Below the pieces are notes generated by a model, which worked only from the letters and a program-made list of their open reading frames with translations, searched no databases and had not been told where the DNA came from. Position numbers and translations under genes: made by a program. A DNA stretch of 64,000 bases from Microbacterium keratanolyticum (lineage in GTDB: Bacteria; Actinomycetota; Actinomycetes; Actinomycetales; Microbacteriaceae). Location of the stretch: positions 1,178,001 to 1,242,000 of the forward strand of contig NZ_JAFBBQ010000001.1 in the NCBI RefSeq assembly GCF_016907255.1, read 5' to 3'. This document shows, one piece after another, positions 1-64,000 of this stretch (position 1 is the stretch's first letter; each line of letters starts with the position of its first letter).

Positions 1-25
1 GCCAGTTGGCGTAAGTCACGCGACG

Positions 26-47
26 GCGGATGCCCCGTGGCATCCGC
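26..47. terminator. Hairpin at window edge, probable terminator
   Basis: A 9-bp perfect stem GCGGATGCC/GGCATCCGC encloses a 4-nt loop and is followed on the + side by TCTTTC. It lies just past the stop of the minus-strand gene ending at 56, and could also end a + strand gene outside the window. Seen directly; function inferred. Confidence 0.5.
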
Positions 48-55
48 TCTTTCGC

Positions 56-388
56 TCAGTCTTCGTCGCGGGCGGTGACAATCGTCTCGTGGTCGACGCG
101 CACGATGCGGTCGTGGCGACGCGCGAGCCGCTCGAGAACCACGCCGACGAGGCCACCGAGAGCGATGCCGATCGGGGCCGTCCACAGGAGCACGAATCCG
201 AACACCTGGGTCGGCGGGTAGACGACGTTGAGCACCTCCGACGGCTGCTGGCTGCCGGACAGCGCGATGATTGCCGCGACCAGCACACCCAGCACACCAC
301 CGACGGCCATCAGCACGCCGTAGCGCGGCACGCGACGGACACGCGCTTCGACGATCTCGTCGCGGGAGGTGGGGTGCTCAGCAGACAT
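56..388 (-). CDS. Small two-helix membrane protein, unknown function
   Basis: A 110-residue protein with two clear hydrophobic helices at about residues 22-44 and 56-86, a charged N-terminus, and an Arg-rich then acidic C-terminal tail ending in ARDED. No catalytic motif is visible. The start is the ATG at 388. It has no Shine-Dalgarno sequence, but GACAAT sits 6 nt upstream, as in other probable leaderless genes of this window. A longer reading frame extends upstream but overlaps the neighbouring gene's territory and has shadow-like composition. I do not recognise a function. Confidence 0.7.
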   Translation of the reverse strand: MSAEHPTSRDEIVEARVRRVPRYGVLMAVGGVLGVLVAAIIALSGSQQPSEVLNVVYPPTQVFGFVLLWTAPIGIALGGLVGVVLERLARRHDRIVRVDHETIVTARDED

Positions 389-435
389 GGCTCTATTGTC
401 CCACCCCTGCCTATGCCCGCGCACAGGGTCGTCGC

Positions 436-804
436 CTACGGACGCAGCGGCAGCAGGTCCGCGAGATGCGCGCGGATGCCGGAGGCGTGCACCCGACCGG
501 ACGCCGCGGCGGCGTCCCAGGTCTCCGTTCCCGTGGCCACGGCGATCCACGTCGCCGCATCCATCTCGATCACATTCGGCGGAGTACCGCGCGTGTGCTT
601 CGGACCCTGCACGACCTGCACGGCACCGAACGGCGGAACCCGCACCTCGACACTGTTGCCCGGCGCCTTCTCATCCAGCAGCTGCAGCAGGTAGCGGACC
701 GCGGTGCCGTACTCGCTGCGCGGGGGCTTCCCCCCGGCGGCGAGCGCATCCTGCGTCGCCGTCAGCGCTGCGCGCCCGAGCGCGGTATCGATCTTCTTCG
801 CCAC
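436..804 (-). CDS. Sterol carrier family protein
   Basis: A 122-residue soluble protein. It resembles the small SCP-like/MDMPI-associated proteins of actinobacteria in composition and in its central segment VEVRVPPFGAVQVVQGPKHT. In other actinobacteria such genes often lie near purine genes, which fits the purD and purC loci nearby. The start is GTG 804, placed exactly 6 nt after TAGGCT on the minus strand, so the transcript is probably leaderless. Family assignment is from recall of sequence style; biochemical role unknown. Confidence 0.6.
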   Translation of the reverse strand: MAKKIDTALGRAALTATQDALAAGGKPPRSEYGTAVRYLLQLLDEKAPGNSVEVRVPPFGAVQVVQGPKHTRGTPPNVIEMDAATWIAVATGTETWDAAAASGRVHASGIRAHLADLLPLRP

Positions 805-810
805 GGCTTC

Positions 811-816
811 AGCCTA
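811..816 (-). promoter_or_regulatory. -10 box of a leaderless promoter (sterol carrier gene)
   Basis: TAGGCT on the minus strand, followed by 6 nt and then GTG 804. This places the expected transcription start at the start codon itself. Confidence 0.5.
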
Positions 817-929
817 GGCGCGTGCGGTCGCGTCGCAACATCCGCCTGCAGCCCCAGAGCCGGACGGGGGCCGCGGCACGCAGCCACGACCCCCTCGCGC
901 ACACGACACCTGCCGTGTCGCCGCTCTCC

Positions 930-1835
930 CTACGACGCCGTGAGGCTGTCGACGTAGTCCTTGTTCTCGTCCATCCAGGTCCGGACGATCTCGGTGTAGT
1001 CCGTCACGGTCTCGTCGGTGTTGTACATGACGTTCTCAAGCGAGAACAGCAAGTCCGAGCTGAGCGTGAAGTCCTTCAACCAGCCGTTGACCTCGGCAAA
1101 GTCATCGGCGAACCCGGTGCGCGTCACGGTGTGGATCGACTCGGCAGCCCCCAGGGTGCCCTCCGGGTCGGCCAGGTCCTTGATGTCGAAGGCGTCATAG
1201 GCCCAGTGCGGACGCCACAGTGTCACGGCGATGTTCTTGCCGCTGTCGAGCGCCTTGCTGAGCTCCGCGAGCATCGCGGGCGTGGACGACGTGATGTAGT
1301 CCATGCCATCGAGCTTGTAGGTGGGGATCACCTCGTTCTGCGTCGCCTCAGTAAGGCCGGCGCCGGGCTCGATGCCGATGAGGCGGTTGTCGAACGCCTC
1401 GGCGTTGGCGGCGAGATCCGCGAGCGAGTCGACGGGGGCGTCCGCGTTGACCGCGATCGTGAGCTTGGCGTCTTCGTTCCATGCTCCGAGGTCGACGATG
1501 TCGTCTCCGTACTGCTCGAAGTAGGAGGCGTGCGTCGTCGGTAGCCAGCCGTCCAGCGCGAGGTCGTAGTCGCCCTTGGCGAGACCGGCGAAGACGGGGC
1601 CCGCATCGGCGTACTCGAGGGTGACGTTGTAGCCCTTGTCCTCGAGCGCGATCTTCCACAGGTACGAGGCTGCTTCGCCTTCGGGCCAGCCGTTGAAGAC
1701 ACCGATCGTGATGTCCTTGGATGCCTCGCCTGAGGCATCGGAACCGGATGCATCCGTGCCTCCGGCGCATCCGGCGAGGGCAAGAGTCGCTGCTGCTCCC
1801 AGCGCAAGGGCGCTGATGAGGTGTCGCTTCTTCAT
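930..1835 (-). CDS. opuAC: Glycine betaine/choline-type ABC transporter substrate-binding lipoprotein
   Basis: A 301-residue extracellular binding protein of the OpuAC/ProX family, which captures quaternary-ammonium osmolytes for the ABC importer. The N-terminus is a lipoprotein signal (MKKRH, hydrophobic core, lipobox LALAGC near residue 23) followed by a Gly/Ser/Asp linker. The OpuAC fold is shown by NGWPEGEAASYLWKIALEDKGY, LALDGWLPTTHASYFEQYGDD and the Trp/Tyr-rich segments that form aromatic cages in this family. It is the last gene of the operon ATPase-permease-binding protein. A clear AGGAAAGGAAACACC lies before the ATG. Confidence 0.9.
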   Translation of the reverse strand: MKKRHLISALALGAAATLALAGCAGGTDASGSDASGEASKDITIGVFNGWPEGEAASYLWKIALEDKGYNVTLEYADAGPVFAGLAKGDYDLALDGWLPTTHASYFEQYGDDIVDLGAWNEDAKLTIAVNADAPVDSLADLAANAEAFDNRLIGIEPGAGLTEATQNEVIPTYKLDGMDYITSSTPAMLAELSKALDSGKNIAVTLWRPHWAYDAFDIKDLADPEGTLGAAESIHTVTRTGFADDFAEVNGWLKDFTLSSDLLFSLENVMYNTDETVTDYTEIVRTWMDENKDYVDSLTAS

Positions 1836-1944
1836 GGTGTTTCCTTTCCTCCTGCGTGCTGTGTCGCAGGTGTTGGGGATGCCCGCGGTCTACCGCGAGC
1901 CGTCGGTGCGCACGCGCACCTCGGTCTTGATGAATCGGGTCGGC

Positions 1945-2853
1945 TCAGGCCGGGACGGGTGCGGATGCCTCGGCAGGTGCGGCCTTCGGCGCCGGAGCCT
2001 GCGCGGCCGGGCGTGCGGGGCGCTTGCGCGCTCGGCCGAAACCGCCGGTGACACGGTCGAGGATCATCGCGATGATCACGACGGAGAGTCCCGCTTCGAA
2101 GCCGAGTCCGATGTCGATGCGGCTGAGCGCCTGGATGATGTCCTTGCCGAGCCCCGGCGCGCCGACCATGCTCGCGATGACGACCATCGAGAGCGAGAGC
2201 ATGATCACCTGGTTGACGCCGGCCATGATCGACGGCATCGCCAACGGCAGCTGGATCTGCCGCAGAATACGACCGGGGGTGGCGCCGAAGGCGTGCCCTG
2301 CCTCGACGACCTCCGCGTCGACGCCGCGGATGCCGAGCTCGGTCAGACGCACTCCGGGTGCGACGGCGAAGAGGATCGTCGCCACGATTCCGGGCACGAC
2401 GCCGACGCTGAACAGGAAGATCGCGGGAATCAGGTAGACGAAGGCGGGCATCGTCTGCAGGAAGTCGAGCACGGGTCGGACGACGGCTGACACGCGCGCC
2501 GACCGCGACGCCCAGATGCCCACGGGAATCGCGATGAGGATCGCGATGAATGCCGCCACCAGGGTGAGCGCGAGCGTCTGCATCGCCTTCTCCCACTGGT
2601 CGACGCCGACGATCACGACGAGGCCGATCGCTGCGCCGAGGGCGAGCTTCCATCCCTTGGCCCAGAACGAGAGGGCGACGATCACGAGGATGATCACCCA
2701 GAACGGCGGCGTCGTGAGCACCCAGGCGACTCCGTCGTAGAAGCCGGTGAAGATCGTCGCGATGACGTCGAAGAAGAGGCCGAGCGTGTCGGTCACCCAG
2801 CCGATGAAGGCCTTCGCCCAATCACCGAGCGGAATGCGGAATCCGTCGATCAT
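1945..2853 (-). CDS. opuAB: Glycine betaine ABC transporter permease
   Basis: A 302-residue integral membrane protein of the ProW/OpuAB type, with about six transmembrane helices. It includes the family segment DFLQTMPAFVYLIPAIFLF and the EAA-like cytoplasmic loop EAGHAFGATPGRILRQIQLPLAMPSIMAG, which docks on the ATPase. The C-terminal tail is Ala/Pro-rich (about 25 residues). Its start overlaps the ATPase stop by 4 bp (2850-2853), so the two are translationally coupled. It forms the channel for betaine import with its two operon partners. Confidence 0.9.
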   Translation of the reverse strand: MIDGFRIPLGDWAKAFIGWVTDTLGLFFDVIATIFTGFYDGVAWVLTTPPFWVIILVIVALSFWAKGWKLALGAAIGLVVIVGVDQWEKAMQTLALTLVAAFIAILIAIPVGIWASRSARVSAVVRPVLDFLQTMPAFVYLIPAIFLFSVGVVPGIVATILFAVAPGVRLTELGIRGVDAEVVEAGHAFGATPGRILRQIQLPLAMPSIMAGVNQVIMLSLSMVVIASMVGAPGLGKDIIQALSRIDIGLGFEAGLSVVIIAMILDRVTGGFGRARKRPARPAAQAPAPKAAPAEASAPVPA

Positions 2854-4124
2854 GCGAGGCTCCCTTCGCTCGCCGCATCCACGAGCGGGGTGAACTGCGC
2901 CACCATCTCGATCGGCGTCTGGATGATCGGCATCTCGCGCGTCGTCGGAGAGACGTTGCCGAGCGCAGCGAGCAGCGTCACGCGGGGTATCACGCCGATG
3001 AGCCGACGGTTCTCATCGACCACGGCCAGTGGGACGGGCGTCTCGACGGCGCGCTCGACGATGTCGGTGAGCAGATCGTCGGGACCGACGGTCAGCACCG
3101 ACGCATCCACGATCGAACGCAGATCGGTCGTCCCTGCCTTGACCGCGCGGATCACGGCGCGGTCGGTGACGACGCCGACGAGGCGCCGGTTCTCGACGGC
3201 GAACACGGCGCTGGCCTGCTGCTCGCGCAGCGTCCGCAGGGCGCCGCGGACTCCGGCGCTCACGGGGGTCGTGAGGTGCGGTGGCTCCATGACGGCGCTC
3301 GCGGTGAGCACTCGCGTGCGGTCGACGTCCTGCACGAACTGCGCGACGTAGTCATTCGCGGGGTCGGTGAGGATCTCCTCGGGCGTGCCCTGCTGCACGA
3401 TGCGTCCGTCGCGCATGACGGCGATGCGATCGCCCAGGAACATGGCCTCGTTGAGGTCGTGCGTGATGAAGATGATGGTGCGGCCGAGCTCCTGCTGCAG
3501 CTCGATCAGCTGCTCCTGCATCTCACGACGGATCAGCGGATCGAGGGCGGAGAAGGCCTCATCCATGAGAAGGATGTCGGTGCCGGCGGTCAGCGCGCGG
3601 GCGAGGCCGACACGCTGGCGCATGCCGCCGGAGAGTTCGTCGGGGTAGGCATCCGCCCGGTCGCCCAGGCCCACGCGCTCGAGAATCTCGCGTGCCTGCG
3701 CAAGCCGTGTGGCTTTCGCGACGCCCTGGATCTCCAGCGCGTACGCGGCGTTGTCCAGCACGGTGCGGTGCGGCAGCAGGGCGAAGTGCTGGAAGACCAT
3801 CGACACAGATTGACGACGGATGCCGCGCAACTCCCCCGCCGACGCGGCTGTGACACTGTGGCCCTGCACGACGACATCGCCGTCGGTGGGGGTCAGCAGG
3901 CCGTTGAGCATGCGGATGATGGTGGACTTGCCGGAACCGGACAGGCCCATGATCACGAAGATCTCACCGCGGTTGACGGTGAAACTCGCGTCGATCACAG
4001 CCGCTGTTCCGGCGTCTGCGACTTCGGAACGGCTCTGGCCGGCCTTGAGCCGGCGGACAGCCTGGTTCGGGTTCTTTCCGAAGACTTTGTAGAGATGGCG
4101 CGCTTGTAGTGCGATTTCGGACAC
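2850..4124 (-). CDS. opuAA: Glycine betaine ABC transporter ATP-binding protein with CBS domains
   Basis: A 424-residue ATPase of the ProV/OpuAA class that energises betaine uptake. Walker A is GLSGSGKST, the signature is LSGGMRQRVGLARAL, Walker B is ILLMDEAFSALDPL and the switch is FITHDLNEAM. Two CBS domains follow (roughly residues 285-395), which sense ionic strength or c-di-AMP in relatives. GTG 4124 (MSEIALQARHLYKVFG) is preferred because GGGGGA lies just upstream. The alternative GTG at 4142 adds six residues and has no ribosome-binding site. First gene of the operon. Confidence 0.9.
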   Translation of the reverse strand: MSEIALQARHLYKVFGKNPNQAVRRLKAGQSRSEVADAGTAAVIDASFTVNRGEIFVIMGLSGSGKSTIIRMLNGLLTPTDGDVVVQGHSVTAASAGELRGIRRQSVSMVFQHFALLPHRTVLDNAAYALEIQGVAKATRLAQAREILERVGLGDRADAYPDELSGGMRQRVGLARALTAGTDILLMDEAFSALDPLIRREMQEQLIELQQELGRTIIFITHDLNEAMFLGDRIAVMRDGRIVQQGTPEEILTDPANDYVAQFVQDVDRTRVLTASAVMEPPHLTTPVSAGVRGALRTLREQQASAVFAVENRRLVGVVTDRAVIRAVKAGTTDLRSIVDASVLTVGPDDLLTDIVERAVETPVPLAVVDENRRLIGVIPRVTLLAALGNVSPTTREMPIIQTPIEMVAQFTPLVDAASEGSLA

Positions 4125-4399
4125 GTTTCCCCCGCGGCCCACCGTGATTTCGGGTAGCGGGAGCCGCTTCGGTTACGCCCGGGTGATGATTCCAAGGCCG
4201 CTTCGACAAGACTGTGCTGACGGCTCGGGCAGCGGATTTCGGATCCGCTACGGAGAACATCGACCGTACGCTCGCGCCTCTTCGTGCACAGCTGAATCGA
4301 AAGAAGGACGCGACCGCGGACTGGTCTGCAGGGCCGGAGCCCTGCCTTTCACGTTATCGGCACGACTGCAACGGAGCCAAACTCGCCCGTGTTCGCCCC

Positions 4400-4405
4400 T
4401 AGGGT
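4400..4405 (+). promoter_or_regulatory. -10 box of a leaderless promoter (LOG-family gene)
   Basis: TAGGGT is followed by 6 nt (CGAGGC) and then ATG 4412. No Shine-Dalgarno sequence is present. Confidence 0.5.
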
Positions 4406-4411
4406 CGAGGC

Positions 4412-5515
4412 ATGAGAAGAACCCGCGGCGGCGTGATCGATGTGGACTCCCTCGACGACCTGGAACGGCGAGTCCGATGTGGCGCGGAGTCGATGGCGGG
4501 CTGGCATCTGCGGGCCCTGGATCTGACGGTGCAGCGCGAGCCCCTGCGGACGCTCGACGTCGCCGGTGCGCTGTTCCTCGGCTGCACGATGCTGCCCGCC
4601 GACGAGGAGTCGGTGCGGGCGCGCGGGGCCGTCGTCTTCCCTGCGGTTCCGGATGCGCCCGTCGATGCCTACCGCACGATCCTCTACACACCCGAGGAGC
4701 TCTTCGGCGATGCCGGCTACGCACACAGCCTGGACGCGCGCACCTACGCCTGGTCGCAGGACCGCCACGCCCGTGAGGGCACGCTCGCCCAGGCACTGCA
4801 TGACTACAGCATCGGCGAGGCACTGAACACCTGGGTGCAGGGACGTCGACTCGTGGGTGTCATGGGCGGGCACGGAGCACAGCGCAGCGACGCCGGATAT
4901 GCGGATGGCGTCGCGCTGGGCGGACTGCTCGGCCAGACCTTGACGGTCGCGACCGGCGGCGGTCCCGGCACGATGGAGGCGGTCAATCTGGGGGCCTGGC
5001 TGAGCCGTGAGGGGACGGATGCTGCCGCGGAGGCGATCGCAATGCTCGCGCCCGTGCCGAGCTTCACCCCCGACATCGGCGCGTGGGCGGATGCCGCTTT
5101 CGCTGTGCGGGAGCGCTTCGGGCGCGGATCGGATTCGCTCGGCATCCCGACCTGGCACTACGGCCATGAGCCTCCCAACGCCTTCGCGAACGCGATCGCC
5201 AAGTACTTCCACAACGCGCAGCGCGAGGCGATCCTGCTCGAGCTGTGCCAGGCGGGCATCGTCTTCCTGCCCGGGGCGGGCGGCACGGTGCAGGAGATCT
5301 TCCAGGATGCCTGCGAGAACTACTACGCCGATGAGTCGTCGATCGCGCCGATGGTGCTTGTCGGGCAGAGGTACTGGACCGAGCACCTCCCGGCGTGGCC
5401 GTTGCTGCAGGCGCTGGCGAAGGGCCGCCCCATGGAGAAGCACGTGCATCTCGTCGATTCCGTGCACGAGGCGGCGGCACTCGTGACCGAGACCTCCCCC
5501 ACCACGGCGGCGTAG
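4412..5515 (+). CDS. LOG-family Rossmann-fold nucleotide-binding protein
   Basis: A 367-residue protein with the LOG (Lonely Guy) core, a family that includes cytokinin riboside 5'-monophosphate phosphoribohydrolases. The core motifs are GGGPGTMEA (residues 182-190) and LPGAGGTVQEIF (286-297), the latter a variant of PGGxGTxxE. It is about twice the usual LOG length, with an N-terminal extension of about 140 residues, so the substrate should not be assumed. It is divergent from the betaine operon. Its TAG stop (5513-5515) doubles as the start of the -10 box of the next gene. Confidence 0.75.
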   Translation: MRRTRGGVIDVDSLDDLERRVRCGAESMAGWHLRALDLTVQREPLRTLDVAGALFLGCTMLPADEESVRARGAVVFPAVPDAPVDAYRTILYTPEELFGDAGYAHSLDARTYAWSQDRHAREGTLAQALHDYSIGEALNTWVQGRRLVGVMGGHGAQRSDAGYADGVALGGLLGQTLTVATGGGPGTMEAVNLGAWLSREGTDAAAEAIAMLAPVPSFTPDIGAWADAAFAVRERFGRGSDSLGIPTWHYGHEPPNAFANAIAKYFHNAQREAILLELCQAGIVFLPGAGGTVQEIFQDACENYYADESSIAPMVLVGQRYWTEHLPAWPLLQALAKGRPMEKHVHLVDSVHEAAALVTETSPTTAA

Positions 5516-5518
5516 GCT
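5513..5518 (+). promoter_or_regulatory. -10 box overlapping the preceding stop codon
   Basis: TAGGCT, whose TAG is the stop codon of the LOG-family gene, is followed by 7 nt and ATG 5526. This suggests the NUDIX gene has its own leaderless transcript. Confidence 0.5.
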
Positions 5519-5525
5519 CAGAGCG

Positions 5526-6194
5526 ATGAGCGTCACACCGCGAGGAGCACGGGCAGAGCTGCTCGCTGCCGCTCGTGCGCTCTCGTGGAGCACATCGTTC
5601 CCCCCGCTCTTCGATGCAGAGGGCGCGAAGCCCGCGTCCGTCCTCGTCCTGTTCGGCGTGCTCGATGACATCCCCGCGACGACCCGCGAGGCATCCGTCG
5701 CCCGCGACCTCGACGTGCTGCTCCAGCGCCGCGCACCCACCCTCTCCTCACATGCGGGCCAGGTGTCGTTCCCGGGTGGTCGCGCCGAGGACGCCGATGC
5801 GGATGCCGCCGCCACCGCCCTGCGCGAAGCGGAGGAGGAGACCGGGCTCGACCCGCACGGCGTCGAAGTGCTCGCGATGCTCCCGGAGGTGCCCCTCGCG
5901 GTGAGCAATCACCGCGTGACGCCCGTGCTCGCCTGGTGGACGTCTCCTTCCCGTGTCGCCGCGGTCGATCACGCCGAGACGGTCGAAGTGTTCCGCGTCC
6001 CGGTGGCGAAGCTGCTCGACCCCGCGAACCGGTACATGTCGGTGCGGCACTATGGCGCGCAGACGTTCCGCGCCCCGGCGTTCGAGGTCGACGGCACGAT
6101 CGTGTGGGGCTTCACGGCGATGGTGCTGCATGCGATCTTCGACGCATCCGGTTGGACGATCCCCTGGAACGAACAGGACGAGCGGCCGGTCTGA
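5526..6194 (+). CDS. NUDIX hydrolase, CoA pyrophosphatase type
   Basis: A 222-residue enzyme with the NUDIX box GGRAEDADADAAATALREAEEETGL split over residues 84-108 (G-x5-E-x7-REUxEExGU satisfied). The preceding SSHAGQVSFPGG is characteristic of the NudL/CoA pyrophosphatase branch, which cleaves CoA to 4'-phosphopantetheine and 3',5'-ADP. Cytosolic. It starts 10 nt after the LOG gene and carries its own -10 box, so it may be transcribed both alone and by read-through. Confidence 0.85.
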   Translation: MSVTPRGARAELLAAARALSWSTSFPPLFDAEGAKPASVLVLFGVLDDIPATTREASVARDLDVLLQRRAPTLSSHAGQVSFPGGRAEDADADAAATALREAEEETGLDPHGVEVLAMLPEVPLAVSNHRVTPVLAWWTSPSRVAAVDHAETVEVFRVPVAKLLDPANRYMSVRHYGAQTFRAPAFEVDGTIVWGFTAMVLHAIFDASGWTIPWNEQDERPV

Positions 6195-6222
6195 CGCCAC
6201 GACACACGCGAGCCGCGCTCGG

Positions 6223-6228
6223 TAGTCT
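6223..6228 (+). promoter_or_regulatory. -10 box of a leaderless promoter (purD)
   Basis: TAGTCT, then 6 nt (GGCTAC), then GTG 6235. Confidence 0.5.
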
Positions 6229-6234
6229 GGCTAC

Positions 6235-7512
6235 GTGAAGATTCTCGTTCTCGGTTCCGGTGCCCGCGAGCACGCCATCATCCTTGCGCTGCGTGCGGAA
6301 GAGGCGTCGCATGAGATCTTCGCAGCGCCCGGCAACGCCGGCATCGCGCAGGACGCGACCCTCGTCGACGTCAACATGCTCGATGGCAAGGCTGTCACCG
6401 CGTTCGCGAACGAGAACGCCATCGACCTGGTCGTCGTCGGCCCCGAGGCTCCGCTCGTCGCGGGGGTCGCCGACCCGCTGCGCGAGCGTGGCATCCCGGT
6501 CTTCGGTCCCGGCAAGACTGCGGCTCAGCTCGAGGGCTCGAAGGCGTACGCCAAGCGGATCATGGATGCCGCGGGTGTCCCGACCGGCCGCGCCGTGCGG
6601 GCCACTTCGACGGCTGAGGTCGAGGCCGCGTTCGAGGACTTCGGAGCGCCCTACGTCGTGAAGGCCGACGGGCTCGCCGCAGGCAAGGGCGTCATCGTCA
6701 CGTCCGAGCGCGCGGACGCTCTCGCGCACGCCGAGCAGTACCTGCCGAACGGACCCGTGCTGGTCGAGGAGTTCCTCACCGGCCCGGAGGTCTCCCTCTT
6801 CTTCCTGAGCGACGGCGACACGGTGCGCGCGCTCAGCCCCGCACAGGACTTCAAGCGCGCGTTCGACGGCGACGCCGGCCCGAACACGGGCGGCATGGGC
6901 GCCTACTCGCCCCTGCCCTGGCTCTCGGAGCAGTTCGGCAGCGTCGAGGACTTCGTCGCCGAGGTGACGCGCGATGTCGCGCTCCCGGTCATCCGCCAGA
7001 TGGACTCCGAAGGCACCCCCTTCATCGGCCTGCTCTACGCCGGCCTGATCCTGACGCCCGCCGGCGTGCGCGTGATCGAGTTCAACGCACGCTTCGGCGA
7101 CCCGGAAACTCAGGTCGTGCTGCCGCGCCTGCAGACGCCACTGTCGCAGCTGCTGCTCGCCGCAGCATCCGGAAATCTGGAAGACCAGCCCGAGCCGGTC
7201 TTCAGCGACGATGTCGCGATCACGGTCGTCCTCGCGAGCGAGGGCTACCCCGAGGCTCCGCAGACCGGCCGTCAGATCGAGGGGCTGGCCGAAGCGGCTG
7301 CGGTTCCCGGCGTGCGCATCGTGCATGCGGCGACCGCAGGTCCGGATGCGCCGGGCGGCGCGCTCATCGCGACCGGTGGCCGCGTGCTCAGCGTCGTGGC
7401 GACCGGGCCCGACTTCCGCGAGGCCCGCGCCCGCGCCTATGAGGCCATCCGGCACATCTCGCTCGACGGCGCGCACTTCCGCCACGACATCGCGGCGCGC
7501 GTCGCCGAGTAG
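6235..7512 (+). CDS. purD: Phosphoribosylamine-glycine ligase
   Basis: A 425-residue GAR synthetase, second step of de novo purine synthesis (phosphoribosylamine + glycine + ATP). The N-terminus MKILVLGSGAREHAIILAL, the ATP-grasp segment KADGLAAGKGVIVT, the glycine-site NTGGMGAYSPLPWL and the metal-binding EFNARFGDPETQVVLPRL are all present. Full length for the family. It starts at GTG with no ribosome-binding site but a correctly placed -10 box. purC and purSQ lie elsewhere in the window, so the purine genes are scattered. Confidence 0.95.
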   Translation: MKILVLGSGAREHAIILALRAEEASHEIFAAPGNAGIAQDATLVDVNMLDGKAVTAFANENAIDLVVVGPEAPLVAGVADPLRERGIPVFGPGKTAAQLEGSKAYAKRIMDAAGVPTGRAVRATSTAEVEAAFEDFGAPYVVKADGLAAGKGVIVTSERADALAHAEQYLPNGPVLVEEFLTGPEVSLFFLSDGDTVRALSPAQDFKRAFDGDAGPNTGGMGAYSPLPWLSEQFGSVEDFVAEVTRDVALPVIRQMDSEGTPFIGLLYAGLILTPAGVRVIEFNARFGDPETQVVLPRLQTPLSQLLLAAASGNLEDQPEPVFSDDVAITVVLASEGYPEAPQTGRQIEGLAEAAAVPGVRIVHAATAGPDAPGGALIATGGRVLSVVATGPDFREARARAYEAIRHISLDGAHFRHDIAARVAE

Positions 7513-7526
7513 AACCCACTTGCCGC

Positions 7527-9419
7527 TCAGGGAGCGATGTTCACCCTGTTCTCGACCGAAGCAGGGTGAACGTCGCTCCTTGAAACCGTGGAGGGCCCGG
7601 TGAGGGCGCGCAGCGCGTAGAGGATCGTCGCGAGGTCGACGAGCTCCTGCGTGAACGCACCGACGACGGCCGGGATCACGCCCGTGGTGGCGATGAGCAT
7701 GAGGCCGACACTGAGCACGATGCCGATCCAGATCGCCGTGTAGGCGACTCGCAGCGTGTGCCGCCCGATCGCCGCGGCGCCCACGACCGGAGCGAGCGAG
7801 TCCTTCAGCACGACGGCATCCGCGGCTTCGCCCGCCGCCGTCGATCCGCGTGCTCCCATAGCGATGCCGACGTCCGCCGCAGCGAGCACCGGGGCGTCGT
7901 TGACGCCGTCGCCCACCATCATCATCGGCCGGGGCGCCATCTCCGCGGCGAGCGCGACCTTCTCCGCGGGCAGAAGCTCCGCGTGCACCTCGGTCACGCC
8001 GAGCTCAGCGGCGACGGCGGATGCTGTGGCGTCGGCGTCTCCTGTGAGGATCGCGATGCGCTCGACGCCGTGGGCGCGGAGTGCGGTGATGACGTCCGCG
8101 GATTCGGGGCGCACGGCGTCCGCGAGCACGAGGGCTCCTGCGTAGCGCCCGTCGATCGCGACGTACGCCGCCAGCTGACCTGCCTGCAGGTCGGTGCGCG
8201 TGGCATCGGGGGCGAGCGCGGCGATGTAGGCGGGCTTGCCGACGACGACCGTGCGGCCGTCGATGTGCGCAGTGACGCCATTCGTCGCGATCTCCTCGGC
8301 GTGCGTCGCCGGGGCGAGAGTCAGCCCGCGTTCGACGGCCGCGCGTCGGATGCCCTGGGCGAGCACGTGACTGGAGTACTGCTCCGCGGATGCGGCGAGG
8401 AGCAGCAGCTCGTCCGCGTCGACGCCGACCGCGGGGCGCACCTCGACGAGCGCCGGACGGCCCTGTGTGAGTGTTCCCGTCTTGTCGAACGCCACGGAGC
8501 GGATGCGCGCGAGCTGCTCGAGCACCGCACCGCCCTTGACCACCAGCCCTTCCTTCGCGGTGCGGGAGAGCCCGCCGAGGAAGGCGACGGGGGCCGCGAT
8601 CAGCAGCGGACACGGCGTCGCGAGCACCAGCACCTGGGCGAAGCGGACCGGGTCACCGGACACGGCCCACGCGATGCCGGCGATCGTGATCGACACGATC
8701 GTGAACGGCACGGCGAAGCGATCGGCCAGCCGCACGACCGGCGCCTTCGTCTGCTGCGCCTCATGCACGAGTGCGACGATCTGCTGGTACTGACTGTCGG
8801 CACTGCGACGAACCGTGCGGATCCGCACCGCTGCCGAGCCGTTCACCGCACCCGACATCACCTCATCGCCCGTCGTACGCGCCACGGGCACGCTCTCGCC
8901 CGTCAGCGACGATTCGTCGAAGCTCGCCTCGGCGCTGAGCAGCGTGCCGTCGACGGGCACGATCTCGGCCGGCCGCACCAGCAGCACGGTGCCGGGTTCC
9001 ACTTCGTCGACCGGCACATCGCGTGTCTGCGTCTCTTCACCGTCGACCATCACATGCGCGGTCTGCGGCGACCTGTCCAGCAGTGCGGTGAGATCACGTG
9101 CGGCTCGACGCTGCGCGTAGTCTTCCAGGGCCTCCCCACCGGAGAGCATCAGCACGATCACGAGCGCGGCGATGTACTCGCCGACCGCCAGAGTCGCCAC
9201 CATCGCGACGACCGCGAGGATGTCGAGACCGTAGTGGCCGCGCAGGATGTCGCGCAGCATCCCCCATGCGGTCCACGCGATGACCGCGCCGACCGCGATC
9301 GTCGCGGTCCAGCGCGCGGCATCCGACATCTTGGCGATCTCGAGGACGATCACCGCGGCGGTCGCCAGCAGCCCTCCGCTGAGCAGGGGATACCGACGCG
9401 CCAGAGCAAGGAGCTTCAT
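7527..9419 (-). CDS. Heavy-metal translocating P-type ATPase (TPCP class)
   Basis: A 630-residue P1B-type metal ATPase. It shows the actuator TGES (173-176), the membrane metal motif TPCP (268-271), phosphorylation site DKTGT (312-316) and GDGVNDAPVL. There is no N-terminal heavy-metal-associated domain. TPCP in place of CPC/SPC places it in the less-studied P1B-5-like group (nickel/iron reported for some members), so the metal is uncertain. ATG 9419 (MKLLALARR) is chosen over the upstream in-frame extension. The last 16 or so codons are supplied by palindromic repeat A1. It follows the APC permease by 22 nt. Confidence 0.85.
   Translation of the reverse strand: MKLLALARRYPLLSGGLLATAAVIVLEIAKMSDAARWTATIAVGAVIAWTAWGMLRDILRGHYGLDILAVVAMVATLAVGEYIAALVIVLMLSGGEALEDYAQRRAARDLTALLDRSPQTAHVMVDGEETQTRDVPVDEVEPGTVLLVRPAEIVPVDGTLLSAEASFDESSLTGESVPVARTTGDEVMSGAVNGSAAVRIRTVRRSADSQYQQIVALVHEAQQTKAPVVRLADRFAVPFTIVSITIAGIAWAVSGDPVRFAQVLVLATPCPLLIAAPVAFLGGLSRTAKEGLVVKGGAVLEQLARIRSVAFDKTGTLTQGRPALVEVRPAVGVDADELLLLAASAEQYSSHVLAQGIRRAAVERGLTLAPATHAEEIATNGVTAHIDGRTVVVGKPAYIAALAPDATRTDLQAGQLAAYVAIDGRYAGALVLADAVRPESADVITALRAHGVERIAILTGDADATASAVAAELGVTEVHAELLPAEKVALAAEMAPRPMMMVGDGVNDAPVLAAADVGIAMGARGSTAAGEAADAVVLKDSLAPVVGAAAIGRHTLRVAYTAIWIGIVLSVGLMLIATTGVIPAVVGAFTQELVDLATILYALRALTGPSTVSRSDVHPASVENRVNIAP
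7531..7579. repeat. Dispersed palindrome family A, copy 1
   Basis: Arms GGAGCGATGTTCACCCTG (7531-7548) and CAGGGTGAACGTCGCTCC (7562-7579) form an 18-bp stem with one G-T wobble and a 13-nt loop. The element lies between the convergent purD and P-type ATPase genes and is read as the last codons of the ATPase. Related copies are at 12587 and 45011. Confidence 0.85.
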
Positions 9420-9441
9420 ATGCTCATGATGCCTCGGATGC

Positions 9442-10980
9442 TCAGATGCCGCCGTCGATCGACCGGATGAAATCGGCCGGGTCTTCCGGCACCATGACCT
9501 CGGTGTCGCGGTTGAGGCTCTCACCGGCGAAGAATCGCTTGGAGCGCGGGAAGAAGTACCAGATCACCATGAGCACGACACCGACGGCGAGCGACCCGAT
9601 GCCGACGACGAAGGTGCCGCCGATGCCGAAGAGCACCGTGTACCCGTACTCGGGATCCCACATGTCGATCGCCGACTGCACGAAGGCGTAGGTGAGCATG
9701 AGCGCACCCAGCAGCGGCAGCAGGCCCTTCGTGACGAACGCCTTGCCCGAGGTGAACAGCTCGCGACGGAAGTACCAGACGCACGCGTAGCCGGTGATCG
9801 CATAGTAGAACGCGATCGCGAGGCCCAGCGAGAGGATCGAGTCCTGCAGGATGTTGTCGCTGATCAGCGTCATCCCGATGTAGTACAGCGAGGCGACGAC
9901 CCCCATGACGAGCGTTGAGAACGACGGGGTCTTGTAGCGCGGGTGCACCTCCTTGAATCTCGCCGGCAGCGCGCGGTAGACGCCCATCGCCAGGGTGCCG
10001 CGCGCGGTCGGCAGGATCGTCGTCTGCGTCGACGACACCGCAGAGATGAGAACCGCGACCACGAGAACCCATCCGAACGGGCCGAGGAGGCCATCGCGGA
10101 TCGCGAGGAAGAAGTCATCGGCATTCGCCTCGTTGCCGAGGCCCACGCCGTCTTCGCCGAGGCCGGCGTACATCATCGCCGCGACCGTGACGCCGACGTA
10201 CGTCACGAGCAGCAGCACGCAGGTGAGCAGCGCCGCGGTGCCGGGGATGCGCTTGGGATCCTTCGTCTCCTCGTTCAGAGCGAGGCAGGTGTCCCAGCCC
10301 CAATAGATGAAGAGAGCCAGCAGGACGGCCTGCGTGAATCCGGACCACGACTCGAACGCGAACGGGTTGAGCCACTCCCACTCGAACGGCGTGGGGTTCG
10401 GCGCGCTGCCCGCGAAGAACTGCCAGAGCGCCGCGATGACGAAGACGGCGAGCGCGACGTATTGGATGCCGAGCAGCAGGTTCTGGATCTTCTCGCCGAT
10501 CTCGACGCCGCGCCAGCTCACCCAGGTCATCGCCGCGATGAACACGACGGCCATCAGGATGATGCGCCAGTCGTTGTTCTCCAGGGACAGGCCGAAAAGG
10601 GCCCAGAAGTAGATGCTGGCGATCTGGGCGAGGTTGGCGAGCACGACCATGCCCGCGACCGCGACGCCCCATCCGCCCATCCAGCCGACCCAGGGTCCGA
10701 ACGCCTTCGTGCCCCAGGTGAACGTCGTCCCGCAGTCGGGGATCTCCCGGTTGAGCTCCCGATAGGCGAACGCGATGAACAGCATCGGAACGAACGCGAC
10801 GATGAACGCGATCGGCGCCTGGGCGCCGACGGCGAGCACGACCCAGCCGAGCGTTGCGACCAGCGAGTACACGGGCGCCGTCGAGGCGAGACCGATGACG
10901 GTCGAGCCCCACAGCCCCAACGTTCCTGCTGCCAGTCCCTTGCCGTCGGGTCGGCCGAGGTGGATCGGAGTGGTGGTCAT
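9442..10980 (-). CDS. APC-family amino acid permease
   Basis: A 512-residue membrane protein of the amino acid-polyamine-organocation family with about 12 helices. It starts with GLWGSTVIGLASTAPVYSL and continues with AYRELNREIPDCGTTFTW, matching the family's helix 1-2 pattern. Substrate not readable from sequence. ATG 10980 is chosen because AGGAG precedes it; the in-frame upstream extension lacks support. Only 22 nt separate it from the metal ATPase downstream, so the two are probably cotranscribed, an unusual pairing. Confidence 0.85.
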   Translation of the reverse strand: MTTTPIHLGRPDGKGLAAGTLGLWGSTVIGLASTAPVYSLVATLGWVVLAVGAQAPIAFIVAFVPMLFIAFAYRELNREIPDCGTTFTWGTKAFGPWVGWMGGWGVAVAGMVVLANLAQIASIYFWALFGLSLENNDWRIILMAVVFIAAMTWVSWRGVEIGEKIQNLLLGIQYVALAVFVIAALWQFFAGSAPNPTPFEWEWLNPFAFESWSGFTQAVLLALFIYWGWDTCLALNEETKDPKRIPGTAALLTCVLLLVTYVGVTVAAMMYAGLGEDGVGLGNEANADDFFLAIRDGLLGPFGWVLVVAVLISAVSSTQTTILPTARGTLAMGVYRALPARFKEVHPRYKTPSFSTLVMGVVASLYYIGMTLISDNILQDSILSLGLAIAFYYAITGYACVWYFRRELFTSGKAFVTKGLLPLLGALMLTYAFVQSAIDMWDPEYGYTVLFGIGGTFVVGIGSLAVGVVLMVIWYFFPRSKRFFAGESLNRDTEVMVPEDPADFIRSIDGGI

Positions 10981-11045
10981 TGCTGCTCCTGACACCGAGT
11001 GCCGCAGCCGATGCGACTCTGCATCGGAGGACACCTGGTGACGCG

Positions 11046-12545
11046 TCAGCCTATCGACGCGTCAGAGCGCTGTCTAGAGTCGTAGCGGCCGACGAAGAGC
11101 GCGGCGATGATCGCGATCACGAGCACCGAGGCGGGCAGCAGAATCGTCTGCGCCATACCCGCCGAGAAGCCGCCGACGATCTCCGGCGGCAGGGCGCCGC
11201 CCGAGCCCACGGAGCCGGATGCCTCGGAGAGACCGGGAAGGTTCGCCTCCAGCCGCGCCTGCATGAACGCCGCGATGGCTGCGGAGCCGATGACCGACCC
11301 CATTGTGCGCATGGTGTTGTAGATGCCCGAGCCTGCGCCTGCCATGGCCGGCGGGAGGTTGCGGGTCGCGGTCGTGGCGAGCGGACCCCACATGCCGGCG
11401 TTGCCGATGCCCATCAGCGCCGACGGCAGGAGGAACATCCAGATCGGGGTCTCCGGCGTCATGAGCGCGGCGTACCAGAGCAATGCGATGCCGTTCGCGA
11501 GCAGCCCCGGAATCAGGATGAAGCGCGGGTCGACGCGGTCGAGGAGCTGACCGGCGAACGGTGCCAGAACACCGGAGAGCACAGCCATCGGGATCAGCAG
11601 CATCGCCGACTGGGTCGGAGTGAGCCCTCGACCGAGCTGCAGGAAGAACATCATCGGCAGCGACATGCTCGTCACCGCGAACCCGACAGCGGCGACGCCG
11701 ACCGTCGCCCCCGCGAAGTTGCGGTCACGGAAGAGCACGAGCGGCACGAGCGGCTCACTGCGTGTCCGGGCCTGCTGCGAGATGAACAGGGCCAGCAGCA
11801 GGATGCCGACGCCGATCATGCCCCACACCGTGATCGGGCCCCAGATGACACCCCAGTTGTGAGCTTCACCCTCCTGCAGGCCGAACACGATGAGGAAGAG
11901 CGCGACGGCGCTGAGGATCACGCCGAGCACGTCGAAGCGGTGCGGGTGCGTTTCGAGCTTCGGCACGAGGACCCAGGCCATGACGAACGCGATGACGCCG
12001 ACGGGCAGGTTGACGAAGAAGATCCACTCCCAGCCGAGACCGTCGACGAGGATGCCTCCGAGCAGCGGTCCCACGAGGGTAGCGACGCCCGCCGTCGCAC
12101 CCCACAGCCCCATCGCCGCGCCACGACGGGTCGGCGGGAAGGTGCGGGTGATCACGGCCATGGTCTGCGGGGTCATGCATGCCGCACCGAGGCCCTGCGC
12201 GGCACGAGCGGCGATCAGACCCTCGAGGGAGGTCGACAGCCCGCACCAGAGGGAGGCGAGCGTGAAGATCGCGAGCCCGACCAGGTAGATGTTCTTGGGC
12301 CCGAAGCGGTCGCCGAGACGCCCCGTGATCAGCAGCGGCACCGCGTAGGCGAGCAGGTAGGCGCTCGTGACCCACACGACGTTGTCGAGATTGTTCGTGT
12401 CGGGGTCGAGCGCGGCCTTGATCGCCGGGTTCGCGACCGACACGATCGTCGTGTCGACGAGGATCATGAAGAAGCCGATCACCAGCGCCCAGAGCGCGGG
12501 CCACGGGCTGTGCGCGGTCGAGTCCGCGCGTGCGTCAGAAGTCAC
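11046..12545 (-). CDS. MFS multidrug exporter, DHA2 (EmrB/QacA) type
   Basis: A 499-residue proton-coupled antiporter with about 14 hydrophobic helices. The DHA2 family hallmarks are visible: VDTTIVSVANPAIKAAL in helix 1, the motif-A-like loop GRLGDRFGPKN, and GLGAACMTPQTMAVITRTFPP in helix 4. Probable role is efflux of cationic or amphipathic compounds; the substrate is unknown. It starts at GTG 12545 and has no ribosome-binding site, but TAGCGT lies 6 nt upstream. It is divergent from purC, and family A repeat copy 2 lies between the two starts. Confidence 0.85.
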   Translation of the reverse strand: MTSDARADSTAHSPWPALWALVIGFFMILVDTTIVSVANPAIKAALDPDTNNLDNVVWVTSAYLLAYAVPLLITGRLGDRFGPKNIYLVGLAIFTLASLWCGLSTSLEGLIAARAAQGLGAACMTPQTMAVITRTFPPTRRGAAMGLWGATAGVATLVGPLLGGILVDGLGWEWIFFVNLPVGVIAFVMAWVLVPKLETHPHRFDVLGVILSAVALFLIVFGLQEGEAHNWGVIWGPITVWGMIGVGILLLALFISQQARTRSEPLVPLVLFRDRNFAGATVGVAAVGFAVTSMSLPMMFFLQLGRGLTPTQSAMLLIPMAVLSGVLAPFAGQLLDRVDPRFILIPGLLANGIALLWYAALMTPETPIWMFLLPSALMGIGNAGMWGPLATTATRNLPPAMAGAGSGIYNTMRTMGSVIGSAAIAAFMQARLEANLPGLSEASGSVGSGGALPPEIVGGFSAGMAQTILLPASVLVIAIIAALFVGRYDSRQRSDASIG

Positions 12546-12551
12546 GAGGCA

Positions 12552-12557
12552 ACGCTA
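12552..12557 (-). promoter_or_regulatory. -10 box of a leaderless promoter (MFS exporter)
   Basis: TAGCGT on the minus strand, then 6 nt (TGCCTC), then GTG 12545. Confidence 0.5.
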
Positions 12558-12586
12558 CTCCCGCGACGGACGGGCCCCTCCCGTTC

Positions 12587-12639
12587 GAGGAACGATGTTC
12601 ACCCTGTTTTCGGCGATTCGGGGGTGAACATCGCTCCTC
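12587..12639. repeat. Dispersed palindrome family A, copy 2
   Basis: Arms GAGGAACGATGTTCACCC (12587-12604) and GGGTGAACATCGCTCCTC (12622-12639) differ from perfect complementarity at one position. Unlike copies 1 and 3 it lies between divergent genes, inside the shared promoter region of the MFS exporter and purC. Confidence 0.85.
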
Positions 12640-12680
12640 CAAGGGTCAGAGGAGTCCGGCGCGGGTGGGAAGATGTTCGT

Positions 12681-13544
12681 GTGAGCGAAGCACTGAACAT
12701 CCCCGGCTGGCGGCACACCTATTCGGGCAAGGTCCGTGATCTGTATGTGCCGGAAGACTCCGCCGACGCTCGACTGCTGGTGGTCGCATCCGACCGGGTG
12801 AGCGCGTTCGACTTCGTGCTGGAGCCTGGTATCCCCGAGAAGGGCGCGCTGCTCACGCACCTCAGCCGCTGGTGGTTCGCGCAGCTGGAGGACGTTCCGA
12901 ACCACCTTGCCGAGGGCGAGATCCCGGATGTCGTCGCCGACCGCGCCATGCTCGCCATGTCGCTCGACATGCTCCCGGTGGAGTGCGTCGTTCGCGGGTA
13001 CCTCACCGGATCCGGATGGCTGGAGTATCAGGCATCCGGAACCGTCTGCGGCATCCCTCTCCCCGCGGGTCTGACCGACGGCGACCGCCTGCCCGAGCCG
13101 CTGTTCACCCCCGCCTACAAGGCGCCGATGGGTGAGCACGACGAGAACATCTCCTTCGAGAAGACGGTCGAGTTGGTCGGCGCCGAGCGTGCGGCCCAGC
13201 TGCGCGACGCGTCGCTGGCGATCTACACGCGCGCCGCCGCGATCGCCGAGGCGAAGGGGCTCATCCTCGCCGACACGAAGTTCGAGTTCGGTCTCGACAG
13301 CGATGGCGTGCTGCGCCTGGCCGATGAGGTGCTCACGAGCGACTCATCGCGCTACTGGGATGCTGCGGCGTGGGCGACGGGCACGACGCCCGCCGAGCGC
13401 ATGGCCTCCTTCGACAAGCAGATCGTGCGCAACTGGCTCGCCGCGCACTGGGACAAGCAGGGCACGCCTCCGGTGCTGCCCGACGAGATCGTCGCACAGA
13501 CGGCGGCACGCTACCGCGAACTGATCGAACGCCTCACGGCGTAA
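12681..13544 (+). CDS. purC: Phosphoribosylaminoimidazole-succinocarboxamide synthase
   Basis: A 287-residue SAICAR synthetase. It joins CAIR and aspartate with ATP in purine synthesis. Characteristic segments are YSGKVRDLY near the N-terminus, VASDRVSAFDFVLEPGIPEKG, VECVVRGYLTGSGW and LADTKFEFG. GTG 12681 (MSEALNIPGWRH) is the start. A much longer upstream open frame is an antisense shadow of the MFS gene. Its 3' end overlaps the convergent CoA-disulfide reductase gene by 11 bp. Confidence 0.95.
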   Translation: MSEALNIPGWRHTYSGKVRDLYVPEDSADARLLVVASDRVSAFDFVLEPGIPEKGALLTHLSRWWFAQLEDVPNHLAEGEIPDVVADRAMLAMSLDMLPVECVVRGYLTGSGWLEYQASGTVCGIPLPAGLTDGDRLPEPLFTPAYKAPMGEHDENISFEKTVELVGAERAAQLRDASLAIYTRAAAIAEAKGLILADTKFEFGLDSDGVLRLADEVLTSDSSRYWDAAAWATGTTPAERMASFDKQIVRNWLAAHWDKQGTPPVLPDEIVAQTAARYRELIERLTA

Positions 13545-15222
13545 GAACGGGCTCGCGCATGGCGGTGCCGGCACGCCAGGTGAGGTAGCCACCGTCGAGG
13601 TTGCGGGCATCGCGCCCCAGCTGACGCAGGATGCGCACGGCGGTGTGACCGCGCTGTCCGACCTGGCAGTGCACGATGAGCTCGCCCTCGGGCAGCTCAG
13701 CGATGCGCGAGCGCAGGTCGTCGACCGAGATGTTCAGGCTGCCCGGGATGCCCCCGCGCTCGTACTCGCTGGCGGAGCGCACGTCGATCACCGACGCGCC
13801 GGCGTCACGCGCAGCATCCAGCTCATGCCATTGGATGCTGTCGGTCGTGCCGCTCGCATGGTTGTCGGCGATGTACCCGAGCATGTTGATCGGGTCTTTC
13901 GCGGATCCGTACTGGGGCGCGTAGGCGAGTTCGAGCCGTGCGAGCTGCGAGGCCGTGAGACCGGCCTGCATGGCCGTCGCGATGACGTCGATGCGCTTGT
14001 CTGCTCCCGCTCGGCCGATCACCTGCGCTCCGAGGATGAGGTCAGTGTCGGGGTCGACGAGCAGCTTCATCGTGAGGCGCTCAGCACCCGGGTAGTAGGC
14101 GGCGTGGTCGACCGGGTGTGCATGGATGACGCGGTGCGGCCATCCTGCGTCGCGCAGGCGCTTCTCGCTCCAGCCGGTCATCGCGACGGCGAGCCCGAAG
14201 ACGCCGACGATCGCGGTGCCCGTTGCGGGCGTCGCATCCTGTGGCCGCTCATCGAGCAGCCCCGACTCCCAGGCGATCACGTCAGCGATCGTGCGGCCGT
14301 GCCGGTTGGCGAGGCCCGCCATCGTGACGAGCGTGGGCTCCTCAGAGACCTGGTCGATCTTCTCCACAGCGTCGCCGACGGCGAAGATGCGCGGGTCGCT
14401 GGTGCGCTGATGCCCATCGACGGCGATACCGCCGGTGGGGCCGAGCCGCAGACCACTGGCCGCAGCGACGGATGCTGCGGGCTGTACACCGCGCGCATCG
14501 ATGACGAGGTCGGCGGCGAGCGTCGTGCCGTCGTCGAGGTGCACGCCGTCGGCATCGATTGCCGTGACGGTGGTGCGAGTGCGCAGATCGACGTCCTCGC
14601 TGCGAAGCGTGTCGACGACGACGCTGGCCATCTCGGGATCGAGCGGGCTGAGCGGATGTGCGCCGTGCTGCACGAGCGTGACCGCGAGTCCGCGGTGGGC
14701 GAGGTTCTCGACCGCCTCAAGGCCGATGAATCCGCCGCCGACGACGACCGCGCGACCGGTGCCGGTGAGTCCGTCGAGCGCAGCCGTGATGCGGTCGACG
14801 TCGTCGATCGTGCGCAGCGTCGCGACAGGGGCCGCACCGTCGACCTGCGGGTAGATCTCCCGCGAACTTGCACCCGTCGCGAGGATTAGTGCGTCGTAGT
14901 GCTCGACGGTGTCGATGCCTGTGCGCAGGTCACGGACCGTGACGGTCTGGGCTTCGCGATCGATCGCCGTGACCTCGTGGCCGACGCGCACGTCGAGGGC
15001 GAAGCGCGCCCTCAGCGACTGCGGCGTCTGCAACAGCAGCGACTCGCGCTCGGGGATCACGCCGCCGACGTAGTAGGGCAGGCCGCAGTTCGCGAAGCTG
15101 ACATAGTCGCCACGTTCGATCACGATGATCTCGGCGTTCTCGTCGAGACGACGAAGGCGGGTGGCGGCCGACATCCCTCCGGCGACACCACCGACGATGA
15201 TCACGCGCATGCTCTTGCTCAC
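13534..15222 (-). CDS. FAD-dependent CoA-disulfide reductase with C-terminal rhodanese domain
   Basis: A 562-residue flavoprotein fusion of the CoADR-RHD class, which reduces CoA persulfides or disulfides with NAD(P)H. N-terminal FAD site VGGVAGGMSAATRLRR, then SFANCGLPYY with the single redox Cys (about residue 46), and a second dinucleotide site VVVGGGFIGLEAVENL. A rhodanese domain follows from about residue 470, with IDVRSASEYERGGIPGS and catalytic CQVGQRG. GTG 15222 is preceded by AGAGGAG. The CsoR/CstR-type palindrome upstream suggests control by persulfide or copper stress. Confidence 0.85.
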   Translation of the reverse strand: MSKSMRVIIVGGVAGGMSAATRLRRLDENAEIIVIERGDYVSFANCGLPYYVGGVIPERESLLLQTPQSLRARFALDVRVGHEVTAIDREAQTVTVRDLRTGIDTVEHYDALILATGASSREIYPQVDGAAPVATLRTIDDVDRITAALDGLTGTGRAVVVGGGFIGLEAVENLAHRGLAVTLVQHGAHPLSPLDPEMASVVVDTLRSEDVDLRTRTTVTAIDADGVHLDDGTTLAADLVIDARGVQPAASVAAASGLRLGPTGGIAVDGHQRTSDPRIFAVGDAVEKIDQVSEEPTLVTMAGLANRHGRTIADVIAWESGLLDERPQDATPATGTAIVGVFGLAVAMTGWSEKRLRDAGWPHRVIHAHPVDHAAYYPGAERLTMKLLVDPDTDLILGAQVIGRAGADKRIDVIATAMQAGLTASQLARLELAYAPQYGSAKDPINMLGYIADNHASGTTDSIQWHELDAARDAGASVIDVRSASEYERGGIPGSLNISVDDLRSRIAELPEGELIVHCQVGQRGHTAVRILRQLGRDARNLDGGYLTWRAGTAMREPVLTP

Positions 15223-15262
15223 TGTTGCGACTCCTCTTCCGGGTGGAACTCGAGCCTAACAG

Positions 15263-15278
15263 ATACCCCTGGGGGTAT
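15263..15278. promoter_or_regulatory. CsoR/CstR-type operator
   Basis: ATACCCCTGGGGGTAT is a palindrome with 7-bp arms ATACCCC/GGGGTAT. This is the form of operator bound by CsoR-family repressors, including persulfide-sensing CstR, upstream of sulfide-detoxification genes. It sits about 40 bp upstream of the CoA-disulfide reductase/rhodanese start. No CsoR-family gene is in the window, so the regulator must be elsewhere. Confidence 0.7.
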
Positions 15279-15445
15279 CTTCAGCGTCGTGGATGCACCA
15301 GCCCTTGCCACACCACCTCGCAGAACGCGGATGCACCACAGAAGCCACGCCGAACAGCATCCGAGACGGCGCATGCGCACAGGAAACGCTCAGGAATCGC
15401 TAGTGTTTTCCCAGCATCCTTCATCCCCGACTCTGAGGAGCCCCC

Positions 15446-16792
15446 ATGCCCCTGTGGACCCTGCACGGAAACGGGCGCACGGTCGAACCCGGCGCCGTCG
15501 TGCGCCCCGAAGAACGCCTGAACTGGCCCGCGACGATCGCGATCGGCGTGCAGCACGTCATCGCGATGTTCGGCGCGACGTTCCTCGTTCCGATCCTGAC
15601 CGGTTTCCCCGTGCCGACGACCCTGCTCTTCAGCGGTGTCGGCACGATCCTGTTCCTGCTCGTCACGCGCAACAAGCTCCCCAGCTACCTGGGTTCTTCG
15701 TTCGCTTTCATCGCCCCGGTGACGGCGGCAACCGCGGCGAACGCCTCGGGCGCGAATGACGGCATGGGTGCCGCCCTCGCCGGCATCGTCGCGGTCGGCG
15801 TGCTGCTCGCACTGATCGGCGTCGTCGTGCACACGGTCGGCGTGAAGTGGGTCGACCGCTTCCTGCCTCCGGTGCTCGCGGGCACGATCGTCGCCCTCAT
15901 CGGCTTCAACCTGGCCGGGGCCGCGCACGGCAACTTCAGCGCATCCCCGGTGACGGCGACCTTCACGCTCGCCGTGACGATCCTGTTCGCGGTGCTGTTC
16001 CGTGGATTCCTGGGTCGCATCTCAATCTTCCTCGGCGTCATTGCGGGCTACATCTTCGCCGGTGTGCGCGGAGAGCTCGACTTCGCCAAGGTCGAGGAGG
16101 CCGCATGGGTGGGCCTGCCGACCTTCCACTTCCCCGACTTCGCCTCCCCCGGCACCTGGACGGCGATGGCCATGTTCCTGCCGGTCGTGCTCGTGCTGAT
16201 CGCCGAGAACGTGGGTCACGTGCGCGGTGTCGCGACGATGGTCGAAGACCCTGAGATCAACAAGCAGACCGGCAAGGCGCTCATCGCCGACGGTGTCTCG
16301 ACCTCGCTCGCCGGCTTCTTCGGCGGATCCGGTACGACGACCTACGGCGAGAACATCGGCGTCATGGCGTCGACCCGCGTCTACTCGACGGCCGCCTACT
16401 GGGTCGCCGGTATCGCCGCGATCCTGCTCAGCATGTCGCCCAAGTTCGGCGCGATCATCAACTCGGTCCCGGCCGGTGTGCTCGGCGGCATCACGACCGC
16501 CCTGTACGGCCTGATCGGCGTCATCGGCATCAAGATCTGGGTCGATGCGAAGGTCGACTTCTCGCGCCCGGTCAACCAGTACACGGCGGCTGTCGCGCTG
16601 ATCATCGCCGTCGGCGGCTTCATGATCAAGGACGAGGGATCCGGCTTCGAGCTCGGCGGCATCGTGATCGCGACGCTCGCGGCCATCGTGATCTATCACG
16701 GCGGCAACCTGATCGCCCGTGCACGCAAGACCGGCGCGGACGACCCCAAGCCCCTGGAGGCCGTCGGTCCGCTGGGCGGCGACCCTGCGTAA
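15446..16792 (+). CDS. Uracil/xanthine-type permease (NCS2, solute carrier family 23)
   Basis: A 448-residue membrane transporter with about 14 helices. The segments NWPATIAIGVQHVIAMFGATFLVPILTGFP (split over residues 28-57), VLVLIAENVGHVRGV and GGSGTTTYGENIGVMASTRVYS match the UraA branch, where the Glu and Asn of the last motifs contact uracil. Proton-coupled nucleobase uptake is the likely role. TGAGGAGC gives a ribosome-binding site before the ATG. It is divergent from the CoA-disulfide reductase. Confidence 0.9.
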   Translation: MPLWTLHGNGRTVEPGAVVRPEERLNWPATIAIGVQHVIAMFGATFLVPILTGFPVPTTLLFSGVGTILFLLVTRNKLPSYLGSSFAFIAPVTAATAANASGANDGMGAALAGIVAVGVLLALIGVVVHTVGVKWVDRFLPPVLAGTIVALIGFNLAGAAHGNFSASPVTATFTLAVTILFAVLFRGFLGRISIFLGVIAGYIFAGVRGELDFAKVEEAAWVGLPTFHFPDFASPGTWTAMAMFLPVVLVLIAENVGHVRGVATMVEDPEINKQTGKALIADGVSTSLAGFFGGSGTTTYGENIGVMASTRVYSTAAYWVAGIAAILLSMSPKFGAIINSVPAGVLGGITTALYGLIGVIGIKIWVDAKVDFSRPVNQYTAAVALIIAVGGFMIKDEGSGFELGGIVIATLAAIVIYHGGNLIARARKTGADDPKPLEAVGPLGGDPA

Positions 16793-16931
16793 CCCCTGCG
16801 TAGTGGCGCTACCCCGAGCGGTCCCAGCAACTCTCTCTCACGGCGTTCCCGTGGCGGGACTTCTGGGACCGTTCGGCAGTGCGCGGTCGCGGTGGGTCTG
16901 GCCCAGGAATAGACGCACCCTCTAAGGCGTT

Positions 16932-17795
16932 GTGACAGTCATGCACGAAAAACTTGCCGAGGCAACTTCTATGGGCGCGGTGACCCTGCTCGTCGCCGAC
17001 CTCGACGCCATGACTGCGTTCTATCGCGATGTCGTCACGCTGCAGGTCGTGCGCGCTGACGGCGACGCCGTCGCTCTGGGTCGCGCCGGGCGCGAGCTCG
17101 TGGTCCTGCAGCACAGCCCCGCGCTCCGCCACGCGCAGCCGGGTGCGGCAGGACTCTTCCACACCGCGATTCTGTTCGAGTCGCAGGCGGCGCTCGCATC
17201 CGCCCTCTTCTCCGTCGCACAGCACGCCCCTCGCACGTTCACGGGCAGCGCCGACCACCTCGTCAGCCAGGCGTTCTACCTGACCGATCCGGAGGGCAAC
17301 GGCATCGAGCTGTACTGGGATCGTGCGCGCACCGACTGGTCCTGGACGCACGGCCAGGTCGAGATGGCGACCCTCTACCTCGACCCGAACGCGTTCTTGA
17401 ACGAGCACCTGCGCGAGGATGCGCGCCCGACGGCGGCCGACCCCGCCCAGATCGGTCATGTGCATCTTTCCGTCGGCGACGTGGCGACCGCCCGGGCGTT
17501 CTACGTCGACCGGCTCGGCTTCGACGCCACAGCCTCGCTCGGCGATCAGGCCCTGTTCGTCAGCGCAGGGGGGTACCACCACCACATGGCGATGAACGTG
17601 TGGAACTCGCGCGGTGCCGGACCCCGCATGCCTGCGCTCGGCCTCGGCCGGGTCGATCTGCTGCTCCCCGACGCCGACGCGCTCGGCGAGGTCGGAGAAC
17701 GTCTCGCCCACTACGGCGCCGCCGTGCGCGACGACGGCCAGACGCTCCACTTCGATGATCCGTGGAACAACGCGATCCGCGCGACCGTCGCCTGA
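16932..17795 (+). CDS. Two-domain VOC-family protein, catechol 2,3-dioxygenase-like
   Basis: A 287-residue protein of two vicinal-oxygen-chelate modules (about residues 15-125 and 170-287). The second has GHVHLSVGDVATARAFYVDRLGF and GGYHHHMAMNVWNSRGAG, typical of CatE-like extradiol dioxygenases. The His of GHV and of YHHH are probable metal ligands; the expected C-terminal Glu is not obvious in DDPWNNAIRATVA. So it may be a dioxygenase, glyoxalase-like or non-catalytic. The start is uncertain between GTG 16932 and ATG 16941. No operon partner. Confidence 0.75.
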   Translation: MTVMHEKLAEATSMGAVTLLVADLDAMTAFYRDVVTLQVVRADGDAVALGRAGRELVVLQHSPALRHAQPGAAGLFHTAILFESQAALASALFSVAQHAPRTFTGSADHLVSQAFYLTDPEGNGIELYWDRARTDWSWTHGQVEMATLYLDPNAFLNEHLREDARPTAADPAQIGHVHLSVGDVATARAFYVDRLGFDATASLGDQALFVSAGGYHHHMAMNVWNSRGAGPRMPALGLGRVDLLLPDADALGEVGERLAHYGAAVRDDGQTLHFDDPWNNAIRATVA

Positions 17796-17803
17796 CGCGC
17801 GGC

Positions 17804-19381
17804 TCAGCGAACGGCGAAGCGCACGCGCACGCCAGGCGGGAGCTGCGCAGCCAGGTCCAGGCACTCATCTGTCACGGCGCCGATGATCGGATATCCGCCC
17901 GTGAGCGGATGGTCCGGCAGGAACAGCACTGGCTGCCCGTCGGGCGGCACCTGCAGCGCACCCGTCACCGCGCCCTCGCTCGGCAGCTCGCCCTGTACCG
18001 ACCGCTGCAGTGGCTCCGCGCCCGCCAGGCGAATGCCGACGCGGTCGCCACGGGCCGTCACCTCCCACTCCTGACCTGTGAGCGCCTCAAGGGCATCGGC
18101 GGTGAACCAGTCATCGCGCGGCCCCAGGGTGATCTCCAGCGTGACGGTCTCGCCGGGTGCGGGAAGATCACGCGGCAGCGCGACGGGATCGACCAGATGC
18201 GGCGCGCTGCGCGGGTCCCCCAGAGCCACCGCGTCACCGGCCCGCAGGGGTGCAGGCCCGAGGCCCGCGAGGGTGTCGGTCGCGAGGCTGCCGAGGACCG
18301 GCCGTGAGCGGATGCCTCCGCGCACCGCGAGCACGGAGCGAAGGCCACGTTCGGGTGCACCGACCTGCAGCACGTCGCCGTCGAACACGGCGAAAGGGGC
18401 TCCGTGCGGAGCAGGACGCTCCTCGCCGTGACGATCTGTGAGGACGAGCTCGCCGACCGCGCCCGCAACGGCGACGACCAGAGCGCCGGTCAGTTTCAGA
18501 GCGGCTCCGCCGGCTGTGATCTCGAGCACCGCCGCATCCGGAGCATTGCCCACTGCGCGGTTCGCCGCCCGCATCGCCGTGCGATCCGCGATGCCCGACG
18601 CCGAGACGCCGAGGGCCGCGTTGCCCGGGCGACCGAGGTCTTGAATCAGGATCGGGAAGAGTGCGGAGAGGATGTCGATACGGCGCTGCGAATCGTCACG
18701 GTGGGGCTGGGGCGGACGAGCGATGAGCGACGCGTCTTGGGGTGAGGCCGGGGCGGCGAGGCGGGCCGCACGCACGAATCGGACCTGCGTTCCGGGGGCG
18801 AGCAGGGCCGGCGGTTCGCGCTCTGTGTCCCACATCACGGCATCCGTGCGACCGATGAGCTGCCAGCCGCCGGGGCTCTCCCGCGGATACACCCCGCTGA
18901 AGCGTCCTGCGAGCCCGACGGCTCCGGCGGGAACCCGCATACGCGGAGTCGCGCGGCGCGGCACATCGAACAGCGGGTCATCGCCGATCAGGTATCCGAA
19001 GCCGGGCGCGAAGCCCGCGAACGCCACCGTCCACGACGCGGCCAGGTGCCGGGCGATCACGTCCTCCACGGAGATGCCGAGCACGTCGGCGACGTAGGCC
19101 AGGTCGTCGCCGTCGTAGTGCACGGGAATCTCCACGAGCGCAGCATCGGCCGAGACATCTGCGGACGCATCGATCGTCCCGACGATCTCGGACAGCGCCT
19201 CCGCGGACACTCGTCGCGGCTCGAATCGCACCAGCACCGTCCGTGCGCCGGGCACGAGCTCCAGAAGGCCTGGCACGGCCGCAGCGGTGAGCGCTCGATT
19301 CAGCCGCATGGCCTCGTCGAGGTCGGCGGTCTCGACGAGGAGCGCCCGATCCGAGGCTCGCAGGATCCGCATCGAACTCAT
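17804..19381 (-). CDS. pxpBC: 5-oxoprolinase subunits B and C fused (PxpB-PxpC)
   Basis: A 525-residue fusion. The first about 215 residues match PxpB/KipI (carboxyltransferase subdomain [26 protein letters not shown] and [17 protein letters not shown]). The rest, from about residue 235, matches PxpC/KipA (biotin-dependent carboxyltransferase fold). With PxpA it forms the ATP-dependent 5-oxoprolinase that opens pyroglutamate to glutamate. In many bacteria the two subunits are separate genes. Start overlaps the pxpA stop by 4 bp. Confidence 0.85.
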
Positions 19382-20139
19382 ACCGCGAAGGGGGCGACGC
19401 GAACTCCGGATGCGTCGAGCCGTCGCCGTACCTCAAGGGCCATGGCGACGGCTCCCGGGCTGTCGCCGTGCACGCAGATCGAGTCGGCGCGCACCGGCAG
19501 AGTCGTCCCGTCGACAGCGTCGATCGTTCCGGTGTCGACGAGGCGCAGCATCCGCTCGGCCACCGTCGCCGGGTCATGCAGCACGGCGCCGCGCTCCGTG
19601 CGGGGCACGAGACGACCATCCGGCAGATACCCGCGGTCGGCGAAGGACTCGGCGGCGACCGCGAGTCCCGCTCGCTGCGCCCGCTCCAGGACGAGGCTTC
19701 CGGCGAGTCCCAGCAGGACGAGTCCCGGATCAACGGCGCACACCGCGGCGACGACCGCCGCCGCCTGCGCCTCGTCGTGGGCGATCGTGTTGTAGAGCGC
19801 ACCGTGCGGCTTGACGTAGGCGACGCGGCCGCCTGCCGCGGCGGCCCATGTGGAGAGGGTCGCGATCTGCTCTTCGACTTCGGCCTGGAGGACCGCTCCG
19901 GTGACATCCATCGCGGTGCGCCCGAAGCCTTCGAAGTCCCGATAGCTCGGATGCGCGCCGATCACGACGCCGCGGGCGATCGCGTTCCTCAGGGTCTCCT
20001 GGATGCCCGCCGGGGTGCCGGCGTGGAACCCGCACGAGACATTCGCACTGGTCACGACCTTGAGCATGCCCTCGTCGTCGCTCACGATCCGCCCGGGGGA
20101 ATTCTCGCCCAGGTCGGAGTTCAGATCGATGGATGCCAT
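19378..20139 (-). CDS. pxpA: 5-oxoprolinase subunit A (LamB/YcsF family)
   Basis: A 253-residue protein with family marks IDLNSDLGE at the N-terminus, [27 protein letters not shown] and AESFADRGY. It works with PxpBC to hydrolyse 5-oxoproline, a damage product of glutamine. ATG 20139 is the start; TACGGT lies 6 nt upstream, giving a probable leaderless transcript. First of a two-gene operon. Confidence 0.9.
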
Positions 20140-20145
20140 GCCCCC

Positions 20146-20151
20146 ACCGTA
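20146..20151 (-). promoter_or_regulatory. -10 box of a leaderless promoter (pxpA)
   Basis: TACGGT on the minus strand, then GGGGGC, then ATG 20139. Confidence 0.45.
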
Positions 20152-20216
20152 GGCGAGGTCTGATCCCCCGTGCTCGCCTGAACAGGATCGGGGGCGATAG
20201 AGAAGATCTGCGGTGC

Positions 20217-20222
20217 TACGCT
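20217..20222 (+). promoter_or_regulatory. -10 box of a leaderless promoter (membrane protein at 20229)
   Basis: TACGCT, then CCCGCC, then ATG 20229. It is divergent from the pxpA promoter about 70 bp away. Confidence 0.45.
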
Positions 20223-20228
20223 CCCGCC

Positions 20229-20762
20229 ATGCAGCACTCCAACGAGGCGCACACGTCAGCACCGCAGGACACAGAGTCGAGAAGTGATCCTGCGGCCATC
20301 AAGGAACGCATCTACGCAACCTTCACAGGACTCGCGATCGTGCTCGTCCAGAGCGCGAACGTCGACCACACCAGCGCCGTCCGTGCGAGCATAACCCTCC
20401 TCATCGGCATCCTGGCCATCGCTGCCGCCGGATTCGTCGCGGATCTGCTTGCGCATCTCGCGGTGTCCGGAACGTTCCCGCACGGCCCTGAGCTTCGTCG
20501 ACTCCTCGCCCTCACCGGCACAGCGATCGGATCAGCGATGGTGCCCCTGCTGGCACTCCTCCTCGCAGTGCTCGGCTGGATCGAGTTGCAGACGGCCCTC
20601 GCCATCGCCGCCGTCGCGTACGTCGGCGTGCTCGGGCTCGTCGGCTACGTCGCCGTCCGACGCACTCGGGTGTCGTGGTGGCGACAGCTGATCGCGCTGG
20701 GCATCCTCATCGCGCTCGGCTGCATCGTCATCGTCATCCAGCAGCTTGCACACGGACACTGA
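20229..20762 (+). CDS. Four-helix membrane protein, unknown function
   Basis: A 177-residue protein: a polar N-terminus with [15 protein letters not shown], then about four hydrophobic helices and a short tail. The form [18 protein letters not shown]...[11 protein letters not shown] recurs in actinobacterial hypothetical proteins, but no function is known to me. It ends exactly where the convergent ABC ATPase gene ends (20762/20763), with no space between the stops. Confidence 0.75.
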
Positions 20763-21524
20763 TTACCCGGCGAGGCCGGTGATCATCGAGACCAGCTCAT
20801 TGTGCGAGGTGTCGGCGACGCGCATTGTGCCGACCTGGGTGCCGCGACGCAGAACGGTGACACGGTCTGCGATCCGGAAGACCTGCTCCATGTTGTGGCT
20901 GACGATCACGACGGCGGTGCCGCGCTCGCGCAGACGCAGGATGAGCGACTCGACCTTCGCTGTCTCGGCCACACCGAGCGCAGCGGTCGGCTCATCCATG
21001 AGCACGAGGTTGCTCGCCCAGTGCGTGGCGCGCGAGATCGCGATCGCCTGCCGCTGACCGCCCGAGAGGTCCGACAGGGTCGCCTTCGCACTCGGGATGC
21101 GCACGTCGAGGTCGTCGACGAGCTTCTGCGTCTGCCGTGCCATCTCGGCGCGGTCGAGCACGGTGAACGGCCACACCCCCCGAGTCAGCTCGCGTCCCAG
21201 GAACAGGTTCATGTACACGGGCTGCTGGTCGACGAGCGCGAGGTCCTGGTAGACGACCTCGATGCCCTGCGCCTGCGCAGCCGAGGCATCCGCGAGCGAG
21301 ACCTTCTGCCCGCGCAGCAGGATCTCGCCGCCGCTGGGCTGGTAGACACCCGCGATGATCTTCATGAGTGTCGACTTGCCGGCGCCGTTGTCGCCGACGA
21401 GTGCGACGATCTCACCGGGCTCGACCCGCAGATCGAAGTTGTGGATCGCGGTCACCGCGCCGAAGCTCTTGGTGATTCCGCGCAGTTCGAGCGGGGCATC
21501 GATGGCGGTGTCGTTGACGCTCAT
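20763..21524 (-). CDS. Ribose-type sugar ABC transporter ATP-binding protein
   Basis: A 253-residue single-domain ATPase (unlike the double-domain RbsA), resembling FrcA. Walker A GDNGAGKST, Q-loop QDLALVDQQPV, signature LSGGQRQAIAISRA, Walker B LVLMDEPTAALG and switch His in VIVSHNMEQ. It energises the importer made with the permease at 22769 and the binding protein at 25712. Last gene of the operon; its start overlaps the stop of the YhfX-like gene by 4 bp. Confidence 0.9.
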   Translation of the reverse strand: MSVNDTAIDAPLELRGITKSFGAVTAIHNFDLRVEPGEIVALVGDNGAGKSTLMKIIAGVYQPSGGEILLRGQKVSLADASAAQAQGIEVVYQDLALVDQQPVYMNLFLGRELTRGVWPFTVLDRAEMARQTQKLVDDLDVRIPSAKATLSDLSGGQRQAIAISRATHWASNLVLMDEPTAALGVAETAKVESLILRLRERGTAVVIVSHNMEQVFRIADRVTVLRRGTQVGTMRVADTSHNELVSMITGLAG

Positions 21525-22765
21525 GCTCCGACCTCCTGCTGCGTGACCGCGAGCGCGGCCGTCTCGGCGGTGGCGCGCAGCGGTGGCGCGCCGTTCGAGG
21601 ACCAGATCTCCGCCAGCTGCGGGGATCCCGTCGAGAGCCCGCGGATGCCGGCGGTGAGCCCGCGGCTCACGAACACCTGCGGTCGGAACCCGAAGATCAC
21701 GGTGTCGCCCTCGGCGGCGTCGGCGGGAGCGTCGAGCGGAATGCGCGCGTAGTAGTCGATCGCCTCCGGCGCGGGCATCTCGACCGGACGAGCGGTGACG
21801 GTCGCGGGGTCTTCGCCGTCGCGCACGATGAGCGCCGACGTCGCGGGGATCCCGTGCACGGGGTCGACGTAGAGGCCGCCGCCGAAGACGTAGGCGCGGT
21901 CGTCCCAGAGGTGGGAGACCTCGGTCACGTAGGCGATGGCTGGCTCTTCGAGCAGGTCGACGCGTGCGTGCAGCGGAGTCGTGCCGGTGAGTCCATGCCC
22001 CGGCTCGACCTGCGTTGCGCCTGCCTCGGCGAGTCGCGCAAGGGTCGCGGTCGATGTCGTACCCGGAGCATTCATCTGCACATCTTCGAACCCGGCATCC
22101 TGCAGTCGCCGCTTCGCCTGAGCCAGCGTCTGCAGGTTCGGGGTCGTCTGCGCCTCCCCGCTCTCGCCGTCGACGAGCGTCGCAGGGAAGGTCGTCGCCC
22201 CGGCCACCCGCACACCGGGCAGTGCGTCGATCACCCGTGCATGCTCGACGATGCGCTCGGCGTCGAAGCCGCCCTCATGCCCGGTGTAAAAGCGGTCGCC
22301 GGGGGCGACGACGCGCAGCAGCACGTCCTGTACCCGACCGTGCGCGAGGGCGGCAGCGCCCGCCTCGCGTGCCTTCTGCTCCGAGAAGACCGTCCAGTAG
22401 CGGGGCTGCAGGGCGGATGCCTCGGCGGCCCGATGCCGCGGAATCTGCACGAGGTGCCCCACGTGCCCCGTGGCGAGTCCGCCCGTCGCGGCGGCGACGG
22501 CGCATTCGAGGTCGACACCGACAGCTTCGGTGATTCCGCCGCGACGGATCGCGCGCGACGCATCCGGATTGCGACCGATCTGCTTGGTCATCGCAAAGGG
22601 ACGCATTCCGAGACGTGCCGCCTCGGCGCTGATGGTGCGCGCGTTGCGCTCCACCGCGTCGAGGTCGATCACGAAGGTGTTGGGAGGCAGCTCACCGCTG
22701 CGGTGGAACGCAGCCGCGGCCTGCAGCAGTGCGGCGTTGCGACGCTGAAGAAGTGAGAGGAACAT
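21521..22765 (-). CDS. YhfX-like PLP-dependent enzyme (alanine racemase fold)
   Basis: A 414-residue fold-type III PLP enzyme. The PLP lysine is probably the K in PFAMTKQIGRNP (about residue 60). The C-terminal domain has GGGLYVDPVHG and VFGFRPQVFVSRG. It resembles E. coli YhfX, a racemase-like protein of unknown substrate that sits with the phosphotriesterase homologue Php, exactly as here. Start is 3 nt after the permease stop. It suggests that an amino sugar or amino-acid-like compound is processed by this operon; that is inference. Confidence 0.75.
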   Translation of the reverse strand: MFLSLLQRRNAALLQAAAAFHRSGELPPNTFVIDLDAVERNARTISAEAARLGMRPFAMTKQIGRNPDASRAIRRGGITEAVGVDLECAVAAATGGLATGHVGHLVQIPRHRAAEASALQPRYWTVFSEQKAREAGAAALAHGRVQDVLLRVVAPGDRFYTGHEGGFDAERIVEHARVIDALPGVRVAGATTFPATLVDGESGEAQTTPNLQTLAQAKRRLQDAGFEDVQMNAPGTTSTATLARLAEAGATQVEPGHGLTGTTPLHARVDLLEEPAIAYVTEVSHLWDDRAYVFGGGLYVDPVHGIPATSALIVRDGEDPATVTARPVEMPAPEAIDYYARIPLDAPADAAEGDTVIFGFRPQVFVSRGLTAGIRGLSTGSPQLAEIWSSNGAPPLRATAETAALAVTQQEVGA

Positions 22766-22768
22766 CGG

Positions 22769-23740
22769 TCACTGACCTTTCTTGCCGCGCAGCGACAGGG
22801 TGACGGCGAGAAGGATGATGACACCGCGCACGATCATCTGCTGCGCCACGGTGAGGCCTCCCAGCAGAAGTCCGTAGTTGATCATGCTCATGAACAGGCT
22901 GCCGACGACCGCACCGATGATCGAACCGCGACCTCCGGCGAGCGCCGTGCCACCGACGATCACGGCGGCGAGGACGCTCATCAGGTCCGCGGTGCCGAGT
23001 GTGTAGGTGGCACCCGCAAGGCGTCCGGCGTAGAGGATGCCGGCGAGTGCCGCAGCGATTCCCGAGAAGGTGAAGACCATGAGGCGCACCCGTGCCACCT
23101 TCACGCCGCTGACGCGGGCGGCCTGCGCGTTGTTGCCGACCGCGAGCACGTGCGCACCGGCCCGACGCTGGCGCAGCACGTGCCAGCCGAGGACCGCGAT
23201 CACGAGCGACCACCAGATGAGAATCGGCACACCGGCGAGGGTTCCGCCGCCGAAGATCCAGACGAACGTGGCATCCGTCACCGGCACCGACTGCAGGTTG
23301 GTGATCTGCTGCGCGAGACCCGCGACCAAGCCCATGGTGGCGAGGGTCACGAGAAACGACGGCAGGCGGAACGCGGTGATGAAGACACCGTTGACGAAGC
23401 CGACCAGCGCACCGACGAGCAGGCCGGCGAGCGCACCCGCCCACCACCAGCCGGTGACCTGCAGAGCGACCGCCGCAGACAACGCCGAGAGGGCGACGGT
23501 CGACCCGATCGACAGGTCGATCTCACCCAGGCTCAGCACGAACACCGTGCCGACGGCCATGATCGTGATCGGCGCCGCTTGCGTGGCGATGTTCACGAGC
23601 GTCGTGAGGTTGAGGAAGTTCGCGCCCTGCGTGATCGCGAAGAAGACGAACACGAGTACGAAGCCGATGTAGACGACGTACTTCTGCCAGTCGTGTCGCA
23701 CCCTCTGCAGCAGAGGGGTCGGGGTGGCAACGGTGGTCAT
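22769..23740 (-). CDS. Ribose-type sugar ABC transporter permease
   Basis: A 323-residue RbsC/FrcC-type permease with 8-10 helices. Family segments VFVLSLGEIDLSIGSTVALSA and GVKVARVRLMVFTFSGIAAALAGILYAGRL are present, and GGTALAGGRGSIIGAVVGSLFMSMINYGL lies near the C-terminus. ATG 23740 (MTTVATPTP) is chosen; it overlaps the kinase stop by 4 bp. Forms the membrane channel of the operon's importer. Confidence 0.9.
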   Translation of the reverse strand: MTTVATPTPLLQRVRHDWQKYVVYIGFVLVFVFFAITQGANFLNLTTLVNIATQAAPITIMAVGTVFVLSLGEIDLSIGSTVALSALSAAVALQVTGWWWAGALAGLLVGALVGFVNGVFITAFRLPSFLVTLATMGLVAGLAQQITNLQSVPVTDATFVWIFGGGTLAGVPILIWWSLVIAVLGWHVLRQRRAGAHVLAVGNNAQAARVSGVKVARVRLMVFTFSGIAAALAGILYAGRLAGATYTLGTADLMSVLAAVIVGGTALAGGRGSIIGAVVGSLFMSMINYGLLLGGLTVAQQMIVRGVIILLAVTLSLRGKKGQ

Positions 23741-24645
23741 GCGGATGCTCCTGTCAACGATGACATCGAACGACGAGCCAGCTCGATCGCTCCGAGGACG
23801 GCTCCGGCGGAGCCCAGGGTAGAGATGCGCAACGGCACATCGGGGTGGCCGAGACGGGCGAGCCACTGCTGGATCGGGGCGCGCAGCTCTTCACGAGAGC
23901 CGATCCCGCCGCCGAGGACGAAAGCGCCGGGGTCGACGACAGCGATCACGGATGCAAGCGCGTACGCGATCCACCGAGCCTGTGCGTCCACGGCGGCCAC
24001 CGCATCGGGCTGACCTGCTGCAGCGCGGTCGAACACTTCGCGCACGTTGCGGGCACCCGAATCGCGCGCGGCGAGAACATCACCGGCGACGGCCTCTTCC
24101 AGCGCCCCGCGTCGGTGATGGGCGGGATCCAGCGGGTCGGCGCCCAGGGGGAGATACCCGATCTCGCCGGCCGCGCCCCGCGCACCACGGACGAGCTCCC
24201 CGCCGAGGACGAGTCCCATGCCGATGCCGGTGCCGACAGCGACGTACGCGAAGGAATCCGTCGTCGCCGCAGCGACGAGCTCTCCGATGGCAGCGACGTT
24301 GGCATCGTTGTCGAGCGTGACGGGGCACGTGAAGTGGGCCCCGAGAGCGGCAACGAGATCGAACTCGACGTCCCCCAGATTGGGAGCATCCGAGAAGCCT
24401 CCGTCTGCCTGCGGCACCCCGGCGCCGCCCAGGCCGATCGCCACGACGGGCCCGACGCCCACCTCGTCCCGCAGCGCCGACACCGTCGTCACGAGCGCGT
24501 CGAGCAGATCCACGCCGCCGCCGCTCGGCGTCGGAACCACACGCTCCGCCTCCAGGGAGAGCCGCTGCGCGGTCGCATCCGCCCTCACCGCTCCGACGTG
24601 CATCTTCGTGCCGCCGAGATCGATGCCGATCAGCAGGCCGGTCAC
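23737..24645 (-). CDS. ROK-family sugar kinase-like protein without zinc cysteines
   Basis: A 302-residue ROK protein with phosphate-binding GIDLGGTKMHVGAV, catalytic DNDANVAAIGE and the GTGIGMGLVLGGELVRGARGAAGEIGY block. The usual zinc motif CxCGxxGCxE is absent: the region reads HHRRGALEEAV. Such loss is seen in some ROK sugar kinases with unusual substrates. It probably phosphorylates the imported compound. Start overlaps the Php stop by 4 bp and its own stop overlaps the permease start. Confidence 0.8.
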   Translation of the reverse strand: MTGLLIGIDLGGTKMHVGAVRADATAQRLSLEAERVVPTPSGGGVDLLDALVTTVSALRDEVGVGPVVAIGLGGAGVPQADGGFSDAPNLGDVEFDLVAALGAHFTCPVTLDNDANVAAIGELVAAATTDSFAYVAVGTGIGMGLVLGGELVRGARGAAGEIGYLPLGADPLDPAHHRRGALEEAVAGDVLAARDSGARNVREVFDRAAAGQPDAVAAVDAQARWIAYALASVIAVVDPGAFVLGGGIGSREELRAPIQQWLARLGHPDVPLRISTLGSAGAVLGAIELARRSMSSLTGASA

Positions 24646-25652
24646 GCGGTCACCTCCAGCATGCGGACGGGGGTCGTGCGCGTCATCGCATCGATCGCCG
24701 ACTCGTCGACGCCCCGCTCGCGCAGCATCGGCAGGAAGACGTCCGCGAGATACATGTAGCCGCGTTGTCCGTGCGTGCCCGGGTTCATCCAGACTTCCGC
24801 GCCGGTGAGGTCCTGCGCCAGCAGAATCCGCTCGCCGTAGCCCTCGGTGACAAGCTGGGCGACCATGTCGGCCCGGCCCTCGTCGCTGCGCGCGAACGCG
24901 TGCTTCACGAAGTCGCCATCAGGGCGCTGCGCCGGCGCGGGCTCCAGGAAGAAGTCCCAGGTCTCTTTGCCGATCGTGTCGACAGCGATGAGCGCGCCGC
25001 GATCCAGCACGGCACGGGCGACATCGAGGCTCAACTGCGTATCGATGTGCCCGATCACGACGCGATCGAGGTCGGCGCCGTCGGACTGCAGGATGTCGAG
25101 CTGCTCCTGCGTCATGGTCCCGTGCGTCGTGTGCGTGAAGATCGCCAGACCGTTCTCGGCGTGTGCGCGAGCGACAGCGCGCAGCATCCGCTCCTCGAAC
25201 GGGGTGATCTCGCCCAGGCTCGTGGCCTGCTCGCCGTAGACACCGGCGCGCACGTCGGTGGTGCCGATGCCGGTGGCCGCGTCCGCCACCAGTCGAGCCA
25301 CGAGCTGACCGAGCGGAGCCTCACGCGCCCATCCCGGCGCGTAGGCCTCCAGGTAGATCGAGGTTCCTGCGACGATGTCGACCCCACTCTGCCGCGAGAT
25401 CTCACGCAGCTGGGTCACATTCGCACCGTCGGCGCTGCGGCCCACGACTCCGTACGGCGACAGGTCGACGACCGCGCCGAAACCGGCGGAGTGCAAGCCA
25501 TCGAGCGCCCCGATCGCCAGGTCGACCTGGTTGTCGGCGCGACCCGCCGTCAGCCACGGACCCGGCACCAGCGACAACAGGTGCTCATGGGGCATGACGC
25601 GACCGAGATCAGCCGACGGCACGGGTCCGAAGACCGTCATCACAGAGGACAT
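24642..25652 (-). CDS. php: Phosphotriesterase-family (Php-like) amidohydrolase
   Basis: A 336-residue TIM-barrel metal hydrolase. Metal ligands are visible as the HxH of MPHEHLL near residue 20, FTHTTHG (His), GHIDTQ (His) and the late Asp in LLAQDLTGAEVW. These are the five-ligand pattern of the phosphotriesterase/lactonase family. Relatives act on lactones or phosphorylated sugar lactones; true phosphotriesterase activity is not implied. In E. coli its homologue Php neighbours yhfX, as here. ATG 25652 is chosen; 59 nt separate it from the binding-protein gene. Confidence 0.85.
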   Translation of the reverse strand: MSSVMTVFGPVPSADLGRVMPHEHLLSLVPGPWLTAGRADNQVDLAIGALDGLHSAGFGAVVDLSPYGVVGRSADGANVTQLREISRQSGVDIVAGTSIYLEAYAPGWAREAPLGQLVARLVADAATGIGTTDVRAGVYGEQATSLGEITPFEERMLRAVARAHAENGLAIFTHTTHGTMTQEQLDILQSDGADLDRVVIGHIDTQLSLDVARAVLDRGALIAVDTIGKETWDFFLEPAPAQRPDGDFVKHAFARSDEGRADMVAQLVTEGYGERILLAQDLTGAEVWMNPGTHGQRGYMYLADVFLPMLRERGVDESAIDAMTRTTPVRMLEVTA

Positions 25653-25711
25653 GGGCTCTCTTTCGAGGAAGGAGGGAGCGGTGAGTGCACACCGCCCCCT
25701 GGCTGCTGAGG

Positions 25712-26845
25712 CTACTTTCCGGTGACGCTCGCCGGCGGCTCGACGCCGTAGTCGGCGAGCCATCCTGCGTCGAGGTTGTCGGCGCTGACCTTGGTCGGGT
25801 CGCTCGCGACCAGCGCGGGGGCCGTCTTGCCCAGCACACCGTACGCGCCCGCGCGGGCGAGGCCGACACCGATGTCGATCGATCCGTTTCCGACCATGCC
25901 GGCGACGTTCGTCCCGTTGAGCATCGCGGCGGCGACCGTGGTGTCGAGATCGTTGGTGACGACCTGAATATCGGTGCGACCGGATGCCTTGATCGCCGCG
26001 AGCACGCCCTGTGCAGCCGTCGCCCACGAGACGTAGATGCCCTTGAGGTTCGGGTTCTTCGCGATCATCGCGGCGGCGATGGTCTGCGTGTCGGTCTCCT
26101 GCGCGAAGCCCTGCTCCTCGACGATCGTGATGTCGGGGTACGAATAGGCCGTCCACGCCTTGAACGACTCATCGCGCTGATTCGTGAACCAGAAGTTCGC
26201 GTTGTAGCTCAGATAGCCGATCTCGCCCGTGCCGTCGAGCGCGTCGCCGAGGATCTCCGCGTTGGCGCGACCCGCCTTGGCGAGGTCTTCCGTCACGATC
26301 GAGACAAAGTCGGTCCCGGCTTTCCAGCCCGCGGGCGGCGTTGTCATGATGACGAGCTTCGCACCGGCATCCTTGATCGGCTGGAACGAGGTGGCCGCCG
26401 AGGTGGGGTCGACGGCGATCGCCACGACGATGTCGGGGTTGAGCGCCATGACGGTCTGCACGTTGTTCGCCTGGGTCGCGGCGTCGAAGCCGGCCTGGGT
26501 GCTCGCGACGACCTCGACGCCGAGACGCTCGAACTCCTGGCGCGCGCCCTGTTCGACGGCGGCGACGAAGTCTCCGGAGGTGTGCCAGATGAAGGCTGCG
26601 GTGAGGTCGCCGTCGGCGATCTGCTTCTCTTCATCCGCGGTGAGAACGACGTCGGCCAGGGGACCGGGAGTCTCGCCGTTGGGGCCGGTGAACTCGAGGC
26701 TGGGCTCGGCGGCGGGAGTCTTCGACTCGGCGGCGGAATCACCGGAGGATGCTGCGGGGGCGGCGCAGCCGGTGAGCAGAAGTGCGCCGGCAACGATGCC
26801 GGTGAGAGCCACGTGCGCGCCGCGGCGAGCGATTCGGGTAGTCAT
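25712..26845 (-). CDS. Sugar ABC transporter substrate-binding lipoprotein (ribose type)
   Basis: A 377-residue extracellular receptor of the RbsB/periplasmic-binding-protein-1 family. Signal peptide with lipobox LLLTGC (Cys near residue 27), then an Ala/Ser/Glu linker, then the two-lobe fold. The start is ATG 26845 (MTTRIARRG) with GAAAGG 7 nt upstream; a TTG five codons earlier is unlikely. First gene of the operon whose products import and process an unidentified ligand. The divergent ROK regulator is 235 bp away. Confidence 0.9.
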   Translation of the reverse strand: MTTRIARRGAHVALTGIVAGALLLTGCAAPAASSGDSAAESKTPAAEPSLEFTGPNGETPGPLADVVLTADEEKQIADGDLTAAFIWHTSGDFVAAVEQGARQEFERLGVEVVASTQAGFDAATQANNVQTVMALNPDIVVAIAVDPTSAATSFQPIKDAGAKLVIMTTPPAGWKAGTDFVSIVTEDLAKAGRANAEILGDALDGTGEIGYLSYNANFWFTNQRDESFKAWTAYSYPDITIVEEQGFAQETDTQTIAAAMIAKNPNLKGIYVSWATAAQGVLAAIKASGRTDIQVVTNDLDTTVAAAMLNGTNVAGMVGNGSIDIGVGLARAGAYGVLGKTAPALVASDPTKVSADNLDAGWLADYGVEPPASVTGK

Positions 26846-26914
26846 GAGAAAGCCTTTCAACCTGCACAGCGGGAGGGCTGACCCCTGGGTGGGGTGTCGC
26901 CGTTGACATGCCTA

Positions 26915-26937
26915 TTTGATTGCATTGCGAAATCAAA
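26915..26937. promoter_or_regulatory. Inverted repeat between ABC operon and ROK regulator
   Basis: TTTGATT (26915-26921) and AATCAAA (26931-26937) are perfect 7-bp arms separated by 9 bp. They lie in an unusually AT-rich stretch between divergent genes. A candidate operator for the ROK regulator at 27081. The intergenic stretch of 235 bp holds no other clear gene. Confidence 0.5.
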
Positions 26938-27080
26938 GTCAAGCCAGAATCGATAAGAAGTGGGAAATTGCCCCTGATGGCGACCCGCAGTCGACGTCCG
27001 ATCACCCTCATTGCAATCTTCGTGACGCGAATGTGGAAGTATGGTCGAACCAGCCGATTTCGCCGCGCAGAGGGGGTTTC

Positions 27081-28220
27081 GTGGTCCACGACACACGTGA
27101 GATCAACCGCAACACGGTGCTCGCACACCTGCTGCGTCACAGACCCGTCACGCGCAAGCACCTCGCCGATCTCACCGGCATCTCGGCCGCCACCGTCACC
27201 CGCGCGATCGATCAGCTCATCGCCGACGGCCTCGTATACGAGGTGTCCGAGCTCGTCTCCGAGCAGCGGGGGCGCCGAGCTGTCCTCCTCGACATCCACA
27301 CCCCGCACAGTGAAGTCGTCGGAGTCGACCTCGGAGCATCCAACACCCGGCTCGTGACCGCCGACCTCGGAGGAGCGATCCGCGCGCAGACCAGCCTGCC
27401 GACACCGCAGGGCGCCGACGCACACGAACTCGCGCGGTGGGTCGCGAATGAGATCCGCAGCCTCGCCGGCGCCGAGCATCCGCACCTCCGGTGCGCTTTC
27501 GTCGGCCTGCCAGGAGCCGTGAGCAGCGACGGTCACACGATCACCAACGCCCCCAACATGCCGCAGCTTGAGCGCTCCGAGTTCATCGACCTGCTCACGC
27601 AGGAACTCGGCTTCCCCGCGCGCGGCGACAATGACGCGAACCTTGCTCTCCTCGGCGAGCAGCACTTCGGCGCCGCTCGTGGCATCCCCACCGCCGTCAT
27701 GCTGACGATCGGCGCCGGCCTCGGCGCGGGCGTCGCCGTCGACGGGCGCATCCTGCGCGGCAAACAGGGCGTGGTCGGCGAGTTCGGCCAGCTTCCCGCC
27801 GGCCCCCTCGGCACGCGCCTCGAGCTCATGGTGACCGGCCCCGGCCTCACGCGCCTCGCCGCCGAATCGGGGATCGCGATCACCTCCCCCGCCGAGATCT
27901 TCGCCGCCGATGCCCCCCAGCCGCTGCGCTCCCTGCGGGCGCACTTCGATCAGGCACTGCTCATCGTCCTGACCGCCGCGACCGTCTCCTGTGAGCCCGA
28001 GGTCATCGTGCTCGGCGGCGGCGTCTCTGCATCGCTCGTCGACGACCTGCCACGCTACGAGACGATGCTCACGCACCACCTCGGACTCGCCCCCCGGCTG
28101 GTGTTCTCCGCCCTCGGTGAGTACGCCGGCGCACACGGAGCGGCGGTGGCCGCCCTGCACGAGCGCTATCTCACACTGGGCGTGCACGAGTCAGAGCTCG
28201 CCACCCTCCCGGCTTCCTGA
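27081..28220 (+). CDS. ROK-family transcriptional regulator
   Basis: A 379-residue NagC/Mlc-type regulator. N-terminal winged helix: INRNTVLAHLLRHRPVTRKHLADLTGISAATVTRAIDQL split over residues 7-45. It then has the ROK domain with GVDLGASNTRLV, RGDNDANLALLGEQ and GAGLGAGVAVDGRILRGKQGVVGEFGQLP. The zinc cysteines are missing here too. GTG 27081 has AGAGGGGG about 7 nt upstream; a longer frame upstream is unlikely. Divergent from the yhfX/php operon, so probably its repressor with the imported ligand as effector. Confidence 0.85.
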   Translation: MVHDTREINRNTVLAHLLRHRPVTRKHLADLTGISAATVTRAIDQLIADGLVYEVSELVSEQRGRRAVLLDIHTPHSEVVGVDLGASNTRLVTADLGGAIRAQTSLPTPQGADAHELARWVANEIRSLAGAEHPHLRCAFVGLPGAVSSDGHTITNAPNMPQLERSEFIDLLTQELGFPARGDNDANLALLGEQHFGAARGIPTAVMLTIGAGLGAGVAVDGRILRGKQGVVGEFGQLPAGPLGTRLELMVTGPGLTRLAAESGIAITSPAEIFAADAPQPLRSLRAHFDQALLIVLTAATVSCEPEVIVLGGGVSASLVDDLPRYETMLTHHLGLAPRLVFSALGEYAGAHGAAVAALHERYLTLGVHESELATLPAS

Positions 28221-28224
28221 ACGA

Positions 28225-29220
28225 CTACGCCGACTCGCGCACGACGAGTTCGGTCGACAGGATCGTCGTCTGCGGCGGCGTGCCTCCGGCGAGGCGCGCG
28301 AGCAGCACGTTCGCCATCTCCTCGCCCTGGGCGTACATCGGCTGCCGCACTGTCGTGAGCAGTGGCGTCGTCGTCAGGGCGATGGGCGAATCATCGAAGC
28401 CGATGAGCGCCACATCTTCGGGCACGCGGATCCCCGCTGCGTTCAGCACGGTGAGAGCACCACGCGCCATCAGGTCACTCGCCACGAAGACCGCATCCGG
28501 GCGTCCGACGGCGAGGATCTGTCGCATCGCAGCGGCACCGCTGGCTTCCGTGTAGTCACCCTCCGCTTCGGCGAAGGCCACGAGTCCGGCATCCGCCAGA
28601 GTTGCGTGGAAGCCCTGCGCACGATCCGCCGCGGCAAGCATCGTGCGTGGCCCGTTGATCGCCGCGATGCGCGAATGCCCCGCCTGCACGAGGTGTGCGG
28701 TGGCCGTGCGCCCGCCCGCGACGTTGTCGATGTCGACCACGTAGTCGTTGTCGCCCACCGCCGCAGGACGACCGCCGAAGACCACGGGGACGGCATCGGC
28801 GATCTGATCGATGAAGGCGTCGCTCGTGTGGTGCGACACGATGAGGGCACCGTCGACGCCGCCGTTGCGGATGAAGCTCGTCATCTTGTTGCCGGGGTCA
28901 TTGCTCGCGATGAGCAGGTTGAGCAGATAGTCGGATCCGCCCAGCGCGCCAGTGATCCCCGCCACGATCGCCGCGAAGAACGGGTCGCCGAAGAACGTGG
29001 TGGTGTCTTCGGGAACGATCAGCGCGATCGCGTGGGTCTGCCGCGAGGCCAGCGACCGCGCCGCACGGTTGGGCACGTAGTTGAGGCGCTGGATCGCCGC
29101 GTTCACCGCGTCCAGTGCCTCCGGGCTCACAGCCGTCGAGCCGTTGACCACCCGCGACACCGTCGAGCGCGAGACTCCCGCAGCGGAGGCCACTTCTTCG
29201 ATCGTCGCCCGTGACGGCAC
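28225..29220 (-). CDS. cebR: LacI-family repressor, CebR-like
   Basis: A 331-residue repressor. N-terminal helix-turn-helix ATIEEVASAAGVSRSTVSRVVNGS and hinge RLNYVPNRAARSLASRQT, then the ligand-binding domain. Last gene of the cellobiose operon, 27 nt after bglC. Two perfect TGGGAGCGCTCCCA sites, the known CebR operator sequence of Streptomyces, precede cebE, so the repressor is probably autoregulated and released by cello-oligosaccharides. GTG 29220 is chosen; GTG 29238 would add six residues. It ends 4 nt from the convergent ROK regulator gene. Confidence 0.85.
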   Translation of the reverse strand: MPSRATIEEVASAAGVSRSTVSRVVNGSTAVSPEALDAVNAAIQRLNYVPNRAARSLASRQTHAIALIVPEDTTTFFGDPFFAAIVAGITGALGGSDYLLNLLIASNDPGNKMTSFIRNGGVDGALIVSHHTSDAFIDQIADAVPVVFGGRPAAVGDNDYVVDIDNVAGGRTATAHLVQAGHSRIAAINGPRTMLAAADRAQGFHATLADAGLVAFAEAEGDYTEASGAAAMRQILAVGRPDAVFVASDLMARGALTVLNAAGIRVPEDVALIGFDDSPIALTTTPLLTTVRQPMYAQGEEMANVLLARLAGGTPPQTTILSTELVVRESA

Positions 29221-29247
29221 AGCTCCCCCTTCGTGCACCGCCGGACG

Positions 29248-30678
<1,431 letters not shown>

Positions 30679-30683
30679 GCGAG

Positions 30684-31571
30684 TCATCCTTTCACTGCGC
30701 CTTGCATGATGCCACTGACCAGTTGCCTGCCAGCCACCGCGAAGAGGATGAGCAGCGGAAGGGTGGCGAGCACCGCTCCCGTGAGCACGATCGAGTAGTC
30801 GATGTAGTAGCCCGACTGCAGCTGGCTGAGCGCTGTCTGCAGAGTGGGGTTCTGGGGAGAGAGCACGATCAGCGGCCACAGGTAGTCGGTCCAGGCCGTC
30901 ATGAACGTGAAGAGCCCGAGGATCGCCATGGCCGGGCGCGCGGCGGGAACGCCGACGGTCAGGAAGGTGCGGAACTGGTTCGCACCGTCCATCCGGGCGG
31001 CTTCGATGAGCTCGTCGGGGATGACGTCGACGAGGTACTGCCGCATGAAGAACACACCGAACGCCGTCACGAGGGTCGGCACGATCACCGCCCCGATCGA
31101 ACCGGTCCATCCCAGTTCGCGCATCACCATGAACAGGGGGATGATTCCCAGCTGCGTGGGAATGGCCATCGTCGCGATCACGAAGATCATCAGCCCGTCG
31201 CGTCCGCGGAAACGGAGTTTGGCGAAGGCGTAGCCCGCGAGGGTCGAGAAGGTCACGACCGAGATCGTGATGATCGCGGAGATCAGGAACGAGTTGCCCA
31301 GCGCCAGCCAGAAGGGGATCGCGTCGAGCACGGTGGCGGCGTTGGCGAGGAAGTTGCCACCCGGAATCAGCGGCAGGGTCTCGCCGCGCGTCGCGTTGGT
31401 GCCGCTCGCGACGACGACCGACCACCACAGCGGGTAGACGCTGCCGATGAGGAACGCGGCGAGGAGCCCGTAGGTGAGAAAGCCGGGGCGACTGCCGATG
31501 CCGGCGGTTCCTCCCGCACGGCCACGACGACGGACCTTCTCGGGAACGCTGAGAAGCTCGGTGGCGGTCAT
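30684..31571 (-). CDS. cebG: Cellobiose ABC transporter permease CebG
   Basis: A 295-residue MalG-type permease with six helices and the EAA loop ELIEAARMDGANQFRTFLTVGVPAARPAM. It pairs with CebF. N-terminus is short and cytosolic (MTATELLSVPEKVRRRG). Start overlaps the cebF stop by 4 bp. No ATPase gene is in this operon; such transporters share an MsiK-like ATPase encoded elsewhere. Confidence 0.9.
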   Translation of the reverse strand: MTATELLSVPEKVRRRGRAGGTAGIGSRPGFLTYGLLAAFLIGSVYPLWWSVVVASGTNATRGETLPLIPGGNFLANAATVLDAIPFWLALGNSFLISAIITISVVTFSTLAGYAFAKLRFRGRDGLMIFVIATMAIPTQLGIIPLFMVMRELGWTGSIGAVIVPTLVTAFGVFFMRQYLVDVIPDELIEAARMDGANQFRTFLTVGVPAARPAMAILGLFTFMTAWTDYLWPLIVLSPQNPTLQTALSQLQSGYYIDYSIVLTGAVLATLPLLILFAVAGRQLVSGIMQGAVKG

Positions 31572-32599
31572 CGGCCTTCCTCCTTTGCGGCGGATCGGAT
31601 GCGACGGCGAGCCGCGCGGTTCTTCGGGGCGTCTCCGGTGGAGATCCGCCGGGAGAGCAGGAAGTTGATCACGCCGATGCCGACGATGAGCACGAAGAGC
31701 AGGATGGCGACGGCGGATGCTTCGCCGAGATCGCGCCGGAAGAAGGCGAGCTCCCAGAGGAACAGCACCGTGGTCTGGAACTGGCGATCGCTGCCGCCGA
31801 TGCCGCCCGCAGTCGAGGCGTCGAACAGCTTCGGTTCAGCGAAGATCTGCAGTCCGCCGATCGTCGCGGTGATGATGACGAAGATGAGGGTGGGACGGAT
31901 CGTCGGGATCGTGATCGAGAAGAAGCGGCGCACGGGGCCCGCCCCATCGAGTGCGGCCGACTCGTAGAGGTCGCGCGGAACCGCCTGCATGGCGGCGAGC
32001 AGGATGAGGGCGTTGTATCCGGTCCAACGGAAGTTGACCATGACGGCGATCGCCACGTGCGAGAGGAAGGTGTTGTGCTTCCACTCCTGGTCGGCGATGC
32101 CGATCAGGTTCAGCAGATTGTTGGCGAGACCATCGGCCTCGTTGAAGATGCTGGAGAAGATGAGAGCCACCGCGACCGGTGTGACGACGAACGGGATCAG
32201 CACGCTCATCCGCCAGAAGGTCGGCGCGCGCAGGCCGCGGTCGAGCAGGTATGCGACGACGAGAGCGACGGTCAGCTGCGGGATGGCAGAGAGCACGAAG
32301 ATGCTGAGCGTGTTGCCGATCGAGTTCCAGAACATGTGATCGCCGAGGATCTCGACGAAGTTGCCGAGGCCCACGAACCCGCCTTCGCCCTTGAGCAGAT
32401 CCCACTCGTGCATCGCGACGTAGACCGTGTACACGAGGGGGAACAGGCCGACCAGGCCGAACAGGAGGAAGAAGGGGGCGATGTAGAAGTACGGCGATGC
32501 GCTGTGATCGAACCGCGAGAGGCGGTGACGACGGCGCGGGGCCGGTGCCGTGGGCGGCGGAGCCGCAGGGGCGGATGCGCGGGGCGCGGTGAGCGTCAT
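31568..32599 (-). CDS. cebF: Cellobiose ABC transporter permease CebF
   Basis: A 343-residue MalF-type permease. Long Ala/Pro-rich cytosolic N-terminus (about 35 residues), six helices, EAA loop DLYESAALDGAGPVRRFFSITIPTIRPT. ATG 32599 is preceded by AAGGACACACC. It is separated from cebE by a 111-nt gap that contains a strong hairpin, which probably lowers permease expression relative to the binding protein. Confidence 0.9.
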   Translation of the reverse strand: MTLTAPRASAPAAPPPTAPAPRRRHRLSRFDHSASPYFYIAPFFLLFGLVGLFPLVYTVYVAMHEWDLLKGEGGFVGLGNFVEILGDHMFWNSIGNTLSIFVLSAIPQLTVALVVAYLLDRGLRAPTFWRMSVLIPFVVTPVAVALIFSSIFNEADGLANNLLNLIGIADQEWKHNTFLSHVAIAVMVNFRWTGYNALILLAAMQAVPRDLYESAALDGAGPVRRFFSITIPTIRPTLIFVIITATIGGLQIFAEPKLFDASTAGGIGGSDRQFQTTVLFLWELAFFRRDLGEASAVAILLFVLIVGIGVINFLLSRRISTGDAPKNRAARRRIRSAAKEEGR

Positions 32600-32620
32600 G
32601 GTGTGTCCTTGCAAGCGAGA

Positions 32621-32704
32621 GGGCGTTTCGCCTCGCCCGCGCTCACGCGCCGACCGGAGGCCGGCGCGTGAGCCCAGAGCGGGACGAGCGAGACGAAACG
32701 CTCC
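32621..32704 (-). terminator. Intercistronic hairpin between cebE and cebF
   Basis: Inner stem GCTCACGCGCCG (32641-32652) pairs perfectly with CGGCGCGTGAGC (32662-32673). Outer, imperfect arms (32621-32640 and 32679-32704, sharing GCGTTTCG/CGAAACGC) extend it. Probably a partial terminator or RNA stabiliser that keeps cebE mRNA abundant while reducing downstream expression. Confidence 0.7.
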
Positions 32705-32710
32705 AGCGGA

Positions 32711-34021
32711 TCAGCCGACGAGGTCCTTCAGCAGGGTGAGGGCCTGGTCCCAGGCGCCCTGGGTGTTCGTCTCGCCGCGGTCGAGTGCGTTGAGCGCGGG
32801 GCCGAAGACGTTCTCCTGGATCACCGAGTCATCCGCACCCTTGAACTGCGCGACGACACCCTTGGCCCGCTCGGCGAGGATGGCACCCGTGGGCGCGTCG
32901 TTGAAGAAGGCGTTCGGCGTCGCGTCCGCAGCGAGGGTCTCCTGCGCCTTGATGGTCGAGGGGAAGTTGCCCGCCGCTGCGGACTGCTTCACCTGCTGCT
33001 CGGGCTGCGTCAGCCAGTCGGCGAGCTTCGCAGCCGCTTCCTTGTTCTTCGAGGTCTCCGGGATGGAGAGGAACGCGCCGCCCCAGTTGGCTGCGCCACC
33101 GGGGAACACGTCAGCGAAGTCCCAGCCCGTCGACGCATCGCCGCCGCCGGCTTCCACCTGACCCTGAACGACGCCGAGCATCCACCCGGGGCAAACGAAC
33201 GTCGCGAAGGTGCCGTCGACGAACGACTTGCCGCCGTTCCAGTCCCAGGCCGCCTGCGCAGCGGACTGACCGCCCTCGGCGGCTGCGCCCAGCAGCTCGA
33301 AGCGCTTCTTGAGCTCGGCGTTGCCTTCGACGTTGAGCTCACCGTCGGCGGTGTAGTACCCCTCGTCGAGCTGGTTGACCATGGCGTTCCAGACGAAGCC
33401 GGAGTGGTCGTACCAGGCCTTGCCTGTCTTCGCGGTGTAGTCGGCGCCGACGGCGAAGAAGTTCTCCCAGTCGCCGTTGAGAAGCTCCGCGACCGAGTCA
33501 CGATCCTTCGCGAGACCGGCGGCTTCGAACGCGGCACCGTTGTAGCAGATGCCCGCAGGCCCGATGTCGGTGCCGTAGCCGATGACGCGGCCGTCGGCAT
33601 CCGTCGCCTGACCGTACTTCCAGTCGACCCAGTCGCCCTTGCGGTCCTCGATGCCGTAGTCGCGCAGGTCGACGAAGGTGTCGGACACGTCCATGATGGC
33701 GCCGAGCCATCCCTCTTCGATCGCGACGACGTCGCTGAGGCCGGAGCCGGCGGCGATCTTCGTGAAGGCGTCGGTGCGTGCGTTGCCGCCGGTGTCGATG
33801 TTGGTCGCCTCGATCGTGACGTTCGGGTTGAGCTTCTCGTACTCCTTGTAGAGGTCGTCGTAGCCGAAGGTGCCGAAGGTGGTCACGGTGAGTGTGACCT
33901 TCTCATCGCCGGCGGCGGCGTCACCGCCGGGCGCTGCGGCAGAGCAGCCGGCGATGGCGAGGGTGGAGACGGATGCGACGGCGGCGACAGCCAGGATCCG
34001 TCGGCGTGCAGGTGCGTTCAC
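32711..34021 (-). CDS. cebE: Cellobiose ABC transporter substrate-binding lipoprotein CebE
   Basis: A 436-residue extracellular sugar-binding protein (family 1, MalE-like). Signal MNAPARRRILAVAAVASVST and lipobox IAGC; Ala/Gly/Asp linker; then the two-lobe fold with many Trp and Tyr, as expected for glycan stacking (GDWVDWKYGQATD, AAWDWNGGKSF). GTG 34021 has AAAGGAG 8 nt upstream. First gene of cebE-F-G-bglC-cebR, with two CebR boxes 60-110 bp upstream. The substrate is inferred from operators and BglC, not proved. Confidence 0.88.
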   Translation of the reverse strand: MNAPARRRILAVAAVASVSTLAIAGCSAAAPGGDAAAGDEKVTLTVTTFGTFGYDDLYKEYEKLNPNVTIEATNIDTGGNARTDAFTKIAAGSGLSDVVAIEEGWLGAIMDVSDTFVDLRDYGIEDRKGDWVDWKYGQATDADGRVIGYGTDIGPAGICYNGAAFEAAGLAKDRDSVAELLNGDWENFFAVGADYTAKTGKAWYDHSGFVWNAMVNQLDEGYYTADGELNVEGNAELKKRFELLGAAAEGGQSAAQAAWDWNGGKSFVDGTFATFVCPGWMLGVVQGQVEAGGGDASTGWDFADVFPGGAANWGGAFLSIPETSKNKEAAAKLADWLTQPEQQVKQSAAAGNFPSTIKAQETLAADATPNAFFNDAPTGAILAERAKGVVAQFKGADDSVIQENVFGPALNALDRGETNTQGAWDQALTLLKDLVG

Positions 34022-34083
34022 GGGATCACTCCTTTGTGTGGTGAATGGTGCAGGGGGGTGGTGCTCGGGTCGTGCACAGCATC

Positions 34084-34099
34084 GTGGGAGCGCTCCCAC
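34084..34099. promoter_or_regulatory. CebR operator 1
   Basis: GTGGGAGCGCTCCCAC, a perfect palindrome containing the CebR box TGGGAGCGCTCCCA. It lies upstream of cebE, 34 bp centre to centre from operator 2. Confidence 0.85.
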
Positions 34100-34118
34100 G
34101 ACGTGAGACCCCACTGTA

Positions 34119-34132
34119 TGGGAGCGCTCCCA
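34119..34132. promoter_or_regulatory. CebR operator 2
   Basis: TGGGAGCGCTCCCA, a second perfect CebR box between cebE and apt. Confidence 0.85.
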
Positions 34133-34189
34133 CCATGTCAAGGCGTCATTGACACCTGACCGCAGCAAGCCGTCACCTCACCCGGCGCG

Positions 34190-34195
34190 TACCCT
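34190..34195 (+). promoter_or_regulatory. -10 box of a leaderless promoter (apt)
   Basis: TACCCT, then TAGGAG, then GTG 34202. The AGGAG touches the start codon and is too close to serve as a ribosome-binding site, whereas the -10 spacing is right for a leaderless transcript. Confidence 0.5.
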
Positions 34196-34201
34196 TAGGA
34201 G

Positions 34202-34732
34202 GTGCCCGAAGCCCCGCTTAGCCCTGCCCTCACCCGCGCCGCGTCTCTGATCCGCGAGATCCCCGACTACCCCGAACCCGGGATCCTGTTCCGCGACATC
34301 ACTCCGCTCCTCGCCGACGCCGAGGCTCTTCGCGTCACGACCGAGGCTCTGATGGAGCCCTTCCTCGGAACCTTCGACGTCGTTGCCGGCATCGAGGCAC
34401 GCGGCTTCATCCTCGCCGGTGCCGCCGCGATCTCCGCGGGCGTCGGGCTCGTGCCGATCCGCAAGGCCGGCAAGCTTCCGCGACCCGCCGCATCCGTCGA
34501 CTACGCCCTCGAATACGGCACCGCGACCATCGAGATGCACGACGATCTGCCCCGCGGCACGCGGATGCTGCTGATCGACGACGTGCTGGCGACCGGCGGC
34601 ACGCTCGCCGCTGGACGCCACCTCGTCGAGACCCTCGGACACACCGTGGCCGGCGTCAGCGTGCTGTTCGAGATCGAGGGCCTCGGCGGGCGCGAGATCG
34701 TGGGCGACCTGCACACGGTCTTCCACTCCTGA
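34202..34732 (+). CDS. apt: Adenine phosphoribosyltransferase
   Basis: A 176-residue salvage enzyme making AMP from adenine and PRPP. Family marks: IPDYPEPGILFRDITPLL near the N-terminus, GIEARGFILAGA and the PRPP loop LLIDDVLATGGTLAA. Full length. GTG 34202 is the start, probably leaderless. It is divergent from the ceb operon and only 6 nt from the convergent BCCT gene. Confidence 0.93.
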   Translation: MPEAPLSPALTRAASLIREIPDYPEPGILFRDITPLLADAEALRVTTEALMEPFLGTFDVVAGIEARGFILAGAAAISAGVGLVPIRKAGKLPRPAASVDYALEYGTATIEMHDDLPRGTRMLLIDDVLATGGTLAAGRHLVETLGHTVAGVSVLFEIEGLGGREIVGDLHTVFHS

Positions 34733-34738
34733 CGGACG

Positions 34739-36733
34739 CTACTCGGCGGAGGGCTTCTTCTTCCGCTCCTCGCCGACGGTGAGGGCCGCATCCCCCGACG
34801 CCGTGTGATCCGGGCGCTCCGGCCCCTTCGGCTGGATGCGCCCGGGCTCGAGCGTGCGGTCGACATCATCCGCGGTGATCACATCGATCTGCCCCGTGAC
34901 AGCTTCGACGTACCACTCGGTCAGCGCGGGATCCTCGGTGTCGAGGAACGCTCCCGCACCCTCGCCCTCCTTGGTCGCCTGCGCTTCGAACACGAAGTCG
35001 TCGCCGTGCTCCTCGATACCGCGCCGCACGCCCTGCGCGATCGCCGCACGGGCGAACTTCTGCCGCAGCACGTACGGATCCGTACGCAGATCCTGCACCC
35101 AGGCGAACATCATCCCGATGAGGACGAATGCGAACGGCAGCGCGGAGACGACCATGAGCGACTGCAGCCCGGACAGCGCATCCTGGCCACCCGCGAGCAG
35201 AAGCGAGACGGCGATCAGCCCGAGCATCACACCCCACACGATCGTCACCCAGGTGGCGGGCTCGGGGCGTCCGCGCTGACTCATCGAGGCCATGACGATC
35301 GACGCGGAGTCCGCGGATGTCACGAAGAAGATGACGATCGCGATCAGGGCGACGACCGAGGTGATGACCCCGAACGGCAGGTTGCCGAGCATGGTGAACA
35401 GCATCGCCTCGGGCGAGCCGGAATCGCTGATCCCCATCCCCTCCGACTCCATCCACATCGACGTGCCGCCGAAGATCGCGAACCACGTGAAGCACACGGC
35501 CGACGGAACGATGATGACGACCGTGACGAACTCGCGCAGCGTGCGGCCGCGGGAGATCTTCGCGATGAACATGCCCACGAACGGCGACCACGACACCCAC
35601 CACGCCCAGTAGTACGTCGTCCAGGCCTGCATGAACTCCGCGGTCTCCTCGCCGTGGATCGGGTTGCGCACGAGCATCGTGCCGAGCTCGTTGAAGAAGT
35701 CCATGGCAGCGGCAGGGAGGAAGTTCAGCAGCAGCATCGTGGGGCCTGCGATGAACACGAAGAGCGCGAGAACACCGGCGAGCACCATGTTGATGTTGGA
35801 GAGCGCACGGATGCCGCGCTTGAGGCCCGACACCGCGGAGAGCACGAACAGGGCGGTCAGGATCGCCATCGCGGCGATGAGGAAGGTGTTACCGACCTCG
35901 CCGATGCCCGTGACCACCTCGACACCGCGGCCGATCTGCAGTGCGCCGATGCCCAGCGAGATCGCGGTGCCGAACAGGGTGACGACGATCGCGAAGACGT
36001 CGATGACCCAGCCGATCGGTCCGTTCGTGCGCTCACCGAAGATGGGCGTGAAGATCGCCGAGATCAGCGGCGCACGCCCGCGACGGTAGGCGGAGTAGGC
36101 GATCGCCCCTCCGACGAGCGCGTAGAACGCCCAGGCGATGGGCCCCCAGTGCAGGGTGGTCTGCGCGAGCGCCGAGTGCATGGCGTCGGCGCTGCCCGGC
36201 GCATCGTCGAAGCCGTGCGGCGGGTTGAGGAAGTAGGTGAGCGGCTCGAATGGTCCATAGAAGAGCAGCCCGATGCCGATGCCTGCGGAGAACAGCATCG
36301 CGACCCAGGAGACGGTGGAGAACTCGGGCTCCTCGTCGTCGGCTCCCAGGCGGATGCCCCCCGTGCGGCCGTAGCCGATGATGAGCATGAACACGATGAC
36401 GACGACCGCGAGTGCGCCGAAGAGCCATCCGAAGTACTCGGTGGTCCACGAGAGAGATGCCGCCCCGACGGTGGACACGCCGTCGGGGTCGATGAACGCC
36501 CAGACGATCACGCCGAGAGCCAGGGCGGCGGCGATCGCGAAGACGCCCCAGTTCATCGGGAAGATCTTGCCGGTGCGCTCCACGCCAATGCCGGGGATGA
36601 GCGCAGGATGCACCAATCCGGGCTTGGTGACCTCTTCGAGAAGTCGTTTCGCGGCGTTGCTGCGGCGCGACTTGGTCGTCGCCGTGGGCGTGGTCTCGCC
36701 TGTCTTCGGGTCGATCGGGCTGGTCATCGTCAT
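34739..36733 (-). CDS. BCCT-family betaine/choline transporter
   Basis: A 664-residue secondary transporter with about 12 helices after an about 55-residue N-terminus. The family segment WTTYYWAWWVSWSPFVGMFIAKISRGRT (split over the middle of the protein) carries the Trp-rich betaine/carnitine/choline site. The about 130-residue cytosolic C-terminal tail may sense osmotic strain. It complements the OpuA importer at the start of the window. Exact start uncertain between ATG 36733 and ATG 36727. Confidence 0.9.
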   Translation of the reverse strand: MTMTSPIDPKTGETTPTATTKSRRSNAAKRLLEEVTKPGLVHPALIPGIGVERTGKIFPMNWGVFAIAAALALGVIVWAFIDPDGVSTVGAASLSWTTEYFGWLFGALAVVVIVFMLIIGYGRTGGIRLGADDEEPEFSTVSWVAMLFSAGIGIGLLFYGPFEPLTYFLNPPHGFDDAPGSADAMHSALAQTTLHWGPIAWAFYALVGGAIAYSAYRRGRAPLISAIFTPIFGERTNGPIGWVIDVFAIVVTLFGTAISLGIGALQIGRGVEVVTGIGEVGNTFLIAAMAILTALFVLSAVSGLKRGIRALSNINMVLAGVLALFVFIAGPTMLLLNFLPAAAMDFFNELGTMLVRNPIHGEETAEFMQAWTTYYWAWWVSWSPFVGMFIAKISRGRTLREFVTVVIIVPSAVCFTWFAIFGGTSMWMESEGMGISDSGSPEAMLFTMLGNLPFGVITSVVALIAIVIFFVTSADSASIVMASMSQRGRPEPATWVTIVWGVMLGLIAVSLLLAGGQDALSGLQSLMVVSALPFAFVLIGMMFAWVQDLRTDPYVLRQKFARAAIAQGVRRGIEEHGDDFVFEAQATKEGEGAGAFLDTEDPALTEWYVEAVTGQIDVITADDVDRTLEPGRIQPKGPERPDHTASGDAALTVGEERKKKPSAE

Positions 36734-36857
36734 CTCGCGTTTCGTAACGCCGTCGGATGCTTCAGCGACCCGGCGGTCCTTTCCACGGTAGTCAGGTGCG
36801 CATCGCTGCGCGATTCCGTGGTGTGACGCATGCCCCGGGCGTGCCTCCCGCAGGCGG

Positions 36858-36863
36858 TAGACT
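36858..36863 (+). promoter_or_regulatory. -10 box of purS
   Basis: TAGACT about 37 nt before ATG 36901. Here there is a leader with CCGGAG as ribosome-binding site, in contrast to the leaderless genes. Confidence 0.4.
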
Positions 36864-36900
36864 GAACATACTCTTCCGCCCGCGACTTCCGGAGCCGTTC

Positions 36901-37149
36901 ATGCCCAAAATCGTCGTTGACGTCATGCCCAAGCCCGAGCTCCTTGACCCGCAGGGCAAGGCCGTGACCGGAGCCTTCGGCCGCCTCGGCGTCACCTCCT
37001 TCAGTGAGGTGCGCATCGGCAAGCGCTTCGAGCTGACCGTCGATGGCGAGGTCACCGACGAGCTTCTGGCCGAGGTCAAGAAGCTCGCCGACGACGTGCT
37101 GTCGAACTCGGTCATCGAAGACGTCGTGGGCATCGAGGTCGCAGAGTGA
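36901..37149 (+). CDS. purS: Phosphoribosylformylglycinamidine synthase subunit PurS
   Basis: An 82-residue subunit that bridges PurQ and PurL in the third purine step (FGAR to FGAM). Motifs [12 protein letters not shown] and VRIGKRFEL are typical. CCGGAG precedes the ATG. It overlaps purQ by 4 bp. The large subunit gene purL is not in the window. Confidence 0.95.
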
Positions 37150-37853
37150 CCACCCGCATCGGGGTCATCACCTTCCCCGGCTCGCTGGACGACCGCGACG
37201 CGCAGCGCGCGATCCAGCTCGCGGGCGCCGAGCCCGTTGCGCTGTGGCACGGCTCGCATGACCTCGAGGGCGTCGACGCTCTGGTCCTCCCGGGCGGCTT
37301 CAGCTACGGCGACTACCTGCGTTCGGGTGCGATCGCCGCACTCTCACCGATCATGACCGAGGTCAAGGAGGCTGCCGCCAAGGGCATGCCCATCCTCGGC
37401 ATCTGCAACGGCTTCCAGATGCTCGTCGAGGCGCACCTGCTGCCCGGCGGCCTGATCCGCAACCATCACCAGCACTTCGTGCGCCGCGACCAGCGCCTGA
37501 TCGTCGAGAACACGACGTCGGCCTGGACGAGCGAGTTCACGCAGGGTCAAGAGATTGTCATCCCGCTGAAGAACGCAGAGGGCGGCTACATCGCCGACAC
37601 CGAGACGCTCGACCGCATCGAGGGCGAGGGCCTCGTCGCCTTCCGCTACGCGGGCGTGAACCCCAACGGTTCGCTGCGCGACATCGCCGGCCTCACGAAC
37701 CCGGCGGGCAACGTCGTCGGCCTCATGCCGCACCCTGAGCACGCCACCGAGCCGGGCTTCGGCCCCGACACCACGGCTGCCATGCGGTCGGGGGTCGACG
37801 GGCTGGCGTTCTTCACGAGCGCGATCGCCGCGGTCGCGCGCGTCGCCGCGTAA
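37146..37853 (+). CDS. purQ: Phosphoribosylformylglycinamidine synthase subunit PurQ
   Basis: A 235-residue class I glutamine amidotransferase that supplies ammonia to PurL. The nucleophile Cys lies in GICNGFQML, and the His/Glu pair in [23 protein letters not shown] is the oxyanion loop. Starts with an internal overlap with purS and ends before a strong terminator. Confidence 0.95.
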
Positions 37854-37860
37854 GACAGAC

Positions 37861-37898
37861 AGAGAGGGGCGGATGCTACGCAGCATCCGCCCCTCTCT
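37861..37898 (+). terminator. Strong hairpin terminator after purSQ
   Basis: A perfect 17-bp stem AGAGAGGGGCGGATGCT / AGCATCCGCCCCTCTCT with loop ACGC, followed by TCGTCT. It lies 7 nt after purQ and also faces the convergent DUF1761 gene. Confidence 0.85.
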
Positions 37899-37920
37899 TC
37901 GTCTCTCCGAGCTACTCGGC

Positions 37921-38349
37921 CTATCCGAGCGCCGGAGGCCAGACGCCGATGAGGACGGCCATCACGACGACCGTGACGAGCTCGTGCGCGATGTTCATGA
38001 CCGTCAGCGACGTGGGGCGCCCTTCGAAGGCGTCGTGCGTGATGAAGCGGGCGGCGGTGAAGCCGGCCCACAGCACGATCGAGGTGACGAGCGCCGAGAT
38101 CAGGAACGATCCTCCGTAGAAGTGCCAGGAGATCGCGGTCGCTCCGGCGAGCACCCACGCTGTCACGAAGCTGACGATGACGGTGGTGATGATCGCCATC
38201 GTGGCGCTGGCCGCGGGCTTGTCCATGTCGACGTTCGCGAGCTTCGACCAGCGCGTGCCGAAGACGCCGCGGGCGTACCAGATCGATCCGACGACCATGC
38301 TCGACGCCGTCGCCAGCAGTACCGCCCAGTAGTTGATCTCGGGAATCAT
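37921..38349 (-). CDS. DUF1761-family membrane protein
   Basis: A 142-residue protein with four hydrophobic helices. The N-terminus INYWAVLLATASSMVVGSIWYARGVFGTRW and the middle HFYGGSFLISALVTSIVLWAGF match the DUF1761 pattern. Function unknown. Good ribosome-binding site (AGGAGGAATC). Convergent with purQ. Confidence 0.8.
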   Translation of the reverse strand: MIPEINYWAVLLATASSMVVGSIWYARGVFGTRWSKLANVDMDKPAASATMAIITTVIVSFVTAWVLAGATAISWHFYGGSFLISALVTSIVLWAGFTAARFITHDAFEGRPTSLTVMNIAHELVTVVVMAVLIGVWPPALG

Positions 38350-38468
38350 GATTCCTCCTCACGGCGCGGCCGGCCTGGTCGTCGCTCTGAGGCTGAGCGT
38401 AGCGCTCGACTGGTTCGGCGGCGAAAGGCAGGCTGTCGGAGCCGATCGAATCCCGCCTCTGGTCAGAA

Positions 38469-38482
38469 TGCAAGCGCTTGCA
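38469..38482. promoter_or_regulatory. LacI-family operator in the GH13 promoter
   Basis: TGCAAGCGCTTGCA is a perfect 14-bp palindrome. It lies directly before the -10 box at 38484, so a bound repressor would block the promoter. The adjacent LacI-family gene at 40265 is the likely partner. Confidence 0.75.
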
Positions 38483-38483
38483 G

Positions 38484-38489
38484 TAGCCT
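38484..38489 (+). promoter_or_regulatory. -10 box of a leaderless promoter (GH13 gene)
   Basis: TAGCCT, then GTTGGC, then ATG 38496. It is one base from the operator palindrome. Confidence 0.55.
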
Positions 38490-38495
38490 GTTGGC

Positions 38496-40157
38496 ATGAC
38501 AGAGCTTGAGCAGTTCGCAGCGCCCGGTTCCGAGTGGTGGCGCAGCGCCGTCATCTACCAGATCTACCCCCGCTCCTTCGCGGATGCCTCCGGTGACGGC
38601 ATCGGCGATCTGCCCGGCATCACGAGCCGCCTCGACGACCTGAAGACCCTCGGCATCGATGCGATCTGGCTCAGCCCGTTCATGACGAGCCCGCAGAAGG
38701 ATGCCGGCTACGACGTCGCCGACTACCGCGACGTCGATCCGATCTTCGGCACACTTGCCGACTTCGACGAGATGCTGGCGCAGGCGCACGCCCGAGGCAT
38801 CCGCGTCATCGTCGACCTCGTCCCCAACCACTCCTCCGACCAGCACGAGTGGTTCCAGCAGGCCCTCGCCGCCGCCCCCGGCAGCCCCGAGCGCGCCCGC
38901 TACATCTTCCGCGACGGCAAGGGTGAGAACGGCGAGCTGCCGCCCAACAACTGGCAGTCCGTCTTCGGCGGCGGCATGTGGGAGCGCGTGACCGAGGCCG
39001 ACGGCACTCCAGGCCAGTGGTACCTGCACATCTTCGACGCGACACAGCCCGACTTCGACTGGACCAACCCCGAGGTGCAGGAAGAGTTCCGCTCGATCCT
39101 GCGCTTCTGGCTCGACCGGGGTGTCGACGGCTTCCGCGTCGACGTCGCCCACGGCATGGTCAAGGCCGACGGCCTGCACGACTATCACGCCCCCACCGAC
39201 GCCGACTCGATGGGCGGCGGCGAGCAGAACGTGCCGTACTGGGGCCAGGACGGCGTGCATGACATCTACCGCGACTGGCACACCGTGCTCGCAGAGTACG
39301 ACGGCGACCGTGCGCTCTGTGGCGAGGCCTGGATGCCGACCCTCAAGCAGACCGCACTCTGGGTGCGCCCCGACGAGATGCACCAGACGTTCAACTTCCC
39401 GTACCTGATGACCCCGTGGGATGCCACACAGCTGCGCGAGGTCATCCGCGAGTCGCTCGACGAGTTCGGTGCGGTCGGCGCCCCCAGCACGTGGGTGCTG
39501 TCGAACCACGACGTCGTGCGCCACTTCTCGCGCCTCGCGCTCACCGCCGACAACCCGCAGGGCGAGGGCATCGGACCGCTCTCGAAGGGCAAGCCCGACA
39601 CGGCGGTCGGCCAGGCGCGCGGACGCGCGGCATCCACGGTGATGCTCGCACTGCCCGGATCGACCTACCTCTACCAGGGCGAGGAGCTCGGCCTCCCCGA
39701 AGCGATGGAGCTGCCCGACGACGTGCGTCAGGACCCGACCTGGTTCCGCACGAACGGCGAGCGCTACGGACGTGACGGATGCCGCGTGCCGCTGCCCTGG
39801 GAAGCGGATGCTCCTGCCTTCGGCTTCAACGAGTCCGGAGCATCCTGGCTCCCGCAGCCCGCGGAATGGGCGACCTACGCACGCGATGTCGAGCAGGCAG
39901 ACCCCGACTCGACGCTGGCGCTGTACACACAGCTGCTGCGCCTGCGTCGCGAGCACAACCTCGGCACCGGATCGCTCGTCTGGGAGGATCTGGGCGCGGA
40001 TGCGGTGGCGTTCCGCCGAGGTGGGCTGCACGTCGCCGCCAACCTCGGCGCGGAGCCGGTGGAGCTCGGCGAGGGCGTGACGTTCCTCGTGCAGAGCCAG
40101 CCGTTTGAGGGCACCGCGCTGCCCGTCGACACGGCTGCCTGGTACGTGAAGGCCTGA
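38496..40157 (+). CDS. Alpha-glucosidase / oligo-1,6-glucosidase type, GH13
   Basis: A 553-residue cytosolic enzyme of glycoside hydrolase family 13. Catalytic residues: nucleophile D216 (GFRVDVAHG), acid/base E277 (LCGEAWM), transition-state stabiliser D339 (VLSNHDVV). The N-terminal DGIGDLPGITSRLDDL is the usual start of the barrel. It probably splits maltose, isomaltose or similar alpha-glucosides. Followed by palindrome B1 and a LacI repressor gene. Confidence 0.9.
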   Translation: MTELEQFAAPGSEWWRSAVIYQIYPRSFADASGDGIGDLPGITSRLDDLKTLGIDAIWLSPFMTSPQKDAGYDVADYRDVDPIFGTLADFDEMLAQAHARGIRVIVDLVPNHSSDQHEWFQQALAAAPGSPERARYIFRDGKGENGELPPNNWQSVFGGGMWERVTEADGTPGQWYLHIFDATQPDFDWTNPEVQEEFRSILRFWLDRGVDGFRVDVAHGMVKADGLHDYHAPTDADSMGGGEQNVPYWGQDGVHDIYRDWHTVLAEYDGDRALCGEAWMPTLKQTALWVRPDEMHQTFNFPYLMTPWDATQLREVIRESLDEFGAVGAPSTWVLSNHDVVRHFSRLALTADNPQGEGIGPLSKGKPDTAVGQARGRAASTVMLALPGSTYLYQGEELGLPEAMELPDDVRQDPTWFRTNGERYGRDGCRVPLPWEADAPAFGFNESGASWLPQPAEWATYARDVEQADPDSTLALYTQLLRLRREHNLGTGSLVWEDLGADAVAFRRGGLHVAANLGAEPVELGEGVTFLVQSQPFEGTALPVDTAAWYVKA

Positions 40158-40161
40158 CCTG

Positions 40162-40234
40162 CCGCGAGAAACCACTTCTGTCGTGAGAAACCACGTCAGA
40201 AGTGGTTTCTCACGCAGGATATGGTTTCTCGCGG
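40162..40234. repeat. Four-arm palindrome family B, copy 1
   Basis: Two direct copies of GAGAAACCAC are followed by two copies of GTGGTTTCTC. Outer arms CCGCGAGAAACCA / TGGTTTCTCGCGG and inner arms CGTGAGAAACCAC / GTGGTTTCTCACG pair perfectly. An alternative 15-bp pairing of GAGAAACCACTTCTG (40166-40180) with CAGAAGTGGTTTCTC (40197-40211) is also perfect. Located between the GH13 gene and its repressor. Confidence 0.85.
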
Positions 40235-40264
40235 GCATTCGCCATAGGGATCAGGGAGAAGCAC

Positions 40265-41281
40265 GTGGTCAGCATCGATGAGGTGGCACGCCTTGCCGGC
40301 GTCTCGACCGCCACGGTCTCGAGGGCGCTCAGCGGCCGCGGCACGGTCTCCGAGAAGACCCGCCGGCGGGTGCAGGAGGCCACCGAAGCCCTCGGCTACG
40401 TCGTGTCCTCACGCGCGTCGAGCCTGGCATCCGGTCGCACCCGCAATGTTGGCGTCGTCGTGCCGTTCCTCGACCGCTGGTTCTTCAGCACCGTGCTGTC
40501 GGGGGTGTCGAGCGCGCTCATGCGTCGTGGCTACGACATCACGCTCTACAACATCACGGCGGATGCGGCCGTGCGCCGCGAGGTGTTCGCGGACTTCCTG
40601 CGGAGACAGCGCGTCGACGGCGTCATCGCCGTGTCGATCGAGCTCGACGAGGCCGAGACCGGTCAGCTGCTGCAGCTGGGGCTGCCGGTCATCGCGATCG
40701 GCGGGCCGAATCCGCGGCTCGACACCCTCACGGTCGATGACCACGCGGTCGCACAGCTCGCGACGGAGCATCTGCTCGCGCTCGGCCACCGGGACATCGC
40801 GCACATCGGAGCAAGCCCGGAGTTCGACATGGACTTCCACATCCCCACGCAGCGCCGGGCAGGTTTCGAGAAGGTACTCGCCGATGCCGGGATCGCGCCG
40901 AATCCTCTGTACCTCGAACCCGCCGACTTCACGGTCGACGGCGGATATCGCGCCGCGAAGCAGCTTCTGGGCAGGCCCGGCCCTCGCCCGACGGCGATCT
41001 TCGCCGCCTCCGACGAGATGGCGATCGGCGCGATCCTCGCCGCACGTGACCTCGGATACCGGGTGCCCGACGATCTGTCGGTGATCGGCATCGACGGACA
41101 CGAGCTCGGCGACTTCTTCCAGCTCACGACCGTCGATCAGTTCCCCCTCGGACAGGGCGAACGCGCGGCCGAGGCACTGCTCACCCGGCTCGATGACGCG
41201 GCGGCGACGCAGCTCGACCACGCCCACCTCCCGTTCGAGCTCGTCGTGCGCGGCACGACCGCCCGTCCCGCATCCAACTAG
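40265..41281 (+). CDS. LacI-family transcriptional repressor
   Basis: A 338-residue repressor: HTH SIDEVARLAGVSTATVSRALSG at the N-terminus, hinge TEALGYVVSSRASSLASGRT, then a two-lobe ligand-binding domain. GTG 40265 has AGGGAGA upstream; the reading frame continuing upstream passes through palindrome B1 and is not chosen. Position downstream of the GH13 gene and the palindromic operator in that gene's promoter suggest a MalR/AglR-like role. Confidence 0.85.
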   Translation: MVSIDEVARLAGVSTATVSRALSGRGTVSEKTRRRVQEATEALGYVVSSRASSLASGRTRNVGVVVPFLDRWFFSTVLSGVSSALMRRGYDITLYNITADAAVRREVFADFLRRQRVDGVIAVSIELDEAETGQLLQLGLPVIAIGGPNPRLDTLTVDDHAVAQLATEHLLALGHRDIAHIGASPEFDMDFHIPTQRRAGFEKVLADAGIAPNPLYLEPADFTVDGGYRAAKQLLGRPGPRPTAIFAASDEMAIGAILAARDLGYRVPDDLSVIGIDGHELGDFFQLTTVDQFPLGQGERAAEALLTRLDDAAATQLDHAHLPFELVVRGTTARPASN

Positions 41282-41293
41282 TCGAGCGGGACG

Positions 41294-41818
41294 CTAGGCC
41301 GTCGCGACCGAATGGAAGGCGCGGTCGAGGTAGACGACCGGCTCCCCGCGGGTACCCTCGATCACCTCGAGAACCTGAGCGATCACGACCACCGATGAGC
41401 CCACCGTGACGGTGTGCAGGGTCTGACAGCGCAGCGCAACGCGCGCCGCCGGAAGGTAGGGCTCGCCGGTCTCGCGCATCGTCCAGCCCTGCGCCTCGGT
41501 GAAGCGCTCTGCGCCGCTGACGGCGAAGTTCTGCGCGAGCTCCGCGTGCTCGCCGTCGATCAGGTGCACGATGAAGCTGTCTGCGTCGAGGATCGCGCCC
41601 GCGCTTCCTGTTGCCCTGGTCACCGAGAACATGATCGCGGCAGGGTCGATCGCGACCGAGGACACACTCGACGCCGTCAGACCGGAGGGGCCGCGATCGG
41701 TCGTTGCCGTGATGATCGCCACACCCGCGGGGTGGAAGCGGAACGCCGCCTTGAGACCCTCTCCGACCGCATCACTCGGCACGGGAGGCGCAGGAGGAGT
41801 GGCGTTGTTCGCGGTCAT
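41294..41818 (-). CDS. Flavin reductase family protein
   Basis: A 174-residue FMN-binding split-barrel protein of the HpaC/flavin reductase type. FRFHPAGVAIITATTDRGPSGLTASSVSSVAIDPAAIMFSV is typical (read as short pieces over residues 26-66). Supplies reduced flavin to a monooxygenase or acts on its own; no partner is nearby. Convergent with the LacI gene; GGAG precedes the ATG. Confidence 0.8.
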   Translation of the reverse strand: MTANNATPPAPPVPSDAVGEGLKAAFRFHPAGVAIITATTDRGPSGLTASSVSSVAIDPAAIMFSVTRATGSAGAILDADSFIVHLIDGEHAELAQNFAVSGAERFTEAQGWTMRETGEPYLPAARVALRCQTLHTVTVGSSVVVIAQVLEVIEGTRGEPVVYLDRAFHSVATA

Positions 41819-41923
41819 CGAAGGGCTCCGAATCTCTGGCGGGCGGGTGCTTCTAGCCTCTCACCTCCCGAAGGCGCCGGCTCCGGATGCCGCGAAGCGG
41901 CGGCGCAGTACACGGTCCCCGGC

Positions 41924-41929
41924 TAGGCT
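41924..41929 (+). promoter_or_regulatory. -10 box of a leaderless promoter (M20 amidohydrolase)
   Basis: TAGGCT, then CAGGCC, then ATG 41936. Confidence 0.5.
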
Positions 41930-41935
41930 CAGGCC

Positions 41936-43150
41936 ATGACGATCGACCTTGAGGCCCTGTACATCGATCTGCACCGCAACCCGGAGCTGTCGTTCCAAGA
42001 GACGCGCACCGCGTCGATCGCGGCGGGGCACCTCCGCGACCTCGGCCTCGATGTCATCGAAGGGCTCGGCACGACCGGCGTGGCCGCGGTCCTGCGCAAC
42101 GGGGATGGCCCCGTGGTCTGGCTTCGCGCCGACATGGACGCGCTGCCGGTCGAAGAGCAGACCGGCCTCGCATACGCCAGCACCGCGAAGGGCGTCGATC
42201 CCGCGGGCAACACCGTTCCGGTCATGCACGCCTGCGGCCACGACATGCACGTGACCGCGATGGTCGGCGCCGTCGAGAAGCTCGTCGCCGAGCGCGCAGA
42301 GTGGGCGGGCACGATCGTCGTTCTGATCCAGCCTGCGGAGGAGTACGGCGCAGGCGCCCGCGCGATGCTGGATGACGGACTGCTCGAGCGGGTTCCGCGC
42401 CCCGATGTCGTGCTGGGCCAGCACGTCACGCCGCTGCCGGCGGGCATCATCGGAGTGCGCCCCGGCACGCAGATGGCCGCGTCGGACGGACTCACCGTCA
42501 CGTTGCACGGCCGCGGCGGACACGGCTCCCGTCCGCACGCCACGATCGACCCCGTGGTCATGGCGGCCGCGACCGTCATGCGCCTGCAGACCGTCGTCTC
42601 GCGAGAGACCGACCCGCGCGACGTCGCCGTCGTCACCGTGGGGTCGATCCATGCCGGCCTCAAGAACAACATCATCCCGGCGGAAGCGACACTCGAACTG
42701 AGCCTGCGCTACCCCACGGATGAACTGCGCGAGATCACACTCGAAAAGGTCGAGCGCATCGTGCGCGCCGAGGCGATGGCATCCGGCGCGGAGCAGGAGC
42801 CCACGATCCGCACCGACCACACACTCCCCGCGACGATCAACGACGACGAGGCCACCGCCCGCGCCGTCGCCGCATTCCGCCGCACGTTCGGCGATGCCTC
42901 GGTCATCGACCCCGGCCTCTTCACCGGCAGCGAAGACGTGTCGTGGTTCGCACGCGACGCGGGCGTGCCGCTCGTGTTCTGGTTCTGGGGCGGCGCCGAC
43001 CCGGAGCGCTTCGCCGCCGCTGAGGCCGCAGGGACGATCAACAGCGACATCCCCACGAACCACTCGCCGTTCTTCGCACCCGAGATCCACCCGACCATCG
43101 AGGTCGGCGTGAGCGCGATGCGCGCCGCAGCGCGCGAGTTCCTCAGCTGA
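41936..43150 (+). CDS. M20-family amidohydrolase
   Basis: A 404-residue metallopeptidase-fold hydrolase (aminoacylase/hippurate hydrolase class). Metal and catalytic motifs: LRADMDALPVEE, ACGHDMHV, QPAEEYGAGARAML. The dimerisation lid contains GRGGHGSRPHATIDPV. It likely cleaves N-acyl amino acids or similar amides in the cytosol. Probably leaderless. It ends 8 nt from the convergent alarmone synthetase gene. Confidence 0.88.
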   Translation: MTIDLEALYIDLHRNPELSFQETRTASIAAGHLRDLGLDVIEGLGTTGVAAVLRNGDGPVVWLRADMDALPVEEQTGLAYASTAKGVDPAGNTVPVMHACGHDMHVTAMVGAVEKLVAERAEWAGTIVVLIQPAEEYGAGARAMLDDGLLERVPRPDVVLGQHVTPLPAGIIGVRPGTQMAASDGLTVTLHGRGGHGSRPHATIDPVVMAAATVMRLQTVVSRETDPRDVAVVTVGSIHAGLKNNIIPAEATLELSLRYPTDELREITLEKVERIVRAEAMASGAEQEPTIRTDHTLPATINDDEATARAVAAFRRTFGDASVIDPGLFTGSEDVSWFARDAGVPLVFWFWGGADPERFAAAEAAGTINSDIPTNHSPFFAPEIHPTIEVGVSAMRAAAREFLS

Positions 43151-43158
43151 GGCGGATG

Positions 43159-43896
43159 CTACGCGTCCATCACCCGCACGGTTGACGTCGGCGGCGGGGG
43201 CGGGGCGATCGCCCCGACGGTCGACGAACGCGCCTCGCGGTGCAGCTGCTCCATCCGCGAGTCGAGTTCCGTGGCTGCATCTGCCGCGGCTGTCAGACTG
43301 TCGACCAGGTGCGCCGGAACCCGCTGCGAGAACTTGTAGTAGATCTTGTGCTCAAGGCTGGCCCAGAAGTCCATGGCGATCGTGCGGAACTGCACCTCGA
43401 CCGGAACCATGAGCGCCCCGGTCGAGAGGTAGACGGGCACCTCGACGATGGCGTGCAGGCTGCGGTAGCCGTTGTCCTTGGGCTGGGCGATGTAGTCCTT
43501 GACGATGCGCACCGTGACGTCGTCCTGCGCCGTGAGCAGGTCGAAGAGCCGGTAGACATCGGCGACGAAACTGCAGGTCACCCGCACGCCGGCGATGTCG
43601 GTGATGTGCTCGCGGATCGACGCGAAGTCGGGCTCGATGCCGCGACGGGCGACCTTCTCGACGATGCTGTCGGGAGTCTTCAGGCGGCTCTTGACGTGCT
43701 CGATCGGGTTGTAGTCGTGGTCGTGCGTGAACTCGTCTCGCAGGATAGAGATCTTCGTCTCGATCTCGCGCATCCCGAACTCGTATTCGCGCAGGAAACG
43801 CTGGAACTCGTCCCGCAGCTCGCGCGCTTCGCTGATCGCAGCTTCGGTGATGACGGAATCCGTGTTGGTGATGTCCGCGGGGGAGACGGTGGTCAT
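43159..43896 (-). CDS. Small alarmone synthetase (RelA/SpoT-domain GTP pyrophosphokinase)
   Basis: A 245-residue single-domain synthetase of the RelQ/YjbM type that makes (p)ppGpp without a hydrolase domain. Motifs: VKSRLKTPDSIVEKVARRG, DIAGVRVTCSF, PKDNGYRSLHAIVEV and EVQFRTIAMDFWASLEHK. The C-terminal Pro-rich tail is extra. ATG 43896 is the start; TAACGT lies 7 nt upstream. A long in-frame upstream extension is rejected. Confidence 0.9.
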   Translation of the reverse strand: MTTVSPADITNTDSVITEAAISEARELRDEFQRFLREYEFGMREIETKISILRDEFTHDHDYNPIEHVKSRLKTPDSIVEKVARRGIEPDFASIREHITDIAGVRVTCSFVADVYRLFDLLTAQDDVTVRIVKDYIAQPKDNGYRSLHAIVEVPVYLSTGALMVPVEVQFRTIAMDFWASLEHKIYYKFSQRVPAHLVDSLTAAADAATELDSRMEQLHREARSSTVGAIAPPPPPTSTVRVMDA

Positions 43897-43903
43897 GGAC
43901 TCG

Positions 43904-43909
43904 ACGTTA
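43904..43909 (-). promoter_or_regulatory. -10 box of a leaderless promoter (alarmone synthetase)
   Basis: TAACGT on the minus strand, then 7 nt, then ATG 43896. Confidence 0.45.
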
Positions 43910-44013
43910 CGCATTCGTGATCGGAATCGGCTGTGACTTTCGTGCGGCTCGGGCCGCCGAGGACGTTGTCCCCGGAGAGACCCACCGGTGTCGTCGTCGC
44001 GATGGCCCCCTGC

Positions 44014-44019
44014 TACCTT
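44014..44019 (+). promoter_or_regulatory. -10 box of the erm leader transcript
   Basis: TACCTT, then TGACGC, then GTG 44026, the first codon of the leader peptide. Confidence 0.5.
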
Positions 44020-44025
44020 TGACGC

Positions 44026-44091
44026 GTGGGAACACTTTGCAACGCGCCCGTGACGGGGCGCTTCTTCACCTTCCGCGACCGCCGCGCCTGA
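44026..44091 (+). CDS. Candidate 21-residue leader peptide for erm
   Basis: GTG-initiated ORF of 21 codons ending with RFFTFRDRRA and TGA 44089-44091. The start is 6 nt after a TACCTT -10 box, consistent with leaderless translation. R17-D18-R19 is an Arg-X-Arg element, the type of motif at which macrolide-bound ribosomes stall in known erm leader peptides. The stop codon overlaps the first stem of the downstream hairpin, and the methylase starts 125 nt later. Proposed as the sensor of antibiotic-induced expression. Confidence 0.6.
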   Translation: MGTLCNAPVTGRFFTFRDRRA

Positions 44092-44216
44092 CGGCGCGCT
44101 CGCACTCGCTCGCATAAGCGCGCCGTCCTTCCGAGACGTCTTCGCACCTCGGACGGGCGCTTTCGCGTACCCACGCCGCCTCTCGAGGTGCTCCACATCC
44201 TTCTTGGAGCGCACTC
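44090..44216 (+). promoter_or_regulatory. Candidate attenuator hairpins upstream of erm
   Basis: An 11-bp perfect stem GACGGCGCGCT (44090-44100) / AGCGCGCCGTC (44117-44127). A short stem TCCGAG/CTCGGA follows. A last hairpin pairs CTCCA (44191-44195), extended by GTG, with TGGAG (44205-44209), hiding the ribosome-binding site GGAG of the methylase. This fits translational (or mixed) attenuation. Structure read from sequence; function inferred. Confidence 0.6.
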
Positions 44217-44978
44217 ATGCCTCGTTCTCTGCACGGTGGCCGACACGAACTCGGCCAGAACTTCCTCACTCACGCCCCCTCCATCCAGACCATCACCGCG
44301 CTCATCGCCGCAACTGACGGTCCCATCCTCGAGCTCGGTGCCGGCGACGGTGCTCTCACACGGCCGCTGGCCGCGCTCGGGCGACCCCTGACGGCGATCG
44401 ATATCGATGAGCATCGCGTGCATCGACTCGCGCGCGCCCTGCCGCACGTCAGGGTGCTGCAAGCGGATGCGCTGCAGCATCCGCTCAGCACATCCACGGT
44501 CGTGGGCAACATCCCGTTTCACCTGACCACCCCGATCCTCCGTCGCCTGCTCAGCCATCCGCACTGGACGCGTGCGGTGCTCGTGACGCAGTGGGAAGTC
44601 GCGAGGAAACGAGCGGGCGTCGGCGGGCACACGATGATGACGGCGCAGAGCGCCCCCTGGTTCACGTTCGAGCTGCACGGGAGGGTCTCGCGCACGAGCT
44701 TTCGTCCTCAGCCCAGCGTCGACGGCGGAATCCTCGCGATCTCGCGCCGCGATGCGCCACTCATTCCTCGCACCGAGCGTCGCGCGTACGAGATCTTCGT
44801 GCGCGCGGTCTTCTCCGGCCGAGGGGGCCGGTTGGATCGCGTCATCCAGGGAGCGGCTCGCGTCAGCCTCGCCACCGCCCGCACCGCGCTGGCGCGGGCT
44901 TCCGTGCCCGCAGACGCTCTCCCCCGCGACCTCGACGCCCGGCAATGGACAGCCCTCTGGCATGCACTGCAGCGATGA
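44217..44978 (+). CDS. erm: Erm-family 23S rRNA adenine-N6 methyltransferase
   Basis: A 253-residue SAM-dependent methylase. SAM motif ELGAGDG (39-45), catalytic NIPFHL (98-103, the N-I/L-P-Y/F motif) and RTSFRPQPSVDG. The starting segment HELGQNFLT and the compact C-terminal domain fit Erm rather than the housekeeping KsgA. It would dimethylate 23S rRNA A2058 and give macrolide-lincosamide-streptogramin B resistance. Exact erm class not assignable here. Ribosome-binding site GGAG at 44206-44209. Confidence 0.85.
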   Translation: MPRSLHGGRHELGQNFLTHAPSIQTITALIAATDGPILELGAGDGALTRPLAALGRPLTAIDIDEHRVHRLARALPHVRVLQADALQHPLSTSTVVGNIPFHLTTPILRRLLSHPHWTRAVLVTQWEVARKRAGVGGHTMMTAQSAPWFTFELHGRVSRTSFRPQPSVDGGILAISRRDAPLIPRTERRAYEIFVRAVFSGRGGRLDRVIQGAARVSLATARTALARASVPADALPRDLDARQWTALWHALQR

Positions 44979-45010
44979 GGCGGTTGGTGCCGGAAGCCCC
45001 GCCCACTTTC

Positions 45011-45063
45011 AAGGAGCGATGTTCACCCACTTTTCGCCGAGAACAGGGGGAACATCGCTCCTT
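45011..45063. repeat. Dispersed palindrome family A, copy 3
   Basis: Arms AAGGAGCGATGTTCACCC (45011-45028) and GGGGGAACATCGCTCCTT (45046-45063) form an 18-bp stem with one mismatch. Located between erm and the kdp operon. Confidence 0.85.
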
Positions 45064-45128
45064 CAACGGGGTTTTCGCCGCGCACGACGCGCGAGGTGTG
45101 AGCGCGGCGTATGCATCCGCGCGTGAGG

Positions 45129-45148
45129 CGTAGGGATTCCGTAAGGAT
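45129..45148 (+). promoter_or_regulatory. Tandem 9-bp direct repeat upstream of kdp (candidate KdpE site)
   Basis: CGTAGGGAT (45129) and CGTAAGGAT (45140) are direct repeats spaced 11 bp apart, the geometry used by OmpR/PhoB-type response regulators such as KdpE. They lie about 40 bp before the first gene of the operon. Confidence 0.45.
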
Positions 45149-45187
45149 CGCCGCGGCGCCCGGTGCGCAGGAGTTGTATCGACTCTC

Positions 45188-45328
45188 GTGTTCGATCTCC
45201 TCTACATCGCGCTGACCCTCGCGCTCTTCGCTCTCGCCGGCCTTCTCGCAAAGGGGGTCGAGCAGATGCGCCCGCGCGCTCTCAGCGTCGACCCGCGCGA
45301 CCGGACCACCGAGGAGGAGCGCGCATGA
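45188..45328 (+). CDS. 46-residue single-helix protein at the head of the kdp operon
   Basis: GTG-initiated small ORF: an N-terminal helix [21 protein letters not shown] followed by a charged tail ending RTTEEERA. Its TGA overlaps the ATG of kdpF (ATGA), which is good evidence that it is translated with the operon. Not a standard Kdp subunit. It may help assembly, or be a regulatory small membrane protein; function unknown. Confidence 0.65.
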
Positions 45329-45414
45329 TCGTCTTCGAGATCATCGCGGCCACCCTCGGGCTGGCTGCCGTCGCCTATCTGGTCGTCGCCCTCGTCGCCC
45401 CGGAGCGGTTCTGA
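45325..45414 (+). CDS. kdpF: Potassium-transporting ATPase subunit KdpF
   Basis: A 29-residue one-helix peptide ([20 protein letters not shown]) that stabilises the Kdp complex. It is coupled by overlap to the small ORF before it and to kdpA after it (TGATG). Confidence 0.85.
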
Positions 45415-47093
45415 TGGGTGCCACGGTCTGGTTCGGCGTCCTGCAGGCGGCCACCCTCGTCCTTGCGCTCGTCCTCCTGTATCGCCCCCTCGGGGACTAC
45501 ATCGCCCGCGTGTACTCCTCGGGTCGCGACCTCGCTGTCGAACGCGGCATCTACCGTCTGATCGGTGTCGATGCGAGCGCTGAGCAGACGTGGCGCGCGT
45601 ACGCCCGCGGTGTGCTCGCGTTCTCACTGGTCAGCGTGCTCGTCCTCTACGGTCTGCAGCGGTTGCAGGCGTTCCTGCCCCAGTCGCTCGGGCTGCCCGC
45701 GGTTCCGGAAGGCCTCGCGTTCAACACGGCGGCCTCCTTCGTCGCCAACACGAACTGGCAGTCGTACTCCCCGGAGCTCACGATGGGCTATCTCGTGCAG
45801 TTCGTGGGCCTCACGGTGCAGAACTTCGTCTCGGCCGCCGTGGGCATCGCGGTCGCCGTCACGCTGATCCGTGGCTTCGCCCGTCGGGGTTCCGCGACGA
45901 TCGGCAACTTCTGGGTCGACCTGACGCGCGGCCTCATCCGCCTGCTGCTTCCGATCGCCACGATCGGTGCCCTCGCGCTGCTCGCCGGTGGCGTGATCCA
46001 GAACTTCGCCGGCTTCAGCGAGGTGCAGACGCTCACAGGAGCGACGCAGTCGATCCCCGGTGGACCGGTGGCCTCGCAGGAGGCGATCAAGCTGCTCGGC
46101 ACGAACGGCGGAGGCTTCTTCAACGCCAACTCGGCGCATCCGTTCGAAAATCCGACGGCCTGGACCAACATGGTGCAGATCCTGCTCGTGCTCATGATCC
46201 CGTTCGCTCTGCCGCGCACCTTCGGCCGGATGGTCGGCGACAACCGTCAGGGCTACGCGATCGCCGCCGTCATGGGAACGATCTTCCTCGTCTCACTCTT
46301 CGCGCTCTCGGCGTTGGAGCTCGCGGGTCGGGGCACGGCACCCGAACTCGCCGGGGCCGCCATGGAGGGCAAGGAGCAGCGCTTCGGCATTCTCGGGTCG
46401 ACGCTGTTCGGCACCGCGACGACACTCACCTCCACCGGCGCGGTGAACTCGATGCACGACTCGTACACGGCGCTCGGCGGCATGATGCCGATGCTCAACA
46501 TGATGCTCGGAGAGGTCGCACCGGGCGGGGTCGGATCAGGCCTGTACGGGATGCTGATCCTGGCGATCATCGCGGTGTTCGTCGGCGGGCTGCTCGTCGG
46601 TCGCACCCCTGAGTACCTCGGCAAGCGGATCGGCCCGCGGGAGATCAAGCTCGCGAGCCTGTACATCCTCGTCGTGCCGACGCTGGTGCTGGCAGGCACC
46701 GCGCTGAGCTTCGCGATCCCGGCTGTCCGCGCGGACGTCGAGGCGACGAGCATCTGGAACCCCGGCGTGCACGGCATGAGCGAAGTGCTCTACGCCTTCA
46801 CCTCCGCGGCGAACAACAACGGCTCCGCCTTTGCCGGTCTCACCGCGAACACCCCGTGGTTCAACACCGCGCTCGGAGTCGCGATGCTGCTCGGACGCTT
46901 CCTGCCGATCGTGCTCGTCCTCGCCCTGGCGGGTTCCTTCGCCGCGCAACAGCGCGTCCCCGAGACATCCGGAACCCTCCCCACCCACCGGCCGCAGTTC
47001 GTCGGCCTGCTCACGGCTGTGACCGTCATCGTCACCGCCCTCACCTACTTCCCGGTGCTCTCTCTGGGCCCGCTCGCCGAAGGACTCGTCTGA
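45414..47093 (+). CDS. kdpA: Potassium-transporting ATPase subunit KdpA
   Basis: A 559-residue K+-channel-like subunit of the high-affinity Kdp pump. Selectivity-filter-like segments include [49 protein letters not shown] and [11 protein letters not shown]. About ten helices; usual family length. Expressed when K+ is scarce. Confidence 0.95.
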
Positions 47094-47094
47094 C

Positions 47095-49230
47095 ATGACT
47101 CTGCTGACCGACAAGATCCCGGATGCTGAGGCATCCACCCCGACCGCTTCGGCGCCGCGCTCGTTCAGCGGCGCGCAGCTCGCCGCGGCCATCCCCGGGG
47201 CGCTGCGCAAGCTCAACCCCGCAGCGCTCGCACGCAACCCCGTCATGCTGCTGGTGTGGGCGGGCGCGGCGCTGACGACCGTGCTCGCGATCGCCGAGCC
47301 CTTCCTCGGCGGCCCTGCCGCGTCGGGCGGCGCCCCGGTTCCCGCAGGATTCACGTGGGGGATCGCCGCCTGGCTGTGGCTGACCGTGCTCTTTGCGAAC
47401 CTCGCGGAGTCCGTCGCCGAGGGCCGCGGCAAGGCGCAGGCGGCGAGTCTGCGCAAGACCCGCACGAGCACGACGGCACGTCGGGTGGTGGGCTATGACG
47501 TTGCGGATGCTGCCGCCGAGCGCACCGCAACCGAAGAGGTGTCCTCGGCGGACCTGCGCCTCGGTGATGTCGTGGTCGTCGCGGCCGGAGACCTCATTCC
47601 CGGAGACGGCGACATCGTCGCCGGCATCGCGACGGTCGACGAGTCGGCGATCACGGGCGAGAGCGCCCCGGTGATCCGCGAGTCGGGTGGCGACCGCAGT
47701 GCCGTCACCGGCGGCACCCGCGTGCTGTCGGACCGGATCGTCGTGCGCATCACCTCGAAGCCCGGTGAGACGTTCGTCGACCGCATGATCGCGCTTGTCG
47801 AGGGGGCGAGTCGGCAGCGCACCCCCAACGAGATCGCTCTCAACATCCTGCTCGCGAGCCTGTCGATCATCTTCGTGGTCGTCGTGCTGGCTCTCAACCC
47901 GATCGCCTCGTATGCCGCCTCACCGGTGAGCATCCCCGTGCTGATCGCCCTGCTCGTCTGCCTGATCCCGACCACGATCGGCGCCCTGCTCTCGGCCATC
48001 GGCATCGCCGGCATGGACCGTCTCGTGCAGCGCAACGTGCTCGCGATGTCAGGACGCGCAGTCGAGGCTGCGGGCGACGTGACGACCCTGCTGCTCGACA
48101 AGACCGGCACGATCACCTACGGAAACCGTCGTGCGCACGAGGTCCTCCCTCTCACCGGCGTCGACGAGGCGGAGCTGCTGCGTACCGCCGCGCTCTCGTC
48201 GCTGGCCGACCCGACGCCCGAGGGCGCCTCGATCGTCGACCTCGCGACTGCCCGCGGCATCCTGGTCACCGAACCCGCCCGTGCGATCGTCGTGCCGTTC
48301 ACGGCACAGACCCGCATGAGCGGTCTCGATCTGGCCGACGGCACCGAGATCCGCAAGGGAGCAGGGTCGGCGGTGACCGCCTGGCTGGGGCGGGAGAAGG
48401 CGGATGCTGCGCTGACCCAGATCACGGACGCCGTGGCGCAGAGCGGCGGCACGCCGCTGGTCGTCGCCGTGCGCACGCCCGAAGGCGAAGGCCGCGTGCT
48501 CGGCGTCGTGCATTTGAAGGACATCGTGAAGGAGGGCCTGCGCGAACGCTTCGAAGAGCTGCGCAGCATGGGCATCCGCACGGTCATGATCACGGGTGAC
48601 AACCCGCTGACGGCCGCGGCCATCGCCCAGGAGGCAGGAGTCGATGACTTCCTCGCCGAAGCGACCCCGGAAGACAAGCTCGCGCTCATCCGACGCGAGC
48701 AGGAGGGTGGCCGTCTCGTCGCGATGACCGGCGACGGAACGAACGATGCTCCCGCTCTGGCGCAGGCCGACGTCGGCGTCGCGATGAACACGGGCACGTC
48801 TGCTGCGAAGGAGGCCGGCAACATGGTCGACCTCGATTCCGACCCGACCAAGCTCATCGACATCGTGCGCATCGGGAAGCAGCTGCTCATCACCCGCGGC
48901 GCGCTCACGACGTTCTCGCTCGCGAACGACATCGCGAAGTACTTCGCGATCATCCCGGCGATGTTCATGGGCGTCTTCCCCGGACTCGCGGCGCTCAACA
49001 TCATGCAGCTGCACTCCTCCGCATCCGCCGTGACGAGCGCGATCATCTTCAACGCGATCGTGATCGTCTTCCTCATCCCGCTCGCCCTGCGCGGAGTGAA
49101 GTATCGCCCGGCGAGCGCCTCGCAGATCCTGCAGCGCAACCTGCTCGTCTACGGGCTGGGCGGCGTCATCGCCCCGTTCGTGGGCATCAAGCTCATCGAC
49201 CTCGTCGTCAGCCTCATCCCGGGCTTCTGA
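47095..49230 (+). CDS. kdpB: Potassium-transporting ATPase ATP-binding subunit KdpB
   Basis: A 711-residue P-type ATPase subunit that powers KdpA. Phosphorylation site DKTGT (D335), TGES in the actuator domain, [22 protein letters not shown] and the Kdp-type Ser site VTAWLG region. Starts one base after kdpA. Full length. Confidence 0.95.
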
Positions 49231-49240
49231 AAGGCACCTC

Positions 49241-49852
49241 ATGTCCACGCTTCGCACCTCCACCCGCACCGCCGGCGTCGCCCTGCGCGCACTTCTCGTC
49301 TTCACCGCTGTGCTCGGCGTCGGGTACACCCTCGCGATCACCGGCATCGGACAGGTCGTGATGCCCCTGCAGGCGAATGGCTCGGTTCTCGCGACCTCCG
49401 ATGGCACTGCCGTCGGCAGCGCGCTGGTCGGTCAGTCGTTCACGGATGCCGCGGGTGACGCCCTTCCCGAGTACTTCCAGCCGCGCCCCTCCGCCGCCGG
49501 CGACGGCTACGACGGCGGCGCGTCGAGCGGCAGCAACTACGGGCCCGAGAACGCCGACCTCATCGCGGCGATCACCGAGCGCAAGGCAGAGATCGCCGCG
49601 CGGGAGGGAGTCTCCGAAGACGCCATCCCGGCGGACGCTGTGACCGCGTCGGCATCCGGTCTCGACCCGCACATCAGCGTCGCCTACGCCCTGCTGCAGG
49701 TGCCCCGTGTCGCCGCCGAACGTGGGATCGATCCGGTCGAACTGCGCGGTTTCGTGGAGTCTAAGATTCAAGGGCGAGACCTGGGTTTCCTGGGTGAGGA
49801 GCGCATCAACGTGCTCGAACTCAACCTCGCGCTCGACCAGCAGGAGGACTGA
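49241..49852 (+). CDS. kdpC: Potassium-transporting ATPase subunit KdpC
   Basis: A 203-residue subunit: one N-terminal helix and an extracellular domain with QSFTDAAGDALPEYFQPRPSA and SGLDPHISVAYALLQVPRVA, both typical. Works with KdpB. It overlaps kdpD by one base. Confidence 0.95.
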   Translation: MSTLRTSTRTAGVALRALLVFTAVLGVGYTLAITGIGQVVMPLQANGSVLATSDGTAVGSALVGQSFTDAAGDALPEYFQPRPSAAGDGYDGGASSGSNYGPENADLIAAITERKAEIAAREGVSEDAIPADAVTASASGLDPHISVAYALLQVPRVAAERGIDPVELRGFVESKIQGRDLGFLGEERINVLELNLALDQQED

Positions 49853-52404
49853 TGCCCGCGGAGCGGATGCCACGACGCGGCCGTCTGCGCGTGCTGCTGG
49901 GTGCCGCTCCCGGCGTCGGCAAGACCTTCGAGATGCTCAGCGAGGGTCGACGGCTGCGTGACGAGGGTCGCGACGTGGTGATCGCCATCGTGGAGACGCA
50001 TGAGCGCGCTGCGACCCTCGCGCAGACCGCCGGCCTCGAGCAGGTGCCGCGCCGACGCGATCGGCACCGCGACGTCGAGCTGACCGAGCTCGACCTGGAC
50101 GCGGTGCTCGACCGTGCGCCCGAGATCGCCCTTGTCGACGAGCTCGCTCACACGAACGCGCCGGGATCTCGTCACGCAAAACGCTGGCAGGACGTCGAGG
50201 AGCTGCTGGCGGCGGGCATCGACGTCATCACCACCGTCAACGTGCAGCACATCGACTCGCTGAACGCCGTGGTCGAGAAGATCACGGGGATCGAGCAGCA
50301 GGAGACGATTCCGGATGCGGTCGTGCGCGCCGCCGACGAGATCGAAGTCGTCGACCTCGCCCCGCAGTCGCTGCGCGACCGGCTCACGGCGGGACTCGTC
50401 TACCCGGCGGAGCGGATCGACGCCGCGCTGTCGAACTACTTCCGCCTCGGCAACCTCACCGCGCTGCGGGAGCTCGCACTCCTGTGGCTGGCCGACGAGG
50501 TCGACAGCGCCCTGCGCAGCTACCGGGCCGAGCAGGGGATCGAAGGCACCTGGCAGGCGCGCGAACGCGTGGTCGTGACGCTCACCGGTGGCCCGGAGGG
50601 CGAGACGCTGATCCGCCGCGGCGCGCGAATCGCGGCGCGTTCCGCCGGCGGCGAGCTGCTCGCGGTGCACGTGACAGCACAGGACGGTCTGCGCACAGCC
50701 GCCCCGGGAGCGCTCAGCACCCAGCGCGCTCTCGTCGAGTCGCTGGGCGGCAGCTACCACCAGATCGTGGGCGACGAGATCCCGCAGACGCTCGTCGAGT
50801 TCGCCCAATCCGTCGATGCCACCCAGCTCGTGATCGGTGTGAGTCGGCGCGGACGACTTGCCTCGGCGCTGACCGGACCGGGGATCGGCGCCGAGATCAT
50901 CCGCCTCTCCGGCGACATCGACGTGCACATCGTCACGCATGCCGCGGCAGGGCGCCGCGGGGCGCTGCCGCGCATCACCGGCGGCGCGCTCGGCTGGCGG
51001 CGGCAGGTGCTCGGGTTCGTCGTCGCCCTGACCGGCGGCCCGCTGCTGTCCTGGCTGCTGTACTCGATGCGCTCTCCGGAATCGATCACCTCCGACGTGC
51101 TCGCGTACCAACTGCTCGTCGTCGTGGTGGCGCTGATCGGCGGCATCCGCCCGGCGCTCTTCGCCGCCGTGCTCTCGGGGCTGACTCTCGACTTCCTCTT
51201 CGTCGCCCCCTTGTTCACCGTCACGATCGCGCACCCTCTGCATGCGATCGCGCTGTCGCTGTACGTCATCATCGCGGTGCTCGTCAGCCTGATCGTCGAC
51301 CAGGCTGCGCGGCGCGCGCGGGCGGCGAAGCGGGCATCCGCCGAAGCAGAGCTTCTCGCCGCTGTCGCGGGCAATGTGCTGCGCGGTGACAACGCGCTGC
51401 TCGCCCTCGTGACCCGCACCCGCGAGGCATTCGGACTGGCGGGTGTCCGTCTGCTGTCCCCTGCCGGAGAGGTCATCGCGATCGACGGCGAGCCGGTGCA
51501 GGGGCGTCCGGCGGTCACGATTCCGGTGGGTCCGGATGCGGCGCCGGCCGCGCTGCTCGAACTGCACGGCAGCGAACTGGACGCCCCCGAGAGACGGCTG
51601 CTCGACGCGATCGTCGCCCAGATCGCCGCAGCGATCGAGCACACCGATCTGCGTACGGCCGCGCGCGAGGCCGAGTCCCTGGCTGAAACGGATCAGGTGC
51701 GCACGGCGCTGCTCTCGGCACTCAGCCACGACCTGCGCCGACCGCTCGCCTCGGCGGTCGCCGCGATCGGTGGACTGCGTACCGCGGGCACTCTGTCGAG
51801 CGCTGATCGTGACGAGCTTCTCGCCACGGCCGATGAGAGCCTGGCCTCCCTCTCGGCGCTGCTCACCGACCTGCTTGATGTGAGCCGCGTCCAGGCCGGC
51901 GTGCTCGCCGTCTCCCTGTCACCGACCGACGCGGATGACGTGGTTCTCGCGGCCCTCGACGAGCTCGAGCTCGGCCCCGCGGATGTCGAGCTCGCCCTCG
52001 ATCCCGCGCTTCCGGCAGTGCAGGCTGACCCTGTGCTGCTGCGACGCGTCGTCGTGAACGTCCTCGCCAACGCCGTGCGTCACGCTCCTGCCGACGTGCC
52101 CGTGATCGTGTCGACCAGCCGCCTCGGCGAGCGCGCCGAGATCCGCATCGTCGACCGGGGTGCGGGGGTGGCCGTCGACCGACAGGACGCGATCTTCCAC
52201 CCCTTCCAGCGGCTCGGCGACACGGACAACTCCACAGGCCTCGGGCTCGGTCTCGCTCTCTCGCGCGGATTCACCGAGGGCATGGGCGGTACGCTGACGC
52301 CCGAAGACACCCCCGGCGGCGGACTCACGATGGTGATCGCACTGCCGATTGTCGCCGCCGGCACCGATGCTGGCGACAGCACCGATGAGAGGAGGCACGC
52401 ATGA
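49852..52404 (+). CDS. kdpD: Osmosensitive K+ channel histidine kinase KdpD
   Basis: An 850-residue sensor kinase. N-terminal KdpD domain with Walker A GAAPGVGKT and DELAHTNAPGSRH, then a USP-like domain, four transmembrane helices (about residues 385-490), a GAF-like segment, a phosphoacceptor H626 in LSHDLRRPLAS, and a HATPase domain ending in GLGLGLALSRGF. Senses low K+ and phosphorylates KdpE. Overlaps kdpE by 4 bp. Confidence 0.95.
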   Translation: MPAERMPRRGRLRVLLGAAPGVGKTFEMLSEGRRLRDEGRDVVIAIVETHERAATLAQTAGLEQVPRRRDRHRDVELTELDLDAVLDRAPEIALVDELAHTNAPGSRHAKRWQDVEELLAAGIDVITTVNVQHIDSLNAVVEKITGIEQQETIPDAVVRAADEIEVVDLAPQSLRDRLTAGLVYPAERIDAALSNYFRLGNLTALRELALLWLADEVDSALRSYRAEQGIEGTWQARERVVVTLTGGPEGETLIRRGARIAARSAGGELLAVHVTAQDGLRTAAPGALSTQRALVESLGGSYHQIVGDEIPQTLVEFAQSVDATQLVIGVSRRGRLASALTGPGIGAEIIRLSGDIDVHIVTHAAAGRRGALPRITGGALGWRRQVLGFVVALTGGPLLSWLLYSMRSPESITSDVLAYQLLVVVVALIGGIRPALFAAVLSGLTLDFLFVAPLFTVTIAHPLHAIALSLYVIIAVLVSLIVDQAARRARAAKRASAEAELLAAVAGNVLRGDNALLALVTRTREAFGLAGVRLLSPAGEVIAIDGEPVQGRPAVTIPVGPDAAPAALLELHGSELDAPERRLLDAIVAQIAAAIEHTDLRTAAREAESLAETDQVRTALLSALSHDLRRPLASAVAAIGGLRTAGTLSSADRDELLATADESLASLSALLTDLLDVSRVQAGVLAVSLSPTDADDVVLAALDELELGPADVELALDPALPAVQADPVLLRRVVVNVLANAVRHAPADVPVIVSTSRLGERAEIRIVDRGAGVAVDRQDAIFHPFQRLGDTDNSTGLGLGLALSRGFTEGMGGTLTPEDTPGGGLTMVIALPIVAAGTDAGDSTDERRHA

Positions 52405-53072
52405 GACTCCTCATCGCCGACGACGACCCGCAGATGGTGCGCGCACTGCGCATCACCCTCGCCGCGCACGGCTACGAGGTGATCGCCGCCCCGGATGGCG
52501 CTGCCGCGATCACGATGGCCGCGCAGAAGCATCCGGACCTCATCCTGCTCGATCTCGGCATGCCGAAACTCGACGGCATCGCGGTCATCCAGGCGCTGCG
52601 TGGCTGGACGAGCGTGCCGATCATCGTCGTGTCCGGCCGCACCGGCTCCGCTGACAAGGTGCAGGCGCTCGACGCGGGAGCGGACGACTTCGTCACCAAG
52701 CCCTTCCAGATCGACGAGCTGCTCGCGCGGCTGCGGGCGCTCTCGCGCAGGGTCGTGCCGGAGGCATCCGAGTCCAGCGTCGCCTTCGGTGACGTCGTCG
52801 TCGACCTCGCCGCACGTGCTGTCACCCGGGCAGGTGCCCGCGTGCACCTCACACCGACCGAGTGGCAGATGCTCGAGCACCTGTGCCGACACCCGGGGGC
52901 GCTCGTGACCCGTCAGGAGCTGCTGAAGGAGATCTGGGGCAGCGAGCAGGTCTCAGACTCGGGCTACCTGCGGCTGTACATGTCTCAGCTGCGCAAGAAG
53001 CTTGAGGCTGTGCCTTCCGAGCCGGTGCATCTGCTCACCGAGCAGGGCATGGGCTACCGGCTCGTTCTCTGA
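52401..53072 (+). CDS. kdpE: KdpE response regulator
   Basis: A 223-residue OmpR-type regulator. Receiver with acidic pocket ADDDP and phosphoacceptor D51 (LLDLGMPK), Lys in TKPFQ, and a C-terminal winged helix (HLTPTEWQMLEHLCRHPG). Likely binds the 11-bp-spaced direct repeats before the operon. It is the last gene of the operon, ending 27 bp before the convergent desaturase. Confidence 0.95.
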   Translation: MRLLIADDDPQMVRALRITLAAHGYEVIAAPDGAAAITMAAQKHPDLILLDLGMPKLDGIAVIQALRGWTSVPIIVVSGRTGSADKVQALDAGADDFVTKPFQIDELLARLRALSRRVVPEASESSVAFGDVVVDLAARAVTRAGARVHLTPTEWQMLEHLCRHPGALVTRQELLKEIWGSEQVSDSGYLRLYMSQLRKKLEAVPSEPVHLLTEQGMGYRLVL

Positions 53073-53099
53073 CGCGCCGCCTTCACAGGGACAGAGCGA

Positions 53100-54206
53100 T
53101 TAGGCGCGGCGCAGCTGCTGCGCGGCGGGGCAGTCGAAGGGATCACGGGCGGCGAGTCCGACACGGTTGAGATAGTCGATCACGATCGCGTACGAGCGGA
53201 AGATCGTGGTCTCCGTGTAAGGGACGTTGTTCGCCTCGCAGTAGTCCTTGACGATCCTGCGCGCACGCGAGAGGTGGAAGCGCGACATGTTCGGGAACAG
53301 GTGGTGCTCGACCTGGTAGTTCAGTCCCCCCATGAACCAGGTGGCCCACCAGCCGCCGGACACGTTGCGGGAGGTGCGCACCTGCTTGCTGAAGAAGTCG
53401 AGGCGGGCATCAGGAGCGATGATCGGCATGCCCTTGTGGTTCGGCGCGAACGAGGCTCCCATGTAGACGCCGAAGACGGCGAGCTGCACACCGATGAACG
53501 CGAACGCCATGCCCAGCGGCAGGAAGAGGAAGATCGGAGTGAGCACGATCGTGAAGCGTGCGGCGATCAGAGCAAGTTCGGTCCACCGGCCCTTGATCGG
53601 CTTCCGCGAGAACAGATGCTTGAGCCCGAGGTAGTGCAGGTTCACGCCTTCAAGGGTGAGCAGCGGGAAGAACAGCCAGCCCTGTCGACGGGTGATCATC
53701 CGGATGAAGCCGCGAGACTTCGCCGCATCTTCGTCGAGGAACGAAATCGTGTCGACCTCGATGTCGGGGTCGCTGCCGACCTTGTTCGGGTTGCCGTGAT
53801 GGCGCGTATGCTTCGAGTCCCACCAGGCGTAGCTGATGCCCACGACACCCGCGGCCAGGATGCGGGCGAGACGGAAGTTCGCCGGTCCCGTCGACAGAAT
53901 CTGACGGTGCGCAGCCTCATGTGCGAGGAAGGCGACCTGGGTGAACAGGATGCCGAGGGCTGCGGCCATCAGCAGCTGCAACCAGCTGTCGCCCAGGAGG
54001 ATCATGCCGGTGATGACGCCGCCGAAGCCGAGCGCGATGCCTGCAGCGACGAGACTGTAGAAGACCGGAGTTCGACGCAGAAGCCCCAATTCGCGAACGA
54101 CGTTTGACACGTCTCTGTATGCGCGCGCCATAGGCGGGAACTCTGCGTTTCCGGCGTACGTCTGGCGGACTGCTCCGAGGCTCGGAGCGAGAGTAGAAGT
54201 CGACAT
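53100..54206 (-). CDS. Membrane fatty acid desaturase
   Basis: A 368-residue di-iron desaturase with three His boxes: HEAAH, HTRHH (in DSKHTRHHGNPN) and QVEHH (QVEHHLFPNMSRFH). About four helices. It resembles actinobacterial DesA3/linoleoyl-type acyl desaturases that introduce a double bond into acyl-CoA or lipid chains. ATG 54206 chosen. No cytochrome b5 domain; a partner reductase is needed, not seen in the window. The NAD(P)H-flavin protein at 54345 is better explained as a siderophore reductase. Confidence 0.85.
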   Translation of the reverse strand: MSTSTLAPSLGAVRQTYAGNAEFPPMARAYRDVSNVVRELGLLRRTPVFYSLVAAGIALGFGGVITGMILLGDSWLQLLMAAALGILFTQVAFLAHEAAHRQILSTGPANFRLARILAAGVVGISYAWWDSKHTRHHGNPNKVGSDPDIEVDTISFLDEDAAKSRGFIRMITRRQGWLFFPLLTLEGVNLHYLGLKHLFSRKPIKGRWTELALIAARFTIVLTPIFLFLPLGMAFAFIGVQLAVFGVYMGASFAPNHKGMPIIAPDARLDFFSKQVRTSRNVSGGWWATWFMGGLNYQVEHHLFPNMSRFHLSRARRIVKDYCEANNVPYTETTIFRSYAIVIDYLNRVGLAARDPFDCPAAQQLRRA

Positions 54207-54344
54207 TTCGACACCTGTTTCGATCAGGAGACCTAAAGGCCTGGACGAAGCCAAGGGCGGGTGCCGATCGCTGTCGCCAGCCTACGGTGACCCGTATGCG
54301 GGGCACGGTATGTATCCGCAGGTGGGCCTCGGTCGCGGCGCCCG

Positions 54345-55286
54345 CTATCCGCGCATCGCGACACCGCGGCGCCAGTAGCCCATGAAGGCCACCTGTCCAC
54401 GGTCGATGCCGAGGTCCTTCACGAGGTGGCGGCGCAGAGTCGTCACGACGCCACTCTCTCCGGCGATCCAGAAGTAGCGGTCGGCGGCAGCATCCGCTTC
54501 GGGGATCTCCTCGCCGAGCCCCGAGTAGATCGGCGTCTCCCACACGAGGTCTTCGCCGTCCAGATCGCGTACCTCGACTGCGGCCTCGCTGTCGCCCAGG
54601 AAATCGAGGACGGCAGGGATGAGGGAGGCGCCGTGCAGGGCCCCGTCCGCGCGCGGCAGCCAGGTCACCGCGACGCCGGCGGGCGCCGCGATGGAGAGGA
54701 TGTCGTCGACGGACGGCACCTCGACGAAGGCATGACCGCGCAGGTCGGCGGGTGCGTCTTCGAGGATCCGGGCGATCGCGGGCGCTGCGGTCTCGTCTCC
54801 CGCGAGCAGGACAGCGGATGCACTGCCCGGCGCCCACTCGATGCCGGTGCGGTCTTCCCGTCCTCGGCGCGGTCCCAGGATCAGGAGCTCATCCCCGACA
54901 GAGGCAGCACTCGCCCAGCTGGAGGCGGGGCCGGTGAGTCCCGGCTGCAGATGGAGCACGAAGTCGACGACGACCTCGGTTTTGCCGTCGGCGACCTGCA
55001 GCGCGCGAACCGAGTAGGTGCGCATGGATCCGCGCTCCGCCTCCGGAACGGCGAGGAAGGCGCCCCACCAGTCTTCGACCGTGCGGTCCAACGGCGGCAG
55101 TACGCCGGTTGCCGGCGGGAAGATCACCTTGATGCGCACATCGAACATGTCCCCCGGGGTGCCGAACTCGGCAAGCTCTGGCCCTCCGAACGTGATGCGC
55201 ACGAAGTTCGGAGACACTCTTTCAACGGCACGCACCTCGGCGAGCGCGAGGACATACGGTGAGCGGGTCTGAGTGTCAGCGGACAT
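54345..55286 (-). CDS. Siderophore-interacting protein (ferric-siderophore reductase)
   Basis: A 313-residue FAD protein of the SIP family, which reduces ferric siderophores to release iron. FAD-binding MRTYSVRAL, then VVDFVLH and the NADPH-domain pattern with a long C-terminal Trp-rich segment (RYFWIAGESGVVTTLRRHL). Last gene of the iron operon, overlapping the ATPase gene by 11 bp. Confidence 0.88.
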   Translation of the reverse strand: MSADTQTRSPYVLALAEVRAVERVSPNFVRITFGGPELAEFGTPGDMFDVRIKVIFPPATGVLPPLDRTVEDWWGAFLAVPEAERGSMRTYSVRALQVADGKTEVVVDFVLHLQPGLTGPASSWASAASVGDELLILGPRRGREDRTGIEWAPGSASAVLLAGDETAAPAIARILEDAPADLRGHAFVEVPSVDDILSIAAPAGVAVTWLPRADGALHGASLIPAVLDFLGDSEAAVEVRDLDGEDLVWETPIYSGLGEEIPEADAAADRYFWIAGESGVVTTLRRHLVKDLGIDRGQVAFMGYWRRGVAMRG

Positions 55287-56076
55287 GGTGTCTCCCGATA
55301 GGTGTGACCATCGGCGTTCCCGAGACGGGGTCGATGGTGATCTGGTTTGCGAGTCCGAACACGTCGTGCACGAGATCGGCGGTGACGACGTCGCGGGGAG
55401 CGCCCGCGGCGTGCACGCGGCCGTCCTTCATGGCGATGAGCTCGTCGGCGTAGCGGGCCGCAAGGTTGAGGTCGTGCAGCACCATGACGATCGTGGTGCC
55501 GCGGGCGATGCTGAGGTCGGTGAGCAGATCGAGCACCTCGACCTGGTGAGCGACGTCGAGGAACGTGGTGGGCTCGTCAAGGAGCAGGATGTCGGTCTCC
55601 TGCGCGAGGGCCATCGCAATCCAGACACGCTGCCGCTGGCCACCGGACAGCTCGTCGACGCTGCGGTCCGCGAGATCCGTGGTGCCGGTCGCGGCGAGCG
55701 CATCCGCCACGACCTCGTAGTCGTGACGACTCCACCTGGCGAGGGCCCGCTGATGCGGGTGCCGACCCCGACCGACGAGGTCGGCGACGGCGATACCTTC
55801 CGGCGCGGAGGGCGACTGCGGAAGCAGACCGAGAACCCGGGCGACCTCGCGTGTGGGCAGCGAATGCACTGAGCGCCCGTCGAGGATGACCTGCCCCGCG
55901 CTCGGAGACATCAGCCGAGCCAGCGAGCGCAGCAGTGTGGACTTGCCGCATCCGTTCGCTCCGACGATCGTCGTGATCTTGCCGGCCGCGATCTCGATGT
56001 CGAGGGCATCGATGACGGTGCGGTCGCCGTACGTGAGGGTGAGCCCCTCGGCGGCGAGAGTGTGCGCGGCGGTCAC
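55276..56076 (-). CDS. Ferric-siderophore ABC transporter ATP-binding protein
   Basis: A 266-residue FepC/FhuC-type ATPase. Walker A GANGCGKST, signature LSGGQRQRVWIAMAL, Walker B ILLLDEPTTFLD, switch VLHDLNLAARYADEL. Coupled by overlap to the permease before it. Confidence 0.9.
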   Translation of the reverse strand: MTAAHTLAAEGLTLTYGDRTVIDALDIEIAAGKITTIVGANGCGKSTLLRSLARLMSPSAGQVILDGRSVHSLPTREVARVLGLLPQSPSAPEGIAVADLVGRGRHPHQRALARWSRHDYEVVADALAATGTTDLADRSVDELSGGQRQRVWIAMALAQETDILLLDEPTTFLDVAHQVEVLDLLTDLSIARGTTIVMVLHDLNLAARYADELIAMKDGRVHAAGAPRDVVTADLVHDVFGLANQITIDPVSGTPMVTPIGRHHVR

Positions 56077-57143
56077 AGGGATCCTCCTGAGCGGTTGGTG
56101 CGGATGAGAAGGGCGATCAGATACGGAGCGCCCAGCACGCCCGTGATGACTCCGACCGGGTAGCGCTCACCGAAAGCGAACTGCCCGAGCAGGTCACCGG
56201 CGAGCACGAGCACAGCGCCCACGAAGGCGCTCGGCAGGAGCGGACTCGCCCCCGGTCCGGTCAGTCGCGCGGCGATCGGACCCGCCATGAAGGCGACGAA
56301 GGCGATGGGCCCTGTGGCCGACGTCGCCACCGCGAGCAGCGTGACGGCACCCAGGATGAACACGAGCCGGATGCGAGTGACGCGCACGCCCAACCCCGCC
56401 GCGGAGTCATCCCCGAGATGCATCACGCCCAGCGCCCTCCCCTGCGACAGCAGCAGCGGAAGGAGGACGGCGGTCACGAGCGCGAGCGGGAGGACGCGCT
56501 CCCAGGAGGCGTTGTTGAGGCTGCCGGTGAGCCACTGCATCGCGGTCTGGATGTCCCACTGCGCGGCCCGCGAGAGCACGTAGGAGATGATGCTCTGCAG
56601 CATCGCGGCGACGCCGATTCCGATGAGGATGAGACGCGTACCCGCGAATCCGCCTTTGTTGGAGAGCAGGTAGATGGCTCCCGCCGTCAGAAGCGCGCCG
56701 GCGACCGCGAGCAGCGAGACCGCGGGACCGCTCAGCGACAGCGTGACGATGCCGAGCACCGCGGCGGCGCCTGCGCCCTGCGTGATGCCGATGATGTCGG
56801 GCGAAGCGAGTGGGTTGCGCAGCAGGGTCTGGAATGAGACGCCTGCAATGCCGAAGGCGGCACCGGCGAGAACGGCCAGCACCGCGCGCGGCAGCCGGAG
56901 CTCTCCGACCGTGAAGGATGCACCAGGCACGGTCTCGCCGAAGAGCACCCGCAGCACCTCAATCGGACCGTAGAACGTGTTGCCGATCATGAGCGCTGTC
57001 GCGAAGAGAGCGAGCACGACGAGCGCGAGCACGAGAGTGACGGATGCGTGGCGTCGATGCCGCGCGCGTCGTCCGGCGACGATCGCAGAGATGTCCGGGC
57101 GCGGCGGCGCGGGCGGGGGCGGAGCAGTCAGGGTCGTGGTCAC
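56073..57143 (-). CDS. Ferric-siderophore ABC transporter permease (FecCD family)
   Basis: A 356-residue permease with about ten helices. RLPRAVLAVLAGAAFGIAGVSFQTLLRNPLASPDIIGITQGAG (read in pieces) is the FecCD signature; the docking loop is in LGVRVTRIRL. Second of two permeases. A Pro-rich start region precedes the first helix. Confidence 0.9.
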   Translation of the reverse strand: MTTTLTAPPPPAPPRPDISAIVAGRRARHRRHASVTLVLALVVLALFATALMIGNTFYGPIEVLRVLFGETVPGASFTVGELRLPRAVLAVLAGAAFGIAGVSFQTLLRNPLASPDIIGITQGAGAAAVLGIVTLSLSGPAVSLLAVAGALLTAGAIYLLSNKGGFAGTRLILIGIGVAAMLQSIISYVLSRAAQWDIQTAMQWLTGSLNNASWERVLPLALVTAVLLPLLLSQGRALGVMHLGDDSAAGLGVRVTRIRLVFILGAVTLLAVATSATGPIAFVAFMAGPIAARLTGPGASPLLPSAFVGAVLVLAGDLLGQFAFGERYPVGVITGVLGAPYLIALLIRTNRSGGSL

Positions 57144-58183
57144 AGTTCGCGCACCTTCTGTCGACGAACAATCCAGATGAAGAACGGCGCTCCGATGATC
57201 GCGGTCACGATGCCGACCTGGATCTCCTGCGCTGTCGGAGATGCCACGCGTCCGATGATGTCTGCCGCGACGAGCAGCCCTGCACCCGCAAGCGCCGAGA
57301 AGGGCAGCAACCAGCGGTGGTCGGTGCCCACGAGCATCCGACAGACATGCGGGATCACGAGCCCGACGAATCCGATCGGACCGGCGATGGCGGTCGCTGC
57401 TCCCGTGAGAACGACCGCGCCGACAGCGGCGATGATGCGGGTGCGGGCGACGTTCTCGCCCAGCCCGGCCGCCATGTCGTCGCCGAGCGCGAGGGAGTTC
57501 ATCCCGCGCGCGGTGGCGAAGCAGATGAGCGCGCCGACCGCGAGGGCCGGCGCCGTCAGAGCGATACGTGACCAGTCCGCCCCGCCGACACCGCCGACCT
57601 GCCAGGACTGAAAGGACTGCAGCAGGTCGATACGCGGCAGCATCACGGCGCTCACGAGCGACGCGAACGCTGCGGATGTCGCGGCCCCTGCGAGCGCGAG
57701 CTTGAGTGGCGTCGCACCCCCGCGTCCGAGCGAACCGACCGTGTAGACGAAGACAGCGGCGAGCGCGGCGCCGACGACGGCGAAGGCCATCTGGCCGAGC
57801 GGCGCGGTGACCCCGAAGAACGCCAAGCCCACGACGACAGACAGGGCTGCCCCATTGGTGACACCGAGGATGCCGGGGTCCGCGACGGGGTTGCGGGTGA
57901 TCGCCTGCATTGTCGCCCCTGCGACGGCGAGTGCCGCGCCGACCAGCAGCGCGAGGACGGTGCGCGGAAGCCGGGTGATGATGGCGGCCTGCGACACCGT
58001 GTCGTTGTGCCCGGCCATGACCGCGACGAAGTCATCGAACGTCACCGCGCGCGAGCCGAAGGCGAGGGACAGCCCACAGAGGACGATGACGACGAGGGCG
58101 ACGACCAGCAGTCCGGTCAGACGCCCCGCCACCGGAGTGCGCGCACGCGCGACCTCCGGGGCGGGGGCGATGATCGCGGTCAT
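57140..58183 (-). CDS. Ferric-siderophore ABC transporter permease (FecCD family)
   Basis: A 347-residue permease with the same FecCD signature (RLPRTVLALLVGAALAVAGA, ITRNPVADPGILGVTNGA). ATG 58183 (MTAIIAPAPEVAR) is chosen; it overlaps the binding-protein stop. First of the permease pair. Confidence 0.9.
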   Translation of the reverse strand: MTAIIAPAPEVARARTPVAGRLTGLLVVALVVIVLCGLSLAFGSRAVTFDDFVAVMAGHNDTVSQAAIITRLPRTVLALLVGAALAVAGATMQAITRNPVADPGILGVTNGAALSVVVGLAFFGVTAPLGQMAFAVVGAALAAVFVYTVGSLGRGGATPLKLALAGAATSAAFASLVSAVMLPRIDLLQSFQSWQVGGVGGADWSRIALTAPALAVGALICFATARGMNSLALGDDMAAGLGENVARTRIIAAVGAVVLTGAATAIAGPIGFVGLVIPHVCRMLVGTDHRWLLPFSALAGAGLLVAADIIGRVASPTAQEIQVGIVTAIIGAPFFIWIVRRQKVREL

Positions 58184-59211
58184 TTCTTCAGCAGCGGCGC
58201 CTCGAGCACGGCGAAGTACTCGTCGATTCCCCACGGGATCGAGAGCGGCGAGGGGTTCGCGGATGCTGCCAGCGGCGTGGCATCCCCGAGCACGGCGATG
58301 CGCCCTGCGGCGATCGCGGGAATCTTCGACAGCAGCGGGTCGGCCTGGAGTGCGGCCACGCTGGATTCGTCGCCGTACGTCACGAAGACGTCGACATCGT
58401 CGAACAGCTGTGCCTGCTCTGCACTCGCCATCAGGTAGAACTCGGGATTGCCGATGGTGTCCTCGACGACCTTCGGGAACGGCAGACCGATGCCGTGCAG
58501 GAATCCCGGACGCGTGTCGGCCGCTGTGTAGTAGCCGACCTGGCTCAGGTCAGCGGGGTCGAGGTAGGAGAACAGCAGCTTCTTGCCCTCCAGCGCGCTG
58601 TGCGCCGTCAGCGCCTTCTCCGTCTCGGCGTGCAGTTCATCGATGAGCGCCGCACCTTCGTCGGCGAGGCCGATCGCGGTGGAGTTGAGCGTGATCATGT
58701 CTTCGACGCTCGTGCCCCAGGCGATGTCGGGGTAAGCGACGACGGGGGCGATCTTCGAGAGCGTCTCGTACTCCTCCTTCGTGAGGCCGGAGTACGACGC
58801 GAGGATCACGTCTGGTGCCGTGTCTGCCACGGCCTCGAAGTCGATGCCGTCCGTCTCATCGAACAGCACCGGGGTCTCAGCGCCGAGCTCTTCGAGCTTC
58901 TCTTCGACCCACGGCAGAACGCCGTCGTTGTCGTCATCGCCCCAGGCGGCCTTGCTCATGCCCACCGGAACCACGCCGAGCGCCAGCGGCACTTCGTGGT
59001 TCGACCAGGCGACGGTCGCGATGCGCTCGGGCTTCGAGGCGATCGTGGTCTCGCCGTAGACGTGCTCGATCGTGACGGGGAATGCGTCGGCGGAAGCTGG
59101 GTTCGCGCCGACGGCAGGGGCATCGCTTTCGGCGGTGGGCGTCGAGCAGCCGGCGATGCCGACGGCGAGCGCGGCGGTCGCGACGGCGGCGACGAGACGG
59201 GAAGTGCGCAC
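58180..59211 (-). CDS. Ferric-siderophore ABC transporter substrate-binding lipoprotein
   Basis: A 343-residue FepB/FhuD-type binding protein with a lipobox (AVGIAGC) near residue 22. Marks: ERIATVAWSNHEVPLALGVVPVG and the Glu-rich surface that meets the permeases. First gene of the five-gene iron operon, all with short overlaps. The DtxR/IdeR-like boxes precede it. Confidence 0.9.
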   Translation of the reverse strand: MRTSRLVAAVATAALAVGIAGCSTPTAESDAPAVGANPASADAFPVTIEHVYGETTIASKPERIATVAWSNHEVPLALGVVPVGMSKAAWGDDDNDGVLPWVEEKLEELGAETPVLFDETDGIDFEAVADTAPDVILASYSGLTKEEYETLSKIAPVVAYPDIAWGTSVEDMITLNSTAIGLADEGAALIDELHAETEKALTAHSALEGKKLLFSYLDPADLSQVGYYTAADTRPGFLHGIGLPFPKVVEDTIGNPEFYLMASAEQAQLFDDVDVFVTYGDESSVAALQADPLLSKIPAIAAGRIAVLGDATPLAASANPSPLSIPWGIDEYFAVLEAPLLKK

Positions 59212-59265
59212 AGCGGTTCCTTCAATCGGGTGTGGGAGGAGGCATCTGAGGATGCTGAGCTTCGG

Positions 59266-59284
59266 TAAGCCTGGCCTAACCTAG
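59266..59284. promoter_or_regulatory. DtxR/IdeR-like iron box 1
   Basis: TAAGCCTGGCCTAACCTAG agrees with the iron-box consensus TTAGGTTAGGCTAACCTAA at 13 of 19 positions. It lies 55-73 bp before the siderophore-binding gene. Confidence 0.65.
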
Positions 59285-59290
59285 CAAAAG

Positions 59291-59309
59291 TAAGGCGAGC
59301 CTCACCACC
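59291..59309. promoter_or_regulatory. DtxR/IdeR-like iron box 2
   Basis: TAAGGCGAGCCTCACCACC agrees at 11 of 19 positions; weaker, in tandem with box 1. Confidence 0.4.
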
Positions 59310-59340
59310 ACAGGAGCCCGATACGGCGCGATATCCCGTC

Positions 59341-59383
59341 ATAAAAGAAAACCGGCCGAATCCTCGAGAGGATCCGACCGGCT
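59341..59383 (-). terminator. Rho-independent terminator after the cold-shock gene
   Basis: On the minus strand an imperfect stem AGCCGGTCGGATCCT / AGGATTCGGCCGGT is followed by TTTCTTTTAT. It lies 20 nt after the csp stop. Confidence 0.85.
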
Positions 59384-59402
59384 CTGTGTGCGTCAGCGCG
59401 CC

Positions 59403-59606
59403 TTACAGCGGGCGAATGTTCGCAGCCTGCATGCCCTTCGGGCCACGCTCAGCGTCGAACTCGACCTTCTGGTTCTCGCGAAGCTCCTTGTAGCCCGACC
59501 CGGTGATCGCCGAGAAGTGCGCGAAGAGGTCGTCGGTGCCGTCATCGGGAGCGATGAAGCCGAAGCCCTTTTCGGAGTTGAACCATTTCACAGTGCCGGT
59601 AGCCAT
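59403..59606 (-). CDS. cspA: Cold-shock protein
   Basis: A 67-residue single-stranded nucleic-acid-binding protein. RNP1 KGFGFI and RNP2 DLFAHF are intact, and the N-terminus [14 protein letters not shown] is typical. It acts as an RNA chaperone. A long leader precedes it and a good terminator follows. Confidence 0.97.
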
Positions 59607-60247
59607 GTGTTTCTTCTTCCTGTTGTTCGGGCCGCTTGCGCAGCCAGGTGCGCCACGCCGGAACCTCCGGCGGGCACGATGAGGGGTGCTGTTCTGCGCG
59701 GGCGCGACAGCACGAGCGTCCGTGAGGACGCGAGCGGCAGCAGGAGCCGGAGGCTCGGATGCCTCCACGGCCGCCTCTGCTGCGGGAATCGAGGGGTGGA
59801 TGCCGAGGTTCTCGCCGCGCGCGCCAAAGGCGGCGACGCCATCGAGACCATCGGCGACATAGCCGGCGTACTCGCCGGAGCGAGTGGCGACACGGACGTC
59901 GACGTCCGCGTCACGCCAGCGGACTTCTTGGCCGGGTGCACACGCACCGCAGCCGACTGCATAAGACAAACAAAAGCTTTCGGTGATCCCGAGAACCTGA
60001 TCGTTCGAAGCGACACGATTCTCGAGGGATGAAAGGCCGCACACGACGCATCAGCGCGGTCGCGGGCCGAAGTTGAGGGACCCATTTCAGTAGAAGAGGG
60101 GATGCTCCAGGGTAGCACGCGCAGTCTCACTCGCGCCGTGCGCACTCTCATCTGGCATCACGCCTGTTCCGCACACCAGGCGCCCACCAATGGCAGCGCT
60201 ACGCATCATCCGCACACGATCCTGCATGTTTCCGACCGATTACGCAG
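59607..60247. other. Long non-coding stretch: cold-shock leader and intergenic space
   Basis: About 640 nt without a convincing gene. Open frames exist on both strands but look like GC-rich shadows. TACCCT on the minus strand at 60109-60114 could be a -10 box, giving a leader of about 500 nt for the cold-shock gene, as is usual for this family. The stretch 59960-60000 is locally AT-rich. Confidence 0.45.
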
Positions 60248-60276
60248 TTGTGAGCGCAAACATTTTCATGTTTAAT
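60248..60276 (+). promoter_or_regulatory. Promoter with embedded operator for the ABC operon at 60364
   Basis: TTGTGA (60248-60253), 17-nt spacer, TTTAAT (60271-60276). The inverted repeat AAACATTTTCATGTTT (60258-60273, 6-bp arms) lies over the spacer and -10 box, so it probably binds a repressor. The regulator gene is not in the window. Confidence 0.6.
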
Positions 60277-60363
60277 GTGAGCACCGGACGCGTTCGCGCC
60301 TCGCGAAGACGCACCGGGACACCCGCACCAGGGTATGAACATGACCTCAAAGAGGAGCTCTCC

Positions 60364-61677
60364 ATGGCATCCACGTCCCGAATCACCCGCACCACCGCGA
60401 TCGTCGCGGTCGGCACCCTCTCCGCTTTTGGACTCGCCGCCTGCGCCACCGCAGACAAAGGCGACGCCGGCGCAGCCGACGGCCCGATCACGATCGAGTA
60501 CATGCACCGACTTCCCGACGGCGAGGGTATGACCCCGGTCGCCGAGATCGTCGAGCGTTGGAACGCAGAGAACCCGAACATCCAGGTCAAGGCGACGAAG
60601 TTCGACGGCAAGGCCAGCGACATGGCCCTCAAGCTCGAGACCGACGTGAAGGCGGGCAACGCCCCGTGCCTCGCCCAGCTCGGCTACGCAGAGGTTCCGC
60701 AGGTGTTCGTCAAGGGTCTGCTCGAAGACGTCTCGGCAGAGGCGAGCAAGTACGAGAGCGACTTCTCGGCGGGCGCCTTCAGCGGCATGCGTGTCGGCGA
60801 CGCCGTCGTTGGCCTTCCGCAGGACGTCGGCCCGCTTGTGTACTTCTACAACGAAACGGCCTTCGCTGAGCTCGGACTCGACGTTCCCACCACGCTCGCG
60901 GACCTCACTGCCGACTCGGCAACCGCCGCAGCCGCCGGCAAGTACGTCGCGGCATTCACCCCGGACGAGGCGCACAACTGGCTCTCCGGCCAGGCCGCAG
61001 CCGCCGGCGACACCTGGTTCACCGCCGAGGGCGACAAGTGGGCCGTGGACACCCAGGGAGCTGGCGCCGAGACCGTCGCCACCTTCTGGCAGGGCCTGCT
61101 CGACACCAAGACCACGATCGCGACGGAACGCTGGGGTGAAGGCTTCACTGCCGCCCTCAACGACGGCAGCCTGATCGGCCACATCGGCGCCGCGTGGGAG
61201 GCCGGCTTCCTGCTGGACTCGCTCGACGGTACGCCCGCCGAAGGACAGTGGCGCGTCGCCCAGCTTCCGGATTTCGGCGCGGGCGCCCTCACCGGCCCTG
61301 ACGGCGGCTCCGGCGTCGCGGTCATGAAGGGCTGCAAGAACCCGGTTGAGGCGATGGCCTTCAACGCCTGGTTCAACACGCAGGTGGAAGATCTCGCCAC
61401 GCAGGGCCTCGTCGTCGCCGCCAAGGGCGACGTCAAGACCCCGGAGAAGATGCTGCGTCAGTTCGGCGGACAGGATGTTCTCGCCGAGCTCGGCACCGCG
61501 ACACAGAATCTGAACCCGGACTTCGTCTACGCCCCCGGATTCTCGACCCTCACGAAGATGAACGAGACCGCTGCGGCCGCAGCCGCAGGAACCGCCACGG
61601 TCGCGGACATCTTCGCCACGGCGCAGACCACCGCCGTCGCCGCGCTGAAGGACCTCGGGCTGCCGGTCGCTGAATAA
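60364..61677 (+). CDS. Sugar ABC transporter substrate-binding lipoprotein
   Basis: A 437-residue MalE-type receptor. Signal with lipobox LAAC (Cys near residue 28), then the two-lobe fold (EIVERWNAENPNIQVKATKFDG; WEAGFLLDSLDG). ATG 60364 is preceded by AAAGAGGAG; the longer upstream frame is not used. Substrate unknown. First gene of binding protein-permease-permease. Confidence 0.88.
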   Translation: MASTSRITRTTAIVAVGTLSAFGLAACATADKGDAGAADGPITIEYMHRLPDGEGMTPVAEIVERWNAENPNIQVKATKFDGKASDMALKLETDVKAGNAPCLAQLGYAEVPQVFVKGLLEDVSAEASKYESDFSAGAFSGMRVGDAVVGLPQDVGPLVYFYNETAFAELGLDVPTTLADLTADSATAAAAGKYVAAFTPDEAHNWLSGQAAAAGDTWFTAEGDKWAVDTQGAGAETVATFWQGLLDTKTTIATERWGEGFTAALNDGSLIGHIGAAWEAGFLLDSLDGTPAEGQWRVAQLPDFGAGALTGPDGGSGVAVMKGCKNPVEAMAFNAWFNTQVEDLATQGLVVAAKGDVKTPEKMLRQFGGQDVLAELGTATQNLNPDFVYAPGFSTLTKMNETAAAAAAGTATVADIFATAQTTAVAALKDLGLPVAE

Positions 61678-61702
61678 GCGAGCGCACACGAGAATGATGA
61701 AC

Positions 61703-61739
61703 GGCGGCGGGGAGCGAGCAGTGCACGCTCTCCGCCGCC
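61703..61739 (+). terminator. Intercistronic hairpin after the binding-protein gene
   Basis: GGCGGCGGGGAGCG (61703-61716) pairs with CGCTCTCCGCCGCC (61726-61739), 14 bp with one G-T pair, followed by TTCT. It lies between the binding-protein gene and the first permease, as in the ceb operon. Confidence 0.7.
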
Positions 61740-61761
61740 TTCTGCATCCAGGAGGAACTTC

Positions 61762-62730
61762 ATGGTCACCGTGACCGCACCAGCAGCACCCGAGAAGAAG
61801 GCACGCCCGCCGGTCGCCCGTCCCCGTCGCGGCGTAGGCTCGCGACGTGAGGCGTGGACCGGATGGTTCTTCATGGCCCCCTTCGCGATTCTGTTCGCGA
61901 TCGTCTTCCTCGTGCCGATCGGCGTCTCGGTGAAGTCCGCATTCTTCGCCCAGGTCGCCACCGGCGGCGGCCTCTACGGCGGCGGGGAACTGGCCGACAC
62001 CTTCGTGGGCTTCGACAACTTCGCCGCAGCCATCGCCAATCCTGCCTTCTGGGTCGGAATGGGTCGGGTGGTGCTCTACGCGGGCATCCAGATCCCGGTG
62101 ATGATCCTCGCGGCCCTGGCCCTCGCCCTGCTGCTGGACTCGTTCATCGTGCGCCGCCCTGGCCTCTTCCGACTCTCGTTCTTCCTCCCGTACGCCGTGC
62201 CCGGCGTGATCGCCGCGATGATGTGGCTGTACATCTACACGCCGGAGGTCTCGCCGATCCTGCCGTTCCTCCCCGAGGGCACCGACTTCATGTCGCCACA
62301 GACGATTCTGATGTCGATGGCCAACATGACCACGTGGACGTACACGGGCTACAACATGCTGATCTTCCTGGCCGCGCTCCAGGCCATTCCTCGCGACCTC
62401 TACGAAGCGGCGCGGCTCGACGGAGCATCCGGATTCCAGATCTCCATGCGGATCAAGGTGCCGATGGTGCGCGGGGCAGCACTCCTGGCCGTGCTGCTGT
62501 CGATCATCGGAACGATCCAGCTGTTCAACGAGCCCGTCATCATGGAGGCCCAGAACACCTGGATGGGCAAGGACTTCACGCCGATGATGCTCACGTACAA
62601 CTCGATGATGGGTGAGCTGACGCCCTCCGGCAGCGGCCCGGCCTCGGCCTACTCGCTGCTCATGGCGCTGATCGCCGGCGTCCTCGCCATCGTCTATGCA
62701 CTGCTGCAGCGCCGTAAGGGAGACGCATGA
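61762..62730 (+). CDS. Sugar ABC transporter permease (MalF type)
   Basis: A 322-residue permease with six helices, a Pro/Arg-rich cytosolic N-terminus and the EAA loop DLYEAARLDGASGFQISMRIKVPMVRG. AGGAGGAA precedes the ATG. Overlaps the next permease by 4 bp. Confidence 0.9.
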   Translation: MVTVTAPAAPEKKARPPVARPRRGVGSRREAWTGWFFMAPFAILFAIVFLVPIGVSVKSAFFAQVATGGGLYGGGELADTFVGFDNFAAAIANPAFWVGMGRVVLYAGIQIPVMILAALALALLLDSFIVRRPGLFRLSFFLPYAVPGVIAAMMWLYIYTPEVSPILPFLPEGTDFMSPQTILMSMANMTTWTYTGYNMLIFLAALQAIPRDLYEAARLDGASGFQISMRIKVPMVRGAALLAVLLSIIGTIQLFNEPVIMEAQNTWMGKDFTPMMLTYNSMMGELTPSGSGPASAYSLLMALIAGVLAIVYALLQRRKGDA

Positions 62731-63659
62731 GCACCACAGTCCTGATCACCGTTCCCGAGAAGGTACGCGCATCGCAGCGCAGACGCCGCGTGCAGGGGTC
62801 GGCTCCCGATGCACCACCACCCTCGATCGCACCGAGCCCCCTGGCGAAGGCGTTCGGCTATGTCGCGCTGATCGTCGCGACGTTGTACTTCCTCGTACCC
62901 GTGTACTGGCTGCTCGTCGCATCATCCAAGAACAATCGCGACCTCACCTCGACGTTCGGCTTCTGGTTCGCCGAATGGAACATGGGCACCAACTACGACA
63001 GCCTGATAGGCTGGACCCAGGGCCTGTTCTGGCGCTGGGTGGGAAACTCGGTCTTCTACTCTGTTTCTGCGGGCGTCATCGGCACGCTGTTCGCGGTGAT
63101 GGCCGGATACGCGATCGCCAAGTTCGCATTCCCCGGCAAGAAGCTCGCCGTCGGCGTCATCATGGCCGGCCTGCTCATGCCGGTGGCGCTGCTCACGGTG
63201 CCGCTGTACATCGAGTTCCACGCACTGGGGCTCGTGAACACCGTGTGGGCGATCATCATCCCCTCCGCCGTGTCCCCGTTCGGAGTGTTTCTCGGAATGG
63301 TGTTTGCGCAATCATCAGTGCCGACCGAGCTGCTCGAGGCGGCCCGGATCGACGGCGCCGGCGAGGTGCGCATCTTCTTCACCATCGTGTTGCGCCTCCT
63401 CAGCCCCGCGATGGTCACGATCTTCCTGTTCATCTTCGTCGCGACGTGGAACAACTTCCTCCTGCCGCTCATGATGATCTCCAGTCAGGACCTCAAGCCC
63501 GTCACGCTGGGCCTGTACGGCATGATGAGCTACTTCTCACCGGACAAGGGCGCGGTGATGCTCGGCTCGCTGCTCGGCGTCATCCCGCTGATCGTGCTCT
63601 TCTTCACGCTGCAGCGCTACTGGCGCTCTGGCCTCGCCGCGGGAGCAGTGAAGGGCTAG
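62727..63659 (+). CDS. Sugar ABC transporter permease (MalG type)
   Basis: A 310-residue permease with six helices and EAA loop ELLEAARIDGAGEVRIFFTIVLRLLSPAM. The N-terminus (TTVLITVPEKVRASQRRRRV) resembles that of CebG. No ATPase follows, so a shared MsiK-like ATPase is needed. Ends 17 nt before palindrome B2. Confidence 0.9.
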   Translation: MSTTVLITVPEKVRASQRRRRVQGSAPDAPPPSIAPSPLAKAFGYVALIVATLYFLVPVYWLLVASSKNNRDLTSTFGFWFAEWNMGTNYDSLIGWTQGLFWRWVGNSVFYSVSAGVIGTLFAVMAGYAIAKFAFPGKKLAVGVIMAGLLMPVALLTVPLYIEFHALGLVNTVWAIIIPSAVSPFGVFLGMVFAQSSVPTELLEAARIDGAGEVRIFFTIVLRLLSPAMVTIFLFIFVATWNNFLLPLMMISSQDLKPVTLGLYGMMSYFSPDKGAVMLGSLLGVIPLIVLFFTLQRYWRSGLAAGAVKG

Positions 63660-63675
63660 CCCGACCAGCCCCCTG

Positions 63676-63748
63676 CACGAGAAACCACATTCCGTACGAG
63701 AAACCACGCCACCCGTGGTGTCTCACGCGAAATGTGGTTTCTCGCGTG
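63676..63748. repeat. Four-arm palindrome family B, copy 2
   Basis: Outer arms CGAGAAACCACATT (63678-63691) and AATGTGGTTTCTCG (63731-63744) pair perfectly. Inner arms GAGAAACCACG (63698-63708) and CGTGGTGTCTC (63714-63724) pair with one mismatch. Same order of arms as copy 1. It overlaps the 3' end of the minus-strand gene ending at 63723. Confidence 0.85.
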
Positions 63749-64000
63749 GGCGACGGGCGAGCGACGCCAGAAACGCAGCCTGACGCGGACGCACCGGACG
63801 CAGACCCGCCCCGCGCAGCGCCCGCACGAGAGGCTCGACGCGCCACGCATCTGCGAGCTCCCACCGCGCAAACGGATGCCCGTTCCTTCGCAGACGATCT
63901 TCGCGGTGCTTCTCTTTCGCCAGCCGCCGCGCTGCTTCTGCGGGGTCGGCAAGCACGTACTTCTGCCAGCCGTCAGCCTCGCCGATCGCACGACACGACG
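63723..64000 (-). CDS. DUF559-like endonuclease-fold protein, C-terminal part only
   Basis: The window holds the last 90 or so codons; the start is outside. The segment GEADGWQKYVLADPAEAARRLAKEKHREDRLRRNGHPFARWELAD (read in pieces) fits the restriction-endonuclease-like core (E-x-DG-x-x-KY and the E-x-x-R-x-x-R-L helix) of DUF559 proteins, often annotated with AbiEi-type antitoxin domains in actinobacteria. The last codons (REKPHFA) and the stop are encoded by palindrome B2. Role unknown. Confidence 0.65.
   Translation of the reverse strand, partial: SCRAIGEADGWQKYVLADPAEAARRLAKEKHREDRLRRNGHPFARWELADAWRVEPLVRALRGAGLRPVRPRQAAFLASLARRPREKPHFA

What the first reader, a model, noticed from the sequence alone, without database searches (positions are those of the whole stretch)
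20763..28220. Uncharacterised import-and-processing operon with Php and YhfX-like enzymes
Six genes with overlapping or near-touching ends encode a ribose-type importer, a ROK kinase, a phosphotriesterase-family hydrolase and a YhfX-like PLP enzyme. A divergent ROK regulator completes the set. E. coli keeps php and yhfX together in the yhf operon, whose substrate is unknown. Here the pair is joined to a dedicated transporter and a kinase, which suggests a full catabolic route: import, phosphorylation, lactone or ester opening, and PLP chemistry on an amino-bearing product.
Basis: partly seen in the sequence, partly recalled or inferred. Interest (0 to 1): 0.78.

Follow-up and report, generated by a model that had tools for sequence, protein, structure and literature searches.

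The report
Amino-sugar operon around orphan YhfX enzyme
A soil bacterium carries a seven-gene set that probably imports an unusual nitrogen-bearing sugar and breaks it down, and its relatives tie a long-unexplained enzyme family, YhfX, to amino-sugar breakdown in a way that can now be tested.

Summary
In detail: six minus-strand genes (binding protein, PTE-family hydrolase, ROK kinase, permease, YhfX, single-domain ATPase) face a ROK regulator. Between them lies a perfect inverted repeat, TTTGATT-N9-AATCAAA, found once in the genome.

Relatives change the reading. In 43 related loci the hydrolase is PTE (17, all Actinomycetota) or an unrelated M20 hydrolase (20), never both. Both track YhfX: PTE orthologues in 6 genomes, all among the 7 of 249 with YhfX; M20 orthologues in exactly the 7 of 198 with YhfX. 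In 25 of 43 loci the operon also carries an amino-sugar-phosphate-deaminase-like gene: a SIS enzyme (22) or NagB (3), never both. The window lacks it; its genome has NagB elsewhere.

Best reading: import of an N-acyl amino sugar, deacylation, YhfX chemistry on the freed amine, phosphorylation, deamination. Lactone or ester opening is not supported, and orthology of the hydrolase to E. coli Php is not shown. Substrate and YhfX reaction are inferred. The yhfX mentions I opened in print (3 of 10 papers) name no function.

The parts
25712..26845 (-). Lipoprotein-type solute-binding protein of the ribose (CUT2) class; pocket unlike ribose-binding protein
24642..25652 (-). PTE-family binuclear metal hydrolase, inferred N-deacylase
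   Evidence: PTE 173.7 bits; ligand positions H22 H24 E141 H174 H202 D281 invariant in 17 rows; orthologues only in YhfX genomes of the family sample
23737..24645 (-). ROK-family sugar kinase
   Evidence: ROK 148.7 bits; N113-D114 and E161 invariant in 17 rows, no Cys cluster in the alignment
22769..23740 (-). CUT2-type permease
   Evidence: BPD_transp_2 127.9 bits
21521..22765 (-). YhfX: fold-type III PLP enzyme, inferred to act on the freed amino sugar
   Evidence: PDB 4kbx E 9.3e-68; K61 and E254-P-G invariant in 37 rows
20763..21524 (-). Single-domain importer ATPase
   Evidence: ABC_tran 104.6 bits
27081..28220 (+). Divergent ROK-family transcriptional regulator (start codon chosen by alignment)
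   Evidence: ROK 117.4 bits plus MarR-type helix-turn-helix
26915..26937 (.). Inverted repeat TTTGATT-N9-AATCAAA in the divergent promoter region; inferred ROK operator
   Evidence: Perfect repeat, the only site in the window at up to 3 mismatches and in the genome at up to 2; in 14 of 16 actinobacterial-type intergenic regions at up to 3 mismatches and best in the locus
17804..20142 (-). PxpA and PxpBC (5-oxoprolinase) genes downstream; association suggestive only
   Evidence: NCBIfam PxpA 322 bits, PxpB/PxpC domains; near the operon in 4 of 19 actinobacterial-type loci, all without the deaminase gene

Best explanation
This is a catabolic operon for an N-acylated amino sugar. Step 1 (family evidence strong, ligand inferred): a CUT2-type importer takes up the compound. 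Step 2 (inferred): the PTE-family hydrolase, replaced by an M20 hydrolase in Alphaproteobacteria, cuts the N-acyl amide inside the cell. Step 3 (inferred, least certain): YhfX, a PLP enzyme of the alanine-racemase fold, acts on the freed primary amine; the simplest role is to invert the amino-bearing carbon (an amino-sugar 2-epimerase), giving glucosamine or a similar common form. Step 4 (inferred from family): the ROK kinase phosphorylates it. Step 5 (shown in relatives by gene content, supplied elsewhere in this genome): an amino-sugar-6-phosphate deaminase, a SIS (NagB-II-like) or NagB enzyme, releases ammonia and a ketose phosphate. The divergent ROK regulator controls the set through the TTTGATT-N9-AATCAAA site. 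My odds by layer: dedicated co-regulated catabolic operon 0.95; amino-sugar endpoint 0.65; amide rather than lactone/ester hydrolysis 0.55; YhfX on the same amine that is phosphorylated 0.4; epimerase 0.2-0.25. The number in this field is for the chain without the epimerase.
For: Two unrelated amino-sugar-phosphate deaminase families sit in the operon: SIS in 22 of 43 loci and NagB in 3, never both; in the 23 of these 25 loci that have the importer ATPase the gene is on the same strand beside it, 22 within 50 bp or overlapping, L050 at 826 bp. The SIS proteins tested have NagB-II as best NCBIfam model (7 of 7) and the L019 NagB passes the NagB cut-off (263.7 against 236.9). Literature precedent that SIS (AgaS) and NagB-like enzymes serve the same deamination: PMC3668189, passages. 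PTE (17) and M20 (20) are mutually exclusive, each tied to YhfX. Amidase precedent in the PTE family: mammalian PTER hydrolyses N-acetyltaurine, PMC11374699, passages. The importer pocket is shared by PTE- and M20-type operons: in 36 of 36 binding proteins W at RbsB position 9, R at 141, W at 190, D at 215. Two loci (L032, L081) replace importer plus hydrolase by an amino-acid-permease-family (APC) transporter and keep YhfX, kinase and SIS, as expected if they take up the free amine.
Against: The SIS proteins are well under the NagB-II equivalog cut-off (170-278 against 430), so their substrate may differ. 18 of 43 loci, the window included, have no deaminase gene at hand. All 24 M20-side loci lack an operon kinase. 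The binding protein differs at one pocket position between groups (N in 14, D in 22), so the ligands may be related rather than identical. E. coli-type yhf operons (5 loci) carry neither SIS, NagB nor M20. The Glu metal ligand is also in 15 of 18 other PTE-family proteins, so it does not mark amidases. No PLP enzyme acting on a free amino sugar in this way is known to me (recalled; one search gave two papers, neither of them such an enzyme by its listing). YhfX matches D-threonine and D-3-hydroxyaspartate aldolases weakly, so an aldolase is possible. Loci were collected by their YhfX and many are close relatives.
Confidence: 0.45

Rival explanations
1. The substrate is a sugar or amino sugar joined by an amide to an amino acid (or a glycated amino acid). 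The hydrolase splits it; kinase and deaminase or deglycase handle the sugar half; YhfX racemises the amino-acid half.
For: YhfX has the alanine-racemase fold, and E. coli YhfX weakly matches ornithine racemase. M20 enzymes of the ArgE/DapE type act next to a free carboxylate (recalled). 5-oxoprolinase genes lie near 4 of 19 actinobacterial-type loci. E. coli keeps frlABCDR, for the Amadori product fructoselysine, beside yhf, and APC permease + SIS + kinase as in L081 and L032 recalls frl.
Against: The APC-type loci without hydrolase still keep YhfX with kinase and SIS, so YhfX seems to belong to the sugar half. NagB in three operons fits an amino sugar, not a deglycase. Direct comparison with E. 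coli frl is weak: FrlA 19% identity, E 0.013; FrlB 22%, E 2e-11.
Confidence: 0.25
2. One reading: phosphorylation, lactone or ester opening by the PTE-family enzyme, then PLP chemistry on an amino product.
For: PTE-family lactonases exist; the phospho-furanose lactonase model matches at 45.5 bits (cut-off 630). Kinase, hydrolase and YhfX are translationally coupled.
Against: M20 hydrolases, which are peptide and amide hydrolases (recalled), stand in for PTE in 20 of 43 loci that have no kinase. NagB or SIS in 25 of 43 loci is not explained by it.
Confidence: 0.12
3. PTE-type and M20-type operons serve different substrates; only the importer, YhfX and regulator are homologous, and the deaminases are separate acquisitions.
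For: Pocket position 235 differs by group; the kinase is confined to one side; M20 and PTE fall in separate parts of the YhfX tree.
Against: Four pocket positions are invariant across both types. SIS enzymes are on both sides, and the SIS/NagB exchange occurs within the M20 side.
Confidence: 0.18

Closest known systems
E. coli yhf operon (yhfSTU-php-yhfWXYZ)
   Same: YhfX family enzyme (4kbx match over 1-391) together with a PTE-family hydrolase; sugar-phosphate enzyme nearby (YhfW).
   Different: No YhfS, T, U, W or Z here; a CUT2 importer, ROK kinase and ROK regulator instead; YhfX forms a separate clade (100/99); hydrolase not shown to be the Php orthologue.
N-acetylglucosamine catabolism with NagK or PTS, NagA, and NagB or NagB-II
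   Same: Sugar kinase, N-deacylation, amino-sugar-6-phosphate deaminase, ROK (NagC-type) regulator.
   Different: No NagA in the operon; deacylation is inferred to come before phosphorylation and to use PTE or M20 enzymes; YhfX has no counterpart.
Archaeal deacetylase-first chitobiose pathway with a SIS glucosamine-6-phosphate deaminase (the deaminase seen as a citation in PMC3668189; the pathway recalled)
   Same: Order of steps: deacetylate, then phosphorylate, then SIS deaminase.
   Different: Different enzyme families, no YhfX, chitin oligomers.
Frl (fructoselysine) operon of E. coli and Bacillus
   Same: Importer or APC permease, SIS enzyme, kinase.
   Different: SIS closer to NagB-II than to FrlB; ROK, not PfkB, kinase; hydrolase and YhfX added.
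Mammalian PTER, N-acetyltaurine amidohydrolase (PMC11374699, passages)
   Same: PTE family; a His-His-Glu metal site is named there.
   Different: Different substrate and organism; orthology not tested.

Membership tests
YhfX family | YhfX-like C-terminal domain over Pfam cut-off | tested here: met
   PF21279 74.0 bits against 27
YhfX family | Invariant PLP lysine in the N-terminal barrel | tested here: met
   K61 invariant in 37 aligned YhfX; its role as the PLP lysine is recalled from fold-type III enzymes
Alanine racemase | Both Ala_racemase_N and Ala_racemase_C domains | tested here: not met
   Only the N domain matches; the C domain is YhfX-like_C
E. coli yhf operon | php equivalog (PRK09875) next to yhfX | tested here: not met
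   154.9 bits against cut-off 486
E. coli yhf operon | yhfS, yhfT, yhfU, yhfW, yhfZ present | tested here: not met
   No match in the own-genome stretch L051 at 60 bits or more
Php orthology | Hydrolase forms one clade with E. coli-type Php | tested here: inconclusive
   Own clade 100/100; best tree puts Php with other PTE proteins; held-together tree not rejected, p-AU 0.378
PTE family (PF02126) | Profile match and six metal-ligand positions | tested here: met
   173.7 bits against 22.4; H22 H24 E141 H174 H202 D281
Organophosphate hydrolase / phospho-furanose lactonase equivalogs | Curated cut-off | tested here: not met
   90.5 against 500; 45.5 against 630
ROK sugar kinase | ROK domain without helix-turn-helix, catalytic Asp | tested here: met
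   148.7 bits; D114 invariant in 17 rows
ROK sugar kinase | Zinc motif CxCGxxGCxE (recalled) | tested here: not met
   No Cys cluster at that place in the alignment
Ribose importer RbsABC | Ribose contacts of RbsB (numbering recalled) | tested here: not met
   R141 and D215 kept; N13, N64, D89-R90, N190 and Q235 not kept in the window protein
CUT2 importer | Sugar-type binding protein and permease | tested here: met
NagB (relatives) | TIGR00502 cut-off | tested here: met
   L019 263.7 against 236.9; L050 213.6, under it
NagB-II (relatives) | NF046059 cut-off | tested here: not met
   Best model for all seven SIS proteins scanned, but 170-278 bits against 430
Amino-sugar catabolic operon | Enzymes act on an amino sugar | not testable with these tools
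   Needs assays

The most novel reading that the evidence does not exclude
YhfX is a PLP-dependent epimerase of free amino sugars: it forms an aldimine with the amine at C2 of an open-chain 2-amino-aldose and inverts that carbon, as alanine racemase does for an amino acid, so that an unusual N-acyl amino sugar (for example of manno or talo form) can enter the glucosamine or galactosamine route. The hydrolase slot before it is filled by either of two unrelated deacylases and the slot after it by either of two unrelated deaminases.
Probability: 0.2. Interest if true: 0.85.

Novelty: new variant of a known kind. Interest (0 to 1): 0.6.

Why it matters
php and yhfX of E. coli are annotated only as putative hydrolase and PLP-binding protein. 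Their family members here sit in operons whose other steps are recognisable, so the question 'what does YhfX do' becomes a set of cheap assays. If YhfX acts on amino sugars it adds a new substrate class for fold-type III PLP enzymes, and a deacylate-first amino-sugar route spread patchily over Actinomycetota, Alphaproteobacteria and, in part, Chloroflexota, partly on plasmids.

Tried and rejected
Glycated amino acids (Amadori) as first choice: considered because E. coli frl lies beside yhf and L081/L032 have APC permease, SIS and kinase; downgraded when NagB appeared in the same operon slot and direct comparisons were weak.

Decarboxylase by an ODC-like EPG motif: E254-P-G is invariant, but whether it contacts the cofactor could not be checked; left as a lead.

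D-threonine-aldolase-like retro-aldol: profile matches only at E 2e-5 to 7e-3 over the N-terminal barrel; not excluded.

5-oxoprolinase as part of the pathway: 4 of 19 actinobacterial-type loci, all among the 7 without the deaminase (hypergeometric 0.009), but these are two pairs of near relatives; suggestive only. Ruegeria L030 has a PxpA too, about 5 kb away with two other genes and gabTD between.

Glu metal ligand as a mark of amidases: rejected, it is in 15 of 18 other PTE-family proteins.

YhfX structure: no job was accepted; the machine was busy. The binding-protein model was made after busy answers at 68, 101, 105, 107.

Rows left out of the 43-locus count: short pieces fetched again in longer form (L002-L009, L035, L036, L052, L053, L060-L065, L067-L072); L037 (G673) and L066 (G1135), not fetched in longer form; L016 (5-kb contig); L022 (near copy of L021); L059 (operon in broken pieces); L082 and L083 (same loci as L015 and L011); five further Aminobacter plasmids not opened. 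L013 is in the count but not in alignment A1, the SBP set or the tree. Kept but weak: L028 (contig ends upstream), L057 (NGR234, genes missing), L054 (YhfX alone). In L023 NagB lies in two overlapping frames; described, not mended.

Papers: 121 were listings. I opened passages of PMC11374699, PMC3668189 and three of the ten papers holding 'yhfX', where it appears only in gene lists; several of the other hits are not biology by title. PMC13311154 (PTER and N-acetyl-beta-alanine) was seen only in the listing.
Full report
What is there. Six genes on the minus strand, 26845 down to 20763, encode a ribose-class binding protein, a PTE-family hydrolase, a ROK kinase, a permease, YhfX and a single-domain ATPase; a ROK regulator runs the other way at 27081-28220. 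Three of the five junctions overlap by 4 bp, one has a 3-bp gap and one, binding protein to hydrolase, a 59-bp gap. The window lies in a 3.07-Mb single-contig genome whose nearest named match for the operon is Microbacterium esteraromaticum, YhfX 90% identical. PF02126 has a single match in the genome, the one in this operon.

Control site. The space between regulator and binding protein holds TTTGATTGCATTGCGAAATCAAA at 26915-26937, a perfect inverted repeat that overlaps a TTGACT hexamer. It is the only match in the genome at up to 2 mismatches, with none for the reversed control pattern, and the only one in the window at up to 3, where shuffles give 0.06. In 14 of 16 actinobacterial-type loci the intergenic region holds a version with at most 3 mismatches that is the best in its locus; L044 and L081 do not. 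That the ROK regulator binds it is inferred.

Relatives. I surveyed the YhfX C-terminal domain: 8 of 396 genomes of the order, 4 of 296 of the phylum, 2 of 289 of an alphaproteobacterial class, 7 of 198 of one rhodobacterial family and 7 of 249 of the own family. The distribution is sparse and patchy. Together with a scan of named genomes (19 loci) and plasmids (19 records) this gave 43 loci of the ROK-associated kind that I compared in one table (rows left out are told under Tried and rejected), and 5 of the E. coli yhf kind. The YhfX tree separates the yhf kind (100/99) from the rest.

Exchangeable hydrolases. Of the 43 loci, 17 carry the PTE-family hydrolase, 20 an M20 metallohydrolase, none both, 6 neither: L032, L081, L020, L028 (contig ends upstream), L057 (operon broken) and L054 (YhfX alone). 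The M20 protein tested is an ArgE/DapE-type deacylase by profile (TIGR01910 155.9 bits, under its cut-off of 217.6), and the GH(T/L)D and DEESG motifs are in 20 of 20. Both hydrolases track YhfX. In the own family, 6 of 249 genomes have a PTE orthologue (381 bits or more, 56-100% identity; the next match anywhere is 125 bits), and all 6 are among the 7 with YhfX (2e-11 if genomes were independent). The seventh is L081, the APC-permease kind. In the rhodobacterial family the 7 genomes with the M20 orthologue are exactly the 7 with YhfX, of 198. On plasmids the 12 records with an M20 protein at 54% identity or more are all YhfX records; the next listed is at 31% or less. Among five M20-side or hydrolase-free genomes searched, four have no PTE-family protein and one has one. 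Since M20 enzymes are amide and peptide hydrolases (recalled) and the PTE family includes the N-acetyltaurine amidohydrolase PTER (PMC11374699, passages), the common reaction is most likely amide hydrolysis. This rests on the two hydrolases doing the same job, which is inferred.

The missing step. In 22 of 43 loci a SIS-domain gene is part of the operon, and in 3 others (L019, L023, L050) NagB is there instead; no locus has both. In the 23 of these 25 loci that have the importer ATPase, the gene is on the same strand beside it; 22 overlap or lie within 50 bp, and L050 is 826 bp away. The SIS proteins scanned have the NagB-II deaminase as best NCBIfam model in 7 of 7 cases but stay below its cut-off (170-278 against 430). 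SQSG, HGP and a C-terminal lysine are invariant in 19 aligned proteins. NagB of L019 passes the NagB cut-off (263.7 against 236.9); that of L050 does not (213.6). L019 and L023 are near relatives, so NagB arrived at least twice, not three times for certain. A published case of the two families serving the same reaction is AgaS (SIS) and AgaI (NagB-like) in galactosamine catabolism (PMC3668189, passages). The window genome has no such SIS enzyme: its best match to the operon SIS proteins is GlmS-like (109 bits), the others at most 41 bits. It does have a NagB elsewhere, 247.1 bits, over the cut-off, which could serve the step. Against this: 18 of 43 loci have no deaminase in the operon.

The importer. 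The binding-protein model (mean pLDDT 89.9) has sugar-binding proteins as its nearest solved folds, which shows class, not ligand. At the positions that bind ribose in RbsB (numbering recalled), only R141 and D215 are kept in 36 of 36 homologues; position 9 is W and position 190 is W in 36 of 36; the D89-R90 pair is lost; position 235 is N in 14 and D in 22. So the ligand is not ribose, and PTE-type and M20-type operons recognise the same or closely related compounds.

Kinase and transporter variants. The ROK kinase is in 19 of 19 actinobacterial-type loci and in none of the 24 others. Two loci without importer and hydrolase, L032 (Embleya plasmid) and L081, have an APC-family permease with YhfX, kinase and SIS. 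The simplest reading is that they take up the amine that the hydrolase makes in the others, which places YhfX on the amine side. This is the main ground for giving YhfX the amino sugar and not the acyl half as substrate, and it rests on two loci.

YhfX itself. K61 and the EPG motif at 254-256 are invariant in 37 proteins. Apart from 4kbx, the profile finds D-3-hydroxyaspartate and D-threonine aldolases at E 2e-5 to 7e-3, over the N-terminal barrel only; E. coli YhfX touches ornithine racemase at 28 bits. Racemase-type and aldolase-type chemistry are both open. I favour inversion at the amino carbon because kinase and deaminase follow it, which an aldolase would make useless. No structure of the window YhfX could be predicted.

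Import, kinase, hydrolase and YhfX are indeed joined and conserved. The hydrolase is not shown to be the Php of E. coli. Lactone or ester opening does not explain the M20 exchange, and the deaminase was out of sight in this window.

Novelty. Each part belongs to a known family and amino-sugar operons are a known kind; the combination with YhfX, and its exchangeable deacylases and deaminases, I did not find described. My searches returned no paper on the function of YhfX by listing, and the three of ten 'yhfX' papers that I opened list the gene only; the library lacks most subscription journals.

Noticed in passing
window 17804-20142: PxpA and PxpBC (5-oxoprolinase) genes lie beside the operon here, directly after the ATPase in M. 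esteraromaticum (L010), and on the regulator side in L045 and L047; only loci without the SIS gene have them among the 19 actinobacterial-type loci.
   Followed up: partly
L085 3304-10224; L086 3176-10285: Another operon of unknown function on Paracoccus and Rhizobium plasmids: LacI regulator, CUT2 importer with single ATPase, a PTE-family protein, glutamine amidotransferase, BtpA/SgcQ, TenA and a PfkB or ribokinase gene.
   Followed up: no
L084 1911-14345: In E. coli K-12 the fructoselysine operon frlABCDR lies next to, and convergent with, yhfSTU-php-yhfWXYZ.
   Followed up: partly
L048, L049: E. coli-type yhf operons (YhfZ, U, T, Php, S, X, W) also occur in Actinomycetota.
   Followed up: no
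L033 8937-9968: The Cetobacterium yhf operon has an extra gene annotated as amidase family protein between yhfT and php; its NCBIfam amidase matches are weak, at most 24 bits.
   Followed up: no
L029, L031, L055, L056, L073, L080: Two binding-protein genes in a row in front of one permease, as if the importer serves two ligands.
   Followed up: no
L059; L057: The operon is in broken pieces in Rhizobium sp. RCAM05350 and lacks the regulator, M20 and binding-protein genes in S. fredii NGR234.
   Followed up: no
L042 11591-12232: An open frame that reads like a GNAT-type acetyltransferase follows PTE in an importer-less locus (by eye, not searched).
   Followed up: no
window 20133-20762: A 209-aa open frame, hydrophobic by eye, convergent with the ATPase gene; no NCBIfam match at E 1e-10.
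   Followed up: no
window 28225-32614: Next to the regulator, by eye from the open frames, a LacI-type regulator, a GH1-type glycosidase and two sugar-importer permeases; not searched.
   Followed up: no
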